64,000 bases of DNA from contig NZ_KB899245.1 of NCBI RefSeq assembly GCF_000378125.1, forward strand, positions 1 through 64,000, given 5' to 3'. Made by a program: the position numbers and the translations under genes. Below, one piece after another: positions 1 to 64,000 of this stretch; position 1 is the first letter of the stretch, and each line of letters begins with the position of its first letter. This DNA comes from Rudaea cellulosilytica DSM 22992. GTDB lineage: Bacteria; Pseudomonadota; Gammaproteobacteria; Xanthomonadales; Rhodanobacteraceae. The notes beneath the pieces were generated by a model, which did not search any database, was not told the origin of the DNA, and was given only the letters and a program-made list of their open reading frames with translations.

Positions 1-3
1 GTC

Positions 4-1194
<1,191 letters not shown>

Positions 1195-1224
1195 GTACCT
1201 GGAAGAAACGCTGCTCTTGTTGAG

Positions 1225-1272
1225 AAGTCCGGCACGGATGCCGGTTTGATCTTGGCCGTCACGGACGACGGC
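1225..1272 (+). repeat. Two-hairpin GGA-loop element, copy 1
   Basis: This 48-nt element lies between tuf and tRNA-Trp. Positions 1229-1244 form a perfect 6-bp stem with loop CGGA. Positions 1255-1272 form a second perfect 6-bp stem (GCCGTC/GACGGC) around the loop ACGGAC. A second copy starts exactly 150 nt downstream without gaps and matches 38 of 48 bases. GGA in a hairpin loop is the recognition feature of CsrA/RsmA proteins. That function is inference; a terminator is unlikely because no T-run follows. Confidence 0.6.
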
Positions 1273-1287
1273 AGAAGCAACCTACAC

Positions 1288-1363
<76 letters not shown>

Positions 1364-1374
1364 GATACTTTGAA

Positions 1375-1442
1375 TAGTCCAGCAGGGATGCCGGTCTGAT
1401 CTTTGCGCTCACGGAGGAGCGCATAAATGAGCCAGGATGGCT
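1375..1442 (+). repeat. Two-hairpin GGA-loop element, copy 2, plus third GGA hairpin before secE
   Basis: Positions 1375-1422 repeat the 48-nt element found before tRNA-Trp. The first stem (1379-1394, loop GGGA) has one A:C mismatch. The second stem (1405-1422) is GCGCTC/GAGCGC around ACGGAG: two base pairs are swapped relative to copy 1 on both sides, so pairing is preserved. A small further hairpin at 1430-1442 (AGCC/GGCT) carries AGGAT in its loop. This is the only Shine-Dalgarno-like sequence ahead of secE, though it lies 15 nt from the ATG. A translational control role is inference. Confidence 0.55.
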
Positions 1443-1452
1443 GAAAATACCT

Positions 1453-1836
1453 ATGAATACGAAGGTTGAACAGGTGGGCGGAAATTCCGCTGCCGACATC
1501 GCGAAACTCATCGTTGCGCTGCTGATCCTGAGCGCGGCGATTTTTGCGTACTACTGGTACAACGATTTCCAGACGTGGCAGCGCCTGCTGATCCTGCTCG
1601 GCGGCTTCGCTGTTTCGGGTGCGATCGCGTTTTTCACGCGTTCGGGCCGCGCCGCAAAGGATTTCCTCGGCGAGTCCCTGTTCGAGCTGCGCAAGGTCGT
1701 GTGGCCGACGCGGCAGGAGACGATCCAGACCACGCTCGTGATCTTCGTCGTCGTCATCGTGCTGAGCCTGATTCTTGGTCTGATCGACCTGCTGCTCAAG
1801 TGGGCGATTCTCGACGGTCTGCTGAAGGGAGGCTGA
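1453..1836 (+). CDS. secE: Preprotein translocase subunit SecE
   Basis: Essential inner-membrane subunit of the SecYEG channel that clamps SecY. At 127 residues it matches the three-helix enterobacterial form: hydrophobic segments lie at about 20-37, 45-62 and 94-118, with the conserved cytoplasmic amphipathic motif [10 protein letters not shown] just before the last helix. It is followed after 5 nt by nusG, the universal partner gene. Its ATG has no well-placed Shine-Dalgarno; the nearest AGGA sits in a small hairpin loop 15 nt upstream. Confidence 0.97.
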
Positions 1837-1841
1837 GGACC

Positions 1842-2402
1842 ATGGCTAAGAGATGGTATGTGGTTCACGCCTACTCGGGTTTCGAGCATCAGGTTGCGCG
1901 CACGTTGAAAGAGCGCGTCGCGCGCGCCGGCATGCAGGACAAGTTCGGCGACGTGCTCGTGCCGACCGAGGAAGTGGTCGAGATGCGCGCCGGCCAGAAG
2001 CGCCGCAGCGAGCGCAAGTTCTTCCCGGGCTACGTGCTCGTGCAGATCGAGACGAACACGGACAACAAGGCGATCAAGATCGATGACGAGTCCTGGCATC
2101 TGATCAAGGAGACGCCGAAGGTGATGGGCTTTATCGGCGGAACTGCGGACAAGCCGCTGCCGATCAAGGATTCGGAAGCCGACGCGATCCTGCAGCGTGT
2201 GCAGAACGCGGTCGAGAAGCCGCGGCCGAAGGTGCTGTTCGAGCCGGGCGAGATGGTGCGCGTCACCGAAGGCCCGTTCAACGACTTCAACGGCGTGGTC
2301 GAGGAAGTGAATTACGAAAAGAGCCGCCTGCGCGTAGCGGTGCTGATTTTCGGGCGTTCCACGCCGGTCGAACTCGAGTTCGGCCAGGTCGAGAAAGCCT
2401 GA
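1842..2402 (+). CDS. nusG: Transcription termination/antitermination factor NusG
   Basis: NusG binds RNA polymerase, suppresses pausing and links transcription to Rho or to the ribosome. The 186-residue protein begins [15 protein letters not shown], the standard NGN-domain opening; the frame stays open upstream, but a longer start would run into secE. The C-terminal KOW domain contains [18 protein letters not shown] and ends [10 protein letters not shown]. It sits 5 nt after secE and ahead of the L11 operon, as in other Gammaproteobacteria. Confidence 0.98.
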
Positions 2403-2530
2403 GGGATACGTCGCGAAAGCGGCAACGGCGGGGCAGGGAGTCCCGTTGTATCGACCAGGGACGGCTCACCAACGAGGAGCCCCGCAGTTCGTTCCGAACG
2501 TGCAGGCGTTTGAACTCGAGGAGATAAACA
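2403..2530 (+). promoter_or_regulatory. rplK leader (expected L1 autoregulatory region)
   Basis: A 128-nt spacer between nusG and rplK. It contains pairable GC-rich segments around 2424-2447 and 2460-2485 and ends with a good RBS (GAGGAG, 2518-2523) before the rplK ATG. In other proteobacteria ribosomal protein L1 represses this operon by binding the leader mRNA. I could not identify a clear L1 site by eye, so assignment rests on position. Confidence 0.35.
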
Positions 2531-2959
2531 ATGGCAAAGAAAGTAGTTGGCTACATCAAGCTGCAGGTGAAGGCCGGTCAGGCCAACCCCTCGCCGCCGG
2601 TCGGTCCCGCGCTCGGTCAGCGCGGTCTCAACATCATGGAATTCTGCAAGGCGTTCAACGCCGCGACGCAGAAGATGGAACCCGGTCTGCCGATTCCGGT
2701 GATCATCACCGCGTATTCGGACCGCAGCTTCACCTTCATCATGAAGTCGCCGCCGGCGTCGATCCTGTTGAAGAAGGCCGCAGGCATTACTTCGGGCAGC
2801 AAGCGTCCCAACACCGAGAAGGTGGGCAAGGTGACGCGCAAGCAGCTCGAGGAAATCGTGAAGGTCAAGCAGGCGGATCTCACCGCCGCTGATCTGGATG
2901 CCGCCGTGCGCACCATTGCGGGTAGCGCGCGCAGCATGGGCCTCAACACGGAGATCTGA
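2531..2959 (+). CDS. rplK: 50S ribosomal protein L11
   Basis: L11 binds the GTPase-associated centre of 23S rRNA and is needed for (p)ppGpp synthesis by RelA. The 142-residue length equals that of E. coli L11. The N-terminal proline-rich stretch [15 protein letters not shown] (about residues 18-32) and the RNA-binding C-terminal domain, including IAGSARSMG, are both visible. It is followed after 2 nt by rplA, giving the classical L11-L1 operon. Confidence 0.99.
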
Positions 2960-2961
2960 CC

Positions 2962-3660
2962 ATGGCAAAGATTACGAAACGCATCAAGGCGATGGCCGGC
3001 AAGGTTGCCGAAGGCAAGCTCTATCCGGTCGATGAGGCCCTGAAAATCCTCAAGGACAACGCGAAGACCAAGTTCGTCGAGTCGGTTGACGTGGCGATCC
3101 GCCTCGGCATCGACGCGAAGAAGTCGGACCAGGGCGTGCGCGGCTCGACGCTGCTCCCGCACGGCACTGGCAAGACCGTGCGCGTCGCGGTGTTCTGCCC
3201 GGCGGGCGAGAAGGCGGAGGCGGCCAAGGCCGCCGGTGCCGACGCCGTGGGCATGGACGATCTGGCCGAGAAAATGCAGGCCGGGGACTTGAATTTCGGC
3301 CGCATCATCGCCACTCCGGATGCCATGCGCGTCGTCGGTAAGTTGGGCCAGCTGCTCGGTCCGCGCGGCTTGATGCCGAACCCGAAGGACGGCTCGGTCA
3401 CCGCCGACGTCGTCACCGCGGTGAAGAACGCGAAGGCCGGTCAGGTCAAATACCGCAACGACAAGGCGGGCATCGTGCACGCCTCGATCGGCAAGGTGAA
3501 TTTCGAAGTCGGCGCACTGAAAGACAATCTCAACGCGCTGATCGCCGACCTGAACAAGTCCAAGCCGTCGACCGCCAAGGGCGTGTACCTGCAGAAGGTC
3601 TACCTGTCGAGCACGATGGGTCTGGGCATTCCGGTCGATCAGGCGACGCTGTCGGCTTAA
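2962..3660 (+). CDS. rplA: 50S ribosomal protein L1
   Basis: L1 forms the mobile L1 stalk at the ribosomal E site and, in related bacteria, represses translation of its own operon. The 232-residue protein has the family signature [15 protein letters not shown] near residues 132-146 and the usual TVRVAVFCP segment. It is separated from rplK by 2 nt. The following 430-bp spacer carries a repeat element and the rplJ leader, so the L11 and L10 operons can be controlled separately. Confidence 0.99.
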
Positions 3661-3664
3661 TGTT

Positions 3665-3780
3665 TTTCCTTCTCCCGTTGGGGGAAGGTGGCGCGAAGCG
3701 CAGGACGAGGGTCCGGTGTCGGAAAATCCTTCCGCTGGCCAAACCCTCATCCCAGCCTCTCTCCCGGTGGGAAAGAGGCT
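3665..3780. repeat. Paired-hairpin intergenic repeat between rplA and rplJ
   Basis: Two GC-rich hairpins lie at 3668-3688 (CCTTCTCCC/GGGGGAAGG) and 3754-3780 (AGCCTCT/AGAGGCT with an inner TCCC/GGGA). The inner flanks carry facing copies of an ACCCTCRTCC motif, so the whole unit is an imperfect inverted repeat of about 115 bp. Its CCCTCATCCCAGCC...CTCTCCC text resembles dispersed intergenic repeats common in proteobacterial genomes. It may terminate or attenuate rplKA transcription; only the inverted structure is directly visible. Confidence 0.6.
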
Positions 3781-4092
3781 TTGAAACAAAATTTTGAGGG
3801 CGCCGGCTCACGCAAGTGGGCTGGAGCCGTCAAAGACCGCAGGTGGTTGCGATATCGCCGCAAGGAAGTACTCGCCAAGTGCAGGAAGCGCGATTCACGG
3901 CGAGCGATATTGAACCTTAATCGAAAAGGAAGACAACCTGCGTAGATGGTGTTGCCCGTGAGATATCTCGAACGGCCACCAGTTCGGCATCGCGAGATGC
4001 CAGCGGGCCCACACGGAGGCGGGCTCGAGTGAATGGCGGAACGGCACCCGCAGGCAAGCGCGGGAATCGTTCCACTGAAGAAAGGTAAAGCA
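3781..4092 (+). promoter_or_regulatory. rplJ leader region (L10-type autoregulatory leader)
   Basis: About 310 nt without a gene. It holds several pairable segments, including a perfect GGCATC/GATGCC hairpin closed by a GCGA (GNRA) tetraloop at 3986-4001, and ends in the rplJ RBS (GAAGAAAGG, 4078-4086). In E. coli the corresponding leader binds the L10-(L7/L12) complex and carries the rplJ promoter. The leader role here is inferred from position and structure; no clear -35/-10 pair was identified. Confidence 0.5.
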
Positions 4093-4620
4093 ATGGCGCT
4101 CAATCTTGAGCAAAAGAAAGTCGTCGTTGCCGAACTGGCGAATGTGGCCGCCAAGGCTCACTCGTTGGTCGCCGCCGAGTACGCAGGTCTTACCGTGGAG
4201 CAGCTCACCGAGCTGCGCAAGAAGGCTCGCCAATCCAAGGTCTTCGTGAAAGTCGCGAAGAACACCCTGGTGCGGCGTGCAGTGGAAGGCACCGACTACG
4301 CCGTCGTCAAGGACGCGCTGGTCGGCCCGATGCTGTATGCCTTTTCCGAGGAAGACCCGGGTGCTGCCGGCCGGTTGGTCAAGGAGTTTTCCAAGGCAAA
4401 CGAAAAGCTGGTCCCCAAGGTCGTCGCGATCGGTGGGCAGATGTTCCCGGGCTCTCACGTCGAGAAGCTCGCGTCGCTGCCGACTCGTGAGCAGGCTTTG
4501 TCGATGTTGCTCGGCGTCATCCAGGCACCGATCACCAAGCTGGTCCGCACGCTGGCCGAGCCCGCCGCGCAAGTCGCGCGCGTGGTTGCGGCGGTACGCG
4601 ATCAGAAGGCCGCAGGCTAA
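4093..4620 (+). CDS. rplJ: 50S ribosomal protein L10
   Basis: L10 anchors the L7/L12 stalk to 23S rRNA and represses its own operon in relatives. The ATG at 4093 ([12 protein letters not shown]) is preceded by GAAGAAAGG at 7 nt, whereas an in-frame upstream ATG at 4033 lies in the leader and lacks an RBS. The product is 175 residues, with the RKKARQ...[12 protein letters not shown] segment of the rRNA-binding domain and a C-terminal helix for L7/L12 dimers. Confidence 0.98.
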
Positions 4621-4727
4621 TCGCACATTTTTGCCACTAGGCATACGGAATGGTCCCGGCTCGATGCACGTCCGCGTGCTGCCCGGGACATCAACATCCC
4701 TGTTTCACTTTATCGAGGTAAATCACA

Positions 4728-5108
4728 ATGGCCGTTACGAAAGAAGAAATCGTTGATGCAATCGCCAACCTGAGCCTGATCGACGTTACCGATCTGGTCA
4801 AGTTGATGGAAGACAAGTTCGGCGTCTCCGCCGCTGCGCCGGTCGCCGTCGCCGCCGTTGGTGGCGCCGCTGCCGCCGCCGCTCCGGTGGAAGAGAAGAC
4901 CGAGTTCACCGTCGTGCTGAAGGCCGCCGGCGAGAAGAAGGTCGAAGTGATCAAGGCTGTGCGCACGATCACCGGTCTGGGCCTGAAGGAAGCCAAGGAC
5001 CTCGTCGAGTCCGCCCCCGCCACCGTCAAGGACGGCGTGAACAAGGACGACTCCGCAAAGTTCAAGAAGGAACTCGAAGCCGCTGGTGCGACCGTCGAGA
5101 TCAAGTAA
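4728..5108 (+). CDS. rplL: 50S ribosomal protein L7/L12
   Basis: Multicopy stalk protein that recruits translation factors to the ribosome. The 126-residue protein has an N-terminal dimerisation helix pair, an alanine-rich hinge at about residues 36-52, and the C-terminal factor-binding domain containing [20 protein letters not shown] and KDLVESAP. It begins 107 nt after rplJ with RBS GAGGT at 4712-4716. An attenuator-like hairpin and a long stem separate it from rpoB. Confidence 0.99.
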
Positions 5109-5144
5109 GGCGATTGAGACGCTTGGTTCGCCAAGTGTCGTCGA

Positions 5145-5176
5145 GCCTGGGGGCGTTTTCGCCCCCGGGCTTTGTT
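5145..5176 (+). terminator. rplL-rpoB attenuator hairpin
   Basis: A GC-rich stem pairs GCCTGGGGGCG (5145-5155) with CGCCCCCGGGC (5160-5170), with one T:G wobble, around a TTTT loop and followed by TTTGTT. In E. coli a partial terminator in the same spacer reduces rpoBC relative to rplJL. The short interrupted T-run fits incomplete termination. Confidence 0.7.
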
Positions 5177-5191
5177 CGTTGATGCACACAC

Positions 5192-5288
5192 AAGACGGCA
5201 GACAGAAGATGTGAAGTTTCGAGGCTCGAAACGATTCATTGAAAGACCTGTGTTTCGGCCTCGTTTCACGTCTTCTGTCTGACGCCTT
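5192..5288 (+). promoter_or_regulatory. Long imperfect stem upstream of rpoB (RNase III-type site)
   Basis: The arms 5192-5215 and 5265-5288 pair over about 22 of 24 positions, including one G:U. The stem continues inward through CGAGGC (5220-5225) with GCCTCG (5258-5263), leaving a short apical region. Such a helix of more than 20 bp in the rplL-rpoB spacer matches the place where E. coli transcripts are cut by RNase III. Processing is inferred; the pairing is visible. Confidence 0.55.
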
Positions 5289-5349
5289 CTTCTCCTCCCC
5301 AGCCGGTCAGCCTGTGCAGACCGGCGCATAACTCAAGGTGGTGCCCGCC

Positions 5350-9513
<4,164 letters not shown>

Positions 9514-9603
9514 TCTCATCCGGCGCGGGAGGTTGACCCTTCCGCGCCGCGATCCGCGCTCCCGACTCCAGCCCCAGAATTTCCTCCTCCCCGGAGATAG
9601 ACA

Positions 9604-13800
<4,197 letters not shown>

Positions 13801-13828
13801 GCGGCGGAGTCTGCGCCTCGCAACAACG

Positions 13829-13856
13829 AAAAAGGCCGCGCAAGCGGCCTTTTTCT
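13829..13856 (+). terminator. rpoC intrinsic terminator
   Basis: An A-run, then a stem GGCCGC/GCGGCC around a short GCAA loop, then TTTTTCTTT. It ends the rpl-rpoBC transcript. The A-tract on the other side would let it also work for the convergent minus-strand gene. A nearly identical stem recurs at 14543-14570. Confidence 0.9.
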
Positions 13857-13873
13857 TTGCTAAAAACGCGGCG

Positions 13874-14440
13874 TCAGCGCGCGATGGCCTGTGCCGATAC
13901 CACGCGTCCCTCGGCAAGCTGCAGTTGCCGCAGGAAACGGCTTTCTCCGAAATCGTAGGTCCACAATTCCCGCCGTTGTTCGCGGACATGGCGGTATTCG
14001 GGGGAAAGACGGTTGACGACAGTGTCGCTATTCTGACGGCGCGAGATCGGCTCGCCGCAGAAGGCAACCAGCTCACCTACGCTCAGGTCGACAAATCGCA
14101 TCAGCGGATCGCACTTGGTGCCGATCTCGCGGACGCCGTAGCCCAGGGTGTCGTCGTCTTTGAGGATGCCGTCGCGGAAGACGAGACGGTGCATCAGGTT
14201 GTTCGGCCCAAAGTTGTAGTACCAGATGTCGAACTGCACTTCGCGCGCGATCTGGCCGGTGTCGCGCGAACCGAGCAGGTCGTAGGCCGCATAGCTTTCG
14301 GTCCAGAACGGGGCGCCGCAGCGGTCGCGGACCTGGAAATCCTGCATTTCTCGATTGACCAGGAGATTGCCACAGCGCAGGGCGAAGGCGTGTGGACTTG
14401 CGAACAGCAGTGCGAAGGCGAGCAGCAAATAGCGGCGCAT
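13874..14440 (-). CDS. DUF2845 family secreted protein
   Basis: A 188-residue exported protein of unknown function. The start MRRYLLLAFALLFASPHAFA gives a clean signal peptide with cleavage near residue 20; the open frame upstream adds only non-signal sequence. The mature part begins LRCGNLLVNREMQ and contains a CGAPFWTE motif and a second CGEP motif, matching my recollection of DUF2845 proteins, which carry two CG-[AE]P repeats. Cysteines are spaced as if for disulphides. It lies alone between two similar terminators, convergent with rpoC and downstream of metK. Confidence 0.75.
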   Translation of the reverse strand: MRRYLLLAFALLFASPHAFALRCGNLLVNREMQDFQVRDRCGAPFWTESYAAYDLLGSRDTGQIAREVQFDIWYYNFGPNNLMHRLVFRDGILKDDDTLGYGVREIGTKCDPLMRFVDLSVGELVAFCGEPISRRQNSDTVVNRLSPEYRHVREQRRELWTYDFGESRFLRQLQLAEGRVVSAQAIAR

Positions 14441-14542
14441 GGTGCAACGGCTCCGAAAAGCGTTGAGGCATTGATAGGACGGCAAGTGCAAAAGTTCCGT
14501 CGCAAAAGATTGCCGATAACTCCGGGCCCGGCCATGGGCAAC

Positions 14543-14570
14543 AAAAAAGGCCGCGTGAGCGGCCTTTTTC
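14543..14570 (-). terminator. metK intrinsic terminator (bidirectional)
   Basis: An A-run, stem GGCCGC/GCGGCC with a GTGA loop, and a T-run, lying 20 nt past the metK stop on the minus strand. The stem is the same as the rpoC terminator stem. A-tracts on both sides allow function in either direction. Confidence 0.8.
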
Positions 14571-14590
14571 GTGAACTGGAGAAATGAGGC

Positions 14591-15784
14591 TTACTTCAGC
14601 TTCGCATCCGCGCGCAGCTGTTCGGCCTTGTCGGTCTTCTCCCACGAGAACGTGGTGTACTTTTCGCCGTTCGGCAGCTTGATCTCCTGCGGCGTGCGGC
14701 CGAAGTGACCATAAGCGGCGGTCTGCTGGTACATCGGGTGGATCAGATCCAGCATCTTGATGATGCCGTAAGGGCGCAGGTCGAAGTGCTTGCGCACGAG
14801 CTTCTCGATCTTCTCGTCGCTGATCTTGCCGGTGCCGAACGTGGTCACCGAGATCGAGGTCGGCTCAGCCACGCCGATCGCGTAACTGACCTGGATTTCG
14901 CAACGGTCGGCGAGGCCGGCCGCGACGATGTTCTTGGCCACGTAGCGTGCCGCGTACGCAGCCGAGCGGTCGACCTTGGACGGATCCTTGCCCGAGAACG
15001 CGCCGCCGCCGTGGCGGGCCCAGCCGCCGTAGGTGTCGACGATGATCTTGCGGCCGGTCAGGCCGCAGTCGCCGACCGGGCCGCCGATGACGAACTTCCC
15101 GGTCGGGTTGATGTGGAACTTGGTGCCCTTGTGCAGCCACTTGGCCGGCAGGACCGGGTTGAGGATTTCCTCGCGCACGCCGGCGATCAGGTCTTTCTGC
15201 TTGACCGACGGATCGTGCTGGGTCGACAGCACGACGGCGTCGATCGCGACGGCCTTGCCGTCTTCGTAGCGCAGCGTGACCTGCGACTTCGCATCGGGGC
15301 GCAGCCACTTGAGCTTGCCCTTCTTGCGCACCTTGGTCTGTTGTTCGACGAGGCGGTGCGAGTAGTAGATCGCGGCCGGCATGTAGTCACGCGTTTCGTT
15401 GGTCGCGTAGCCGAACATCAGGCCCTGGTCGCCCGCGCCCTGTTCTTCCGGCGACTTGCGGTCGACGCCCTGATTGATGTCGGGCGACTGCTTGCCGATG
15501 AGGTTGAGCACGCCGCAGGTGGCGCCGTCGAAGCCGACGTCGGAGCTGTTGTAGCCGATGTCGAGGATGACCTTGCGCGTGATGCCTTCGAGGTCGATCC
15601 ACGCGCTCGTCGTCACTTCGCCCGCAACAATGGCCACGCCCGTTTTCACCAGCGTTTCGCAGGCAACGCGTGCCTTCTTGTCCTGCGCCAGGATGGCGTC
15701 GAGGACGGCGTCGGAGATCTGGTCGGCAACTTTGTCCGGATGACCTTCGGACACCGATTCGGAGGTGAACAGGGTGGTGCTCAT
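14591..15784 (-). CDS. metK: S-adenosylmethionine synthase
   Basis: Makes S-adenosylmethionine from methionine and ATP. The start at 15784 ([18 protein letters not shown]) gives 397 residues, typical of the enzyme; the frame extends upstream but only through promoter DNA. Visible motifs are EGHPDK near residue 13 (ATP binding), [12 protein letters not shown] near 118-129, and the glycine-rich loop [16 protein letters not shown] that binds phosphates. An AAAGGA RBS precedes the start. A sigma70-like promoter lies 45-75 nt upstream; no recognisable SAM riboswitch is present. Confidence 0.98.
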
Positions 15785-15829
15785 GTCGGCATATATCCTT
15801 TGATTCGGATGGAAAGATGTAAACCGCGC

Positions 15830-15858
15830 ATCATACACGTATGGGCGCCGATTTGCAG
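15830..15858 (-). promoter_or_regulatory. Predicted metK promoter
   Basis: On the minus strand, CTGCAA (15853-15858) is followed by a 17-nt spacer and TATGAT (15830-15835). This is a reasonable sigma70 promoter about 45 nt upstream of the metK start. Confidence 0.5.
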
Positions 15859-15960
15859 CCGCGAAGACTGCGTGGGGCCCGCGTGTTCAGCGTCCGCTTA
15901 TTTGGACGTTTAGACGGCTATTTGGATGTAGAAATCATGCGCCTGCACATTTTCCTGGTT

Positions 15961-15988
15961 CGTCATTCCCGCCTTCGCGGGAATGACG
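15961..15988. repeat. REP-like palindrome
   Basis: A perfect inverted repeat CGTCATTCCCGC/GCGGGAATGACG with a four-base CTTC loop. It lies in the divergent spacer between metK and the uracil catabolism operon. This palindrome family is common as an intergenic repeat in Xanthomonadales and Neisseriales genomes. Confidence 0.8.
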
Positions 15989-16010
15989 GCGGAGAGGGGT
16001 TTTCGCCCAC

Positions 16011-16038
16011 TTTACACGGCCACAAAACTCTGTATGCT
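16011..16038 (+). promoter_or_regulatory. Predicted promoter of the uracil catabolism operon
   Basis: TTTACA (16011-16016), a 16-nt spacer and TATGCT (16033-16038), 25 nt ahead of the first ATG of the operon. A T6 tract follows directly. No convincing operator was recognised and the RBS of the first gene is weak. Confidence 0.45.
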
Positions 16039-16062
16039 GCTTTTTTGTGACTACATAAAGAC

Positions 16063-17311
<1,249 letters not shown>

Positions 17312-17319
<8 letters not shown>

Positions 17320-18580
17320 CGGCGAGCAGGGAGCGGAGAGCAGGGAAAAGCAGGCTGCGCTCAAATTGCTGAGCGCCGCCGCCGTGCGCGAACGTTGCGC
17401 TCGCATCATGGCCGCGGCCGAGGCGGGCAAGACACCGCATTTCACCTGGCACGAAGACAAGCTCGACGCCTGCGCCGACTACGTGCTCGGCGTGATGCGC
17501 AAGCGCTTCCCCGACCTCAACGTGCCGATCCACAGCCGTCGCCGTCATTTCGAGGCGGGCGGCATCGACCGCTGGAGCGAGTTGGTCGCGCAGCGTGGAT
17601 TGTCCGGCCCGGGACATGCGGCGGAGCGCGCGCGCATCGGCATCGATCTCACCATTCCGAGCGTGTTGCTCGATGCCGGCGCCGGCGCCTCGTGGGAGTA
17701 CTACGACGAGGCGCATCACAAAGGCTTTTCGCGCTCGGAAGGCCTTGGCGTGGCGAGCTTCGACATGTTCGTCAACGGCGCGTTCGCCGCCGACAAGAGC
17801 GATCCGCTGCGCAGCGACGCGTCGGCGCTGATGCAGATCGCCAGCGGCGATGTCGAGCACGGGTTCCAGGTCGATGCGATGAATCCGCTGGTCGGCGTCG
17901 AAGGTCGCGTGAATTTGTTACGCAGGCTCGGCGCGGCAGCGCGCGTGAACGCCAACGTGTTCGGCACGCCAGCGCGCCTGGGCAATCTCTACGACCATCT
18001 CAAATCGCGTGCGGTCGATGGGAAAATTCCGGCGACGCTGCTGCTCGAAACCCTGCTGCACGCGCTCGGCCCCGTGTGGCCGGGGCGGCTCGAAATCGGC
18101 GGCGTCGATCTCGGCGATTGCTGGAAGCACCCGTGCGCCGCGAACGATGCGAGCGACCCGACCGACGGTCTCGTGCCATTCCACAAGCTCACCCAGTGGC
18201 TGGCCTATTCGCTGCTCGAACCGCTGGCCGACGGCGGCCTCGAAGTCACCGATCTCGATGAGCTCACCGGCTTGCCCGAATACCGCAACGGTGGCCTGCT
18301 GATCGACTTCGGCGTGATCGCCGCACGCGATGCGAATTTGTATACCCAGGCGCTGACGGTCGACCATGCGGCGATTGTCGAATGGCGCGCGCTGACCGTG
18401 ATCGGCCTCGATCGCCTGGCCGCACGCATCCGCGCCAAGCTCGGCCTCGACGCGGCGAGCCTGCCGCTTGCGCGCGTGCTCGAAGGCGGCACGTGGACGG
18501 CCGGGCGCAAGATCGCCGCCGAGAAGCGTCCCGGTGGCGCGCCGCCGCTGAACATCGTCAGCGACGGAACGGTATTTTGA
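17312..18580 (+). CDS. DUF1688 family protein, Urc4-type uracil catabolism
   Basis: A 422-residue soluble protein with no signal peptide. Its first codons overlap the preceding gene by 8 nt, indicating translational coupling. It matches DUF1688 (Urc4), which is genetically required for uracil use as a nitrogen source in the URC pathway but whose chemistry is not settled. Visible conserved-looking blocks include HSRRRHFEAGGIDRW, LDAGAGASWEYYDE, SEGLGVASFDMFV and GGLLIDFGVI. Its identification rests partly on its position between an Urc1-like gene and upp. Confidence 0.85.
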
Positions 18581-18590
18581 ATGCTTTCGC

Positions 18591-18620
18591 TCGTCGTTCC
18601 CGCTCGCACAGGAATGACGA
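18591..18620. repeat. Degenerate REP-like palindrome
   Basis: TCGTCGTTCC pairs with GGAATGACGA (one G:T) around a 10-nt loop. It is a decayed relative of the palindrome at 15961-15988 and lies between the DUF1688 gene and upp, where it could stabilise or split the operon mRNA. Confidence 0.6.
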
Positions 18621-18638
18621 AAACAGAGGAACGAACCC

Positions 18639-19268
18639 ATGTCCAACGTCGTCGTAATCGATCACCCGCTGGTACAGCACAAGCTCACGCTCATGCGGCG
18701 CAAGGAGGCCTCGACCGCCGAGTTCCGCCAACTGCTGCGCGAGATCGCGACCTTGCTCGCCTACGAGGTCACGCGCGATCTGCCGCTGGAAACGACGCAG
18801 ATCGAAACGCCGCTCGCGACGATCAATGCGCCAATGCTCTCGTCGAAGAAACTCTGCCTGATCTCGATCCTGCGCGCCGGCAACGGCCTGCTCGACGGCA
18901 TGCTCGATCTGATCCCTTCCGCGCGCGTCGGCCATGTCGGCTTGTACCGCGATCCGCATACGCTCGAAGCAATTGAGTACTACTGCAAGCTGCCGTTGGA
19001 CATCGGCGAGCGCCTCGCCGTCGTGCTCGATCCAATGCTCGCGACCGGACATTCGGCTGTTGCCGCGCTCGATCGGATCAAGGACCGCGGCGCGCGTGCG
19101 ATCAAGTTCGTCTGTCTCGTCGCCGCGCCCGAGGGCATCAAAACGCTGCAGGAAGGGCATCCCGACGTGCCGATCTACGCCGCGGCGATCGACAGCCATC
19201 TCAACGATCACGGCTACATCGTGCCGGGCTTGGGCGATGCGGGCGATCGCCTGTTCGGCACCAAGTAG
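18639..19268 (+). CDS. upp: Uracil phosphoribosyltransferase
   Basis: Converts uracil and PRPP to UMP. The 209-residue length is normal. The PRPP-binding loop reads DPMLATGHS (E. coli DPMLATGGS, a G-to-H change), and the uracil-binding C-terminus ends [13 protein letters not shown] as in E. coli. It is preceded by a GAGGAA RBS. In the URC pathway the same reaction is thought to activate uracil before ring opening (the URC6 role), so this copy may serve catabolism, salvage or both. Its TAG stop overlaps the boundary of a MITE-like element. Confidence 0.96.
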
Positions 19269-19410
19269 AACCCATCTCAAAACTGCTGCGCTTGATATTT
19301 CGCGCGCCGGCGGTGCTCGGAATCCTCATTTGCTATCAGTAAACTCCGGTTCCTGTGCTCCGGCGTCACGCGAACTGTCTTCGCTCGCCACGTTTTGAGA
19401 TAGGTTCTAG
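19266..19410. mobile_element. MITE-like element with TA target duplication
   Basis: Terminal inverted repeats of 16 bp (19268-19283 and 19393-19408) match at 15 of 16 positions, starting GAACC and ending GGTTC. A TA dinucleotide flanks each end, the target duplication typical of IS630/Tc1-mariner elements. The 109-bp interior has no ORF, so it would be non-autonomous. The left TA and first G form the upp stop codon TAG. The family is not identified. Confidence 0.6.
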
Positions 19411-19420
19411 GCAGCCGGCA

Positions 19421-19445
19421 TGACGCCGCCCGTCGCGGCGTCATC
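19421..19445 (+). terminator. Hairpin after upp and the MITE-like element
   Basis: A perfect 10-bp stem ATGACGCCGC/GCGGCGTCAT with a CCGTC loop but no T-run. It may be a Rho-independent-like stop of weak quality or an mRNA 3' stabiliser for the upstream operon. Confidence 0.35.
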
Positions 19446-19564
19446 TGCCTGACACAACGGCAACACACACTCGCGCCCCGACTTGGGGTGGTTGGGCGGT
19501 TCGTTCCGCGCAACCTGGGGGTCGATGGGAGTCTTTCCTTCAATCCACGCGAGGTATAACCGTC

Positions 19565-20923
19565 ATGAAAAGAATTGCTGCCGCTGTCGGAGCGTTGTCC
19601 TGTGCCATTTCCGGCGCTTTTGCCGCCGAAGGTCCCGTGCCGACCGGCATTCCGCATCTGGATCACGTGTTCGTGGTCATGATGGAGAACCACGGCTACA
19701 GCCAGATCATCGGCAATCCGAACGCGCCATTCACTAACTACTACGCGCGCACCACGAACCTGGCGACGAACTATTTCGCCGTCGCCCATCCGAGCCTGAG
19801 CAACTACCTCGAGATCGTCGGTGGGTCGAACTTCGGCGTGCAGAGCGACAACTATCCCGACTGGCACAATTTCTACTGCACCACGAATCTCGCCTCGGCG
19901 ACGGTCAACTCCGACACACCGGCGAGCCCGAATATCTGCCCGATCGCGGGCGTCGGCACCGACGCGGCGATTCCGGCGATCGATACGACGAACGAAACCC
20001 AGGGCGCGCCCGGAACGGTCAATATCGACGGTCAGAAATCCTACCCGGCCGCCAATCACACCTCCGGCAAGACCATCGCCGATCAACTCGTCGCCGCCGG
20101 CATGAGCTGGAAGAGCTACCAGGAAAACCTGCCGCAAGAAGGCGCCGACAACGTCAACTACAGCGACGGACTGTTCACCAACAACACGAATTTCGCCGCG
20201 ATTCTGCCGCCGATGAAACCGGCGCTGGCATCGAGCGGAATCGTCGCGCTGTACGCGGCCAAGCACAATCCATTCGTCTACTTCCAGAACGTGCAGGAAG
20301 GCTGGGATCCGAACAACAGCCTCGACAACGTCGTCGATTTCACCGGCGCCGATGGTCTTTACGCCGATCTGGCCGCGGGCAATGTGCCGACCTATTCGCT
20401 GATCGCGCCGAACCAGTGCAACGATCAGCACGGCCGTGGCAACTCCGACCAGAGCTGCGCCTACGACCCGAGCGATGACGGCTCGCAGTCGGGCTTGAAC
20501 CCGGCGTTGATCCTGCGCGGCGACATGACGCTGCGCAAGCTCGTCGGCGCGATCAAGAAATCGCCCGTTTGGCACAAGGGCAAGAACGCCATCGTCGTCG
20601 TCTGGGACGAGAACGACTACAGCCTTGCGCCGAACGTCAATCAGGTGCCGGTGATCGTCGATACCAACTACGCAGCGGGTGGCGTGCAGAGCATGGTGTA
20701 CTACAACCATTTCTCGCTGCTGAAATCGATCGAGGCCGGTTTCGGTTTGCCCTGCCTCAACCATGCTTGCGACACCGATCTGCCGACCATGAGCGATCTG
20801 TTCATGGGCAGCGGCCCGGCCGCCGCGCAGAACGGTCAGGGATCAGGCAAGTCGATCGGGGTGCCGCTTGTGCCGGGTGCGACGGCGGCGGTGTCGAGCA
20901 AGCTCGGCAACTCGATGCAGTAA
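19565..20923 (+). CDS. Secreted phosphoesterase (acid phosphatase / phospholipase C superfamily)
   Basis: A 452-residue exported enzyme. It has a signal peptide of about 22 residues ending SGAFAA. The mature protein opens with LDHVFVVMMENHGYSQII and continues with VAHPSLSNYLEIVGGS, the metal/nucleophile regions of the PF04185 alkaline-phosphatase-like fold. A further WDENDYS motif near residue 345 probably supplies metal ligands. The family includes AcpA acid phosphatases and PlcC-type phospholipases; which activity applies cannot be decided here. It stands alone between a hairpin-rich spacer and a strong terminator. Confidence 0.8.
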   Translation: MKRIAAAVGALSCAISGAFAAEGPVPTGIPHLDHVFVVMMENHGYSQIIGNPNAPFTNYYARTTNLATNYFAVAHPSLSNYLEIVGGSNFGVQSDNYPDWHNFYCTTNLASATVNSDTPASPNICPIAGVGTDAAIPAIDTTNETQGAPGTVNIDGQKSYPAANHTSGKTIADQLVAAGMSWKSYQENLPQEGADNVNYSDGLFTNNTNFAAILPPMKPALASSGIVALYAAKHNPFVYFQNVQEGWDPNNSLDNVVDFTGADGLYADLAAGNVPTYSLIAPNQCNDQHGRGNSDQSCAYDPSDDGSQSGLNPALILRGDMTLRKLVGAIKKSPVWHKGKNAIVVVWDENDYSLAPNVNQVPVIVDTNYAAGGVQSMVYYNHFSLLKSIEAGFGLPCLNHACDTDLPTMSDLFMGSGPAAAQNGQGSGKSIGVPLVPGATAAVSSKLGNSMQ

Positions 20924-20932
20924 GTGCAGATT

Positions 20933-20962
20933 GGAGCAGGCCCGCGTACGCAGGCCTGCTCC
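20933..20962 (+). terminator. Terminator between the phosphoesterase and the YeiH-type gene
   Basis: A perfect 10-bp inverted repeat GGAGCAGGCC/GGCCTGCTCC with a 10-nt loop, followed by GTTGTTT. It sits between convergent genes and could serve both. Confidence 0.75.
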
Positions 20963-20968
20963 GTTGTT

Positions 20969-22015
20969 TCAAGCCAGGGTGTGCACCATCGCGGCACCAC
21001 CGAGGATCAGCCACAGCCACAGCAGCGCGGCAAGCAGCAGCGGCTTCGGGCCGAGACTGCGCAGCTTGGCGACGCGGGTCTCGAGACCGAGGGCCGCCAT
21101 CGCGGTGGCGAGCAGAAGCGTATCAAAGGTCAGCAGCGGCGCCTTGATCGCCGGCGAGAAGGTAACTAGCGAATTGATCGCGCTGACCGCGACAAAGGCG
21201 AGCGCGAACCACGGCAGCGGCACTTTTGTCTTCTCGCCGCCGGTGGATTTTGCGAGCTTCGCCTGGCGCCAGCCGAAGAAGAACAGTACCGGCACCAGCA
21301 ACATGACACGCGTCAGCTTGACCACGACGGCGCTATCGGCGGTTGCCGGATCAATCGCGCTGCCCACGGCGATCACCTGGGCGACCTCGTGCACAGTCGC
21401 GCCGGTGTAGAGACCGAAGTGCGCCGCGTCCATGTGCAGGTACGGATACAGCGCGGGGTAGAGGAAGATGTCGAGCGTGCCGAACAGCACGACCGTGGCG
21501 ACCGCGATCGCGACCTTGGCCGGATCGGGCTTGAGCACGCGCTCGAGCGCGAGCACGGCCGCCGCACCGCAGATCGCGCTGCCGACGCCGGTCAGCAGCG
21601 CGCTGTCGCGGTCGAGGCCGAACAGGCGCCGGCCGAGGAACGAACCCAGTGCGAGCGTACCGACGACGATGATCGCGTCGATCGCAAGCCCGGCCGGGCC
21701 GATCGCGGCAATCTGGCCGAACGACAGGCGCAGGCCATAAAGGATCACACCGAGACGCAGCAACTTCTGCTGGGCGAACACGACGCCTGGCGACAACGTC
21801 GCCGGCAGTTGCGCGCCGAAGCTGTTGCCGATGGTCATGCCGAGAACGATCGCAATTGTCAGTGCGCTGATCTGTGCACGCTGCAAGGGCGCCCAACCGG
21901 CAAGCAGCAATCCGACCACGCCGAGCGTGAGCGCGAGCGCTAGCCCGGGCAGAAAGCGCCGCACCGGATTGCCGGCGGAGCTGGTGGTGGAGTTGGCGAG
22001 GGTGCTGGTATTCAC
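20969..22015 (-). CDS. YeiH/UPF0324 family putative sulfate exporter
   Basis: A 348-residue polytopic membrane protein with about ten hydrophobic segments. Its glycine-rich conserved loops include GVGSAICGAAAVLA (about residues 146-159) and TGATVHEVAQVIAVG, both hallmarks of the YeiH family (PF03601). Family members are annotated as sulfate/sulfite-related exporters, although direct transport data are limited. It is transcribed divergently from a LysR regulator 90 bp away, the same pairing as yeiH-yeiE in enterobacteria. Confidence 0.88.
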   Translation of the reverse strand: MNTSTLANSTTSSAGNPVRRFLPGLALALTLGVVGLLLAGWAPLQRAQISALTIAIVLGMTIGNSFGAQLPATLSPGVVFAQQKLLRLGVILYGLRLSFGQIAAIGPAGLAIDAIIVVGTLALGSFLGRRLFGLDRDSALLTGVGSAICGAAAVLALERVLKPDPAKVAIAVATVVLFGTLDIFLYPALYPYLHMDAAHFGLYTGATVHEVAQVIAVGSAIDPATADSAVVVKLTRVMLLVPVLFFFGWRQAKLAKSTGGEKTKVPLPWFALAFVAVSAINSLVTFSPAIKAPLLTFDTLLLATAMAALGLETRVAKLRSLGPKPLLLAALLWLWLILGGAAMVHTLA

Positions 22016-22105
22016 GATCGGGAATCCGCGGAATTTGGCCTATTCTCGACCCGCGTCATCTATAAGAAAATTGAAAACTATTTATCTAGGCGATAAGATT
22101 CGCTG

Positions 22106-23050
22106 ATGCTAGGCATTTCCTTGCGCCAGCTCGAGGTTTTCGTCGCGGTAGCGCGCGAAGGCAGCGTGCGCGCGGCGGCCGAGCAGCTGCATCTGTCCCA
22201 ACCCGCGCTGAGCATGGCCCTGGCCGAGCTGGAATCGCAGTTGGGCGCGGATTTGTTCGACCGCAAGCGCGGGCGGCTTTATCTCGGCGAACGCGGCCGC
22301 GATGCGCTGCCTCTCGCCCAGGAAATCCTCGAACGCACCGCCGAGCTGCGGCGCAGCGTGCACGGGCACGGCGCCGCGCTCGAAGGCGAACTGCGCCTCG
22401 GCGCGAGCAACACGATCGGCAACTATCTCGTCGGCGACCTGCTTGGCGCGTTCACCGCGGAGCACCCGAAGGTGGCGATCAGGCTCGCGGTCGAAAACAC
22501 CGACACGATCGTCGAGCGCGTGCTAGATCACACGCTTGATCTCGGTTGCGTCGAAGGTGCGGTCGCGCACATGGACATCGACGTGCGCCCTTGGCGCGAA
22601 GATGAACTGGTGATCTGCACGCGACCCGATCATGCGCTGGCGCAGCGCAAGCGCCTGCGCGCAGACGATTTCGCCAGCGCGCGCTGGATCCTGCGCGAAG
22701 ACGGGTCGGGCACGCGCGCGATGACCGAACGCATCCTCGCTTCGCTGCCGCCGGGCCAGACCGTGCTCGAGCTCGGCCAGAGCGAGGCGATCAAGCAGGC
22801 CGTCATCGCCGGTCTCGGCATTGCTTGCCTGCCCGCGGTCGCGGTCGTCGATGCGGTGAAGGCACGACGGCTGACGGCGCTGCACACGCCGTTCCTCGAT
22901 CTACACCGGCGTTTGTCGTGGGTGCTGCGCCGCTCGAAATACCATGGCGCGCTGGTTGGCGCGTTTCTGCAAAGCACCGCTCTCGGCGGTGATGCGGCAA
23001 TCAGGCCGCGCGTGCGAGCGAGGCGGACTCGCCGAAATACTCGCGCGTGA
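22106..23050 (+). CDS. LysR family transcriptional regulator (YeiE/CysB-like)
   Basis: A 314-residue DNA-binding regulator. The winged HTH occupies residues 1-65 (LRQLEVFVAVAREGSVRAAAEQLHLSQPALSMALAELE), followed by a periplasmic-binding-protein-like effector domain. Divergent placement from the YeiH-type exporter suggests it controls that gene and its own, as YeiE does in response to sulfite in enterobacteria; the ligand here is inferred. The last 50 bp overlap the dusB 3' end tail to tail. The final ~17 residues are arginine-rich and probably encoded only because of that overlap. Confidence 0.9.
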   Translation: MLGISLRQLEVFVAVAREGSVRAAAEQLHLSQPALSMALAELESQLGADLFDRKRGRLYLGERGRDALPLAQEILERTAELRRSVHGHGAALEGELRLGASNTIGNYLVGDLLGAFTAEHPKVAIRLAVENTDTIVERVLDHTLDLGCVEGAVAHMDIDVRPWREDELVICTRPDHALAQRKRLRADDFASARWILREDGSGTRAMTERILASLPPGQTVLELGQSEAIKQAVIAGLGIACLPAVAVVDAVKARRLTALHTPFLDLHRRLSWVLRRSKYHGALVGAFLQSTALGGDAAIRPRVRARRTRRNTRA

Positions 23051-23984
23051 GGCGCAGCTGTTCGGCCGCGGTTTCGGCTCGGTTGACGATGTTGCGAAAA
23101 GCGGCGTTTTCCTCGCGGTCTTTCGCGTACCAGCCCAGATGCTTGCGCGCGATGCGCACACCTTGTTGCTCACCGTAGAACGCGTAGAGGTTTTCCAGAT
23201 GCTCGACAAGGATCGCGCAGACTTCAGCGGGCGAGGGCGCTGCTAGCGTTTCGCCGGTGGCGAGGAAGTGCGCGATCTCGCGGAAGATCCACGGCCGGCC
23301 CTGCGCGGCGCGACCGATCAGCACGCCGTCGCAATTTGTATACTTCAGCACGTCGCGTGCCTTCTGCGGCGAATCGATGTCGCCGTTGGCGAACACCGGA
23401 ACCGACACGGCTGCCTTGATCGCCGCGATCGTGTCGTACTCGGCCTCGCCGTTGTACAGGTCGGCGCGTGTGCGCCCGTGCACGGCTAGCGCGGCGATGC
23501 CGCTGTCTTGCGCAATGCGCGCGATACGCACGCCGTTCTTGTTGTCGCGGTTCCAGCCGGTGCGGATCTTCAGCGTCACCGGCACGTTCACCGCGCGCGC
23601 GGCCGCCTCGCAGATGCGCGCAACCAGTGCCTCGTCCTGCAGCAGCGCCGAGCCCGCGTGGACGTTGCAGACCTTCTTCGCCGGGCAGCCCATGTTGATG
23701 TCGATGATCTGCGCGCCGTGGTCGACGTTGTAGCGTGCCGCTTCGGCGAGCATCGCCGGATCGTAGCCGGCGATTTGCACGCTGACCGGATCGGGCTCGC
23801 CGGCGTGATCCATGCGCTTGAGCGACTTGCGCGTGGTCCACAGGCGCGGATCGCTCGTCGTCATCTCGGACACGGCCAGACCCGCGCCGAGCTTCTTGCA
23901 AAGCTGGCGGAACGGTTTGTCGGTGACACCCGCCATCGGCGCGAGCGCGACGGGCGGGGCTATGCGGTACGGGCCGATGAACAT
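23001..23984 (-). CDS. dusB: tRNA-dihydrouridine synthase B
   Basis: A flavoenzyme that reduces uridine to dihydrouridine in tRNA D loops. The start at 23984 (MFIGPYRIAPPVALAPMAGVT) gives 327 residues, close to E. coli DusB; the open frame further upstream is not conserved-looking. The catalytic cysteine lies in NMGCPAKKV, preceded by SVQIAGYDP; KIRTGW and GRAAQGRPWIF bind FMN. fis, the usual gammaproteobacterial partner, is absent here; the neighbour is a nucleoside transporter 51 bp upstream. Confidence 0.96.
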   Translation of the reverse strand: MFIGPYRIAPPVALAPMAGVTDKPFRQLCKKLGAGLAVSEMTTSDPRLWTTRKSLKRMDHAGEPDPVSVQIAGYDPAMLAEAARYNVDHGAQIIDINMGCPAKKVCNVHAGSALLQDEALVARICEAAARAVNVPVTLKIRTGWNRDNKNGVRIARIAQDSGIAALAVHGRTRADLYNGEAEYDTIAAIKAAVSVPVFANGDIDSPQKARDVLKYTNCDGVLIGRAAQGRPWIFREIAHFLATGETLAAPSPAEVCAILVEHLENLYAFYGEQQGVRIARKHLGWYAKDREENAAFRNIVNRAETAAEQLRLTREYFGESASLARAA

Positions 23985-24035
23985 TGCGACATTGTATACG
24001 CTTCCCCTCTTCCGCCGGGAGAAGCGAAGCAAATG

Positions 24036-25385
24036 TCAGTGCGCGATCTGCGCCTTCGCCATCGCGTCCGGCTCGTGCTTGTGCTTGAACAGCAGGGCGA
24101 ACGCTACGCCGGTGACGAGCGCGTACAGCGCGAACGTCGTCCAGATGCCGGGCCAGTTCTTGCAGATCGCCACGGCCTCGCTGCAGGCGTGGTCGGTGAA
24201 GAAGCGATCGATGACATAGCCCGAGATCGTGCTGCCGAGCACGGCACCGATGCCGTTGGTCATCAGCATGAACAGGCCTTGCGCGCTGGCGCGGATCTTC
24301 TCGTCGCTCTGGCCTTCGACGAACAGGGAGCCCGAGATATTGAAGAAGTCGAAGGCGAGGCCGTAGACGATGCACGACAGTACGATCATCCACAGACCCG
24401 ATCCCGGATCGCCGTAGGCAAACAGGCCGAAGCGCAGCGTCCAGGCGATCATGGAGAGCAGCATGACGGTCTTGATGCCGAAGCGCTTGAGGAAGAACGG
24501 GATCAGCAGGATGCACAGCGTTTCCGAGATCTGCGAGATCGACATGATGAACTCGGGATAGCGCACGGCGAAGTTGCCGTTGTACGCATCGAGTTTGGCG
24601 AAGTCGTGCAGGAACGTGTCGCCGTAGGCGTTGGTAAGCTGCAGCGCGGCGCCAAGCAGCATGGCGAAGATGAAGAAGATCGCGAGCTTTGGGTTCTTGA
24701 ACAGGGTGAACGCACGCAGGCCGAAGGTGTCGACGAGCAGGGCGAACCGGTTCGAGCGGCCGAACGCGTCGAGCGCACCGACTTCGAGTTTCTGCGGATC
24801 GCCCAACGCCTGGTCGAACGGGCGGCCGAGCTTGGGCGGGCAGGGCGGCAGCGTGAATGCATACAGGCCGAGGGCAACCGCCGCGGCGGCGGCGACGTAG
24901 AACTGGCCCGGCGAAGTACCGAGGTGCAGCAGCGCGATCACCCACAGAGCGACGACGAAACCGATCGTGCCCCAGACGCGGATCGGCGGGTACACCTGCA
25001 CGATGTCTTCGCCGCCTTGCTTGAGCGCGTTGTACGACACCGCGATCGCGAGCGCGATCGTCGGCATGTAGCACATCATCGTCAGCAGGATCACCCAGAA
25101 GAACGTGCCCGGATCCTCGACCGTCGGCAACACCAGCAACAGCCCGGCGCCGAGCAGATGGAGAATGCCGTAGAGGCGCTCGGCGTTGATCCAGCGGTCG
25201 GCGAGGATGCCGGCGATCGTGGGCATGAACAGCGAGGCGATGCCCATCGTCGAGAAGATCGCGCCGAACTGCGTGCCCGACCAATGCTTGTTCTGGAACC
25301 AGTACGCACCGATCGAGATCAGCCAGGCCCCCCAGACGAAGAACTGGAGGAAATTCATCACGATCAAGCGCAGCTTCAGACTCAT
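24036..25385 (-). CDS. Nucleoside:H+ symporter, NupG/XapB-type MFS transporter
   Basis: A 449-residue inner-membrane protein with about 12 hydrophobic helices. The N-terminus (LIVMNFLQFFVWGAWLIS) and the following GAIFSTMGIASLFMPTIAGILADRW region match the NHS family of MFS nucleoside permeases. A hydrophilic insert of about 50 residues lies between helices 6 and 7. It may be co-transcribed with dusB, which starts 51 nt downstream. The substrate is predicted as nucleosides; the specificity is unknown. Confidence 0.85.
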   Translation of the reverse strand: MSLKLRLIVMNFLQFFVWGAWLISIGAYWFQNKHWSGTQFGAIFSTMGIASLFMPTIAGILADRWINAERLYGILHLLGAGLLLVLPTVEDPGTFFWVILLTMMCYMPTIALAIAVSYNALKQGGEDIVQVYPPIRVWGTIGFVVALWVIALLHLGTSPGQFYVAAAAAVALGLYAFTLPPCPPKLGRPFDQALGDPQKLEVGALDAFGRSNRFALLVDTFGLRAFTLFKNPKLAIFFIFAMLLGAALQLTNAYGDTFLHDFAKLDAYNGNFAVRYPEFIMSISQISETLCILLIPFFLKRFGIKTVMLLSMIAWTLRFGLFAYGDPGSGLWMIVLSCIVYGLAFDFFNISGSLFVEGQSDEKIRASAQGLFMLMTNGIGAVLGSTISGYVIDRFFTDHACSEAVAICKNWPGIWTTFALYALVTGVAFALLFKHKHEPDAMAKAQIAH

Positions 25386-25531
25386 TCTTCGCTCCCCTGT
25401 TGGTTACGCGCAGCGTATCAGCAATGGGATGGAGCGCAAGCCGCGGCGCCGTGGAACGCATGCTCCGCACGGCGGATCAATCGAACACGGGCAAGGGTCG
25501 CCAAGTGGGCCGGGGGCACCCGAGCGCGGGT

Positions 25532-25744
25532 TCAGCAGCAGCCGCGCGTGCCGCCGTTCTTGTAGCGTGCATCCTGGCGCTGGCGGAAGAATTCCTCGTA
25601 GCTCGGAATCACGCGTTCGGGATGATGACGGCGCAGGTGCAATACGTAAGTGTCGTAGTCGGGCACGCCGATCGCGAGCCGCGCCGTTTGCACGGCGCGG
25701 CGCCAGAACTGCTGGACTGCATTGGCTGCGATTACGATCGACAT
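25532..25744 (-). CDS. YbdD/YjiX family small protein, CstA partner
   Basis: A 70-residue protein starting MSIVIAANAVQQFW. The signature VPDYDTYVLHLRRHHPE...SYEEFFRQRQDARY and the terminal CC identify the YbdD/YjiX family (formerly DUF466), which is nearly always encoded after a CstA-type transporter. It begins 16 nt after the cstA stop. The family is reported to be required for pyruvate uptake by CstA/BtsT; that role here is inferred from context. Confidence 0.93.
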   Translation of the reverse strand: MSIVIAANAVQQFWRRAVQTARLAIGVPDYDTYVLHLRRHHPERVIPSYEEFFRQRQDARYKNGGTRGCC

Positions 25745-25760
25745 GTTGCGTATCCGGTGC

Positions 25761-27818
25761 TCAGCGCGACAGCGAGGCAAGCGCGACGTACGGCTCCTCG
25801 TTCACAGTCGGTTGCGCAGCCGCGTTCGCCTTGAGGATCGCGCGCACCCCGAATGCAACGGTGGCGACGACGAGAGTCATGAACAAGCCGGTGAGCACCG
25901 CGTCGATCGTGTTGTTGGTGACGATCTGCTGCATTTCGGCAGCGGTCTTCGCTGGCGCGATCAGCTTGCCGTCCGCGATGCCCTGCGAATACTTTGCCGC
26001 AGCGGCGGGGAAGCCGATCTTCGCATCGAACAGCTTCACCCAACCCGCGCTCAGCGTGCAGATGACGAGCCACGCGGCAGGAATGCCGGGCACCCAGGCG
26101 TAGCGCGCGAGCTTCTTCTTCACCACGACGACGAGGCACAGCGTCAGCGCAATCGCCGCGAGCATCTGGTTGGCGATACCGAACAGCGGCCACAGCGTGT
26201 TGATGCCGCCGAGCGGATCGGTCGCGCCGGCGTAAAGGAAATAGCCCCAGATCGCGACGCAGAAAATCGTGGTGACGATGTTCGCGCTCCACGACTCGGT
26301 TTTCTTCAATGCCGGCACGGCGAGGCCGACGAGTTCCTGGATCATGAAGCGGCCGACACGTGTGCCTGCGTCCACGGTCGTCAGGATGAACAGCGCCTCG
26401 AACAGAATCGCGTAGTGGTACCAGAACGCGGTCATGCCTTCGCTAGGCATGATCCCGTGCAGCAGCTGGGCCATGCCGACCGCGAGCGTGGGCGCGCCGC
26501 CGGCGCGCGAAAGGATGGTCGATTCGCCGATGTCCTTTGCGGTCTGCGTCAACTGGTCGGGCGTGACGACAAAGCCCCACTGGCTGATCGCGGTCGCCGC
26601 GCTCGTAACGTCGCTGCCGATCAGCGCGCTCGGCGAGTTCATCGCGAAGTAGACGCCCGGATGCAACGCGCTCGCGGCGATGATCGCCATGATCGCGACC
26701 GCGGCCTCGGTCAGCATGCCGCCGTAGCCGACCATGCGTGCCTCGGATTCGTTCGACAGCAGCTTCGGCGTGGTGCCCGAAGAAATGATCGAATGCCAGC
26801 CCGACACGGCGCCGCAGGCGATCGTAATGAACAGGAACGGGAACAGGTTGCCCTGGAACACCGGCCCGGTGCCGTCGATGAACTTGGTCACTGCGGGCAT
26901 CTGCAGGTAGGGCGCAGAGAAGAAGATCGCGATCGCCAGCAGCACGATCGTGCCGATCTTGAGGAAGGTCGAGAGATAGTCGCGCGGCGCGAGCAGCAGC
27001 CACACCGGCAGCACCGAGGCGAAGAAACCGTAGCCGATCACGAGCCACGCAAGTTGCGCCGCATTGAAGGTGAAGTACTTCGCCCAGGTCGGATCGGCCG
27101 CGACCACGCCGCCGAGCCAGATCGACACGAGCAACAGCACGAGGCCGATGATCGACACTTCGAGCACGCGGCCCGGGCGCAGGAAGCGCAGGTAGACGCC
27201 CATGAAGATCGCGATCGGGATCGTGCAGGCCACGGTGAACGTGCCCCACGGGCTGATCGCGAGCGCCTTGACCACGACGAGGGCGAGCACCGCGAGCACG
27301 ATCATCATCAGCACGAGCACGCCGATCATGCAGGTCACGCCGGCGGCGTTGCCGAGCTCGGCGCGCAGCATGTGGCCCAGCGAGCGCGCGTCGCGGCGCA
27401 CCGAGAGGCCGAGGATCATGAAGTCCTGTACCGCGCCGGCGATGACGACGCCGGCGAGGATCCACAGCGTGCCCGGCAGATAACCCATCTGCGCGGCGAG
27501 TACCGGGCCGACGAGCGGCCCGGCGCCGGCGATCGCAGCGAAGTGGTGGCCGTAGACGATCCACTTGTCGGTCGGCACGTAGTCGAGGCCGTCGTTGCGC
27601 AGGCGCGCTGGCGTTGCGCGCGTCGGATCGAGGCCGAGTACCTTGTCGGCGATGAACTTCGAGTAGAAGCGGTAAGCGATGGCGAATACCGCGAGTGCCG
27701 CGGCGACGAGCCAGATCGCGTTGACCGATTCGCCGCGGTTGAGCGCGACGACGCCGAGGCACAACGCGCCGGCGACTGCAACCGCCCCCCAAACCAGCTT
27801 GCTGACCATCCCGCTCAT
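25761..27818 (-). CDS. cstA: Carbon starvation protein A, pyruvate/peptide transporter
   Basis: A 685-residue membrane transporter with about 16-18 hydrophobic segments. The start MSGMVSKLVW at 27818 is preceded by GGGAGAGG at a good distance; longer in-frame starts lack an RBS. Recognisable blocks are PTDKWIVYGHHFAAIAGAGPLVGP near residue 85-108 and WHSIISSGTTPKLL in the middle, both typical of CstA. Family members import pyruvate or peptides during carbon limitation. ybdD follows immediately, forming the usual two-gene unit. Confidence 0.95.
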   Translation of the reverse strand: MSGMVSKLVWGAVAVAGALCLGVVALNRGESVNAIWLVAAALAVFAIAYRFYSKFIADKVLGLDPTRATPARLRNDGLDYVPTDKWIVYGHHFAAIAGAGPLVGPVLAAQMGYLPGTLWILAGVVIAGAVQDFMILGLSVRRDARSLGHMLRAELGNAAGVTCMIGVLVLMMIVLAVLALVVVKALAISPWGTFTVACTIPIAIFMGVYLRFLRPGRVLEVSIIGLVLLLVSIWLGGVVAADPTWAKYFTFNAAQLAWLVIGYGFFASVLPVWLLLAPRDYLSTFLKIGTIVLLAIAIFFSAPYLQMPAVTKFIDGTGPVFQGNLFPFLFITIACGAVSGWHSIISSGTTPKLLSNESEARMVGYGGMLTEAAVAIMAIIAASALHPGVYFAMNSPSALIGSDVTSAATAISQWGFVVTPDQLTQTAKDIGESTILSRAGGAPTLAVGMAQLLHGIMPSEGMTAFWYHYAILFEALFILTTVDAGTRVGRFMIQELVGLAVPALKKTESWSANIVTTIFCVAIWGYFLYAGATDPLGGINTLWPLFGIANQMLAAIALTLCLVVVVKKKLARYAWVPGIPAAWLVICTLSAGWVKLFDAKIGFPAAAAKYSQGIADGKLIAPAKTAAEMQQIVTNNTIDAVLTGLFMTLVVATVAFGVRAILKANAAAQPTVNEEPYVALASLSR

Positions 27819-27901
27819 AGCCCTCTCCCGCCGATTGTTTTCGTTTACGCGAGTGTCGTGCGAGGCCGCAACGTCGTCAAGCGAAAGCCCCATCTTTCAG
27901 A

Positions 27902-30391
27902 TCATGGGCTTGGGGCAAACCAGCCGACCACGTCTGCGACTACGTTTGTCGTCCCAGCCTGGTTGTATATGGATACTTGGCCGTTCGCGCCGACCTTGGC
28001 CACGACAAGGTTGGCGACGATGTCGCCGGCAACGAAATTGAGGTTCGACGCATTGGGTTGGGTGCTGCCTGTCGGCCAGATCGTCAGGAAGCTCAACGCG
28101 GTGGGTTGCACGGCGATAACATTCAACACGACGGCGCCGACGCCAGAGCTCGGGATTCCCGCTCTTCCGGTAACCTTTAGGGGAATCTGGCTGGCCGGAC
28201 CGATGGAGCCGCCTCCTGCGAACTGACCGTCGACGGTGGACATGCCAGGGCGGGTATCAAGCAGGCGGGCGGGAGTTATCGCAGTCAGCTCCGAGCCAGC
28301 CGGAAACCAGCCGGCCACGTCTGCAACGATATGGGTGGTGGCGCTCGGGCTCAGGGCCACGCTGCCGTTCGCGCCGATCTTCGAGATCACCAGATTGGCA
28401 ATGGTCTGGCCTTGCACGAAATTGATGCTGGACGCATTGGGTTGCGCTCCGCCAGCAGGCCATACGGTAACGTGGCCGAAATTGACCGGCTGCGTCACGG
28501 TGAGGTTAAACACCACCGTGTCGGCGCCGCTGGCGGGAACTCCGCCGTGTCCGGCGACAGCGACGTCCAGCTCGGTTCCTCCGGTTACGGGGGCGCGGCT
28601 CCCAGTGGTTCGCGTGTCGAGCAAGCGCGCGGGAACCAGTGGGACGAACGCGGAACCCGTCGGAAACCAGCCCGCGACGTCGGCGATCAAGTCCGTCGTG
28701 TTGCCTGCGTTGAACAACGAGACCTTGCCGTTGTTGCCCAACTTCGCAACAACCAGATTGGGTATGGTTTGGCCAGGAACGAAATTGATGTTGGACGCAT
28801 TTGGTCGCGCACTGCCTGTGGGCCATGCGGTGACGTAGCCGATCGCGTTCGGATTAGTGACTGTCACGTTCATGACCACAGCCCCCGCGCCGATCGACGG
28901 CACCCCGCCGCGGCCGGCCACAGACAGGTCCAACTGGGTGTTCGCTCCCATCGCTCCGTTGCCTGCGAACGTGCCGTCTGAGGTCTGCATGCCGGGGCGC
29001 GTATCGAGGATGCGCGAGGGAGTCAGCGCCGTGAATTTCGTGGGTCGTCCTCTCCACGTCGCCATTGCGGGTGCATTTGCGTTGATTGCGGTCGCGCTGT
29101 CCGCGCCGGTCACGGTCGTGCTGCCGACGGTGTATGACGTGCCGATCGGTACGCCACAGCTGCCCGAGTTGCACGTGTTGAGATTCGGGTTGGAAAAGTA
29201 TGGAGAAAGTGGCGCGCAGCCGTTGGCGGCGATGGGGTACGACATGATTGTGCCGGCGTTGCCGTTGCAGTATCCGCGGTTGTAGCTCGGTGTTCCGTCG
29301 GTGCAAGGATAGTTGGGATCGGCGTTACAGTTTTGGCCGCTTTGCGCCGCCGATTGGAGCGATGTCGCCACATCGTGCGCAGCACCCATGACGTGGCCCA
29401 CCTCGTGAGTCAGCGTGGTGACATCGCAGTAGTAGCCACCGTTGCTGCCGTCTTCGACGACGGCAAAGGCGTAGTCGGAATAGCTGAAGTTCAGCGTCTG
29501 GAAACCCAGGCCGCAGACCGAGGCTTGGAACGGCCGCACCATCACGACCACGTCGGCTCCGTACTGATTGCGCAAAGCCGCAACGGCAGAGTCACTTTGC
29601 ATGCTGTTCAGGGCGGTGTCGTCGCTGACGGCCTTGTCCGAGTAGGAATAGCTGATTGCCTGCGCATAGACGAGATTCAGCGACACATAGATCTGGCTGT
29701 TCGCGTGTACGTTGTTGGCGGTTGCAACGAGCAGGTTGAGCCGGGCGATCGTCGCCGCGTAGCCGCCGAGTTGCGTTTGCATCTGCCCGGTGAAAAGAAT
29801 CAATAGATCGATTTGGGCGGGAGAACCGGAGCTGGCTGCGTTCGCGACCGACGGTGCAGTTGGCATCGAATTCGGTTCGTTGCGGTTTGTCGAACGGCCA
29901 ACTTTGGCTCGCATCGTGTCGTCCAGCGACGGAATCAAGAGTTGCTCGTCTGCCGCTTCAATGTCGGTAAGGACGGCATGCCGTTCCTCTCCTTCCAGGC
30001 GCAGCTTTCCCGTCGGCGTTGAGATGTTGCCGTTGACCTGGCCGGCGTATGTCGAAATGAGGGCGGGGAAATCCTGACCGTGGTCGCGCAAGTGCCCCAC
30101 CCACACGCTACCACCGCCATAGGCCACTTCCGTGCGATCGTAGATCAGTCGATAGGTTGCCCCGTTCGGCGCGATCAAGTCGGTTTCGTCGCCGGCCCTC
30201 AATTTGTCGATGGCAGCTGGGTTGAGTGCAACGAGCCGCCGTGCGCCGGCATGCGGGTCGGAGGAAATTTGCGATGACCGCGTCGCGGTCTGGCCGGTTT
30301 CAGCGGGAACCAGCAGGCTGACTTGCCCGACCGCATTCGATGCTGCCAGCAACGACCAAATTGTCCAAGCGATTTTGGGACGAATGTGCAT
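27902..30391 (-). CDS. Secreted zinc metalloprotease with three C-terminal LDTR-type repeats
   Basis: An 829-residue exported protein. A signal peptide of about 22 residues is followed by a propeptide-like region and a metzincin catalytic domain. The zinc motif HEVGHVMGAAH is at 329-339, and a Met-turn TIMSYP follows with Met at about 383. Several cysteines in the catalytic domain suggest disulphides. From about residue 453 to the end are three diverged repeats of ~125 residues, each with a [TV]P[AS]R[IL]LDTR start, NAS[NS].NFV and a terminal ADV[AV]GWF. Similar repeats occur on actinobacterial secreted enzymes. It is likely an M12-type endopeptidase; substrate unknown. Confidence 0.85.
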   Translation of the reverse strand: MHIRPKIAWTIWSLLAASNAVGQVSLLVPAETGQTATRSSQISSDPHAGARRLVALNPAAIDKLRAGDETDLIAPNGATYRLIYDRTEVAYGGGSVWVGHLRDHGQDFPALISTYAGQVNGNISTPTGKLRLEGEERHAVLTDIEAADEQLLIPSLDDTMRAKVGRSTNRNEPNSMPTAPSVANAASSGSPAQIDLLILFTGQMQTQLGGYAATIARLNLLVATANNVHANSQIYVSLNLVYAQAISYSYSDKAVSDDTALNSMQSDSAVAALRNQYGADVVVMVRPFQASVCGLGFQTLNFSYSDYAFAVVEDGSNGGYYCDVTTLTHEVGHVMGAAHDVATSLQSAAQSGQNCNADPNYPCTDGTPSYNRGYCNGNAGTIMSYPIAANGCAPLSPYFSNPNLNTCNSGSCGVPIGTSYTVGSTTVTGADSATAINANAPAMATWRGRPTKFTALTPSRILDTRPGMQTSDGTFAGNGAMGANTQLDLSVAGRGGVPSIGAGAVVMNVTVTNPNAIGYVTAWPTGSARPNASNINFVPGQTIPNLVVAKLGNNGKVSLFNAGNTTDLIADVAGWFPTGSAFVPLVPARLLDTRTTGSRAPVTGGTELDVAVAGHGGVPASGADTVVFNLTVTQPVNFGHVTVWPAGGAQPNASSINFVQGQTIANLVISKIGANGSVALSPSATTHIVADVAGWFPAGSELTAITPARLLDTRPGMSTVDGQFAGGGSIGPASQIPLKVTGRAGIPSSGVGAVVLNVIAVQPTALSFLTIWPTGSTQPNASNLNFVAGDIVANLVVAKVGANGQVSIYNQAGTTNVVADVVGWFAPSP

Positions 30392-30504
30392 GGCTCCTCC
30401 TGAAAAACCGAAGCGCTAGATTAGAGGATGCTTTCGATCCAAAACGAGAAGGCGATCTGAGAAATTCCCACTCCGTCTTTTCGCCTGAAGATGGCGGGAA
30501 AACA

Positions 30505-31542
30505 TCACAGCCATTTGGCCCGCTTGAGCACCACGTAAAGCCCCGCACAAATCGCTACCGTCGCCCCGATAAGGACGTAATAGCCGTAGTCGGTCGACAG
30601 TTCGGGCATATTGTGGAAATTCATGCCGTACCAGCTCGCGATCAGCGTGGGCGCGGCGAGCAGCCCGGCCCAGCCGGCGAGGCGCTTGACCACCTCGTTC
30701 TGCGCGACGCTGACCATCGCCAGGTTGACGTTCATCGCCGCGGTGAGCAGCTCGCCCATCGTGTTGGTCGCGTCGCTGATGCGCGTGGCGTGGTCGTAGA
30801 CGTCGCGCAGGTACGGTCGCACTTCGTCGTCGATCTGCTTGCCGTGAAAGCGCGAGAGCTGGTTGAGGATGTCCTGCATCGGCGACACCGCCAGACGCAG
30901 GGTGACGAGTTCGCGTTTGAGCAGATAGATGCGTTCGATCACCTCGCGCTTGAACGTGTCTTCGAAGATTTCCTTTTCCAGTTCGTGCAGCTCTTCCTTG
31001 AATGTCGACACGATCGGCATGAAGTTGTCGACGATAAAGTCGAGCACCGCGTACATCGCGTAGCTTGGCCCCAGTGCCATGAGCTCGGGCGTCTGCTCGC
31101 AGGCCTTGCGCGGCGCCGCGTACGACAGCGACGCGCCGTGGCGCACCGTGAGCAGAAAATTTTTGCCGAGGAAGATGTGCGTTTCGCCGAACTCGATCTT
31201 GCCGTCCACCACCTGCGCGGTGTGCAGCACGACGAACAGCACGTCGTCGTAGATCTCGATCTTCGGCCGTTGGTGTGCGCAATGCGCGTCTTCGATGGCG
31301 AGGTCGTGCAGGCCGAATTCCTCCTGCAGCTTTTCGAGCAGGGCTTCGTCGGGTTCGTGCAGACCGACCCAGATGAACTGGTCGGCGTACTGCAGCACAT
31401 TGCTGATGTCGTCGAGTGCGACATCGCCAAGCTTGCGCCCGTCCTTGCCGTAGGCGATGCAGTTGACCAGCATCGGCGCCGCAGCCGCGTTTTGCGGAGC
31501 GGGGGTATTCGCTGGAGCGCTGGGCTGGACCGGCATATCCAT
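30505..31542 (-). CDS. corA: CorA family magnesium/cobalt channel
   Basis: A 345-residue divalent cation channel subunit. The start at 31542 (MDMPVQPSAPANTP) gives a proline/alanine-rich leader of ~20 residues before the cytoplasmic domain. The two C-terminal transmembrane helices flank the diagnostic GMN pore motif in SWYGMNFHNMPE, and the last residues are basic (KRAKWL). The pore helix region with GELLTAAMNVNLAMVSVAQNEVVKRL is typical. It lies 78 bp downstream of an Lnb-like gene that follows corC, so two Mg-related genes are near each other. Confidence 0.95.
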   Translation of the reverse strand: MDMPVQPSAPANTPAPQNAAAAPMLVNCIAYGKDGRKLGDVALDDISNVLQYADQFIWVGLHEPDEALLEKLQEEFGLHDLAIEDAHCAHQRPKIEIYDDVLFVVLHTAQVVDGKIEFGETHIFLGKNFLLTVRHGASLSYAAPRKACEQTPELMALGPSYAMYAVLDFIVDNFMPIVSTFKEELHELEKEIFEDTFKREVIERIYLLKRELVTLRLAVSPMQDILNQLSRFHGKQIDDEVRPYLRDVYDHATRISDATNTMGELLTAAMNVNLAMVSVAQNEVVKRLAGWAGLLAAPTLIASWYGMNFHNMPELSTDYGYYVLIGATVAICAGLYVVLKRAKWL

Positions 31543-31620
31543 GATTCTATCGCCATGGCCGTGAACCAGCGCATGATGCCGGAAGGATGGCGACAGCCGC
31601 AATCGCGGTGCAGGTGCTTT

Positions 31621-32892
31621 CTACAATCGCTCGCGGGTCGGGACGAGTGTTGCGCTCAGCGCCAGCCCGAGGTGCACTGGCAACAGTAGAGCGATCCACA
31701 GCCAGTTGTCCTGCACGAAGCCAGGCAGGATTTTCACGAACCAGGCGAGAACGGCGCAAAAGGCAATCAACGCTGCGACGCGCCTGGCGAAACGTGTGGG
31801 GTGCCAGCGCCGTCGCAACGCACCCAGCCAGGCGGGCAGCAACAACAGACAGAGCGGATTGAGCAACAGCAGATTCTCGTTGCGCCAGGCGCTGATGTGT
31901 TCGGTCAACGTCCACAAGCCGAGCAGCACCAGACCGCCAATGCCGCAGACCAGCGCGATTGTGCCGGCGAGGCCGGCGAACGCGATGCGCGCTGCCGTGT
32001 TCGCGCGTGCGCGTACGAGGCCGAGCAGGATCATCGCTGTGACAATGCCGATCGCGAGCGCCGCCCATGTCCAGCGCGGCGGCAGTTCCAGCGGATCGGG
32101 TAGGCGGCCCTTGTTGAGTACGGTTTCGCTGGCGACGAGGGGCATGATGTTGCCGTTGGCGTCGGTCAGTTTGACCTCGCGCACGTGGCGCATCAATTCG
32201 GTCGGTACGAAGCTTTCGTCCCAGTACGACAGGCGCTGGTCAGAGTAGGGGCCGAGTCCCGCGTCGATGCCGAGCATGAGCGCCGTATCGGGACGCATGA
32301 GTCGGTCGGCATCCATGCGATAGGTGTAGCCGCGCGAGGGCGAGATGAGCTGGGCCTTGATCGCGCCGCCGAGTGCCTTGTCGAGCGCATCGCGCACGCG
32401 CGTGGAGCAGTTCGCGCGGAAATAGTCGTAGCGGTACTGTACGTTCTCTGGGCGCGTATTCCATTCGAGGAATTCGGCGAGCTCGCTGCGTTGCGCCGGC
32501 GTCAGGTTCAGTTCCTGGCGCACGATCCAGCGGCCTTCGTCGACGTAGACCGGATATTCCTCGGCGGGGTCGCCGACCGCAATGCGGTACATCATGCGGC
32601 CGCGCGCGAAGTTGACGAAGAAATTTTCCTGCGCGAAATCGAACATGCCGTAGTTGTACAGGCGCGCCGCACCGGTTGCCCCGTCGCGGATCTCGATCGC
32701 GTTGTGACCGAAGCGTTCCCAGACTTCCTCGCCGGGGCCGAAGGTGATCAGCGAGACGGCGAGATTGGCGCCGGACTCGACAGGCGCGGTTTCGGCGGTC
32801 TGCGCGAAGGCCGAGGTGATCAGCAGACAGCAGAAGAGTGCGCCGAGGGCGTGTTGCAATCCACGGAACAGCGGAACGATCCGGTCAAGCAT
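31621..32892 (-). CDS. DUF4105/Lnb-type membrane protein, candidate lipoprotein N-acyltransferase
   Basis: A 423-residue envelope protein. The start at 32892 overlaps the corC stop by 8 nt. A signal peptide (cleavage near A30) precedes a periplasmic domain of ~240 residues with WERFGHNAIEI (His63) and FRANCSTRVRD (Cys162), a plausible papain/NlpC-like His-Cys pair. About five transmembrane helices follow. I recall Pfam PF13387 (DUF4105) being renamed the Lnb N-terminal domain after a lipoprotein N-acyltransferase. The gene occupies the place of lnt in the E. coli miaB-ybeZ-ybeY-ybeX-lnt cluster, which supports that role. No Lnt-like sequence is visible in this window. Confidence 0.7.
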   Translation of the reverse strand: MLDRIVPLFRGLQHALGALFCCLLITSAFAQTAETAPVESGANLAVSLITFGPGEEVWERFGHNAIEIRDGATGAARLYNYGMFDFAQENFFVNFARGRMMYRIAVGDPAEEYPVYVDEGRWIVRQELNLTPAQRSELAEFLEWNTRPENVQYRYDYFRANCSTRVRDALDKALGGAIKAQLISPSRGYTYRMDADRLMRPDTALMLGIDAGLGPYSDQRLSYWDESFVPTELMRHVREVKLTDANGNIMPLVASETVLNKGRLPDPLELPPRWTWAALAIGIVTAMILLGLVRARANTAARIAFAGLAGTIALVCGIGGLVLLGLWTLTEHISAWRNENLLLLNPLCLLLLPAWLGALRRRWHPTRFARRVAALIAFCAVLAWFVKILPGFVQDNWLWIALLLPVHLGLALSATLVPTRERL

Positions 32893-33733
32893 CTGCCGGG
32901 CGCACGGCAAACTGCAGCACACGGCGGTCGTCGGCACGGGTGACGTGGAAATGGAAGCCACCGAGATCGACTTCTTCGCCGGTCTCGGGTAGATGACCGA
33001 ACTCGCTCGTGACCATGCCGCCGATCGTGTCGAACTCGTCGTCGGAGAAGCGGCTGCCGAGGCGCTCGTTGAAGTCGGCGATCGGAGTCAGTGCATTGAC
33101 CAGGAAGCGACCGTCGGGCTGTGCCTGGATCAGCTTCTTGCGCGCGGGATCTTCCTCGTCGTGCTCGTCGTCGATCTCGCCGACGATTTCCTCGAGCACG
33201 TCCTCGATCGTGATCAGGCCCGCGACGCCGCCGTATTCGTCCATCACGATCGCCATGTGGTTGCGCGATAGGCGGAATTCCTTGAGCAGGATGTCGAGTC
33301 GCTTCGACTCGGGAATCATCGCGACCGGGCGTAGCAGCGGACGGATGTCGCGCGGCGCGGCGCCGTTGGCGAAAGACTTGAGCAGATCCTTGGCCAGCAG
33401 GATGCCGACGATCTCGTCGGCGTCCTCGCCGTGCACGGGGAAACGCGAATGTCCCGACTCGATCACGCGGCGCAGGATTTCCTCGAACGGTGCCTCGACC
33501 GGCAGCACGACCATCTGTGCGCGCGGCACCATCACGTCGCCGACCTGTTGGTCGGCTACTTCGATGGCGCCTTCGACCATCGACAAGGTGTCACCGGAAA
33601 GCAGGCCGTTCGCCTGCGCGTGGCGCAGCTCCTCGAGCAATTCTTCGATGTTGCGCGGCTCGCCAGAGACCATCTGGCTGATCCGGTCCAGCCAGGATCG
33701 CGGCGGGGCCGAATTCGGAGGATCGTCGTTCAT
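32885..33733 (-). CDS. corC: CorC/HlyC family magnesium and cobalt efflux regulator (YbeX)
   Basis: A 282-residue cytoplasmic protein without the membrane DUF21 domain. Two CBS domains lie at about residues 60-190 ([14 protein letters not shown] and [32 protein letters not shown] regions), followed by a CorC_HlyC C-terminal domain. In E. coli YbeX is linked to Mg/Co efflux and ribosome maturation. It sits 82 bp after ybeY, a spacer with AT-rich sequence that could hold its own promoter. It is translationally coupled to the Lnb-like gene. Confidence 0.95.
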
Positions 33734-33815
33734 CTACGTCGAGGCAAAGCCCATCCGGGCGGCTATCCAGTATACCGGAGAATCGGTGACGGAATTATAA
33801 ATATTTCAAAATCAA

Positions 33816-34280
33816 TCAGTTATATGGGTCGGCGATGCCGAGTTCGGCCAATATGCGGCGCTCGATCGCCTCCATTTTGTGCGCGTCTCGTTCTTTCTCA
33901 TGGTCGTAGCCGATAAGGTGCAGCACGCCATGAACGGTGAGGTGGGCATAGTGGTCGCGCACACGCTTGCCCTGATCGGAGGCTTCGCGCGCAATCACGG
34001 GCGGGCAGAGAACGAGGTCTCCAAGCAGCCTGGATTTCTCGCGCGGCGCGGGTTCGTACGGAAAGCTCAGGACGTTGGTCGCGTAGTCCTTGCCGCGATA
34101 GCGCAGGTTGAAGTCGCGAGCCGGTTCGAGGTCGAACAGGGCGATGTTCACCTCGGCCCGACCACGGCGCCTGCCGGTCAGCGCGGCGCGCACCCAGGTC
34201 TCGAACGAACGCGAAACCGGAACGCCGCGCCGACCGAAGTCGTTTTGCACGAACACGGAAAGATCGAGGCGGGCGCTCAC
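33816..34280 (-). CDS. ybeY: Endoribonuclease YbeY
   Basis: A 154-residue metal-dependent RNase involved in 16S rRNA 3' maturation and 70S quality control. The zinc-binding motif [11 protein letters not shown] (H-x3-H-x5-H) is intact near the C-terminus. The start ATG overlaps the phoH stop by 4 nt, implying coupling, and the gene order phoH-ybeY-corC is conserved. Confidence 0.97.
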
Positions 34281-35266
34281 TTTTTCGTCGCCTCGCCCTT
34301 GCGCTCGGTATCGGCCTCGCGTGCCTCGTATGCGCGCACGATGCGCTGCACGAGCGGATGGCGCACGACGTCCTTGGCTTCGAAGAAGGTCATGCTGACG
34401 CCCTCGATCTTGGCCAGCACTTCGACCGCGTCGCGCAGTCCGCTCTTCACCTGCTTGGGCAGGTCGATCTGGGTCAGGTCGCCGGTGACGACTGCGACCG
34501 AGCCGAAGCCGATGCGGGTGAGGAACATCTTCATCTGCTCGACCGTCGTGTTCTGCGCCTCGTCGAGGATGACGAACGAGTCGTTGAGCGTGCGTCCGCG
34601 CATGTACGCGAGCGGCGCGATCTCGATCACGTTGCGTTCGATCAACTTGCTCACGCGGTCGACGCCGAGCATTTCGTAGAGTGCGTCGTAGAGCGGGCGC
34701 AGGTAGGGATCGACCTTCTGGGTCAGGTCGCCCGGCAGAAAGCCGAGCTTCTCTCCCGCCTCGACCGCCGGTCGCACGAGCACGAGGCGCTGCACGCGCG
34801 AATCGTTGAGCGCATCGACTGCCATCGCCACGGCAAGCCAGGTTTTGCCGGTACCGGCCGGCCCGATGCCGAAGTTGATGTCGTGGCGCGCGATCGCGTG
34901 CAGGTATTTCTGCTGGTTCGCGCCGCGCCCGCGCACGGTGCCGCGCTTGACCTTGATCGTGACTTCCTGCGCCTCGAAGCCCTTGTCGTCGGATTCAAGG
35001 CCCGATTCGGACAGGCGCAACGATACCTGCGCGCCGTCGAGCGCTTCGCTCGCGGTCGCATCGTACAGGTCGCGCAGCACGCGCTCGGCGAGCTTCACCT
35101 TAGCCGCTTCGCCACTGATGCGGAACACGTTGCCGCGATTTGCGATCTCGACGCCGACGCGCATCTCGACCTGGCGCAGATGCTGGTCGAACGGACCGGC
35201 GAGATTGGCCAAGCGCTCGCCGTCATCCGGTTCGAGGGTGAGGTTGTGGTGGGTATTGGCCGACAT
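34277..35266 (-). CDS. PhoH-like ATPase (YbeZ)
   Basis: A 329-residue predicted RNA-linked ATPase. An N-terminal KH-like segment is followed by the PhoH ATPase domain, with Walker A GPAGTGKT and Walker [11 protein letters not shown]. Its genetic and physical link with YbeY in other bacteria suggests a role in ribosome or RNA quality control. It begins 7 nt after the miaB stop, within the miaB-phoH-ybeY operon. The C-terminus is charged ([15 protein letters not shown]). Confidence 0.96.
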
Positions 35267-35273
35267 TCGAGCG

Positions 35274-36611
35274 CTACGCGGCCGCTTTCGTGGCTATGCG
35301 CCCGCGCAGCGAATTGCTCATCGCCTCGGTGATCTGCACTTCGATGAAGTGGCCGACGAGATTAGCCGGCGCCGGGAAGTTCACGTAGCGCATGTTCTCG
35401 GTGCGGCCGGTCATTTCCTTCGGATTCTTTTTGCTCGGGCCTTCGACGAGCACGTTCTGCACCGTGCCGACCATTGCCAGCGAAATCGCCTTGGCGTTCG
35501 CGTTGATCGTCGACTGCAGGCGTTCGAGGCGCGCGTGCTTGACCGCATCGCTCGTGTCGTCGGCCAGGTTCGCGGCCGGCGTACCAGGGCGCTTGGAGAA
35601 GATGAAGGAGAAGCTCTGGTCGAAGCCGACATCGGTGATCAGTTTCATCGTCTGCTCGAACTCGGCGTCGGTCTCGCCGGGGAAGCCGACGATGAAATCG
35701 CTCGATACGGAAATGTCCGGGCGCACGCGGCGCAACTTGCGGATCTTCTGTTTGAACTCGAGCGCGGTGTAGCCGCGCTTCATCGCGCTCAGCACGCGGT
35801 CGGAGCCGGACTGTACGGGCAAATGCAGATAGTTCGCGAGTTTCGGCACGCTCGAGTAAGCCTCGATCAGCGAGTCGGAGAATTCGAGCGGATGCGAAGT
35901 CGTGTAGCGGATGCGGCCGATGCCGTCGAGTTCGGCGATCGCGTGGATCAGCAGGGCGAGATCAGCCGTGCCGCCGTCATGCATCGCGCCGCGATACGCG
36001 TTGACGTTCTGGCCGAGCAGATTCACTTCGCGCACGCCCTGTTCGGCAAGCTGCGCGACTTCGGCGATCACGTCGTCGAACGGACGGCTGATTTCTTCGC
36101 CGCGCGTGTACGGCACGACGCAATAGGAACAATACTTGGAACAGCCTTCCATGATCGACACGAACGCGGTCACGCCTTCCTTGCGTGGCGCGGGCAGGTG
36201 ATCGAATTTCTCGATTTCGGGGAAAGAGATGTCGACCTGGGCTTTCTTCGTTTCCTTGCGCGCCTCGATCATCTGCGGCAAACGGTGCAGCGTCTGTGGC
36301 CCGAACACGAGATCGACGAACGGCGCACGCTTGACGATGGCTTCGCCTTCCTGGCTCGCGACGCAGCCGCCGACGCCGATGACGAGGTTCGGGTTGTTTG
36401 CCTTGAGCTCGCGCCAGCGCCCCAACTGGGAGAACACCTTCTCCTGCGCCTTCTCGCGGATCGAGCAGGTATTGACCAGGATGACGTCGGCCTCGGCCTC
36501 GTTCTGGGTCAATTCCAGCCCGTGCGAGGCCGCGAGCACGTCGACCATCTTGGCCGAGTCGTACTCGTTCATCTGGCAACCGTGGGTCTTGATGAAAAGT
36601 TTGCCGGGCAT
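35274..36611 (-). CDS. miaB: tRNA-2-methylthio-N6-dimethylallyladenosine synthase
   Basis: A radical SAM enzyme that adds a methylthio group to i6A37 in tRNAs reading UNN codons. The 445-residue protein has an N-terminal UPF0004 domain ([15 protein letters not shown], with Fe-S cysteines), the radical-SAM cluster [15 protein letters not shown] (C-x3-C-x2-C) near residues 150-164, and a C-terminal TRAM domain. It is the first gene of the minus-strand miaB-phoH-ybeY-corC-lnb-like unit. Its promoter should lie in the gene-poor region above 36612. Confidence 0.97.
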
Positions 36612-37128
36612 GGCGAGCGATACGCGAAAGAGAGCGGACCGCGTATTTTAGCGCGCTGTACCCTTGGACACCACTTGGCCGGCTGCAGCGGTGATCGGCG
36701 CCTTCGACTCCTCGGCGAGTCGGCGCCGCAGATGCGGCGGTCGGTCCGGACGGAATCTTCTTCCAAGTCGAACGAGGTGGCACTTCGATCCCAAGCTCAA
36801 GGGGTGGCGCCGACCTGTCGTGCGGCCAGTGGCGCGAGCCGTCCCTGGCTGTTGGAATCTCCCTACCTGCGCCGAATTCCCCTCATTGTGTGGCAGCGTC
36901 CGCCGAGTCGAGGTTGATCTCGGATACGTGCCATGCCGCCTGACGGAGTTCGTCACGGAACCTACGACATGCCTTTCTGTCTGTTGGAACCGGCGACCTA
37001 GGCGTCGCTGATGGCGCACCCAGTGGCGGCCGTGCAGTGACGTTTGTTCATGGCAAGTGCAACGACAGCGAGGAATTTCGCAAAATGTATACTTTTATTC
37101 CCGCAGCCGGTTCAGACTATCCGCGTGC
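36612..37128. other. Gene-free interval upstream of miaB
   Basis: No convincing gene. Open frames here are short and have neither RBS nor recognisable composition. A strong hairpin at about 36697-36728 (CGGCGCC...GACTC with GAGTCGGCGCCG) and smaller palindromes (GACG/CGTC near 36943-36955) are visible. Base composition appears somewhat lower in G+C than in the flanking genes. It could hold the miaB promoter, a small RNA or a decayed gene; I checked for tmRNA, 6S and RNase P RNA signatures by eye and saw none. Confidence 0.4.
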
Positions 37129-37190
37129 GAGTAAACCCGAAGTAAAGGCCGAGTAAACCTGCGGTAAAGGTTGAGTGAATCTTTCGTTAC
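37129..37190 (+). promoter_or_regulatory. Phased GTAAA array (CpxR/OmpR-family-like operator)
   Basis: GTAAA occurs at 37131, 37142, 37153 and 37164, then GTGAA at 37175 and GTTAC at 37186, every one exactly 11 nt apart. It can also be read as 22-nt units (17 of 22 bases shared between units 1 and 2). Direct repeats with an 11-bp period are typical for OmpR/PhoB-family regulators, and GTAAA-N4-8-GTAAA is the CpxR consensus. It lies ~200 bp ahead of a lytic transglycosylase gene. The regulator is inferred. Confidence 0.55.
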
Positions 37191-37384
37191 AGCGGTGCGT
37201 TCCGCGACCACGATCGATGTTGCGTGATTCGATTGGGCGCGGACGTGGTTGCCGAAGTACGTGATCGCCGCGATGCATCGCGTTCGTGGCAGCGTGGACC
37301 CGGGTGCGGCGGTGGCGCCGCCGTGCTCCCGGGGTTGTGACAGAATGTGCCGGCGCAAGCCGACTGCGTGATATACGGGTGTCT

Positions 37385-38443
37385 ATGGTCAAGAGCTTCG
37401 CTTTCGGTGTGCTGTGCGCGGCGGGTCTGCTGGGTGCGACCCTGCCGTTCGTCGCGCACGCCGGCGCGGTGTTCCGCTGCGCCGGGCCCCACGGCGAGAT
37501 CGCGATCACCAACAAGCCGAATGGCTACTCCGCGTGCACCAAGCTGCCGAATAGCGACTATGTCGAGCCGGCCGCGGCGAAGGCGCGCAAGCCGGCGATT
37601 AAAGAGGAACCGGCCAAGACGGCCGCCGCCATCGTGCCGGAACCGGGCAAGTCCGCTGCCACGCAGCCCGATGCGCCGGAAGCATCCAAGCCCGAAGCAT
37701 CGAAGCCGGCCTCGGTCGCGACGGCCGAACCGGCCAAGGCGGCTGAAGCCGTCCGCCCGCGCAGCGAATACAAATCGATACCGGCCTCGCCATTCGCGGA
37801 CGTGGTCAGCGAGCTGCGACTCAACGGCGAAGCACCGGTCAAGGTCGCCCCGAACGCAGTCGAAAGGCCGGAGAAGAACGTCGAGGTACGCCGCGGTGCG
37901 GTGTACAAAGTGGCGCGCGCGAATGGCATCGTCGAGTACACCAATGTCAGGCCCGGCGGCGGCGCGTATACGATGATGTTCACCTACATCGCGACCTGCT
38001 ATGCCTGCGACGTGAAGTCCGCGATCAACTTCGCCACGCTCGCGCTCAACCTCGATGCCTACAAGGACGAAGTCGCCACTGCGGCATCCGAGTTCGGCGT
38101 CGATCAGGCGTTGTTGCGTGCGGTGATTCATGCCGAATCGGCATTCAATCCGAACGCGATCTCGGTCAAGGGCGCACAAGGGTTGATGCAGCTGATGCCG
38201 GCGACGGCGAGCGACATGGGCGTTGCCAGCCCGTTCGATCCGGCGCAGAACATCCGCGGCGGTGCGCGCTACCTATCTGCGCTGCTCAAACTGTTCAACG
38301 GCGATGAGCGCCTGGCGGCGGCGGCGTATAACTCCGGCCCACAGAACGTGCAGAAGTACAGTGGGGTGCCTCCGTTCGACGAAACCCGGGTCTATGTCGA
38401 GCGCGTCGCGACTTTGCGCAAGCGCTACGGCGAGGCGCGCTGA
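37385..38443 (+). CDS. Lytic transglycosylase (SLT domain) with DUF4124-like N-terminus
   Basis: A 352-residue periplasmic murein-cleaving enzyme. The start MVKSFAFGVLCAAGLL gives a signal peptide ending near AHA (residue ~26). Then come a short DUF4124-like segment (VFRCAGPHGEIAITN), a low-complexity Ala/Pro/Lys/Glu linker (~60-120) and a C-terminal SLT domain. The catalytic Glu is in HAESAFNPNA, with GAQGLMQLMPATA and AAAYNSGP motifs. It lies downstream of a phased GTAAA array and convergent with a DegS-like protease gene. Confidence 0.92.
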   Translation: MVKSFAFGVLCAAGLLGATLPFVAHAGAVFRCAGPHGEIAITNKPNGYSACTKLPNSDYVEPAAAKARKPAIKEEPAKTAAAIVPEPGKSAATQPDAPEASKPEASKPASVATAEPAKAAEAVRPRSEYKSIPASPFADVVSELRLNGEAPVKVAPNAVERPEKNVEVRRGAVYKVARANGIVEYTNVRPGGGAYTMMFTYIATCYACDVKSAINFATLALNLDAYKDEVATAASEFGVDQALLRAVIHAESAFNPNAISVKGAQGLMQLMPATASDMGVASPFDPAQNIRGGARYLSALLKLFNGDERLAAAAYNSGPQNVQKYSGVPPFDETRVYVERVATLRKRYGEAR

Positions 38444-38452
38444 GCTAGCGGA

Positions 38453-39754
38453 TCAGCCGCCCGGTTGCGGGTTAGCGTTGGCATTCTGTTCCGCGCGGGC
38501 GGGAGTTTGGGGATGCTCGACCAAGGTCATGTCGAACTGCAATTGCTTGCCGTCGCGCTGGACGGAAACGGTGACCTTGCTGCCCGGTTCCAGATGCGAT
38601 TCGCGATTGCGCAGCGCTGACGCATTTGGCACCCACTGGCCGTCGATGCGCGTGATCGCATCGCCCACCTTGAGCCCGGCCTTGGCCGCGGGGCTGTCGG
38701 CATCGATCGCCGTGACCAGAGCCCCGCCGGTGATCACAGGCATCGGATCGCCCGGCTGGATCGGCATGTCGCGGCAGGTCACGCCGATCCAGGCGCGGAT
38801 AACGCGCCCGTAGCGGATGATCTGGTCGAGCACCTTCTTCGCCCGATCGACCGGGATGGCGAAACTGATGCCGACGTTGCCGCCGTTCACCGAAGGAGAG
38901 TAGGTGCGCGAGGTAATGCCGACCAGCTCGCCATAGGCGTTGACCAGCGCGCCGCCCGAATTGCCCGAGTTGACCGCCGCGTCGGTCTGGATGAAATCCT
39001 CGCCGTTCTCGGGGCTGATGATGCGACCCAGCGCGCTGACGATGCCCATGGTCACGGTCTTGTCCAGACCGAACGGGTTGCCGATCGCGAGCACGACGTC
39101 GCCCACCGCCACCGGCTTTTCCGCGATCGGGATCGTCGCTGCGTTCCAAACGTCGAGCTTGAGCACGGCAAGGTCGGTTTCCTTGTCGCTGCCAATGACC
39201 TTCGCCGCCATACTGCGGCCGTCGGGCATGCCGACGCTGATGTTGGTGGCGCGTTCGACGACGTGGTGGTTCGTGAGCACATAACCGTCCGCGTTGACCA
39301 CCACGCCTGAGCCCAGATTCTGGGTCGGCACGTTGGTTACCATCTGTGCGGGAACCACCGGGGGCAGATTCGGATTGTCTGTCCTCACCAGCACCTGCCG
39401 CGTTTGCTGCTCGATCTTGTTGACGAAGATGCTGACCACTGCCGGACTCGCGGCTTCGACCGCGGCCGAATACGAGGTCGTGATCGTGCCCGCATCGCTT
39501 GCCGTCGATGTGGCGTTCGTGCTGGCGTGCGGGCCAAAGGTCACGCCAGGTTCACGAGTGCGCAGCGCCGGCTTTGCGGGCAACGGTTTCGCGGTTTGGG
39601 TTTGCTCGACCACGGCGGAGGGTGCCGGTTCCGCCGACGAGCCGCGCAGTCGTGAGGTCCACTGCGGCGCGAGCAGCGAGATCACGAAGGCGAGGGCAAG
39701 CCCCAGGGTGACGAACTGCGCGACGAACTGGATCAGGCGGACAAAATTTTTCAT
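38453..39754 (-). CDS. Membrane-anchored HtrA-family serine protease (DegS-like)
   Basis: A 433-residue envelope protease. An N-terminal hydrophobic anchor (residues ~8-30) is followed by an Ala/Thr-rich linker and a trypsin-like domain with the triad motifs TNHHVV (His), DLAVLKLD (Asp) and GNSGGALV (Ser). One PDZ domain follows (GLKVGDAITRIDGQWV). The uncleaved-looking anchor and single PDZ resemble DegS, the sigma-E pathway protease, rather than DegP. The ~55-residue linker after the anchor is longer than in E. coli DegS. It is divergent from petABC across 269 bp; MucD/AlgW-like function is an alternative. Confidence 0.88.
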   Translation of the reverse strand: MKNFVRLIQFVAQFVTLGLALAFVISLLAPQWTSRLRGSSAEPAPSAVVEQTQTAKPLPAKPALRTREPGVTFGPHASTNATSTASDAGTITTSYSAAVEAASPAVVSIFVNKIEQQTRQVLVRTDNPNLPPVVPAQMVTNVPTQNLGSGVVVNADGYVLTNHHVVERATNISVGMPDGRSMAAKVIGSDKETDLAVLKLDVWNAATIPIAEKPVAVGDVVLAIGNPFGLDKTVTMGIVSALGRIISPENGEDFIQTDAAVNSGNSGGALVNAYGELVGITSRTYSPSVNGGNVGISFAIPVDRAKKVLDQIIRYGRVIRAWIGVTCRDMPIQPGDPMPVITGGALVTAIDADSPAAKAGLKVGDAITRIDGQWVPNASALRNRESHLEPGSKVTVSVQRDGKQLQFDMTLVEHPQTPARAEQNANANPQPGG

Positions 39755-40023
39755 TCGGACTCGGAAGCGGGCGGCAGACGTTTGTTTTCGTTGTCTGCGA
39801 GGTAGGGCTTTGGTTAAACTAGCACGATTTTTGGGGGAGCCCGCGCAGGCTGCTCAGCGGATTTTCAGACTCGGCGCATGGCTGCGTCGATGCATCAGGC
39901 ATGCAAGTGCATGGTGCGGCAAACGTGGTGCGGCTTGGCCGCGACCATTGTTTACCCGATCCGATATGGCATCGGGTGGCAGGAAGCCCGGTTTTGCAAA
40001 CATTCAATATCTCGGAGTGCCGG

Positions 40024-40620
40024 ATGGCAAATGAGGGTGTGAATCAGGGACGCCGCAGATTCCTGACCGGGACGACTGCGGTCGTCGGCGGCATCGGGGC
40101 TGCGTTCGCGGCGACTCCCTTCATCAAGTCGTGGCAGCCGAGCGAGCGCGCGAAGAACGCGGGCGCGCCGGTGCTGCAGGACATCAGCAAGATCGAACCC
40201 GGACAGAAGATTTCCGTGCTTTGGCGCGGTTCGCCGGTATGGATCGTCAACCGCACCAAGGCGATGCTCGACACGCTGCCCGGCCTCGACGGCCGCCTGC
40301 GCGATCCGAAGTCGCAGGTCGATCAGCAGCCGAAATACGCGCAGAACGAGACGCGCTCGATCAAGCCCGAGTGGCTGGTCATGATCGGCATCTGCACACA
40401 CCTGGGTTGCTCGCCGGAATACATCCCCGAGATCAAGCCTGAACCGTTCGATCCGGAGTGGAAGGGCGGCTTCTTCTGTCCCTGCCACAAGTCGCGCTAC
40501 GACATTTCCGGCCGCGTGTTCCAGGGCGTGCCTGCGCCGGCGAACATGGTCGTGCCGCCGTACAAGTTCGTCGACGACAATCACATCCTGATCGGCGTGA
40601 ATCCGGAGGACAAAGCCTAA
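40024..40620 (+). CDS. petA: Ubiquinol-cytochrome c reductase Rieske iron-sulfur subunit
   Basis: Rieske subunit of the cytochrome bc1 complex. The 198-residue protein starts MANEGVNQGRRRFLTGTTAV, with a twin-arginine-type RRRFLTG motif and one transmembrane helix. The 2Fe-2S ligands are in CTHLGC and CPCHKS; the last is usually CPCHGS, so the G-to-K change next to the second histidine is a small oddity. Its TAA overlaps the petB ATG by one base. Confidence 0.97.
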   Translation: MANEGVNQGRRRFLTGTTAVVGGIGAAFAATPFIKSWQPSERAKNAGAPVLQDISKIEPGQKISVLWRGSPVWIVNRTKAMLDTLPGLDGRLRDPKSQVDQQPKYAQNETRSIKPEWLVMIGICTHLGCSPEYIPEIKPEPFDPEWKGGFFCPCHKSRYDISGRVFQGVPAPANMVVPPYKFVDDNHILIGVNPEDKA

Positions 40621-41906
40621 TGGCCAACGTATTCACGAGCATCGGCAACTGGGTCAACGAGCGCGCACCGGGCATGATGCCGGTGTACCGCAAGCACATG
40701 ACCGAGTATTACGCGCCGAAGAACTTCAACTTCTGGTACTACTTCGGCGTGCTCGCCATGGTCGTGCTGGTCAACCAAATACTGACCGGCATCTTCCTGA
40801 CGATGTTCTACAAGCCGGGCGCAGCGACGGCGTTCGACTCGGTCGAATACATCATGCGCGACGTCGACTGGGGTTGGTTGATTCGCTATATGCATTCGAC
40901 CGGCGCGTCGATGTTCTTCATCGTCGTCTATCTGCACATGTTCCGCGGCTTGATGTACGGCTCGTACAAGAAGCCGCGCGAACTGGTCTGGCTGCTCGGC
41001 ATGTTCATCTTCCTCGCGCTGATGGCCGAGGCGTTCATGGGCTACGTGCTGCCGTGGGGCAACATGTCGTTCTGGGGCGCGAAGGTGATCATTTCGCTGT
41101 TCGGCGCGGTGCCGCTGATCGGCGATACGCTGGTGCAGTGGATAATGGGCGACTACAACCCGGCCGATGCGACGCTCAACCGCTTCTTCGCGCTGCACGT
41201 GATCGCGCTGCCGCTGGTCCTGCTCCTGCTCGTCGTGCTGCACATCTTCGCGCTGCACGAAGTCGGTTCGAACAATCCGGACGGCGTCGAGATCAAAAAG
41301 AAGAAGGACCCGGCCACGGGCAAGCCGCTCGACGGCATCCCGTTCCATCCGTACTACACGGTGCATGACATCGTCGGTGTCGGCTTCTTCCTGACGATCT
41401 GCGCGTTCATCATCTTCTACCAGCCGACCGTCGGTGGCTGGTTCCTCGAGAACGACAACTTCATCCCGGCCAACCCGCTCGTCACCCCGCCGGAAATCAA
41501 GCCGGTGTGGTACTTCACGCCGTTCTACGGAATCCTGCGCGTGATCCCCGACAAGGGCTTGGGCATCTCGGCGATGTTCGCCTCGATCGTGCTGCTGTTC
41601 CTGCTGCCGTGGGTCGACCGCGGCGCGGTCAAGTCGATCCGCTATCGCGGGCTCGGCTACAAAGTGGCGCTGGGTATATTCGCACTGACGTTCCTGCTGC
41701 TCGGCTCGATTGGTGCCGGTCTTACGGCGGAGTGGATTCCGAAGATTTTTGGCGCCAGCGCCGATGTGACCAGCATCGAAATGCATTTTGGCTGGCTGCT
41801 TGTGCTCATGTATTTCGGCTATTTCATCTTCCTGTTTGGCTACACGGCTTTCGGCTACGAGAAAACCAAGCCGGTGCCGGAGCGAGTGACGGGAGGAGGT
41901 CACTGA
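40620..41906 (+). CDS. petB: Cytochrome b subunit of the bc1 complex
   Basis: Membrane core of complex III carrying hemes bL and bH and the Qo and Qi quinone sites. The ATG at 40620 overlaps the petA stop; 428 residues. Eight transmembrane helices are apparent, with heme-ligand histidines in RYMHSTGASMFF...YLHMFRG and in the RFFALHVIALPLVLLLLVVLH region, and the Qo-site PPEI-type motif PPEIKPVW. It is followed by petC with a strong GGAGGAGGT RBS. Confidence 0.98.
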   Translation: MANVFTSIGNWVNERAPGMMPVYRKHMTEYYAPKNFNFWYYFGVLAMVVLVNQILTGIFLTMFYKPGAATAFDSVEYIMRDVDWGWLIRYMHSTGASMFFIVVYLHMFRGLMYGSYKKPRELVWLLGMFIFLALMAEAFMGYVLPWGNMSFWGAKVIISLFGAVPLIGDTLVQWIMGDYNPADATLNRFFALHVIALPLVLLLLVVLHIFALHEVGSNNPDGVEIKKKKDPATGKPLDGIPFHPYYTVHDIVGVGFFLTICAFIIFYQPTVGGWFLENDNFIPANPLVTPPEIKPVWYFTPFYGILRVIPDKGLGISAMFASIVLLFLLPWVDRGAVKSIRYRGLGYKVALGIFALTFLLLGSIGAGLTAEWIPKIFGASADVTSIEMHFGWLLVLMYFGYFIFLFGYTAFGYEKTKPVPERVTGGGH

Positions 41907-41907
41907 C

Positions 41908-42645
41908 ATGATGCGCAAAATCGTTCTCGCTCTTGCTTTCTCCGCAGTCGCATTCGTCGCACCAGCCTCTGCCGAGGAAGGCGGCGGCCTGCTTCCCGCC
42001 GGCACGAAGGTCGGCAACATCGCCTCGCTGCAGCGCGGCGCGCGCCTGTACTTCAACTACTGCTCGGGCTGCCATTCGATCAAGTACCAGAGCTACTCGC
42101 GCCTGGCGGACGACCTCAAGCTCGCGCCTGGCGAGGTGTTGAGCAACTTTGCCTTCACCGGCGCGAAGATCGGCGACCAGATCGTCTCGAACATGCCTGC
42201 GGACCATGCGCAGGAATGGTTCGGCAAGGCGCCGCCCGACCTTTCGCTCGAAGCGCGCGCGAAGGGTCCGGACTGGATCTACACCTACCTGAAATCCTTC
42301 TATCTCGATCCCTCGCGTCCGGTCGGCTGGAACAACACCGTGTTCCCCGGGGCCTCGATGCCGAACGTGCTCTGGGAACTGCAGGGCACCCAGGTCGCCC
42401 ATTACGCGCCCGCCAAGCCGGGCGAGGAGCCGGCGGTCGAGAAGTTGGAGTTGTCGAGCAAGGGCAAGCTGTCGGGCGAGGAATTTGATGCTGCCGCGCG
42501 CGACATTACGGCGTTCCTGCAGTACGTCGGCGAGCCGGCGGCGCTGAAGCGCGAAGCGGTGGGCGTGTGGGCGATTCTGTACCTCGCGTTTTTCACCTTC
42601 CTTGCCTGGTTGCTCAACAACGAATATTGGAAAGACGTTCACTGA
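41908..42645 (+). CDS. petC: Cytochrome c1
   Basis: Heme c1 subunit that passes electrons from the Rieske protein to cytochrome c. The 245-residue precursor has a signal peptide (about 22 residues, ending PASA), the heme motif CSGCH near residues 52-56, and a C-terminal anchor helix (VWAILYLAFFTFLAWLL). The axial methionine is probably in PGASMPNVLW. The ATG at 41908 or the next codon at 41911 could be used. A strong terminator follows. Confidence 0.96.
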   Translation: MMRKIVLALAFSAVAFVAPASAEEGGGLLPAGTKVGNIASLQRGARLYFNYCSGCHSIKYQSYSRLADDLKLAPGEVLSNFAFTGAKIGDQIVSNMPADHAQEWFGKAPPDLSLEARAKGPDWIYTYLKSFYLDPSRPVGWNNTVFPGASMPNVLWELQGTQVAHYAPAKPGEEPAVEKLELSSKGKLSGEEFDAAARDITAFLQYVGEPAALKREAVGVWAILYLAFFTFLAWLLNNEYWKDVH

Positions 42646-42670
42646 GGCTTTCGAGTAGCTGGCTTGTTGC

Positions 42671-42696
42671 AAAACCGGCGCTGCGGCGCCGGTTTT
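42671..42696 (+). terminator. petABC terminator
   Basis: A perfect 11-bp stem AAAACCGGCGC/GCGCCGGTTTT with a TGCG loop, followed by CGTTTTC. It separates the bc1 operon from sspA. Confidence 0.85.
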
Positions 42697-42816
42697 CGTT
42701 TTCAGGCTAGGCGTCGTCTTCGCGTAGGTGTAGATTGTTGCAAAAGCGTGGCGGCAAGCCACCGCAGCCGCCGACATCGGCTCCCAGGGGCGTGGGATAC
42801 AGAGGGAACTCGCAGC

Positions 42817-43440
42817 ATGGTCTTGAATCCGCGATCGCGTACTGTTTTGACGCTGTATTCTTCGCGCGACGACGTGCAGTGCCATCGTGTCCGCCTCGTG
42901 CTGGCGGCGAAGGGAGTGGCCTACGATTTCGTCGCGGTCAACCCGACTTCGCCGCCCGAAGACCTCGTCGATCTCAATCCCTATCACAGCGTGCCGACTC
43001 TGGTCGACCGCGACCTCGTCCTCTACGAAACAGGCGTGATCTGCGAATACCTCGACGAGCGCTATCCGCATCCGCCGCTGATGCCGATCGACCCGCTCTC
43101 TCGCGCGCGCTTGCGCCTGGGAATGGTGCGCATGGAGCGCGATTGGTATCCATTCGTCGAGCAGATTGCAGCCGGTGGCCGTCCCGCCGATGCCGCGCGC
43201 AAACGTCTGCGCGAAACCCTGCTCGCAAGCCTGCCATTGTTCAAAGCGGCAAAGTTTTTCCTCAATCCGGAAATGAGCCTCGCCGATTGCGCGCTCGCAC
43301 CGCTGATCTGGCGCCTGCCGAGCCTCGGCGTCGAGTTGCCGCGCGAAGCGCGTGTGATCGACGACTACGGTGAGCGTATTTTCCGTAACCCCGGTTTCAC
43401 CCGCAGCCTGACTGAAGAAGAGAAAGCATTGCGCGCTTGA
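42817..43440 (+). CDS. sspA: Stringent starvation protein A
   Basis: An RNA polymerase-associated GST-fold protein that alters transcription under starvation and stress. The start MVLNPRSRTVLTLYSSRDD is preceded by AGAGGGA; the frame extends upstream through the terminator, so the longer ORF is rejected. It has 207 residues, with a thioredoxin-like N-terminal domain (CHRVRLVLAAKG, VPTLVDRDLVLYET) and an all-helical C-terminal domain. It is paired with sspB, as in enterobacteria. Confidence 0.95.
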   Translation: MVLNPRSRTVLTLYSSRDDVQCHRVRLVLAAKGVAYDFVAVNPTSPPEDLVDLNPYHSVPTLVDRDLVLYETGVICEYLDERYPHPPLMPIDPLSRARLRLGMVRMERDWYPFVEQIAAGGRPADAARKRLRETLLASLPLFKAAKFFLNPEMSLADCALAPLIWRLPSLGVELPREARVIDDYGERIFRNPGFTRSLTEEEKALRA

Positions 43441-43459
43441 TTGCGCGCGAGATAACACC

Positions 43460-43888
43460 ATGACCGCCGCCACGATGACCTCCAACCGCCCGTACCTGCT
43501 GCGTGCCATGTACGAGTGGATCGCCGACAACGGCCTGACGCCGTACATCCTCGTCGACGCCAATGCGCCCGGCGTCAAGGTGCCGAAGAGCTCGATCAAG
43601 GACGGCCGCGTCGTGCTCAACGTCGCCTCGCGTGCGGTCGCCCAGCTCGAACTCGGTAGCGATCGAGTGCGTTTCATGGCGCGCTTTGCCGGCGTTTCCC
43701 AGGTGGTCGAGGCGCCAATCAGCGCAGTCCTGGCGATTTACGCGCAGGAGAACGGCCAGGGCATGATGTTCCCGGCCGAGGATCAGACAGCTGCGCAGCC
43801 GCCTGAGTCGACAGACGCACAAACCGCAACGGTCGCGCCTTCGGACCCGGCGCCGAAGAAGGGCCCGCATCTGCGCGTCGTGAAGTAG
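43460..43888 (+). CDS. sspB: ClpXP protease specificity-enhancing factor SspB
   Basis: An adaptor that delivers ssrA-tagged proteins to ClpXP. The 142-residue protein has the compact substrate-binding domain (RPYLLRAMYEWIADNGLTPYILVD, residues ~8-31), a flexible Ala/Thr/Pro linker and the ClpX-binding tail ending HLRVVK, which matches the conserved XB motif. It lies 19 nt after sspA. Confidence 0.96.
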   Translation: MTAATMTSNRPYLLRAMYEWIADNGLTPYILVDANAPGVKVPKSSIKDGRVVLNVASRAVAQLELGSDRVRFMARFAGVSQVVEAPISAVLAIYAQENGQGMMFPAEDQTAAQPPESTDAQTATVAPSDPAPKKGPHLRVVK

Positions 43889-43896
43889 TGCAGTTC

Positions 43897-44256
43897 TCAG
43901 TTCACGCGCCGGGGTAGTTCGATCACGTTCGAGCCGCGCACGACCGGATGCGCTTCGGCAACAGGCAGGCTCCATGCGAGCAGGCGGCCGTCGAGCATCG
44001 TCAGGCTGCCGCGGTGGCGGTCGTGGCCGTCGATGCTGACTTCGAAACGATAGTTGCGACGCAAGCGCAAATGGCCGTCGCCATTGCGGGTGAATCCGAA
44101 GCCGGCCAGCGACACGCTTTGGTCCAGCAGCTGCACGCCTGCTTTTGCGCAAAGATCGTGCCCGAGTGCGCGCGCAAGGTCGCGTGCCTTGAGTGCGTTC
44201 TGCCACAGCGCAAGTGCAACAAGCAGTGAAATTACGGCAAGCATCGGACCGATCAT
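43897..44256 (-). CDS. DUF3301 family membrane-anchored protein
   Basis: A 119-residue protein of unknown function. A single N-terminal hydrophobic helix (MLAVISLLVALALW) is followed by a basic, soluble domain with ARALGHDLCAKAGVQLLDQSV and RRNYRFEVSIDG, typical of DUF3301. The start is uncertain: ATGs at 44256 and 44244 are both possible, neither with a clear RBS. It ends 8 nt from the convergent sspB stop, a pairing I expect in Xanthomonadales but cannot check. Confidence 0.75.
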   Translation of the reverse strand: MIGPMLAVISLLVALALWQNALKARDLARALGHDLCAKAGVQLLDQSVSLAGFGFTRNGDGHLRLRRNYRFEVSIDGHDRHRGSLTMLDGRLLAWSLPVAEAHPVVRGSNVIELPRRVN

Positions 44257-44417
44257 CGCATTAGTGTATCCGTTGATGCCGGCCACCGGTACGAACACGA
44301 CCGTGCTGCTGCGCCTTCGATTCAGCTCCCCGCCTTGCGTCGAGGCGGTCGCTGGGCAATAATGCGCGCCCCGCGCGATCCGCGCCGGGTCCAGCGACGC
44401 CGCGACAGCGTCCTGAC

Positions 44418-44492
44418 GGGCGGTTAGCTCAGCGGTAGAGCATTGCCTTCACACGGCAAGGGTCGCAGGTTCGATCCCTGCACCGCCCACCA
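44418..44492 (+). tRNA. tRNA-Val (anticodon CAC)
   Basis: A 75-nt cloverleaf with acceptor GGGCGGT/ACCGCCC, discriminator A and encoded CCA at 44490-44492. The D arm contains AGCTCAGCGG, the anticodon stem TTGCC/GGCAA encloses the loop TTCACAC (anticodon CAC, reading GUG), and the T arm contains GGTTCGATCC. No att-like duplication of the tRNA 3' end was noticed nearby. Confidence 0.97.
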
Positions 44493-44553
44493 CATATACA
44501 AATCGCTGCAAACAAAACCCGTGCATTGCGCGGTTTTTGCTTCCAGCGGTAAC

Positions 44554-45264
44554 TTATCTCCGCTTCTGATCTTCGCTTCCGCGTTTCTTTGATTCGCTTT
44601 TCCCAAAGCGCACCATTTTTCGCAACGCATCCCCAATCATCCCGAGCGACGTCTTCACCGCATCGACCGACCAATCGAGCACGCGGCGTTCGTCGACGCC
44701 GCTGAACGCGCGCATCACGTCGGGCATGCCGGTGATCGGCGCGTCCTTCCATTTCGCCACGGCCTGCGCGCGCTTGCCGATCGCGTAGGTCACGCTGGCA
44801 TTGCTTACCGCCGATGAGACGATACCGGCGATCGGCACGAAGCGCCGCGTCACCACGCCGCCGAGGCGTCCGGCCAGGCGATGCAGCACGCCGCGCACGA
44901 GGACGTCGCCGGCGATACTCGCGCTCGTGCCCATGGTCTGCACGCGCGTGATCAACTGCTCATGTAGGGCCGCGGGCAACTTGAGCGAGTACAGCGCGAA
45001 CGTGTCTTCGACCAGCTCGCGCTGCACGCGCGCGAGGAATTTCGCGTCGAGCACCTCGCCGAAGACGAAACCGAGCACGCGACCGAGGCCCGGAATTGCC
45101 TCGATCGCCGCGGTCAGCGCGCCGGTCAGCGCGGCGCGCGTGACCTTGCGCCGCAGCAGGGCGACGAATTGCGCGTCGGGGTCGTCTGCGCGTATGGCGG
45201 CGATTTGCGTGCCCGTCCTGCGTACGGGCAGTTGCTCCTGCGGTTCGCGTTTGCTGCGTGGCAT
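44554..45264 (-). CDS. Hydrophobic protein resembling EcsC/DUF697 families
   Basis: A 236-residue protein I cannot assign firmly. It has a basic N-terminus, then LTGALTAAIEAIPGLGRVLGFVFGEVLD, a central region, and RFVPIAGIVSSAVSNASVTYAIGKRAQ. Paired glycine-rich amphipathic segments of this kind occur in EcsC and DUF697 (YcjF) proteins, which associate with membranes. The C-terminus is highly charged. It stands alone, with its 3' end next to tRNA-Val and its 5' end divergent from mtnA. Confidence 0.55.
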   Translation of the reverse strand: MPRSKREPQEQLPVRRTGTQIAAIRADDPDAQFVALLRRKVTRAALTGALTAAIEAIPGLGRVLGFVFGEVLDAKFLARVQRELVEDTFALYSLKLPAALHEQLITRVQTMGTSASIAGDVLVRGVLHRLAGRLGGVVTRRFVPIAGIVSSAVSNASVTYAIGKRAQAVAKWKDAPITGMPDVMRAFSGVDERRVLDWSVDAVKTSLGMIGDALRKMVRFGKSESKKRGSEDQKRR

Positions 45265-45384
45265 GGCCGCATGCTAGCGGAAATCGCGCCTTCTCGCGTC
45301 GCATGGCGATGCGGTCATGTGTAGGCAAGGCGGGCGCCACGATCCTGAGTTATTCTTGAGCGTTGACTGATTGCCTGGTTTGCC

Positions 45385-46452
45385 ATGTCCGAACTCGCCG
45401 CCCATCTCGATCGCCACGATACGATTCGCGCCGTGAACTACGCCGACGGCGTCCTGCGCCTGCTCGATCAGCGCGAGCTGCCGTTCACGGAGGCGCACAT
45501 CGAGTGCCGCAACGCGATCGAAGTGGCGAAAGCGATCAAGGACCTCGTCGTGCGCGGTGCGCCGGCGATCGGCATCGCCGCGGCCTGGGGCGTCGTGCTG
45601 CAGGCAGGGTTGCTTGAAGGTGCGGGCGAGCCTGTCAGCATCGCCGCGCTCGACTCGACCTTCGGCACCTTGAACGCCGCGCGGCCGACCGCGGTGAACC
45701 TCGCCTGGGCGCTCGCACGCATGCGTGCGACGCTGGCTGCAGCGAAGGACGATCCGCTGGGCGCGCTGACTGCGGAGGCACGTGCGATCCAGGACGAGGA
45801 CCTCGCCGCCAATCGCAAGATGGGCGAGATCGGCGCGAGTTTCTTCGCCGACGGCATCGGCGTGCTTACGCATTGCAATACCGGGTCGCTCGCGACCGCC
45901 GGCTTCGGCACTGCGCTCGGCGTGATCCGTGCCGGTTACGCGGGCGGAAAGATCGCCCGGGTCTACGCCGGCGAGACGCGACCATGGCTGCAGGGGGCGC
46001 GCCTGACCATGTGGGAACTCGTGCGCGATCGCATTCCGGCGAAGCTGATCGCCGATTCGGCCGCCTCGCACCTGATGAAGTCGGGTGTGGTGCAGTGGGT
46101 CATCGTCGGCGCCGACCGCATTGCCGCGAACGGCGATACGGCGAACAAGATCGGCACCTATCAGCTCGCGATCAGCGCGAAGCGCCATGGCGTCAAGTTC
46201 ATGGTCGTGGCCCCGTGGTCGACCGTGGACATGGCGACCAAGCATGGCGATGACATCGAGATCGAACTGCGCGATCCGGCGGAACTGCTCTCGATCTCGG
46301 GCAAGCGCACGGTCGTCGACGGCGCGGACGCATGGAATCCGGTATTCGATGTCACTCCGGCCGAGCTGATCGACGTCATCGTCACCGAGCGCGGCGCGAT
46401 ACAAAAGCCGTTCGGTCCAGGCTTGGCGAAGCTCGCGGGCGTGCAAGGCTGA
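45385..46452 (+). CDS. mtnA: S-methyl-5-thioribose-1-phosphate isomerase
   Basis: Isomerises methylthioribose-1-phosphate to the ribulose form in the methionine salvage pathway. It has 355 residues; the N-terminal [13 protein letters not shown], the active-site cysteine in [13 protein letters not shown] and the later catalytic aspartate region [18 protein letters not shown] are intact, separating it from eIF2B-like relatives. No other mtn gene lies nearby. gtrA follows after 3 nt. No clear RBS is visible upstream of the ATG. Confidence 0.95.
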
Positions 46453-46455
46453 GCG

Positions 46456-46851
46456 ATGCGCCAGCTGCTTCTTTTCTGCGTCGGCGGCGTGCTCGGCTTC
46501 ATCGTCGATGCGGGCGTGCTGCAGATTCTCGTCAGCGGTTTCGCCTGGGACCGCTTCAGCGCTCGCCTGATCTCGTTTCTCTGCGCGGCGACGGCGACCT
46601 GGCTGTTCAACCGCAATCTCACGTTCCAGGGCACGCGCAACCACTCGCGCTTCGGCGAATGGTGGCGCTACATCTTCGCGATGAGCGGCGGGTTTGCCTG
46701 CAATTTCGCCACCTATTCGGCGCTCGTGCTCGCCTTCGATGTGGATGGCGCGCATCTGCCGCTCGCCGTCGCCGCGGGCTCGGTGGCCGGGCTCGGCGTC
46801 AACTATTTCGCCTCGCGCTACTGGATTTATCGCAGCAAGCCGCAGGCTTAG
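46456..46851 (+). CDS. GtrA family membrane protein
   Basis: A 131-residue protein with four predicted transmembrane helices, typical of PF04138. The family includes flippases for polyprenyl-linked sugars in O-antigen glucosylation and teichoic acid decoration. The motif TATWLFNRNLTF near residue 50 and the closing NYFASRYWIYR are characteristic. It begins 3 nt after mtnA and is probably co-transcribed, though no functional link is obvious. No glycosyltransferase partner is adjacent. Confidence 0.9.
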   Translation: MRQLLLFCVGGVLGFIVDAGVLQILVSGFAWDRFSARLISFLCAATATWLFNRNLTFQGTRNHSRFGEWWRYIFAMSGGFACNFATYSALVLAFDVDGAHLPLAVAAGSVAGLGVNYFASRYWIYRSKPQA

Positions 46852-47025
46852 GAATACGCGCCGTACTCTTTCGCCTGGTCGCTCGCGCTCGCGGAAACGA
46901 TGGCGATTTTCGCCTTTCCCGACGCCGTCCGAACCGTGCATTTCGTTCTCTCGGAGTCGTCTTTCAACCGATTGAAATCACAAGGATTTTCCGGGTCGAA
47001 ATTTCGCCGGAAGAACGCCTGCGTA

Positions 47026-47034
47026 TGGTAGAAT
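47026..47034 (+). promoter_or_regulatory. Predicted gyrA promoter (extended -10)
   Basis: TGGTAGAAT at 47026-47034 forms an extended -10 (TG-N-TAGAAT), 80 nt before the gyrA ATG. No good -35 sits 17 nt upstream, which is common with extended -10 promoters. Confidence 0.45.
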
Positions 47035-47113
47035 TATGACAGCTGAAATCGCCTGATTTCGCACCCGCGCGAAGCGTCGCGCCCAGCAGAAAAATACCGG
47101 GAAGAATTCCACG

Positions 47114-49795
47114 ATGGCGGACCTGGCCAAAGAAATCATTCGCGTCAACATCGAAGACGAAATGCGGCAGAGCTACCTCGATTACGCGATGAGCGTGATC
47201 GTCGGTCGCGCCCTCCCGGACGTGCGCGATGGCCTCAAACCCGTACATCGCCGCGTGCTCTACGCGATGCAGGAATTGAACAACACCTGGAACCGCTCCT
47301 ACATCAAATGCGCGCGCGTCGTCGGCGACGTGATCGGTAAATACCATCCGCATGGCGACCAGTCGGTGTACGACGCGCTCGTGCGCATGGCGCAGGATTT
47401 TTCGCTGCGCTATCCACTCGTCGACGGCCAGGGCAACTTCGGTTCCGTCGATGGCGACAACGCCGCGGCGATGCGTTACACCGAGTGCCGTCTCGATCGG
47501 CTCACCTCGGAAATCCTTTCCGATCTCGACAAGGAAACGGTCGACTTCCAGCCGAACTACGACGAGAAGGATCTCGAACCGACCGTGTTGCCCGCGCGCG
47601 TGCCGAACCTGCTGGTCAACGGCTCGGCCGGCATCGCGGTCGGCATGGCGACGAACGTGCCGCCGCACAATCTCACCGAGATCGTCGATGCGACGATCGC
47701 GCTGATCGACAATCCCGATCTCGGCTTCGATGAACTGTTGCGCCTCGTGCCGGGGCCGGACTTTCCGACCTACGGCATCATCAACGGTGCGGCCGGGATC
47801 ATCGAGGCGTACAAGACCGGCCGCGGCCGCATCTACGTGCGCGCCAAGGCGGCGATCGAGACCGAAGACAATGGTCGCGAAACGATCATCATCACCGAAC
47901 TGCCGTATCAGGTGAACAAGAAGCGATTGATCGAAGCGATCGCCGAGCTGCACAAGGAGAAGAAGCTCGAAGGCATTTCGCCCGACGGCCTGCGCGACGA
48001 GTCCGACAAGGACGGCATGCGCATCGTCATCGAAGTGCGCAAGGACACGCTGGCCGAAGTGCTGCTGAACAATCTCTACCAGCAGACGCAGATGGAGGTG
48101 ACCTTCGGCATCAACATGGTCGCGCTCGTCGACGGCCAACCGCGCCTGCTCAACCTCAAGGACATCCTCGAAGCGTTCATCCGCCACCGCCGTGAAGTCG
48201 TCACCCGGCGCACGATTTTCGAATTGCGCAAGGCGCGCGACCGCGCGCATGTGCTCGAAGGCCTGACCGTCGCGCTCGCCAACATCGACGAGATGATCGA
48301 GTTGATCAAAACCTCGGCGTCGAGCGAGGAAGCCAAGGAGCGCATGCTCGCCAAGCGCTGGGAGCCGGGCTTGGTGCGCACGTTGCTCGCCGCGGCGGGC
48401 GCGGATGCGTCGAAGCCGGAAGATCTCGCGCCGAACGTCGGCTTGTCCGATATCGGCTACCAATTGTCCGAAGTGCAGGCACAGCAGATTCTCGAAATGC
48501 GTCTCGCGCGCCTGACTGGACTCGAACAGGAAAAGCTCACCGACGAATACAAGGAATTGCTCGGCGTAATCGCCGGCCTGATCGAGATCCTGATGGATCC
48601 CGATGTGCTGCTGCGCGTGATCCGCGACGAGCTGATCGAGATCAAGACGCAGTACGGCGACGCGCGCCGCACCGTGATCCAGGCCAGCCAGGAAGACCTC
48701 GACGTGCTCGACCTGATCGCGTCCGAGGACGTGGTCGTCACGCTTTCGCACGCGGGCTACGCCAAGCGCCAGCCGACCACGGTCTATCGCGCGCAGAAGC
48801 GCGGCGGCAGGGGTCGTTCGGCGACCGCGATCAAGGAAGAGGATTTCGTCGAGAAGCTTTGGGTCGTCAACACGCACGACACGCTGCTCGCGTTCACGAG
48901 CCTGGGCCGCGTGTACTGGCTCAAGGTGTACAAGATTCCCGAGGCCGGCCCGAATTCGCGCGGCCGCCCGATCGTCAACCTGCTGCAGCTCGAAGAGGGC
49001 GAGAAGGTGCAGGCGATCCTGCCGGTGCACGAGTATCGCGAAGACCATTATGTCTTCTTCGCCACGCGCAACGGCACGGTGAAGAAGACGCCGCTGACCG
49101 AGTTCGAATTCCAGTTGCAGAAGGGCAAGGCGGCGATTTCGCTCGACGAGGGCGATGCACTCGTCGACGTGCAGCTCACCGACGGCACGCACGACGTCAT
49201 GTTGTTCGCCTCGAACGGCCGCACCGTGCGCTTCGCCGAAGACGAGGTGCGCGCGATGGGGCGCGGCGCCAGCGGCGTGCGCGGCATCCGCCTCGCTGCA
49301 GGCGCGCAGGTCGTCTCGCTGCTCGTCGTCGAGCATGCCGCGGAACAAGGCGGCGACGAGGAGGAGGCGATCGAAGCGGCCGAGGGCCAGGCGCTTGCCG
49401 AAGAGCCCGCATCACCGTCGGAAACCTACGTGCTCACCGCGACCGAGCGCGGCTACGGCAAGCGCACGCCGCTGTCGAAGTACCCGCGCAAGGGTCGCGG
49501 CATCCAGGGAGTCATCGGCATCCAGTGTTCCGAACGCAATGGCAACCTCGTCGGTGCGGTGGGATTGGACGAAGCACACGAGGTCATGCTGATCTCGAAC
49601 CAGGGCACGCTCGTGCGCACACGCGCGAGCGAAATCGCCAAGGTCGGACGCAATACGCAGGGTGTGACCCTGATTCGCTTGCCAGCCGATGAATCGCTTG
49701 TTGGTGTTGTAGCGATCGACTCGATCGGTGCCGAAGAGGACGAGGCCGGTGAAGCGGATGTCGCTGTGGCAATCTTGCCGCCTCCTGCGGAGTGA
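47114..49795 (+). CDS. gyrA: DNA gyrase subunit A
   Basis: The DNA-cleaving subunit of gyrase. It has 893 residues (875 in E. coli). The catalytic tyrosine is Tyr122 in AAMRYTE. The quinolone-resistance region reads [10 protein letters not shown], so position 83 is Gln instead of the enterobacterial Ser, while Asp87 is kept. The GyrA box QKRGGRGRS is present in the C-terminal beta-pinwheel. An acidic insert of about 30 residues (near 743-775) separates two pinwheel blades. It has its own promoter and ends in a palindrome shared with the convergent peroxiredoxin gene. Confidence 0.99.
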
Positions 49796-49799
49796 AGTG

Positions 49800-49833
49800 C
49801 ATGTAGGCTGGGCTGACAAGCCCAGCCTACATG
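49800..49833. terminator. Perfect palindrome between gyrA and the peroxiredoxin gene
   Basis: A 15-bp perfect stem (CATGTAGGCTGGGCT and its complement) with a GACA loop, lying between convergent genes. No T-run follows. The TGTAGGCTGGGCT text resembles a dispersed proteobacterial repeat, so it may be both a repeat and a bidirectional transcription barrier. Confidence 0.55.
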
Positions 49834-49841
49834 TGGCGTGA

Positions 49842-50318
49842 TCAGATCACCGCGAGCATCGACGCCGCGTCAGAGACTTTGAACTCGCCAGGCGCCTCGA
49901 GATTCAATGCCTTGACCACGCCATCGTCGGCATACAGCGCAAAGCGCTTGCCGCGCATGCCGAGGCCGAACGCGGTGCCGTCCATTTCGAGGCCGAGCGC
50001 CTTGGTGAACGCGCCGTTGCCGTCGGCGAGCATCCACAGGCCTTCGGGCACGTGCTGGTTCTTCGCCCACGCGTCCATGACGAAGGCGTCGTTAACCGCG
50101 ATGCAGGCCACGTCCACGTTCTTGCCCTTGAACTCCGCGAATTTTTCCACGTAGCCGGGCAGATGCTTGGCCGAGCAGGTTGGCGTGAACGCGCCGGGCA
50201 CGGAGAACAGTACGACCTTCTTGCCCTTGAAAATCTCGTCCGTATTGACCGCCTGCACGCCGTCCTTGAGGTAGTTGAGGGTGACGTTGGGGAGGGTGTC
50301 GCCTACGGCGATGGTCAT
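49842..50318 (-). CDS. Prx5-type peroxiredoxin
   Basis: A 158-residue thiol peroxidase. The start MTIAVGDTLPNVTLNYLKDG is preceded by AGGACC. The peroxidatic cysteine lies in the family motif PGAFTPTCSAKHLPGY near residue 50, and the later FGLGMRGKRFALYADDGVV region is typical of the atypical 2-Cys/1-Cys Prx5 group that uses glutaredoxin or glutathione. It reduces H2O2 and alkyl peroxides in the cytoplasm. Monocistronic by context. Confidence 0.93.
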   Translation of the reverse strand: MTIAVGDTLPNVTLNYLKDGVQAVNTDEIFKGKKVVLFSVPGAFTPTCSAKHLPGYVEKFAEFKGKNVDVACIAVNDAFVMDAWAKNQHVPEGLWMLADGNGAFTKALGLEMDGTAFGLGMRGKRFALYADDGVVKALNLEAPGEFKVSDAASMLAVI

Positions 50319-50452
50319 GGCTCTGGTCCTTTCAGGTTGTGGGTGTCGATCATAAGGCTTAACCCGCAGCAACTTCATCCCTTGAAAAGATTTCGGCCAT
50401 CCGCATTTTTCTTGCCAGCGGGCAATCGGCCCGAATCACTTCAGGAAAAGAT

Positions 50453-50851
50453 ATGACCATCACCCACTATCAGAACTGGCTGCGCCCGCATCACCGCCAT
50501 TTCTTCGTCAACCACCAAGATGCGAACTCGTGGACGCCGCGCGTCGACGTGCGCGAAGAAGACAATCGCTACGTTATCGTTGCCGACATCCCCGGCGTGG
50601 ACTCGAAGGACATCGAGATCAGCATGGACAAGAGCGTGCTGACGATCAAGGGCGAGCGCAAGTCGGAGACGATCGCCGAGAACGCGAAAGTGACGCGCGT
50701 CGAGCGCCGCCAAGGTGCCTTCGAGCGCAGCTTTGCGCTGCCGGACAGCGCCGATGCAGACGCGATCACGGCCAGCGGCAAGAACGGTGTTCTCGAGATC
50801 GCGATCCCGAAGAAGGCGCAGGCGGCGCCGCGCAAGATCGTGGTGAACTGA
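50453..50851 (+). CDS. Small heat-shock protein (Hsp20 family)
   Basis: A 132-residue ATP-independent holdase chaperone. The alpha-crystallin domain spans about residues 22-120 (TPRVDVREEDNRYVIVADIPGV, then GVLEIAIPK with the C-terminal dimer-groove motif). The N-terminal arm is short and the C-terminal tail is brief. RBS AGGAAA precedes the ATG. A strong terminator follows, and the next gene is a DnaJ-like co-chaperone; shared heat-shock control is possible but no sigma32 site was identified. Confidence 0.94.
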   Translation: MTITHYQNWLRPHHRHFFVNHQDANSWTPRVDVREEDNRYVIVADIPGVDSKDIEISMDKSVLTIKGERKSETIAENAKVTRVERRQGAFERSFALPDSADADAITASGKNGVLEIAIPKKAQAAPRKIVVN

Positions 50852-50879
50852 GTTTCTCGAAGCCTCGTTGTTGACACAA

Positions 50880-50906
50880 CCCGCGGTCAGCTATGCTGGC
50901 CGCGGG
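50880..50906 (+). terminator. hsp20 terminator
   Basis: A 12-bp stem CCCGCGGTCAGC/GCTGGCCGCGGG (one T:G wobble) around TAT, followed by CGTTTCCGTTTTTC. It is a strong intrinsic terminator for the small heat-shock gene. Confidence 0.85.
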
Positions 50907-50921
50907 CGTTTCCGTTTTTCG

Positions 50922-51043
50922 CCGTCATCTCGACATGGACAGCCGGACTGCGAAGGCAGGATGCCGAAGCGAACATTCGCGCAGCGAATGGCCCGAAGGG
51001 CATGCCGCAGGAGCGGCATGTAATCCAGACCGCCGGGATGACG
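50922..51043. repeat. Composite REP-like repeat between hsp20 and cbpA-like gene
   Basis: Outer arms CGTCATC and GATGACG enclose about 105 bp. Inside are a CATTCGC/GCGAATG hairpin and a perfect CATGCCGC/GCGGCATG hairpin with an AGGA loop. No ORF or promoter is evident. It looks like a multi-palindrome BIME-type intergenic element related to the CGTCATTCCCGC palindromes near 15.96 and 18.6 kb. Confidence 0.55.
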
Positions 51044-51087
51044 AGCTGGCGTCCTCTCCAATTGTTGACCGCTAACGCGAATCACGC

Positions 51088-51990
51088 ATGCAATTCAAAG
51101 ACTACTACGACATCCTCGGCGTCAAGCCCGGCGCGACCGAAGCGGAGATCAAGACCGCTTATCGCAAGCTCGCCAAGAAATACCATCCGGACGTGAGCAA
51201 GGAGGCCGGCGCCGAGGAGAAGTTCAAGGCAGTCAACGAGGCCTACGAGGCGCTGCGCGATCCCGCGAAGCGCAAGGCCTACGACCAGATCAAGGCGCAG
51301 GGTTACCGGCCCGGGCAGGAATACCAGCCGCCGCCGGATTTCGGTGGCGGGCAAGGTTTCGATTTTTCCGACGCGGGCGAAGGCGGGTTTTCGGATTTCT
51401 TCGAGTCGTTGTTCGGTGCCGGCGCGCGTCCAGGCCCCCGCGGTCGCACCGGTCCGCGCCGTGGTCGCGACGTGCAGGCGCGTGTCGAAATTCCACTCGC
51501 CACCGCGTTCAGAGGGGGTAAGGAGCGGATCACGCTGCGCGACGGCAGCGGCGACGAACGTACGCTCGAGGTGAAGATTCCCGCGGGCATCCTGCCGGGG
51601 CAGCAGATTCGCCTCGCCGGGCAGGGATCGCCAGGCTCGCAAGGCGCAGCGGCGGGCGACCTGCTGCTCGAAATCGCGCTCGGCGAGGACGGCCGCTTCC
51701 ATCTCGATGGCCGCGACGTGTTGCTGACCCTGGCTATCGCACCATGGCAAGCCGCGCTGGGCGGCACGGTGACCGTGCCCACGCTGGCGGGCGACGTGGA
51801 GCTGAAGATTCCCGCCGGTTCCGACTCCGGCAAGAAGATGCGCTTGCGCGGCCGCGGCATGCCCGGCACTGTGCCGGGCGATCAGTTCGTGACGCTGCAG
51901 ATCCACGCACCGCCCGCGCAGACCGACGCACAGCGTAAGCTTTACGAGCAGATGGCAAAGGAATTCGGCGAATCGGCCGTGCGCGTCTGA
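51088..51990 (+). CDS. cbpA: DnaJ-like co-chaperone / curved DNA-binding protein CbpA
   Basis: A 300-residue type II J-domain protein. The J domain at residues 1-68 has the HPD motif in [13 protein letters not shown] Gly/Phe/Pro-rich linker (~75-125) and two C-terminal substrate-binding beta domains follow; the zinc-finger repeats of DnaJ are absent. CbpA proteins stimulate DnaK and bind curved DNA. A cbpM partner is not adjacent. The start lacks a strong RBS, but the sequence begins exactly at the usual [12 protein letters not shown]. Confidence 0.93.
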
Positions 51991-52037
51991 GCGAAGACAA
52001 ATCTGATGTGATTAGAGCGGATCGAAAAAGCGCCGAT

Positions 52038-52069
52038 GCGGATGGAGCGAATCAACGAACTCCATCCGC
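52038..52069. terminator. Hairpin between convergent cbpA-like and pilH-like genes
   Basis: A perfect 10-bp stem GCGGATGGAG/CTCCATCCGC with a 12-nt loop. No clear T-run follows on either strand. Its position between convergent genes suggests a shared transcription end. Confidence 0.45.
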
Positions 52070-52110
52070 GCAAATCGTGGTTTGATTCGCGTCGCGCGCT
52101 CTATTGCCGA

Positions 52111-52482
52111 TCAAGCCGCCGCGGGCAACAGATTCTTGATCGCCTGCATGAGTTCCTTCTCGTCGATCGGCTTGGTCACGTAGGCTTTCGCACCTTGGCG
52201 CATGCCCCAGACCTTGTCGGTTTCCTGGCCTTTGGTGGTGACGAGAATGACCGGGATATGCTTCGTCGTAGGCTCGCGCGCGAGCGTGCGCGTGGCCTGG
52301 AAGCCGTTGAGGTTGGGCATCACCACGTCCATGAGGATCAGGTCGGGGATTTCGCGCTTGGCGGTATCCACGCCAGCGGCACCATCCTCGGCCGTGGTTG
52401 CGAGATGGCCGAGTTTTTCGACGATGCGTTTGAGGCCCAGCAATTGCGTGGGCGAGTCGTCAACGATCAGTATGCGCGCCAT
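52111..52482 (-). CDS. PilH/PilG-like single-domain response regulator
   Basis: A 123-residue CheY-like receiver without an output domain. The phosphoacceptor Asp is in LILMDVVMPNLNGF, with the acidic pair in ILIVDDSPT, the conserved Thr in ILVTTKGQ and Lys in YVTKPID. The sequence resembles PilH of the type IV pilus chemosensory (Chp) system. No pilG, pilI, pilJ or chpA gene is nearby, so this is an orphan copy or a separately placed pilH. Confidence 0.8.
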   Translation of the reverse strand: MARILIVDDSPTQLLGLKRIVEKLGHLATTAEDGAAGVDTAKREIPDLILMDVVMPNLNGFQATRTLAREPTTKHIPVILVTTKGQETDKVWGMRQGAKAYVTKPIDEKELMQAIKNLLPAAA

Positions 52483-52602
52483 GGACGGATGCCTGCCCCC
52501 TGCAGGATTGATTGAAGGTTGATTGTAGGCACAAGTTCTCGATTGCGACAGCGTTCCTGAATATGCGTGACGGACATCACTATTTTGCGATGTCCGCCAC
52601 GC

Positions 52603-53595
52603 TCAAAGTTTGACCACGGTGCGACCAAACGAGCCGCCTGCGAGCATGGTGTCGAACACGGCCGGCAACCCGTCCAGGCCGACTTCGCGCGTGGCGATTC
52701 GGTCCAGATGCGCCGGTTTCCAGTCGCTCGCCAGATGTTGCCACACCGCATCGCGGATGTCGCGCGCCGTGCCTGCCGAGGCGATGCCGAGCAGGCTGAC
52801 GCCGCGCAGGATGAAGGGCATCACTGTTGTCGCCAGCGCGGGATCGGCGGCGAGTCCGCAGCTGGCGATGTTGCCGTAGGGATGGATGACGCGGGTCAAG
52901 CCGGCGAGCATCTCGCCGCCGACGTTGTCGATTGCGCCAGCCCAGCGGCTCGTTTCGAGCGGGCGCTGGCCCCAGTACAGGTCCTTGCGCGAGATGCATT
53001 GTTTGGCGCCGAGCGCGATCAGGTCGTCGAAGTGTTCGAGCTTGCCGCTGATCGCATGCGCCTCGTAGCCAGCGCGCGTGAGGATGTCGATCGCGAGCGA
53101 GCCGACGCCGCCGGTCGCGCCGGTGACGACGATCGGCCCAAGCGAGGGTACTTGTCCATTTTGTTGCATTCTATACAACGACAGGCCGGCGGTGAAACCG
53201 GCCGTGCCGAGGATCATCGCCTCGCGCAGCGTCAGCCCTTTCGGCAGCGGAATCGTCCATTTCGATTCAAGTCGTGCGTATTGCGCATAGCCGCCGTCGC
53301 GCGTCTCCGACAGGCCGCAGCCGGTGACGAGCACCGCGTCGCCTTCCTTGAACTTCGCATCGCTCGACTCGACGACGTGGCCGGCGACGTCGATGCCGCC
53401 GACCAGCGGCGACTCGCGCAGGATCTTGCCCTTGCCGGTGCCGGCGAGCGCGTCCTTGTAGTTGATCGACGAGTAAGCGACCTTGATGACGATTTCGCCG
53501 GGCGAGAGGTCGTCGATCTTCAGTTGCTCTATGCCGGCGCGGTAGTTGCCTCGCTCGGCGTGGATGCGGAAGGCGGAAAAATTTTCGATGCTCAT
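52603..53595 (-). CDS. AcuI/YhdH-type acrylyl-CoA reductase (MDR superfamily)
   Basis: A 330-residue NADPH-dependent reductase. The start at 53595 (MSIENFSAFRIHAERGNYR) follows AAAGGA. The N-terminal GroES-like domain contains YSSINYKDALAGTGKGKILR, and the Rossmann domain contains VTGATGGVGSLAIDIL; no zinc ligands are evident, as in the YhdH/AcuI group. These enzymes reduce acrylyl-CoA and related alkenals. The next gene upstream is an LCMT-like methyltransferase starting elsewhere; a shared function is not apparent. Confidence 0.9.
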   Translation of the reverse strand: MSIENFSAFRIHAERGNYRAGIEQLKIDDLSPGEIVIKVAYSSINYKDALAGTGKGKILRESPLVGGIDVAGHVVESSDAKFKEGDAVLVTGCGLSETRDGGYAQYARLESKWTIPLPKGLTLREAMILGTAGFTAGLSLYRMQQNGQVPSLGPIVVTGATGGVGSLAIDILTRAGYEAHAISGKLEHFDDLIALGAKQCISRKDLYWGQRPLETSRWAGAIDNVGGEMLAGLTRVIHPYGNIASCGLAADPALATTVMPFILRGVSLLGIASAGTARDIRDAVWQHLASDWKPAHLDRIATREVGLDGLPAVFDTMLAGGSFGRTVVKL

Positions 53596-53605
53596 GCGTA
53601 GTCCT

Positions 53606-54460
53606 TTAGCTGCGTTCAAACAGAGCGATGCCCGACATGCGCCGCCAGGCTTCGCGGCGCGCGGCCGGCTGGAAGCGCGACAACCAGCGCCAGACGTATG
53701 CGCCGCGCATCGTGCGGTTGATGCGGAAGGATTCGTCCCAGGTCGAGCGGAACTCGGCTTCGCGCCAGCCTAGCGGCGCGAAGAAGGCAGTGCCTTCAGC
53801 GGGGCCGAACAGGAACGGCGCGTTGCCGTCGCGCAGTTTGGGCGACCAGCGGCGCTCGAGAAGCTTGAGCAGCATCGGCGAAGCGAGGTCGGCGAGCCAC
53901 CAGCGGGCCTGCGCGGTTTCGTGCAGATCACGCGCGAGCTCGGCGACCTGCTCGGCTTCGAGGTAGATCAGCAGCCCTTCGGTGATCACCAGCAGCGGGC
54001 CTTGCGCGCGTGCATGCGCGAACACTTCGCGGCGCCGCTCGGCCACGCGCAGGTCGGCTTCGATTAAGTCCAACTTGCAGCGCGGGGTTTCTCCGGACAT
54101 CTGTTCGCGGTAGTAGGCGACCATCTCCGGCATGTCCACATGCAGCCACTGCAGCGCAGTGGGCAAGTCGAGGCGGTAGGGTCGTGCGTCGAGGCCCGCG
54201 GCGAGATCGAGTACGCAGCGCACGCCTTCGCGCACACAGCGCTGCACGATCTCGTCGATGACGACCGTGCGCACGACCAACGGCCAACTCAGCGACTGAC
54301 CGTTTGGAATCGAGGCAACGATGGCTTCCCCGCGCGCGCCGGCGAGGCGGCGCGCGTACGGATCTTGGAACAACGCATCGCGTCGCTCGCTCTCCATTGC
54401 GCGGTACACCGCCACCCAAAGCGCGGTGTCGGAAACGTTGCGGATCGGATTTGTCGCCAT
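53606..54460 (-). CDS. SAM-dependent methyltransferase, LCMT/PPM-like family
   Basis: A 284-residue class I methyltransferase. The opening RNVSDTALWVAVYRAMESERRDALFQDPYAR, motif I VLDLAAGLDARPYRLD and LLVITEGLLIYLEAEQV are typical of the leucine carboxyl methyltransferase-like family (TIGR00027 type). Members methylate carboxyl or hydroxyl groups of small molecules or unknown targets. It sits 25 nt after lpd on the same strand and may be read through from the sucAB-lpd operon. Substrate unknown. Confidence 0.85.
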   Translation of the reverse strand: MATNPIRNVSDTALWVAVYRAMESERRDALFQDPYARRLAGARGEAIVASIPNGQSLSWPLVVRTVVIDEIVQRCVREGVRCVLDLAAGLDARPYRLDLPTALQWLHVDMPEMVAYYREQMSGETPRCKLDLIEADLRVAERRREVFAHARAQGPLLVITEGLLIYLEAEQVAELARDLHETAQARWWLADLASPMLLKLLERRWSPKLRDGNAPFLFGPAEGTAFFAPLGWREAEFRSTWDESFRINRTMRGAYVWRWLSRFQPAARREAWRRMSGIALFERS

Positions 54461-54485
54461 TGCGCGCTCCGCGACGCCGCGCCGA

Positions 54486-57234
<2,749 letters not shown>

Positions 57235-57321
57235 TTTCTGTCCTTTGTGGAATTGTATACTTCTAGAAATCGTCCAACTTTCCCGCGCGTGCCATTGCGC
57301 ACGCGCAGGTGAAGCGAATGT

Positions 57322-60207
57322 TCAATCCGCCGAATAGTCATCGCCCGGCGACTTGACCAGTGCATCCTCGACGAGCTTGGCCTGCTCTGCGATGTGGGTG
57401 TTCAAGTGGCCGCAGGCCGGCGCCGGAGAGCGTGTGCGGCCGGCGTAGTGCAGCGTGTGCTCATCGCCGATGCAGGCGGCGAGGTGATGTTTGATCTGAT
57501 ACCAGGCGCCCTGGTTCTGCGGCTCTTCCTGGCACCAGACGACTTCCTGCACGTTCGGATACTTGGCCAGTTCGGCCTGTACCTGCGTGCGCGGGAATGG
57601 ATAAAGCTGCTCGACGCGCACGATGGCGACATCGCTCAGCTTGCGCTTGGCCGCTTCCTGGATCAGGTCGTAGTAAACCTTGCCCGAGCAGAACACCACG
57701 CGCTTGACCGCTTTCGCGTCCTTTGCGGTCGAATCGGCGATGACGAGCTGGAAGCTGCCGTTGGCGAGATCGTCGAGCGAGGAGGTGGCGAGTGGATGGC
57801 GCAGCAGCGACTTCGGCGTCATCACCACGAGCGGCTTGCGCACGTCGCGCAGCATCTGCCGGCGCAACAGGTGGAACATCTGTGCGGGCGTGGTCGGCAC
57901 GACGACCTGCATGTTGTCGAGTGCGCACAGTTGCAGGTAGCGCTCCAGGCGCGCCGAGGAGTGCTCGGGTCCCTGGCCTTCGTAGCCGTGCGGCAGCAAC
58001 AGGACCAGGCCAGAGAAGCGCGACCACTTCGCCTCGCCCGAGGAAATGAACTGGTCGATCACGACTTGCGCACCGTTGGCGAAGTCGCCGAACTGCCCTT
58101 CCCAGAGCACGAGCGTGAGTGGCTCGGAAGTCGAGTAGCCATACTCGAACGCCATCACCGCTTCTTCGCTGAGCAACGAATCGATCACGTTGACGGTGGC
58201 GCCGTCGCGCACCTTGGTCAGCATGGTGATGTCGCGGCCGCTGTTCTGATCGTGCAATACGGCGTGGCGATGCGAGAACGTGCCGCGGCCGACATCCTGG
58301 CCGACCAGGCGCAGGTCGTAACCCGCGTCGATCAGCGTGGCGTAGGCGAGGTTCTCGGCGAAGCCCCAATCCATCGCCTGCGCGCCGGCGGCCATCTTGG
58401 CTCGCGCCTCGTAGACCTTGCCGACTTGCGCCTGCAGGGTGAAATCCTTCGGCACGTCGAGGATCTTTGCGTTGAGCGCGGCGAGCTTGTCCTTGGCCAC
58501 GCCGGTATCGACCGCTTGGTCGAGCGAGGCGTTGAGGTGGCGCGTCCAGTCGATCGCGAATGAATCCTTGAAATTCGGATCGAGCGCGGGAATCGGCTGT
58601 CCGGCTTCGAGCTTGGCGCGATAGGTATCGATGAGTTCCTGTGCATCGCCGCCGGCGATAACGCCCGCGGCTTCGAGCTGCTTGGCGTAGAGCTCGCGCG
58701 CCGGCGGCCGCGCCTTGATGATCTTGTACATCAATGGCTGAGTCGCCGAAGGTTCGTCGGCCTCGTTGTGGCCGTGGCGGCGATAGCAGACGAGGTCGAT
58801 GACCACGTCGCGCTTGAACTTCGCACGGTAGTCGAAGGCGAGGCGGGTGACGAACAGCACCGCTTCGGGGTCGTCGCCGTTCACATGGAACACCGGCGCG
58901 TTGACCATCTTCGCGACGTCGGTGCAGTACAGCGTCGAGCGCGTGTCGTGCGGGTTCGAGGTGGTGAAGCCGACCTGGTTGTTGATGACGATGTGGATCG
59001 TGCCGCCGACGCCGAAGCCGCGCGTCTGCGACATGTTGAACAGCTCCATGTTGACGCCCTGGCCGGCGAAGGCCGAGTCGCCATGGATCAATACCGGCAG
59101 TACCTGGTGGCAATCGGCGTCGTTACGATGAGTCTGGCGCGCGCGCACGGAGCCGGCGACGACCGGATTGACGATTTCCAGGTGCGAGGGGTTGAACGCG
59201 AGCACGACATGCATGGTCTTGTCGCCGCTCTTCACATCGGCGGAGAAGCCCATGTGGTACTTGACGTCGCCCGAGTGCGCGGGATTGTCGTCGTGGTCGA
59301 ACTTCTGCTCGAACTCGTCGAACAGCTTCTGCGGCGCCTTGCCGAGGATGTTGACGAGCACGTTGAGGCGGCCGCGGTGGGCCATGCCGATGACCAGGTC
59401 CTTGACGTCGTTGGCCGCACCGCGCTTGACCAGTTCGGCCACCATCGGAATCAGGCTGTCGCCGCCTTCGAGCGAGAAACGCTTCTGGCCGACGTACTTG
59501 GTGTGCAGGTAACGTTCGAGGCCGTCGGCTTGGACAAGATGCCCGAGCAGCTTCTTCTGCTCTTCCACCGCGAGTCCGAAATTGCCGCCCGCACTTTCGA
59601 ATTGCTGATGCACCCAGCGCCGCTCGTCGGCGTCGCGGATGTGCATGAACTCGGCGCCGATGCTGCCGGCGTAGGTCTTCTTCAGGCGCTCGACCAATTC
59701 GCCGAGCTTGAGCTTGGGCGGACCGCCGAGGAAGCCGGTGTTGAACTCGGTGTTCATGTCGACCGCGCCGAGGCCGTGCCACGACGGGTCAAGATCGGGC
59801 GCGCCCGGGCGCGGCAGCAGACCGATTTCCTCAAGGTCGGCGACCGGGTAGGTGCCTTCCATGTTGAGCGGATCGAGTTTGGCGGCGAGGTGGCCGCGCG
59901 AGCGATACGCGGTAACGAGACGCGAGACGCCGGTCTGCTTGTTGCTGACCGCGTCGGTCAGCTGGCCCGCGGCGAGCATGATGGCGCGGCCATTGACCTT
60001 CTGCGCCTGCTCGATGCGCACGACTGCGTCGCCGTGCGGCTGGTCGCCGGCCTCGCGGCCCTTGAAAGTGTCGAAGTATTTCTTCCACTCGGGTGCGACC
60101 GAGGAAGGGTCGCGCAAGTAGTTGTCGTACAGATCCTCGATGAAGGCGGCATTGCCGCCGGAAAGAGGCGAGGACTCGGAGAATTCCTTGAGGAGATTGG
60201 CGCTCAC
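57322..60207 (-). CDS. sucA: 2-oxoglutarate dehydrogenase E1 component
   Basis: The thiamine-diphosphate enzyme that decarboxylates 2-oxoglutarate and loads succinyl onto E2-lipoate. It has 961 residues, close to the 933 of E. coli. It opens with an E2-binding N-terminal segment containing FIEDLYDNYLRDPSSV. The TPP-binding region includes HGDSAFAGQGV and INNQVGFTT, with a later transketolase-like domain around LPHGYEGQGPEHSSARLER. First gene of the sucA-sucB-lpd operon; a TATAAT box lies ~85 nt upstream. Confidence 0.98.
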   Translation of the reverse strand: MSANLLKEFSESSPLSGGNAAFIEDLYDNYLRDPSSVAPEWKKYFDTFKGREAGDQPHGDAVVRIEQAQKVNGRAIMLAAGQLTDAVSNKQTGVSRLVTAYRSRGHLAAKLDPLNMEGTYPVADLEEIGLLPRPGAPDLDPSWHGLGAVDMNTEFNTGFLGGPPKLKLGELVERLKKTYAGSIGAEFMHIRDADERRWVHQQFESAGGNFGLAVEEQKKLLGHLVQADGLERYLHTKYVGQKRFSLEGGDSLIPMVAELVKRGAANDVKDLVIGMAHRGRLNVLVNILGKAPQKLFDEFEQKFDHDDNPAHSGDVKYHMGFSADVKSGDKTMHVVLAFNPSHLEIVNPVVAGSVRARQTHRNDADCHQVLPVLIHGDSAFAGQGVNMELFNMSQTRGFGVGGTIHIVINNQVGFTTSNPHDTRSTLYCTDVAKMVNAPVFHVNGDDPEAVLFVTRLAFDYRAKFKRDVVIDLVCYRRHGHNEADEPSATQPLMYKIIKARPPARELYAKQLEAAGVIAGGDAQELIDTYRAKLEAGQPIPALDPNFKDSFAIDWTRHLNASLDQAVDTGVAKDKLAALNAKILDVPKDFTLQAQVGKVYEARAKMAAGAQAMDWGFAENLAYATLIDAGYDLRLVGQDVGRGTFSHRHAVLHDQNSGRDITMLTKVRDGATVNVIDSLLSEEAVMAFEYGYSTSEPLTLVLWEGQFGDFANGAQVVIDQFISSGEAKWSRFSGLVLLLPHGYEGQGPEHSSARLERYLQLCALDNMQVVVPTTPAQMFHLLRRQMLRDVRKPLVVMTPKSLLRHPLATSSLDDLANGSFQLVIADSTAKDAKAVKRVVFCSGKVYYDLIQEAAKRKLSDVAIVRVEQLYPFPRTQVQAELAKYPNVQEVVWCQEEPQNQGAWYQIKHHLAACIGDEHTLHYAGRTRSPAPACGHLNTHIAEQAKLVEDALVKSPGDDYSAD

Positions 60208-60287
60208 GCTGGCATACCGGCATTGGGGGCGGGCGCGACCGTACCTGTGACACAGCGGCCAAGAAGGCAGCCGATCGCGGGTCGCGA

Positions 60288-60293
60288 ATTATA
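60288..60293 (-). promoter_or_regulatory. Predicted sucA -10 box
   Basis: On the minus strand a perfect TATAAT occurs 81-86 nt upstream of the sucA start. The upstream -35 region (around TGTCCA) is weak, so regulation by an activator is possible. Confidence 0.4.
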
Positions 60294-60416
60294 CGCTAGG
60301 TATGGGGATTGGACATTAATTCCCTGAAAGGTTGCCTGTCGCTGATGGATCTCTCACGAGGCCTGCTTGGGCTAAGGCGATTATTCTCACGCGTGTGCAA
60401 TCGCGCATGCCTCCGC

Positions 60417-60422
60417 TACAAT
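60417..60422 (+). promoter_or_regulatory. Predicted surE -10 box
   Basis: TACAAT at 60417-60422 with TGTGCA at 60394-60399 and a 17-nt spacer, about 67 nt ahead of the surE ATG. The -35 is a poor match. The divergent spacer from sucA (60208-60488) holds no gene. Confidence 0.3.
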
Positions 60423-60488
60423 CGCAGATATTCGATAGATGGCGTAACGTCGCGCTCCGGCGCGGCTGGACGAGGTGCGAGCGGGAAC

Positions 60489-61265
60489 ATGCGGGTATTG
60501 GTAAGTAACGACGACGGCGTGGAAGCACCAGGCATCGCGGTGCTCGCGCGCACGCTTTCTGCCGCAGGCGAGGTCATCGTCGTCGCGCCCGACCGCGACC
60601 GCTCCGGCGCGAGCAATTCGCTGACCCTTGATCAGCCGATCCGCGTGGTCAAGCTGGACGACAACCGCTACCGCGTCGCCGGTACGCCGACCGACTGCGT
60701 GCACCTCGCGCTTTGCGGCATGCTCGACAAGGATCCCGACATCGTCGTTTCCGGCATCAACAATTCGGCCAATCTCGGCGACGACGTGATTTATTCGGGC
60801 ACGGTCTCCGCGGCCATGGAAGGGCGCTTCCTCGGCCTGCCCGCGATCGCGGTCTCGCTCGTCACCGTGGAAGGCAGCGGCCATCATTATGACAGCGCCG
60901 CGCAGGCCGCGCTCGCGATCATGCGGCGCCTGGTCGTCGATCCGCTGCCGGCCGACACCATCCTCAACGTCAACGTGCCCGACCTGCCCTGGCACGAGCT
61001 GCGCGGGTTTGCGGTCACGCGCCTTGGCAAGCGCCATCGTTCGGCGCCGTGCATCCGCCAGGTCGATCCGCGCGGGCGGCCGCTATGGTGGATCGGGCCG
61101 GCGGGCGAAGTCGACGACGATGGCCCCGGCACCGATTTCCACGCGGTGCGCGACCACTACATCTCGATCACGCCAATCCACGTCGATCTGACCCGTTTCC
61201 AGGCGCTGGAAAAAGTTTCGAGTTGGGTGAACTCACTGTCGCTGGCGCCGGATGCGGCCGCGTGA
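60489..61265 (+). CDS. surE: 5'/3'-nucleotidase SurE
   Basis: A stationary-phase survival nucleotidase that removes phosphate from nucleoside monophosphates and short polyphosphates. The start [15 protein letters not shown] at 60489 is the canonical SurE N-terminus, with the metal-binding DD pair at residues 8-9; the upstream open frame is not coding. It has 258 residues. [25 protein letters not shown] supplies the conserved Asn and Gly-rich loop. Its TGA overlaps the pcm ATG by one base. Confidence 0.97.
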
Positions 61266-61951
61266 TGATGACCCAGCGGTTGACTCCGGAAGCGCGCGGC
61301 TTGGGCATGACCAGCCAGCGCGCGCGCGATCGCCTCATCCTGCGGCTGCAGGAGCAGGGTATCGCCGACCGGCGCGTGCTCGACGTGATGCGCAGCCTGC
61401 CGCGCCATCTGTTCATCGAGGAGGCGCTCGCGTCGCGCGCCTACGAAGACACCGCATTGCCGATCGGCCAGGCGCAGACGATCTCGCAGCCGTATGTCGT
61501 TGCGCGCATGACCGCAGCGCTGATCGAGCGCGAAGTGCCGAAGAAGGTGCTCGAGGTCGGTACCGGCTCGGGCTACCAGGCCGCTGTGCTCGCCGCACTC
61601 GTGGAAAACGTCTACACGGTCGAGCGCATCGACGAGCTGCTGCGCAACGCGCGCCGGAGGTTCCGTAAGCTCGGTTTCGACAACATCCGTTCGAAACATG
61701 CTGATGGCAAGCTCGGCTGGGCCGAGCATGCGCCGTACGATGCGATCATCTTGACCGCCGCGGACGACGCACTGCGCGAGGAACTATTCGACCAACTCAC
61801 GCCGGGCGGCGTGCTCGTCGCCCCGGTCGGCAAACCGGGCGTGCAGAAGTTGCTGCGCTACCGGTTGGTCGAAAAGGAGCAGGGCGCGATGTGGGTTGGC
61901 GAGTCGCTCGGTGATGTCAGTTTCGTGCCGCTGCTCGGCGGTTTGGTGTAA
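61265..61951 (+). CDS. pcm: Protein-L-isoaspartate O-methyltransferase
   Basis: Repairs isoaspartyl residues in aged proteins using SAM. The ATG at 61265 (TGATG overlap with surE) gives 228 residues; the ATG at 61268 is also possible. Motif [17 protein letters not shown] and the isoaspartate-pocket segment [19 protein letters not shown] are intact. It belongs to the surE-pcm-nlpD-rpoS stationary-phase cluster conserved in Gammaproteobacteria. Confidence 0.97.
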
Positions 61952-62059
61952 TTCGCAACGCCGAGCGAACAAGCCTGCACTTTAGAATCGGACGCGGACG
62001 TATTGGAATGCTGTCGCGCGAGACGCGCGACAGTCGCGCCCCACGAAAGGAATAACGTT

Positions 62060-62659
62060 TTGAAATTGTTCAAACCCCTCTACGAAAAAGCGCTGGTCTG
62101 GGCCAAGCATCCGCTCGCCGAGCGTTACCTGATGGGCATCAGCTTCGTCGAGGCCTTCATCTTCCCGCTGATGCCGGAAATCATGCTTGCGCCGATGACT
62201 CTGGGGAAGCCGGAGCGCTGGGCCCGTTATGCGAGCCTGAGCCTGCTCTTTTCCACATTGGGGTCGATCATCGGCTATCTGATGGGCCATTACGGCTTCG
62301 AACTCTTGCGGCCGTTGCTCGATGATCTCGGCTGGCTGCCGGCCATCGATGGTTACGTCGCCAAGCTGCGCGGGCTCGGCGGCTGGGAAGTATTCTGGCT
62401 GCTCGTCGGCGGAGGCTTCCTGCCGATCCCGATGAAGATCATCGCCTGGTCGTCGGGCATCGTCGGCGTGCCGATATGGGCATTTCTCGCCGCGATGATC
62501 GTCGGCCGCGGCAAGCGTGTGTACCTGCTCTGCGGTGCGATCCGCCTCGGTGGCGAGAAGGCCGAGCAAACCGTACATAAATGGATCGAATGGATCGGCT
62601 GGGGATTGCTTGCCTTGGTCGTGCTTGCCGTGGTGTATTTCAAATTCCTGCATCACTGA
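62060..62659 (+). CDS. YqaA family (DedA-like) inner-membrane protein
   Basis: A 199-residue SNARE-associated/DedA-type membrane protein. The best start is a TTG at 62060 (encoding MKLFKPLYEKALVWA), 9 nt after an AAGGA RBS; the ATG at 62003 lies too far upstream in non-coding sequence. Hydrophobic segments include SFVEAFIFPLMPEIML (~residues 27-42) with the acidic residue typical of the family, and GGGFLPIPMKIIAWSSG. It is inserted between pcm and nlpD, where E. coli has none. Function unknown; DedA relatives act in lipid flipping or proton-dependent transport. Confidence 0.85.
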   Translation: MKLFKPLYEKALVWAKHPLAERYLMGISFVEAFIFPLMPEIMLAPMTLGKPERWARYASLSLLFSTLGSIIGYLMGHYGFELLRPLLDDLGWLPAIDGYVAKLRGLGGWEVFWLLVGGGFLPIPMKIIAWSSGIVGVPIWAFLAAMIVGRGKRVYLLCGAIRLGGEKAEQTVHKWIEWIGWGLLALVVLAVVYFKFLHH

Positions 62660-62684
62660 TGCAGCCGTGCGGCGTGCTTTTCCG

Positions 62685-63749
62685 ATGATGTCGACGACGA
62701 TGGCGATTACTGCGCATCCGCGCTCCCGCACCACGTTCGCCGTGCTTGCCGTGGCAGCGCTGGTATTGGCCGGCTGCGCCTCCGATCCGGCCGATGTCGA
62801 GGATCGTTCGATCGGCGAATCGCCGTCGCTGCAGGCGCCACCGCCCGTGCGCGCGAGCACGCCGGGCGGCAGCTATCGTGTAGTCAAGGGCGACACGCTG
62901 TATTCGATCGCGTTCAAGCGTGGCCTCGATTATCGCGACGTGGCGCAGTGGAACGGCATTGCAGCGCCGCAGTACAAGATTCTCGTTGGCCAGGAACTCC
63001 GTTTCAGCCCGCCGGGCATGCAAACCGCGTCGGTCGACACGCATCCGGCGGCCGTGGCTGCGCCGCACGAGATGACCGCGCAGGCTCCGGTGCCGGCCGC
63101 CAATCCCGCGGTCGCTGCACCGGCGCCGTCGGCGCCGAAAAGCACGAGCATGTTCGAGGATGTGCCAAACGAGCCCGCGCCGCCGCCGATCGAACAGGCC
63201 GCAGCGCCAACTTCAGCCTTGGCATCGAAGCCACAGCAACCGGTCACGCTCGCGCAACCTCCTGCAGCGCCCGTGATCGCCGCCACGCCGCCGCCGGTCG
63301 CGGCGCCTGCGGCCAAGAATGTTGCCGAGTCGCCACCATCGAAGCCGGCAAACGAGTCCGCATCGTCCAATGTCGGCGGCATCACCTGGCATTGGCCGAA
63401 TGGCGGCAAAGTGGTCGGCACCTTCGTCGCCGGCGATCAGACCAAGCAAGGCGTCGACATCGCCGGCTCCGCGGGCGATCCGGTGCAGGCCGCCGCAGAT
63501 GGCGATGTCGTCTACAGCGGCAACGGCCTGCTGGGCTACGGCGAACTGATCATCGTCAAGCACAACGCGAGCTTCCTCTCCGCTTACGGCCACAACCGCA
63601 AGCGCCTCGTTGCCGAGGGCGACAAGGTGCGTGCCGGCCAGCAGATCGCCGAGATGGGCTCGAGCGCGAGCTCGCGCGACGAGTTGCATTTCGAGATTCG
63701 CAAGAACGGCAAGCCGGTCAATCCGCTCGATTTCCTGCCGCCCCGGTAG
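62685..63749 (+). CDS. nlpD: NlpD-like outer-membrane lipoprotein, amidase activator
   Basis: A 354-residue lipoprotein. The signal ends with the lipobox LAGC (Cys ~29); the ATG at 62700 is an alternative start. A LysM domain (~64-107; YRVVKGDTLYSIAFKRG) binds peptidoglycan, followed by a long Ala/Pro linker and a C-terminal LytM/M23 domain. The HxxxD zinc site reads QGVDIAG and only one His of HxH remains (LHFEIR), so it is a non-enzymatic activator of AmiC-type amidases as in E. coli NlpD. It precedes rpoS, whose promoters often lie in nlpD. Confidence 0.93.
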   Translation: MMSTTMAITAHPRSRTTFAVLAVAALVLAGCASDPADVEDRSIGESPSLQAPPPVRASTPGGSYRVVKGDTLYSIAFKRGLDYRDVAQWNGIAAPQYKILVGQELRFSPPGMQTASVDTHPAAVAAPHEMTAQAPVPAANPAVAAPAPSAPKSTSMFEDVPNEPAPPPIEQAAAPTSALASKPQQPVTLAQPPAAPVIAATPPPVAAPAAKNVAESPPSKPANESASSNVGGITWHWPNGGKVVGTFVAGDQTKQGVDIAGSAGDPVQAAADGDVVYSGNGLLGYGELIIVKHNASFLSAYGHNRKRLVAEGDKVRAGQQIAEMGSSASSRDELHFEIRKNGKPVNPLDFLPPR

Positions 63750-63835
63750 CACACAGCGCTTTCGTCGCACATGTCCGCGCCGAATCGCGTCCGAAAGTCT
63801 TTGGCTCTTGATCCTCGAAGTTCTATGCTAGTTCG

Positions 63836-64000
63836 ATGAATGCGGATCCGCGCGCCGACGACATCGAATCGGACGAACTGCTCGAGCTGATCCAGGCGGT
63901 CGAACCGCAGCAGGACGACGAGGCGCGCGATTCGACCAGCGCCTATCTGAACGAAATCGGCTTGATCCCGCTGCTCGACGCGGACGACGAGCAGCGCCTC
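63836..64000 (+). CDS. rpoS: RNA polymerase sigma factor RpoS, 5' end (partial)
   Basis: The first 55 codons of the stationary-phase sigma factor, cut by the window end. The translation starts MNADPRADDIESDEL, with an acidic sigma1.1-like region, and reaches DSTSAYLNEIGLIPLLDADDEQR, the sigma region 1.2 signature (compare DATQLYLGEIGYSPLL). It follows nlpD after 86 nt, the standard gammaproteobacterial arrangement. The leader contains no large structure in that spacer; further regulation cannot be judged. Confidence 0.93.
   Translation, partial: MNADPRADDIESDELLELIQAVEPQQDDEARDSTSAYLNEIGLIPLLDADDEQRL

What the first reader, a model, noticed from the sequence alone, without database searches (positions are those of the whole stretch)
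31621..32892. DUF4105/Lnb-type protein occupies the lnt position in the miaB-phoH-ybeY-corC cluster
In E. coli the order is miaB-ybeZ-ybeY-ybeX(corC)-lnt, lnt being the apolipoprotein N-acyltransferase. Here the gene coupled to corC by an 8-nt overlap is not lnt. It is a signal-peptide protein with a periplasmic domain carrying His63 and Cys162 in conserved-looking motifs, plus about five C-terminal helices. From memory, the DUF4105 Pfam entry is now named after Lnb, an alternative lipoprotein N-acyltransferase. The position suggests non-orthologous replacement of lnt in this lineage.
Basis: partly seen in the sequence, partly recalled or inferred. Interest (0 to 1): 0.72.

Follow-up and report, generated by a model that had tools for sequence, protein, structure and literature searches.

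The report
Lnb acyltransferase in the lnt slot
In a Rudaea-like bacterium and its relatives, the gene slot that in E. coli holds the enzyme adding the third fatty chain to lipoproteins holds instead a relative of Lnb, the unrelated Bacteroides enzyme reported to do that job, so bacteria thought to lack this step probably still perform it.

Summary
Window 31621-32892 (-) encodes a 423-aa protein overlapping corC by 8 nt. Pfam finds both Lnb domains above cut-off. It aligns along most of its length with a Bacteroides finegoldii protein that passes NCBI's Lnb equivalog cut-off (this protein itself does not), and keeps His63 and Cys162, invariant in 78 of 78 sequences compared. The genome (99.99% complete) has no LNT_N match; its four nitrilase-type hits to the lnt model are below cut-off. 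In the order, 385 of 398 genomes carry Lnb_N; the three with strong LNT_N matches are among the 13 without it, and their lnt lies directly after corC. In a neighbouring order, 44 of 85 genomes carry full-length Lnb, 35 Lnt without it, six neither; one Lnb carrier has a weak Lnt-like extra. In 14 of 19 Lnt-only loci read there, lnt is after corC. This exchange in one operon slot supports non-orthologous replacement. Alternation of this family with Lnt is already published in general terms; new here is its near-universal spread in this gammaproteobacterial order, while a published structure paper modelled diacyl anchors because it found no Lnt in Xanthomonas campestris. Enzyme activity is inferred, not shown.

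The parts
31621..32892 (-). Lnb-type gene (423 aa), the gene of the finding
   Evidence: match to NF051878 Lnb over residues 24-395 (175.7 bits, below its cut-off) and to a Bacteroides finegoldii protein that passes it
32803..32892 (-). N-terminal hydrophobic signal/anchor helix (residues 1-30)
   Evidence: hydropathy peaks within residues 12-33, helix 2-28 in model
32359..32766 (-). Lnb_N periplasmic domain (residues 43-178), predicted permuted NlpC/P60-like fold
   Evidence: PF13387 83.8 bits (place); Foldseek best hit TseH 6v98
32704..32706 (-). codon of His63, predicted catalytic base
   Evidence: invariant in 78 of 78 and in the two Bacteroidota proteins aligned
32407..32409 (-). codon of Cys162, predicted nucleophile that carries the acyl group
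   Evidence: invariant in 78 of 78 and in the two Bacteroidota proteins aligned
31642..32070 (-). five C-terminal hydrophobic helices (residues 275-417), 5TMH_Lnb domain
   Evidence: PF25221 35.2 bits over residues 288-384; hydropathy peaks
32885..33733 (-). corC (CNNM-type), overlaps the Lnb gene by 8 nt
   Evidence: PF03471, PF00571; best NCBIfam model NF011675 CorC, below its cut-off
33816..34280 (-). ybeY
   Evidence: PF02130
34277..35266 (-). phoH/ybeZ
   Evidence: PF02562
35274..36611 (-). miaB
   Evidence: PF00919, PF04055, PF01938
30505..31602 (-). corA-like Mg2+ transporter gene directly downstream
   Evidence: PF01544

Best explanation
The protein is the lipoprotein N-acyltransferase of this bacterium, an Lnb ortholog that stands in for Lnt in the corC-linked slot. 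Shown by computation: homology to Bacteroides Lnb over both domains, conserved His and Cys, five-helix membrane domain, no lnt found in the genome, and repeated Lnb-or-Lnt alternation in the same operon slot. Inferred: after Lgt and LspA have made a diacylglyceryl apolipoprotein in the inner membrane, Cys162, activated by His63, takes an acyl chain from a membrane phospholipid as a thioester and passes it to the free amino group of the lipoprotein's first cysteine, giving a triacylated lipoprotein that the Lol system carries to the outer membrane.
For: Both Lnb Pfam domains above cut-off; 35 of 35 sequences of alignment A1 match PF13387 and 33 of 35 PF25221 at E<=0.001. Match to NF051878 Lnb over residues 24-395, E 1.3e-51; hhalign of A1 with the B. 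finegoldii protein (667.4 bits to NF051878, cut-off 550): probability 100, 342 columns, 27% identity. His63, Cys162, His332, Asn338, Pro346 shared by all 7 sequences of a Bacteroidota-to-Gammaproteobacteria alignment. No LNT_N in own genome. Order: Lnb_N in 385 of 398; P0001 ortholog in 77 of 80 chosen genomes, and the three misses (G006, G017, G019) are the three with strong LNT_N (94-117 bits), each directly after corC. Neighbouring order: 44 of 85 full-length Lnb, LNT_N in 36 of 85, overlap one weak hit, Fisher p 5e-18 leaving that hit out (genomes are related, so p is only indicative); lnt after corC in 14 of 19 Lnt-only loci read. Class control: LNT_N in 335 of 369. Model pLDDT 92.5, pTM 0.84; top Foldseek hit TseH, probability 1.00, a permuted NlpC/P60 enzyme by PMC12994826 (passages), a paper that also links DUF4105 to Lnb and to displacement by Lnt.
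Against: No biochemical or mass-spectrometric result for this lineage was seen. The NF051878 equivalog cut-off is not met (175.7 of 550), though a Parabacteroides homolog also misses it (398.1). Identity to the two Bacteroidota proteins is only 25-28%. Foldseek E-values are modest (best 3.3e-3; 0 hits at E<=0.001) and active-site geometry was not measured. Only one LolC/E-type protein is over cut-off in the genome, i.e. probably a LolF-like transporter, which by the review PMC11784454 (passages) goes with species that tolerate lnt loss, so N-acylation need not be essential. One Gemmatimonadota record (L277, genome G800) has both an Lnb homolog and a 93.9-bit LNT_N protein, and 6 of 85 genomes in the neighbouring order have neither.
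Confidence: 0.86

Rival explanations
1. The protein is an Lnb-fold lipid acyltransferase or hydrolase with another substrate (for example a phospholipid or another envelope protein), and lipoproteins in this group stay diacylated, as assumed for Xanthomonas campestris.
For: The NlpC/P60-like superfamily holds lipid-acting enzymes with other substrates (PMC12994826, passages); second Foldseek hit is human CLN5; a LolF-like transporter could handle diacylated cargo; PMC10368991 inferred diacyl anchors from Lnt absence (passage).
Against: The protein matches the Lnb model over residues 24-395, including the membrane domain, whereas the two other Lnb_N paralogs tested do not match NF051878 at E<=0.001. 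Its orthologs alternate with canonical Lnt in one operon slot, which a different substrate would not predict. The diacyl inference, as far as the passage shows, rested on not finding Lnt.
Confidence: 0.1
2. A divergent nitrilase-type Lnt elsewhere does the N-acylation, and the corC-linked protein has nothing to do with it.
For: 99 of 398 order genomes have a weaker LNT_N match (up to 74.9 bits) besides the three strong ones.
Against: The window's own genome has none, and its four sub-cut-off TIGR00546 hits are in proteins that I read as soluble nitrilases and a NAD synthetase. The divergent proteins are found in a minority of genomes; in six loci read none lies by corC, five lack a C-Y/F/W-E motif and one, L047, has it.
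Confidence: 0.03
3. Position by chance or operon hitch-hiking: an Lnb-like gene sits after corC without any functional link to lost lnt.
For: Gemmatimonadota homologs lie elsewhere (4 of 4 loci without corC found nearby).
Against: corC is directly upstream in 72 of 77 order loci within 450 nt and in 75 of 80 loci, and lnt takes this place in most relatives lacking Lnb that were read (3 of 3; 14 of 19). On a tree of the neighbouring genes at least 5 Lnt/Lnb switches are needed, 4 on the better-filled rows.
Confidence: 0.01

Closest known systems
Lnb, lipoprotein N-acyltransferase of Bacteroides (DUF4105; Armbruster et al. 2024, PNAS; not held, known here through citing papers)
   Same: Same two domains, 342-column profile alignment, same His and Cys, conserved His/Asn/Pro in the membrane domain
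   Different: 25-28% identity to the two Bacteroidota proteins aligned, below the NF051878 equivalog cut-off; in Gammaproteobacteria and nearly fixed in the miaB-phoH-ybeY-corC operon, whereas those two genes are followed by an alkaline-phosphatase-family gene and secA
Lnt, apolipoprotein N-acyltransferase (LNT_N + CN_hydrolase)
   Same: Operon slot after corC and, by inference, the reaction
   Different: Unrelated nitrilase fold with a Glu-Lys-Cys triad (triad recalled); no LNT_N or CN_hydrolase match in this protein
Permuted NlpC/P60 enzymes: TseH, Tox-Act1, LRAT, YiiX
   Same: Conserved His and Cys; TseH is the best Foldseek hit; shared superfamily stated in PMC12994826 (passages)
   Different: By that paper, toxins or other lipid-acting enzymes; that they lack the five-helix domain is recalled, not tested

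Membership tests
Lnb | PF13387 Lnb_N domain over curated cut-off | tested here: met
   83.8 bits, cut-off 22.2
Lnb | PF25221 five-helix membrane domain over curated cut-off | tested here: met
   35.2 bits, cut-off 25.2
Lnb | Catalytic-type His and Cys of the permuted NlpC/P60 core | tested here: met
   H63 and C162 in 78 of 78, aligned with the B. finegoldii and P. distasonis proteins
Lnb | NCBIfam equivalog NF051878 over its cut-off of 550 bits | tested here: not met
   175.7 bits; Parabacteroides homolog 398.1 also misses, B. finegoldii 667.4 passes. So I claim an Lnb-type ortholog by domains and position, not a member of NCBI's equivalog
Lnb | NlpC/P60-like fold | tested here: inconclusive
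   Confident model; TseH top hit with probability 1.00 but E 3.3e-3 and TM 0.22/0.45; residue geometry not measured
Lnb | Lipoprotein N-acyltransferase activity | not testable with these tools
   needs mass spectrometry and complementation
Lnt | LNT_N plus CN_hydrolase domains | tested here: not met
   no such match in the protein

The most novel reading that the evidence does not exclude
Almost the whole xanthomonad order, plus part of a neighbouring order, N-acylates its lipoproteins with a cysteine enzyme of the Lnb type instead of Lnt; the two unrelated enzymes have been swapped several times within one fixed operon slot, with Lnb moving between orders by lateral transfer, so the slot is kept for the reaction rather than for the protein. 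The published inference that Xanthomonas lipoproteins are diacylated would then be wrong.
Probability: 0.72. Interest if true: 0.7.

Novelty: new member of a known kind. Interest (0 to 1): 0.6.

Why it matters
Lipoprotein N-acylation is usually treated as the Lnt reaction in Gammaproteobacteria. PMC10368991 (passage) found no Lnt in Xanthomonas campestris B100 and modelled a diacyl anchor in LolA/LolB; PMC7828034 (Table 1 passage) lists Lnt among conserved single-copy genes missing from Xylella fastidiosa, Xanthomonas vasicola and Xanthomonas albilineans. It also gives a clean case of non-orthologous replacement in place: same operon, same slot, two unrelated folds, several switches. Work that aims inhibitors at Lnt would probably not cover this group (inference).

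Tried and rejected
The primary Lnb paper is not held. PDB sequence search found no relative (best E 0.6). A structure from the single sequence was useless (pLDDT 43.2) and was not used. Searches with the f2 locus L127 in the plasmid and E. coli collections, meant to name family f2, did not name it; I therefore only infer that f2 is Xanthomonadaceae. A tblastn of the protein in plasmid records gave 5 records, all Bacteroidota; two of these proteins were aligned, the Prevotella stretch was not used. My first one-clade test asked the wrong question (the complement of a clade); redone: Lnb of the window's order as one clade apart from the neighbouring order and Gemmatimonadota is rejected at p 0.029, but the groups were chosen after seeing the tree; the window's family as one clade is not rejected (p 0.17). 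Direction of the switches is not resolved; PMC12994826 states displacement of DUF4105 by Lnt.

Full report
Observation. The gene lies at 31621-32892 on the minus strand, 423 codons from ATG, and overlaps corC (32885-33733) by 8 nt; ybeY, phoH and miaB precede it and a corA-like gene follows. In an annotated E. coli genome the order is miaB-ybeZ-ybeY-corC-lnt, so the gene does occupy the lnt place.

What it is. Pfam gives Lnb_N (83.8 bits, cut-off 22.2, residues 43-178) and 5TMH_Lnb (35.2 bits, cut-off 25.2, residues 288-384). NCBIfam gives the Lnb equivalog model over residues 24-395 at 175.7 bits, below its cut-off of 550. A Bacteroides finegoldii DUF4105 protein scores 667.4 on that model and a Parabacteroides one 398.1; the profile of alignment A1 (35 sequences) aligns with the former over 342 columns at probability 100 and 27% identity. 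In a seven-sequence alignment His63, Cys162, His332, Asn338 and Pro346 are shared by this protein, the two Bacteroidota proteins, a Gemmatimonadota one and three further gammaproteobacterial ones. Among 78 sequences (the window's and 77 located with it) His63 and Cys162 are invariant. Two other Lnb_N proteins of the order, one of 356 aa and one of 762 aa with DUF7844, do not match the Lnb equivalog model at E<=0.001.

Structure. With 51 relatives as alignment, AlphaFold2 gives pLDDT 92.5 and pTM 0.84. Foldseek's best PDB hit is the effector TseH (E 3.3e-3, probability 1.00, TM 0.22 by query and 0.45 by target), the second human CLN5 (E 4.0e-3, probability 0.91); none reaches E 0.001. PMC12994826 (passages) places TseH, LRAT, YiiX, Tox-Act1 and DUF4105 in the permuted NlpC/P60 group with conserved His and Cys. 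That CLN5 is a lipid transacylase is recalled, not from a call. I could not read model coordinates, so the distance between the two residues is untested.

Is lnt missing? In the window's genome (4,343,639 bases, 6 contigs, 99.99% complete) LNT_N has no match and the lnt model four sub-cut-off matches (best 31.2 bits against 132.9) in proteins that I read as soluble nitrilases and a NAD synthetase. PF13387 has exactly one match, this gene.

The order. Lnb_N matches 385 of 398 genomes. LNT_N matches 102 of 398, 95 over cut-off, but only three strongly: G017 117.3, G006 116.3 and G019 93.7 bits; the next is 74.9. These three are among the 13 genomes without Lnb_N. A search with the window's protein found orthologs in 77 of 80 chosen genomes; the three misses are the same three (they were put into the set on purpose). 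In all three, lnt follows corC directly. G006 and G017 share 57-58% CorC identity with the window; G019 has only 48% MiaB and 28% CorC identity and a gene that looks like metK next door, so I suspect that it does not belong in this order and give it little weight. Of the other ten genomes without Lnb_N, nine are at most 88% complete and one is 96% complete; one of the ten (G052) has a weak LNT_N hit. The 99 genomes with weaker LNT_N matches carry other proteins, mostly in open frames of about 470-590 or 820-940 aa; in the six loci read none lay by corC, five lacked a C-Y/F/W-E motif and one, L047, had it. Of 19 Lnt stretches read in the neighbouring order, 16 show the motif and three identical ones do not, so the motif is only a rough guide. 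So exclusion holds for canonical, corC-linked lnt, not for every LNT_N protein.

Synteny. Of 77 order loci, corC lies upstream on the same strand within about 450 nt in 72, within 950 nt in two more, and is not found in three, one of which is a second copy. Of 80 loci from the genome collection, 75 have corC within 600 nt; of the other five, one has it 901 nt away and four are Gemmatimonadota records without corC found nearby. The nearest record that names a genus is Rudaea sp. 3F27F6 (L200; two unnamed MAG records are nearer); its contig has the length of contig C10 of G267, which genome search lists as the window's own genus, so the window is Rudaea-like. Other carriers are named Dokdonella, Tahibacter, Dyella, Rhodanobacter, Luteibacter, Frateuria, Nevskia, Solimonas and Hydrocarboniphaga.

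A natural experiment next door. In the order that holds Solimonas marina, 57 of 85 genomes match the ortholog profile at E<=0.001, of which 44 are full-length with E below 1e-100. LNT_N matches 36 of 85. Forty-three have Lnb only, 35 Lnt only, one (G819) Lnb and a 44-bit LNT_N hit, six neither; completeness of these genomes is not told. Of 19 Lnt-only genomes read, lnt is next to corC in 14; in the other five, all with two or more LNT_N copies, the stretch fetched held no corC. On quick trees of the neighbouring genes, carriers of Lnb and Lnt interleave: at least five switches with or without G019, four on the 82 rows with at least half of the columns filled, three within the neighbouring order alone. 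In the Lnb tree the neighbouring order's proteins form one clade (98 in the quick tree; 96/97 in the careful tree) close to the window's family, and keeping the window's order as one clade is rejected at p 0.029 (post hoc). This suggests lateral transfer of Lnb between the orders into the same slot; direction and number are open.

Controls. In 369 genomes of the class (five of them of the window's order), LNT_N matches 335 and Lnb_N 90, the latter mostly in open frames of about 600-730 aa. Read against each other by eye, 84 of the 90 have both; of the six without LNT_N four belong to the window's order, and G443 and G559 do not. So Lnb_N alone does not displace Lnt; the exchange concerns the 420-aa type. 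Of 40 Lnb carriers searched, 12 have an LNT_N match, 11 of them at most 58.4 bits and one (G800, the Gemmatimonadota record of L277) 93.9 bits, a case of both that may be real or due to contamination.

Pathway. One LolC/E-type protein is over the family cut-off in the genome (480.4 bits; three others are 35.8 bits or less), pointing to a LolF-like transporter. By the review PMC11784454 (passages) species with LolF can tolerate lnt loss, so N-acylation may be beneficial rather than essential. A lipobox protein (62685-63749 +) in the window suggests that substrates exist. Lgt and LspA were not searched for.

What is known. Lnb was found in Bacteroides (Armbruster et al. 2024, not held; seen through passages of PMC13103446 and PMC11694511). 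PMC12994826 states that DUF4105 proteins are repeatedly displaced by Lnt in three genomic contexts and that the clade is mainly, not only, Bacteroides, with a branch rich in Gram-positives (passages); the words corC, ybeX, Xanthomonad and Lysobacter do not occur in its main text, but its figure and tables could not be read, so this very context may be among the three. PMC10368991 and PMC7828034 report Lnt missing from Xanthomonas and Xylella (passages). Searches for Lnb with Xanthomonas, Lnb with Lnt, DUF4105 and triacylated lipoproteins with Stenotrophomonas listed no paper whose title or shown start of abstract assigns Lnb to this group.

Verdict. An Lnb-type ortholog, new as a member in this lineage, in an alternation with Lnt already described in general. 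The mechanism (acyl-Cys162 intermediate, transfer to the lipoprotein amino group) is inferred from the family.

Noticed in passing
L048 (7440-9908), L049 (6508-7974), L050, L051, L052 (5499-6971 -), L047 (6381-7994 -): Divergent LNT_N proteins occur in about a quarter of the order, nearly always beside Lnb_N: a 475-490 aa type (in L049 and L050 just after a gene that looks like a TetR-type regulator), an 822-aa type, and one of 537 aa in a cluster with sulfotransferase-like and glycosyltransferase-like neighbours (my reading). Their role is unknown.
   Followed up: partly
L056 6195-7265, L057 5934-6986, L054 5994-8282: Other Lnb_N paralogs in the sister family: a 350-356 aa protein with hydrophobic N-terminal segments and a 762-aa protein with DUF7844; L056 and L054 do not match the Lnb equivalog model.
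   Followed up: partly
L046 (G019): A genome listed in the order whose corC operon looks foreign (MiaB 48%, CorC 28%, lnt and then a metK-like gene); possibly misplaced or mixed.
   Followed up: no
L230, L267, L270, L277: Gemmatimonadota records encode close Lnb homologs (43-47% to the window) outside the corC context; one genome (G800) also has a 93.9-bit LNT_N protein.
   Followed up: partly
genomes G810, G818, G821, G825, G843, G844: Six genomes of the neighbouring order have neither full-length Lnb nor LNT_N; completeness unknown.
   Followed up: no
L161 5090-6277: A second, unlinked Lnb copy in G038 (29-34% to the window, no corC found in the stretch).
   Followed up: no
window 62685-63749 +: Candidate lipoprotein with a clear lipobox (LVLAGC).
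   Followed up: no
L315 (G000:C4:317480-318712): Only one LolC/E-type protein over cut-off in the genome, so the exporter is probably LolF-like.
   Followed up: partly
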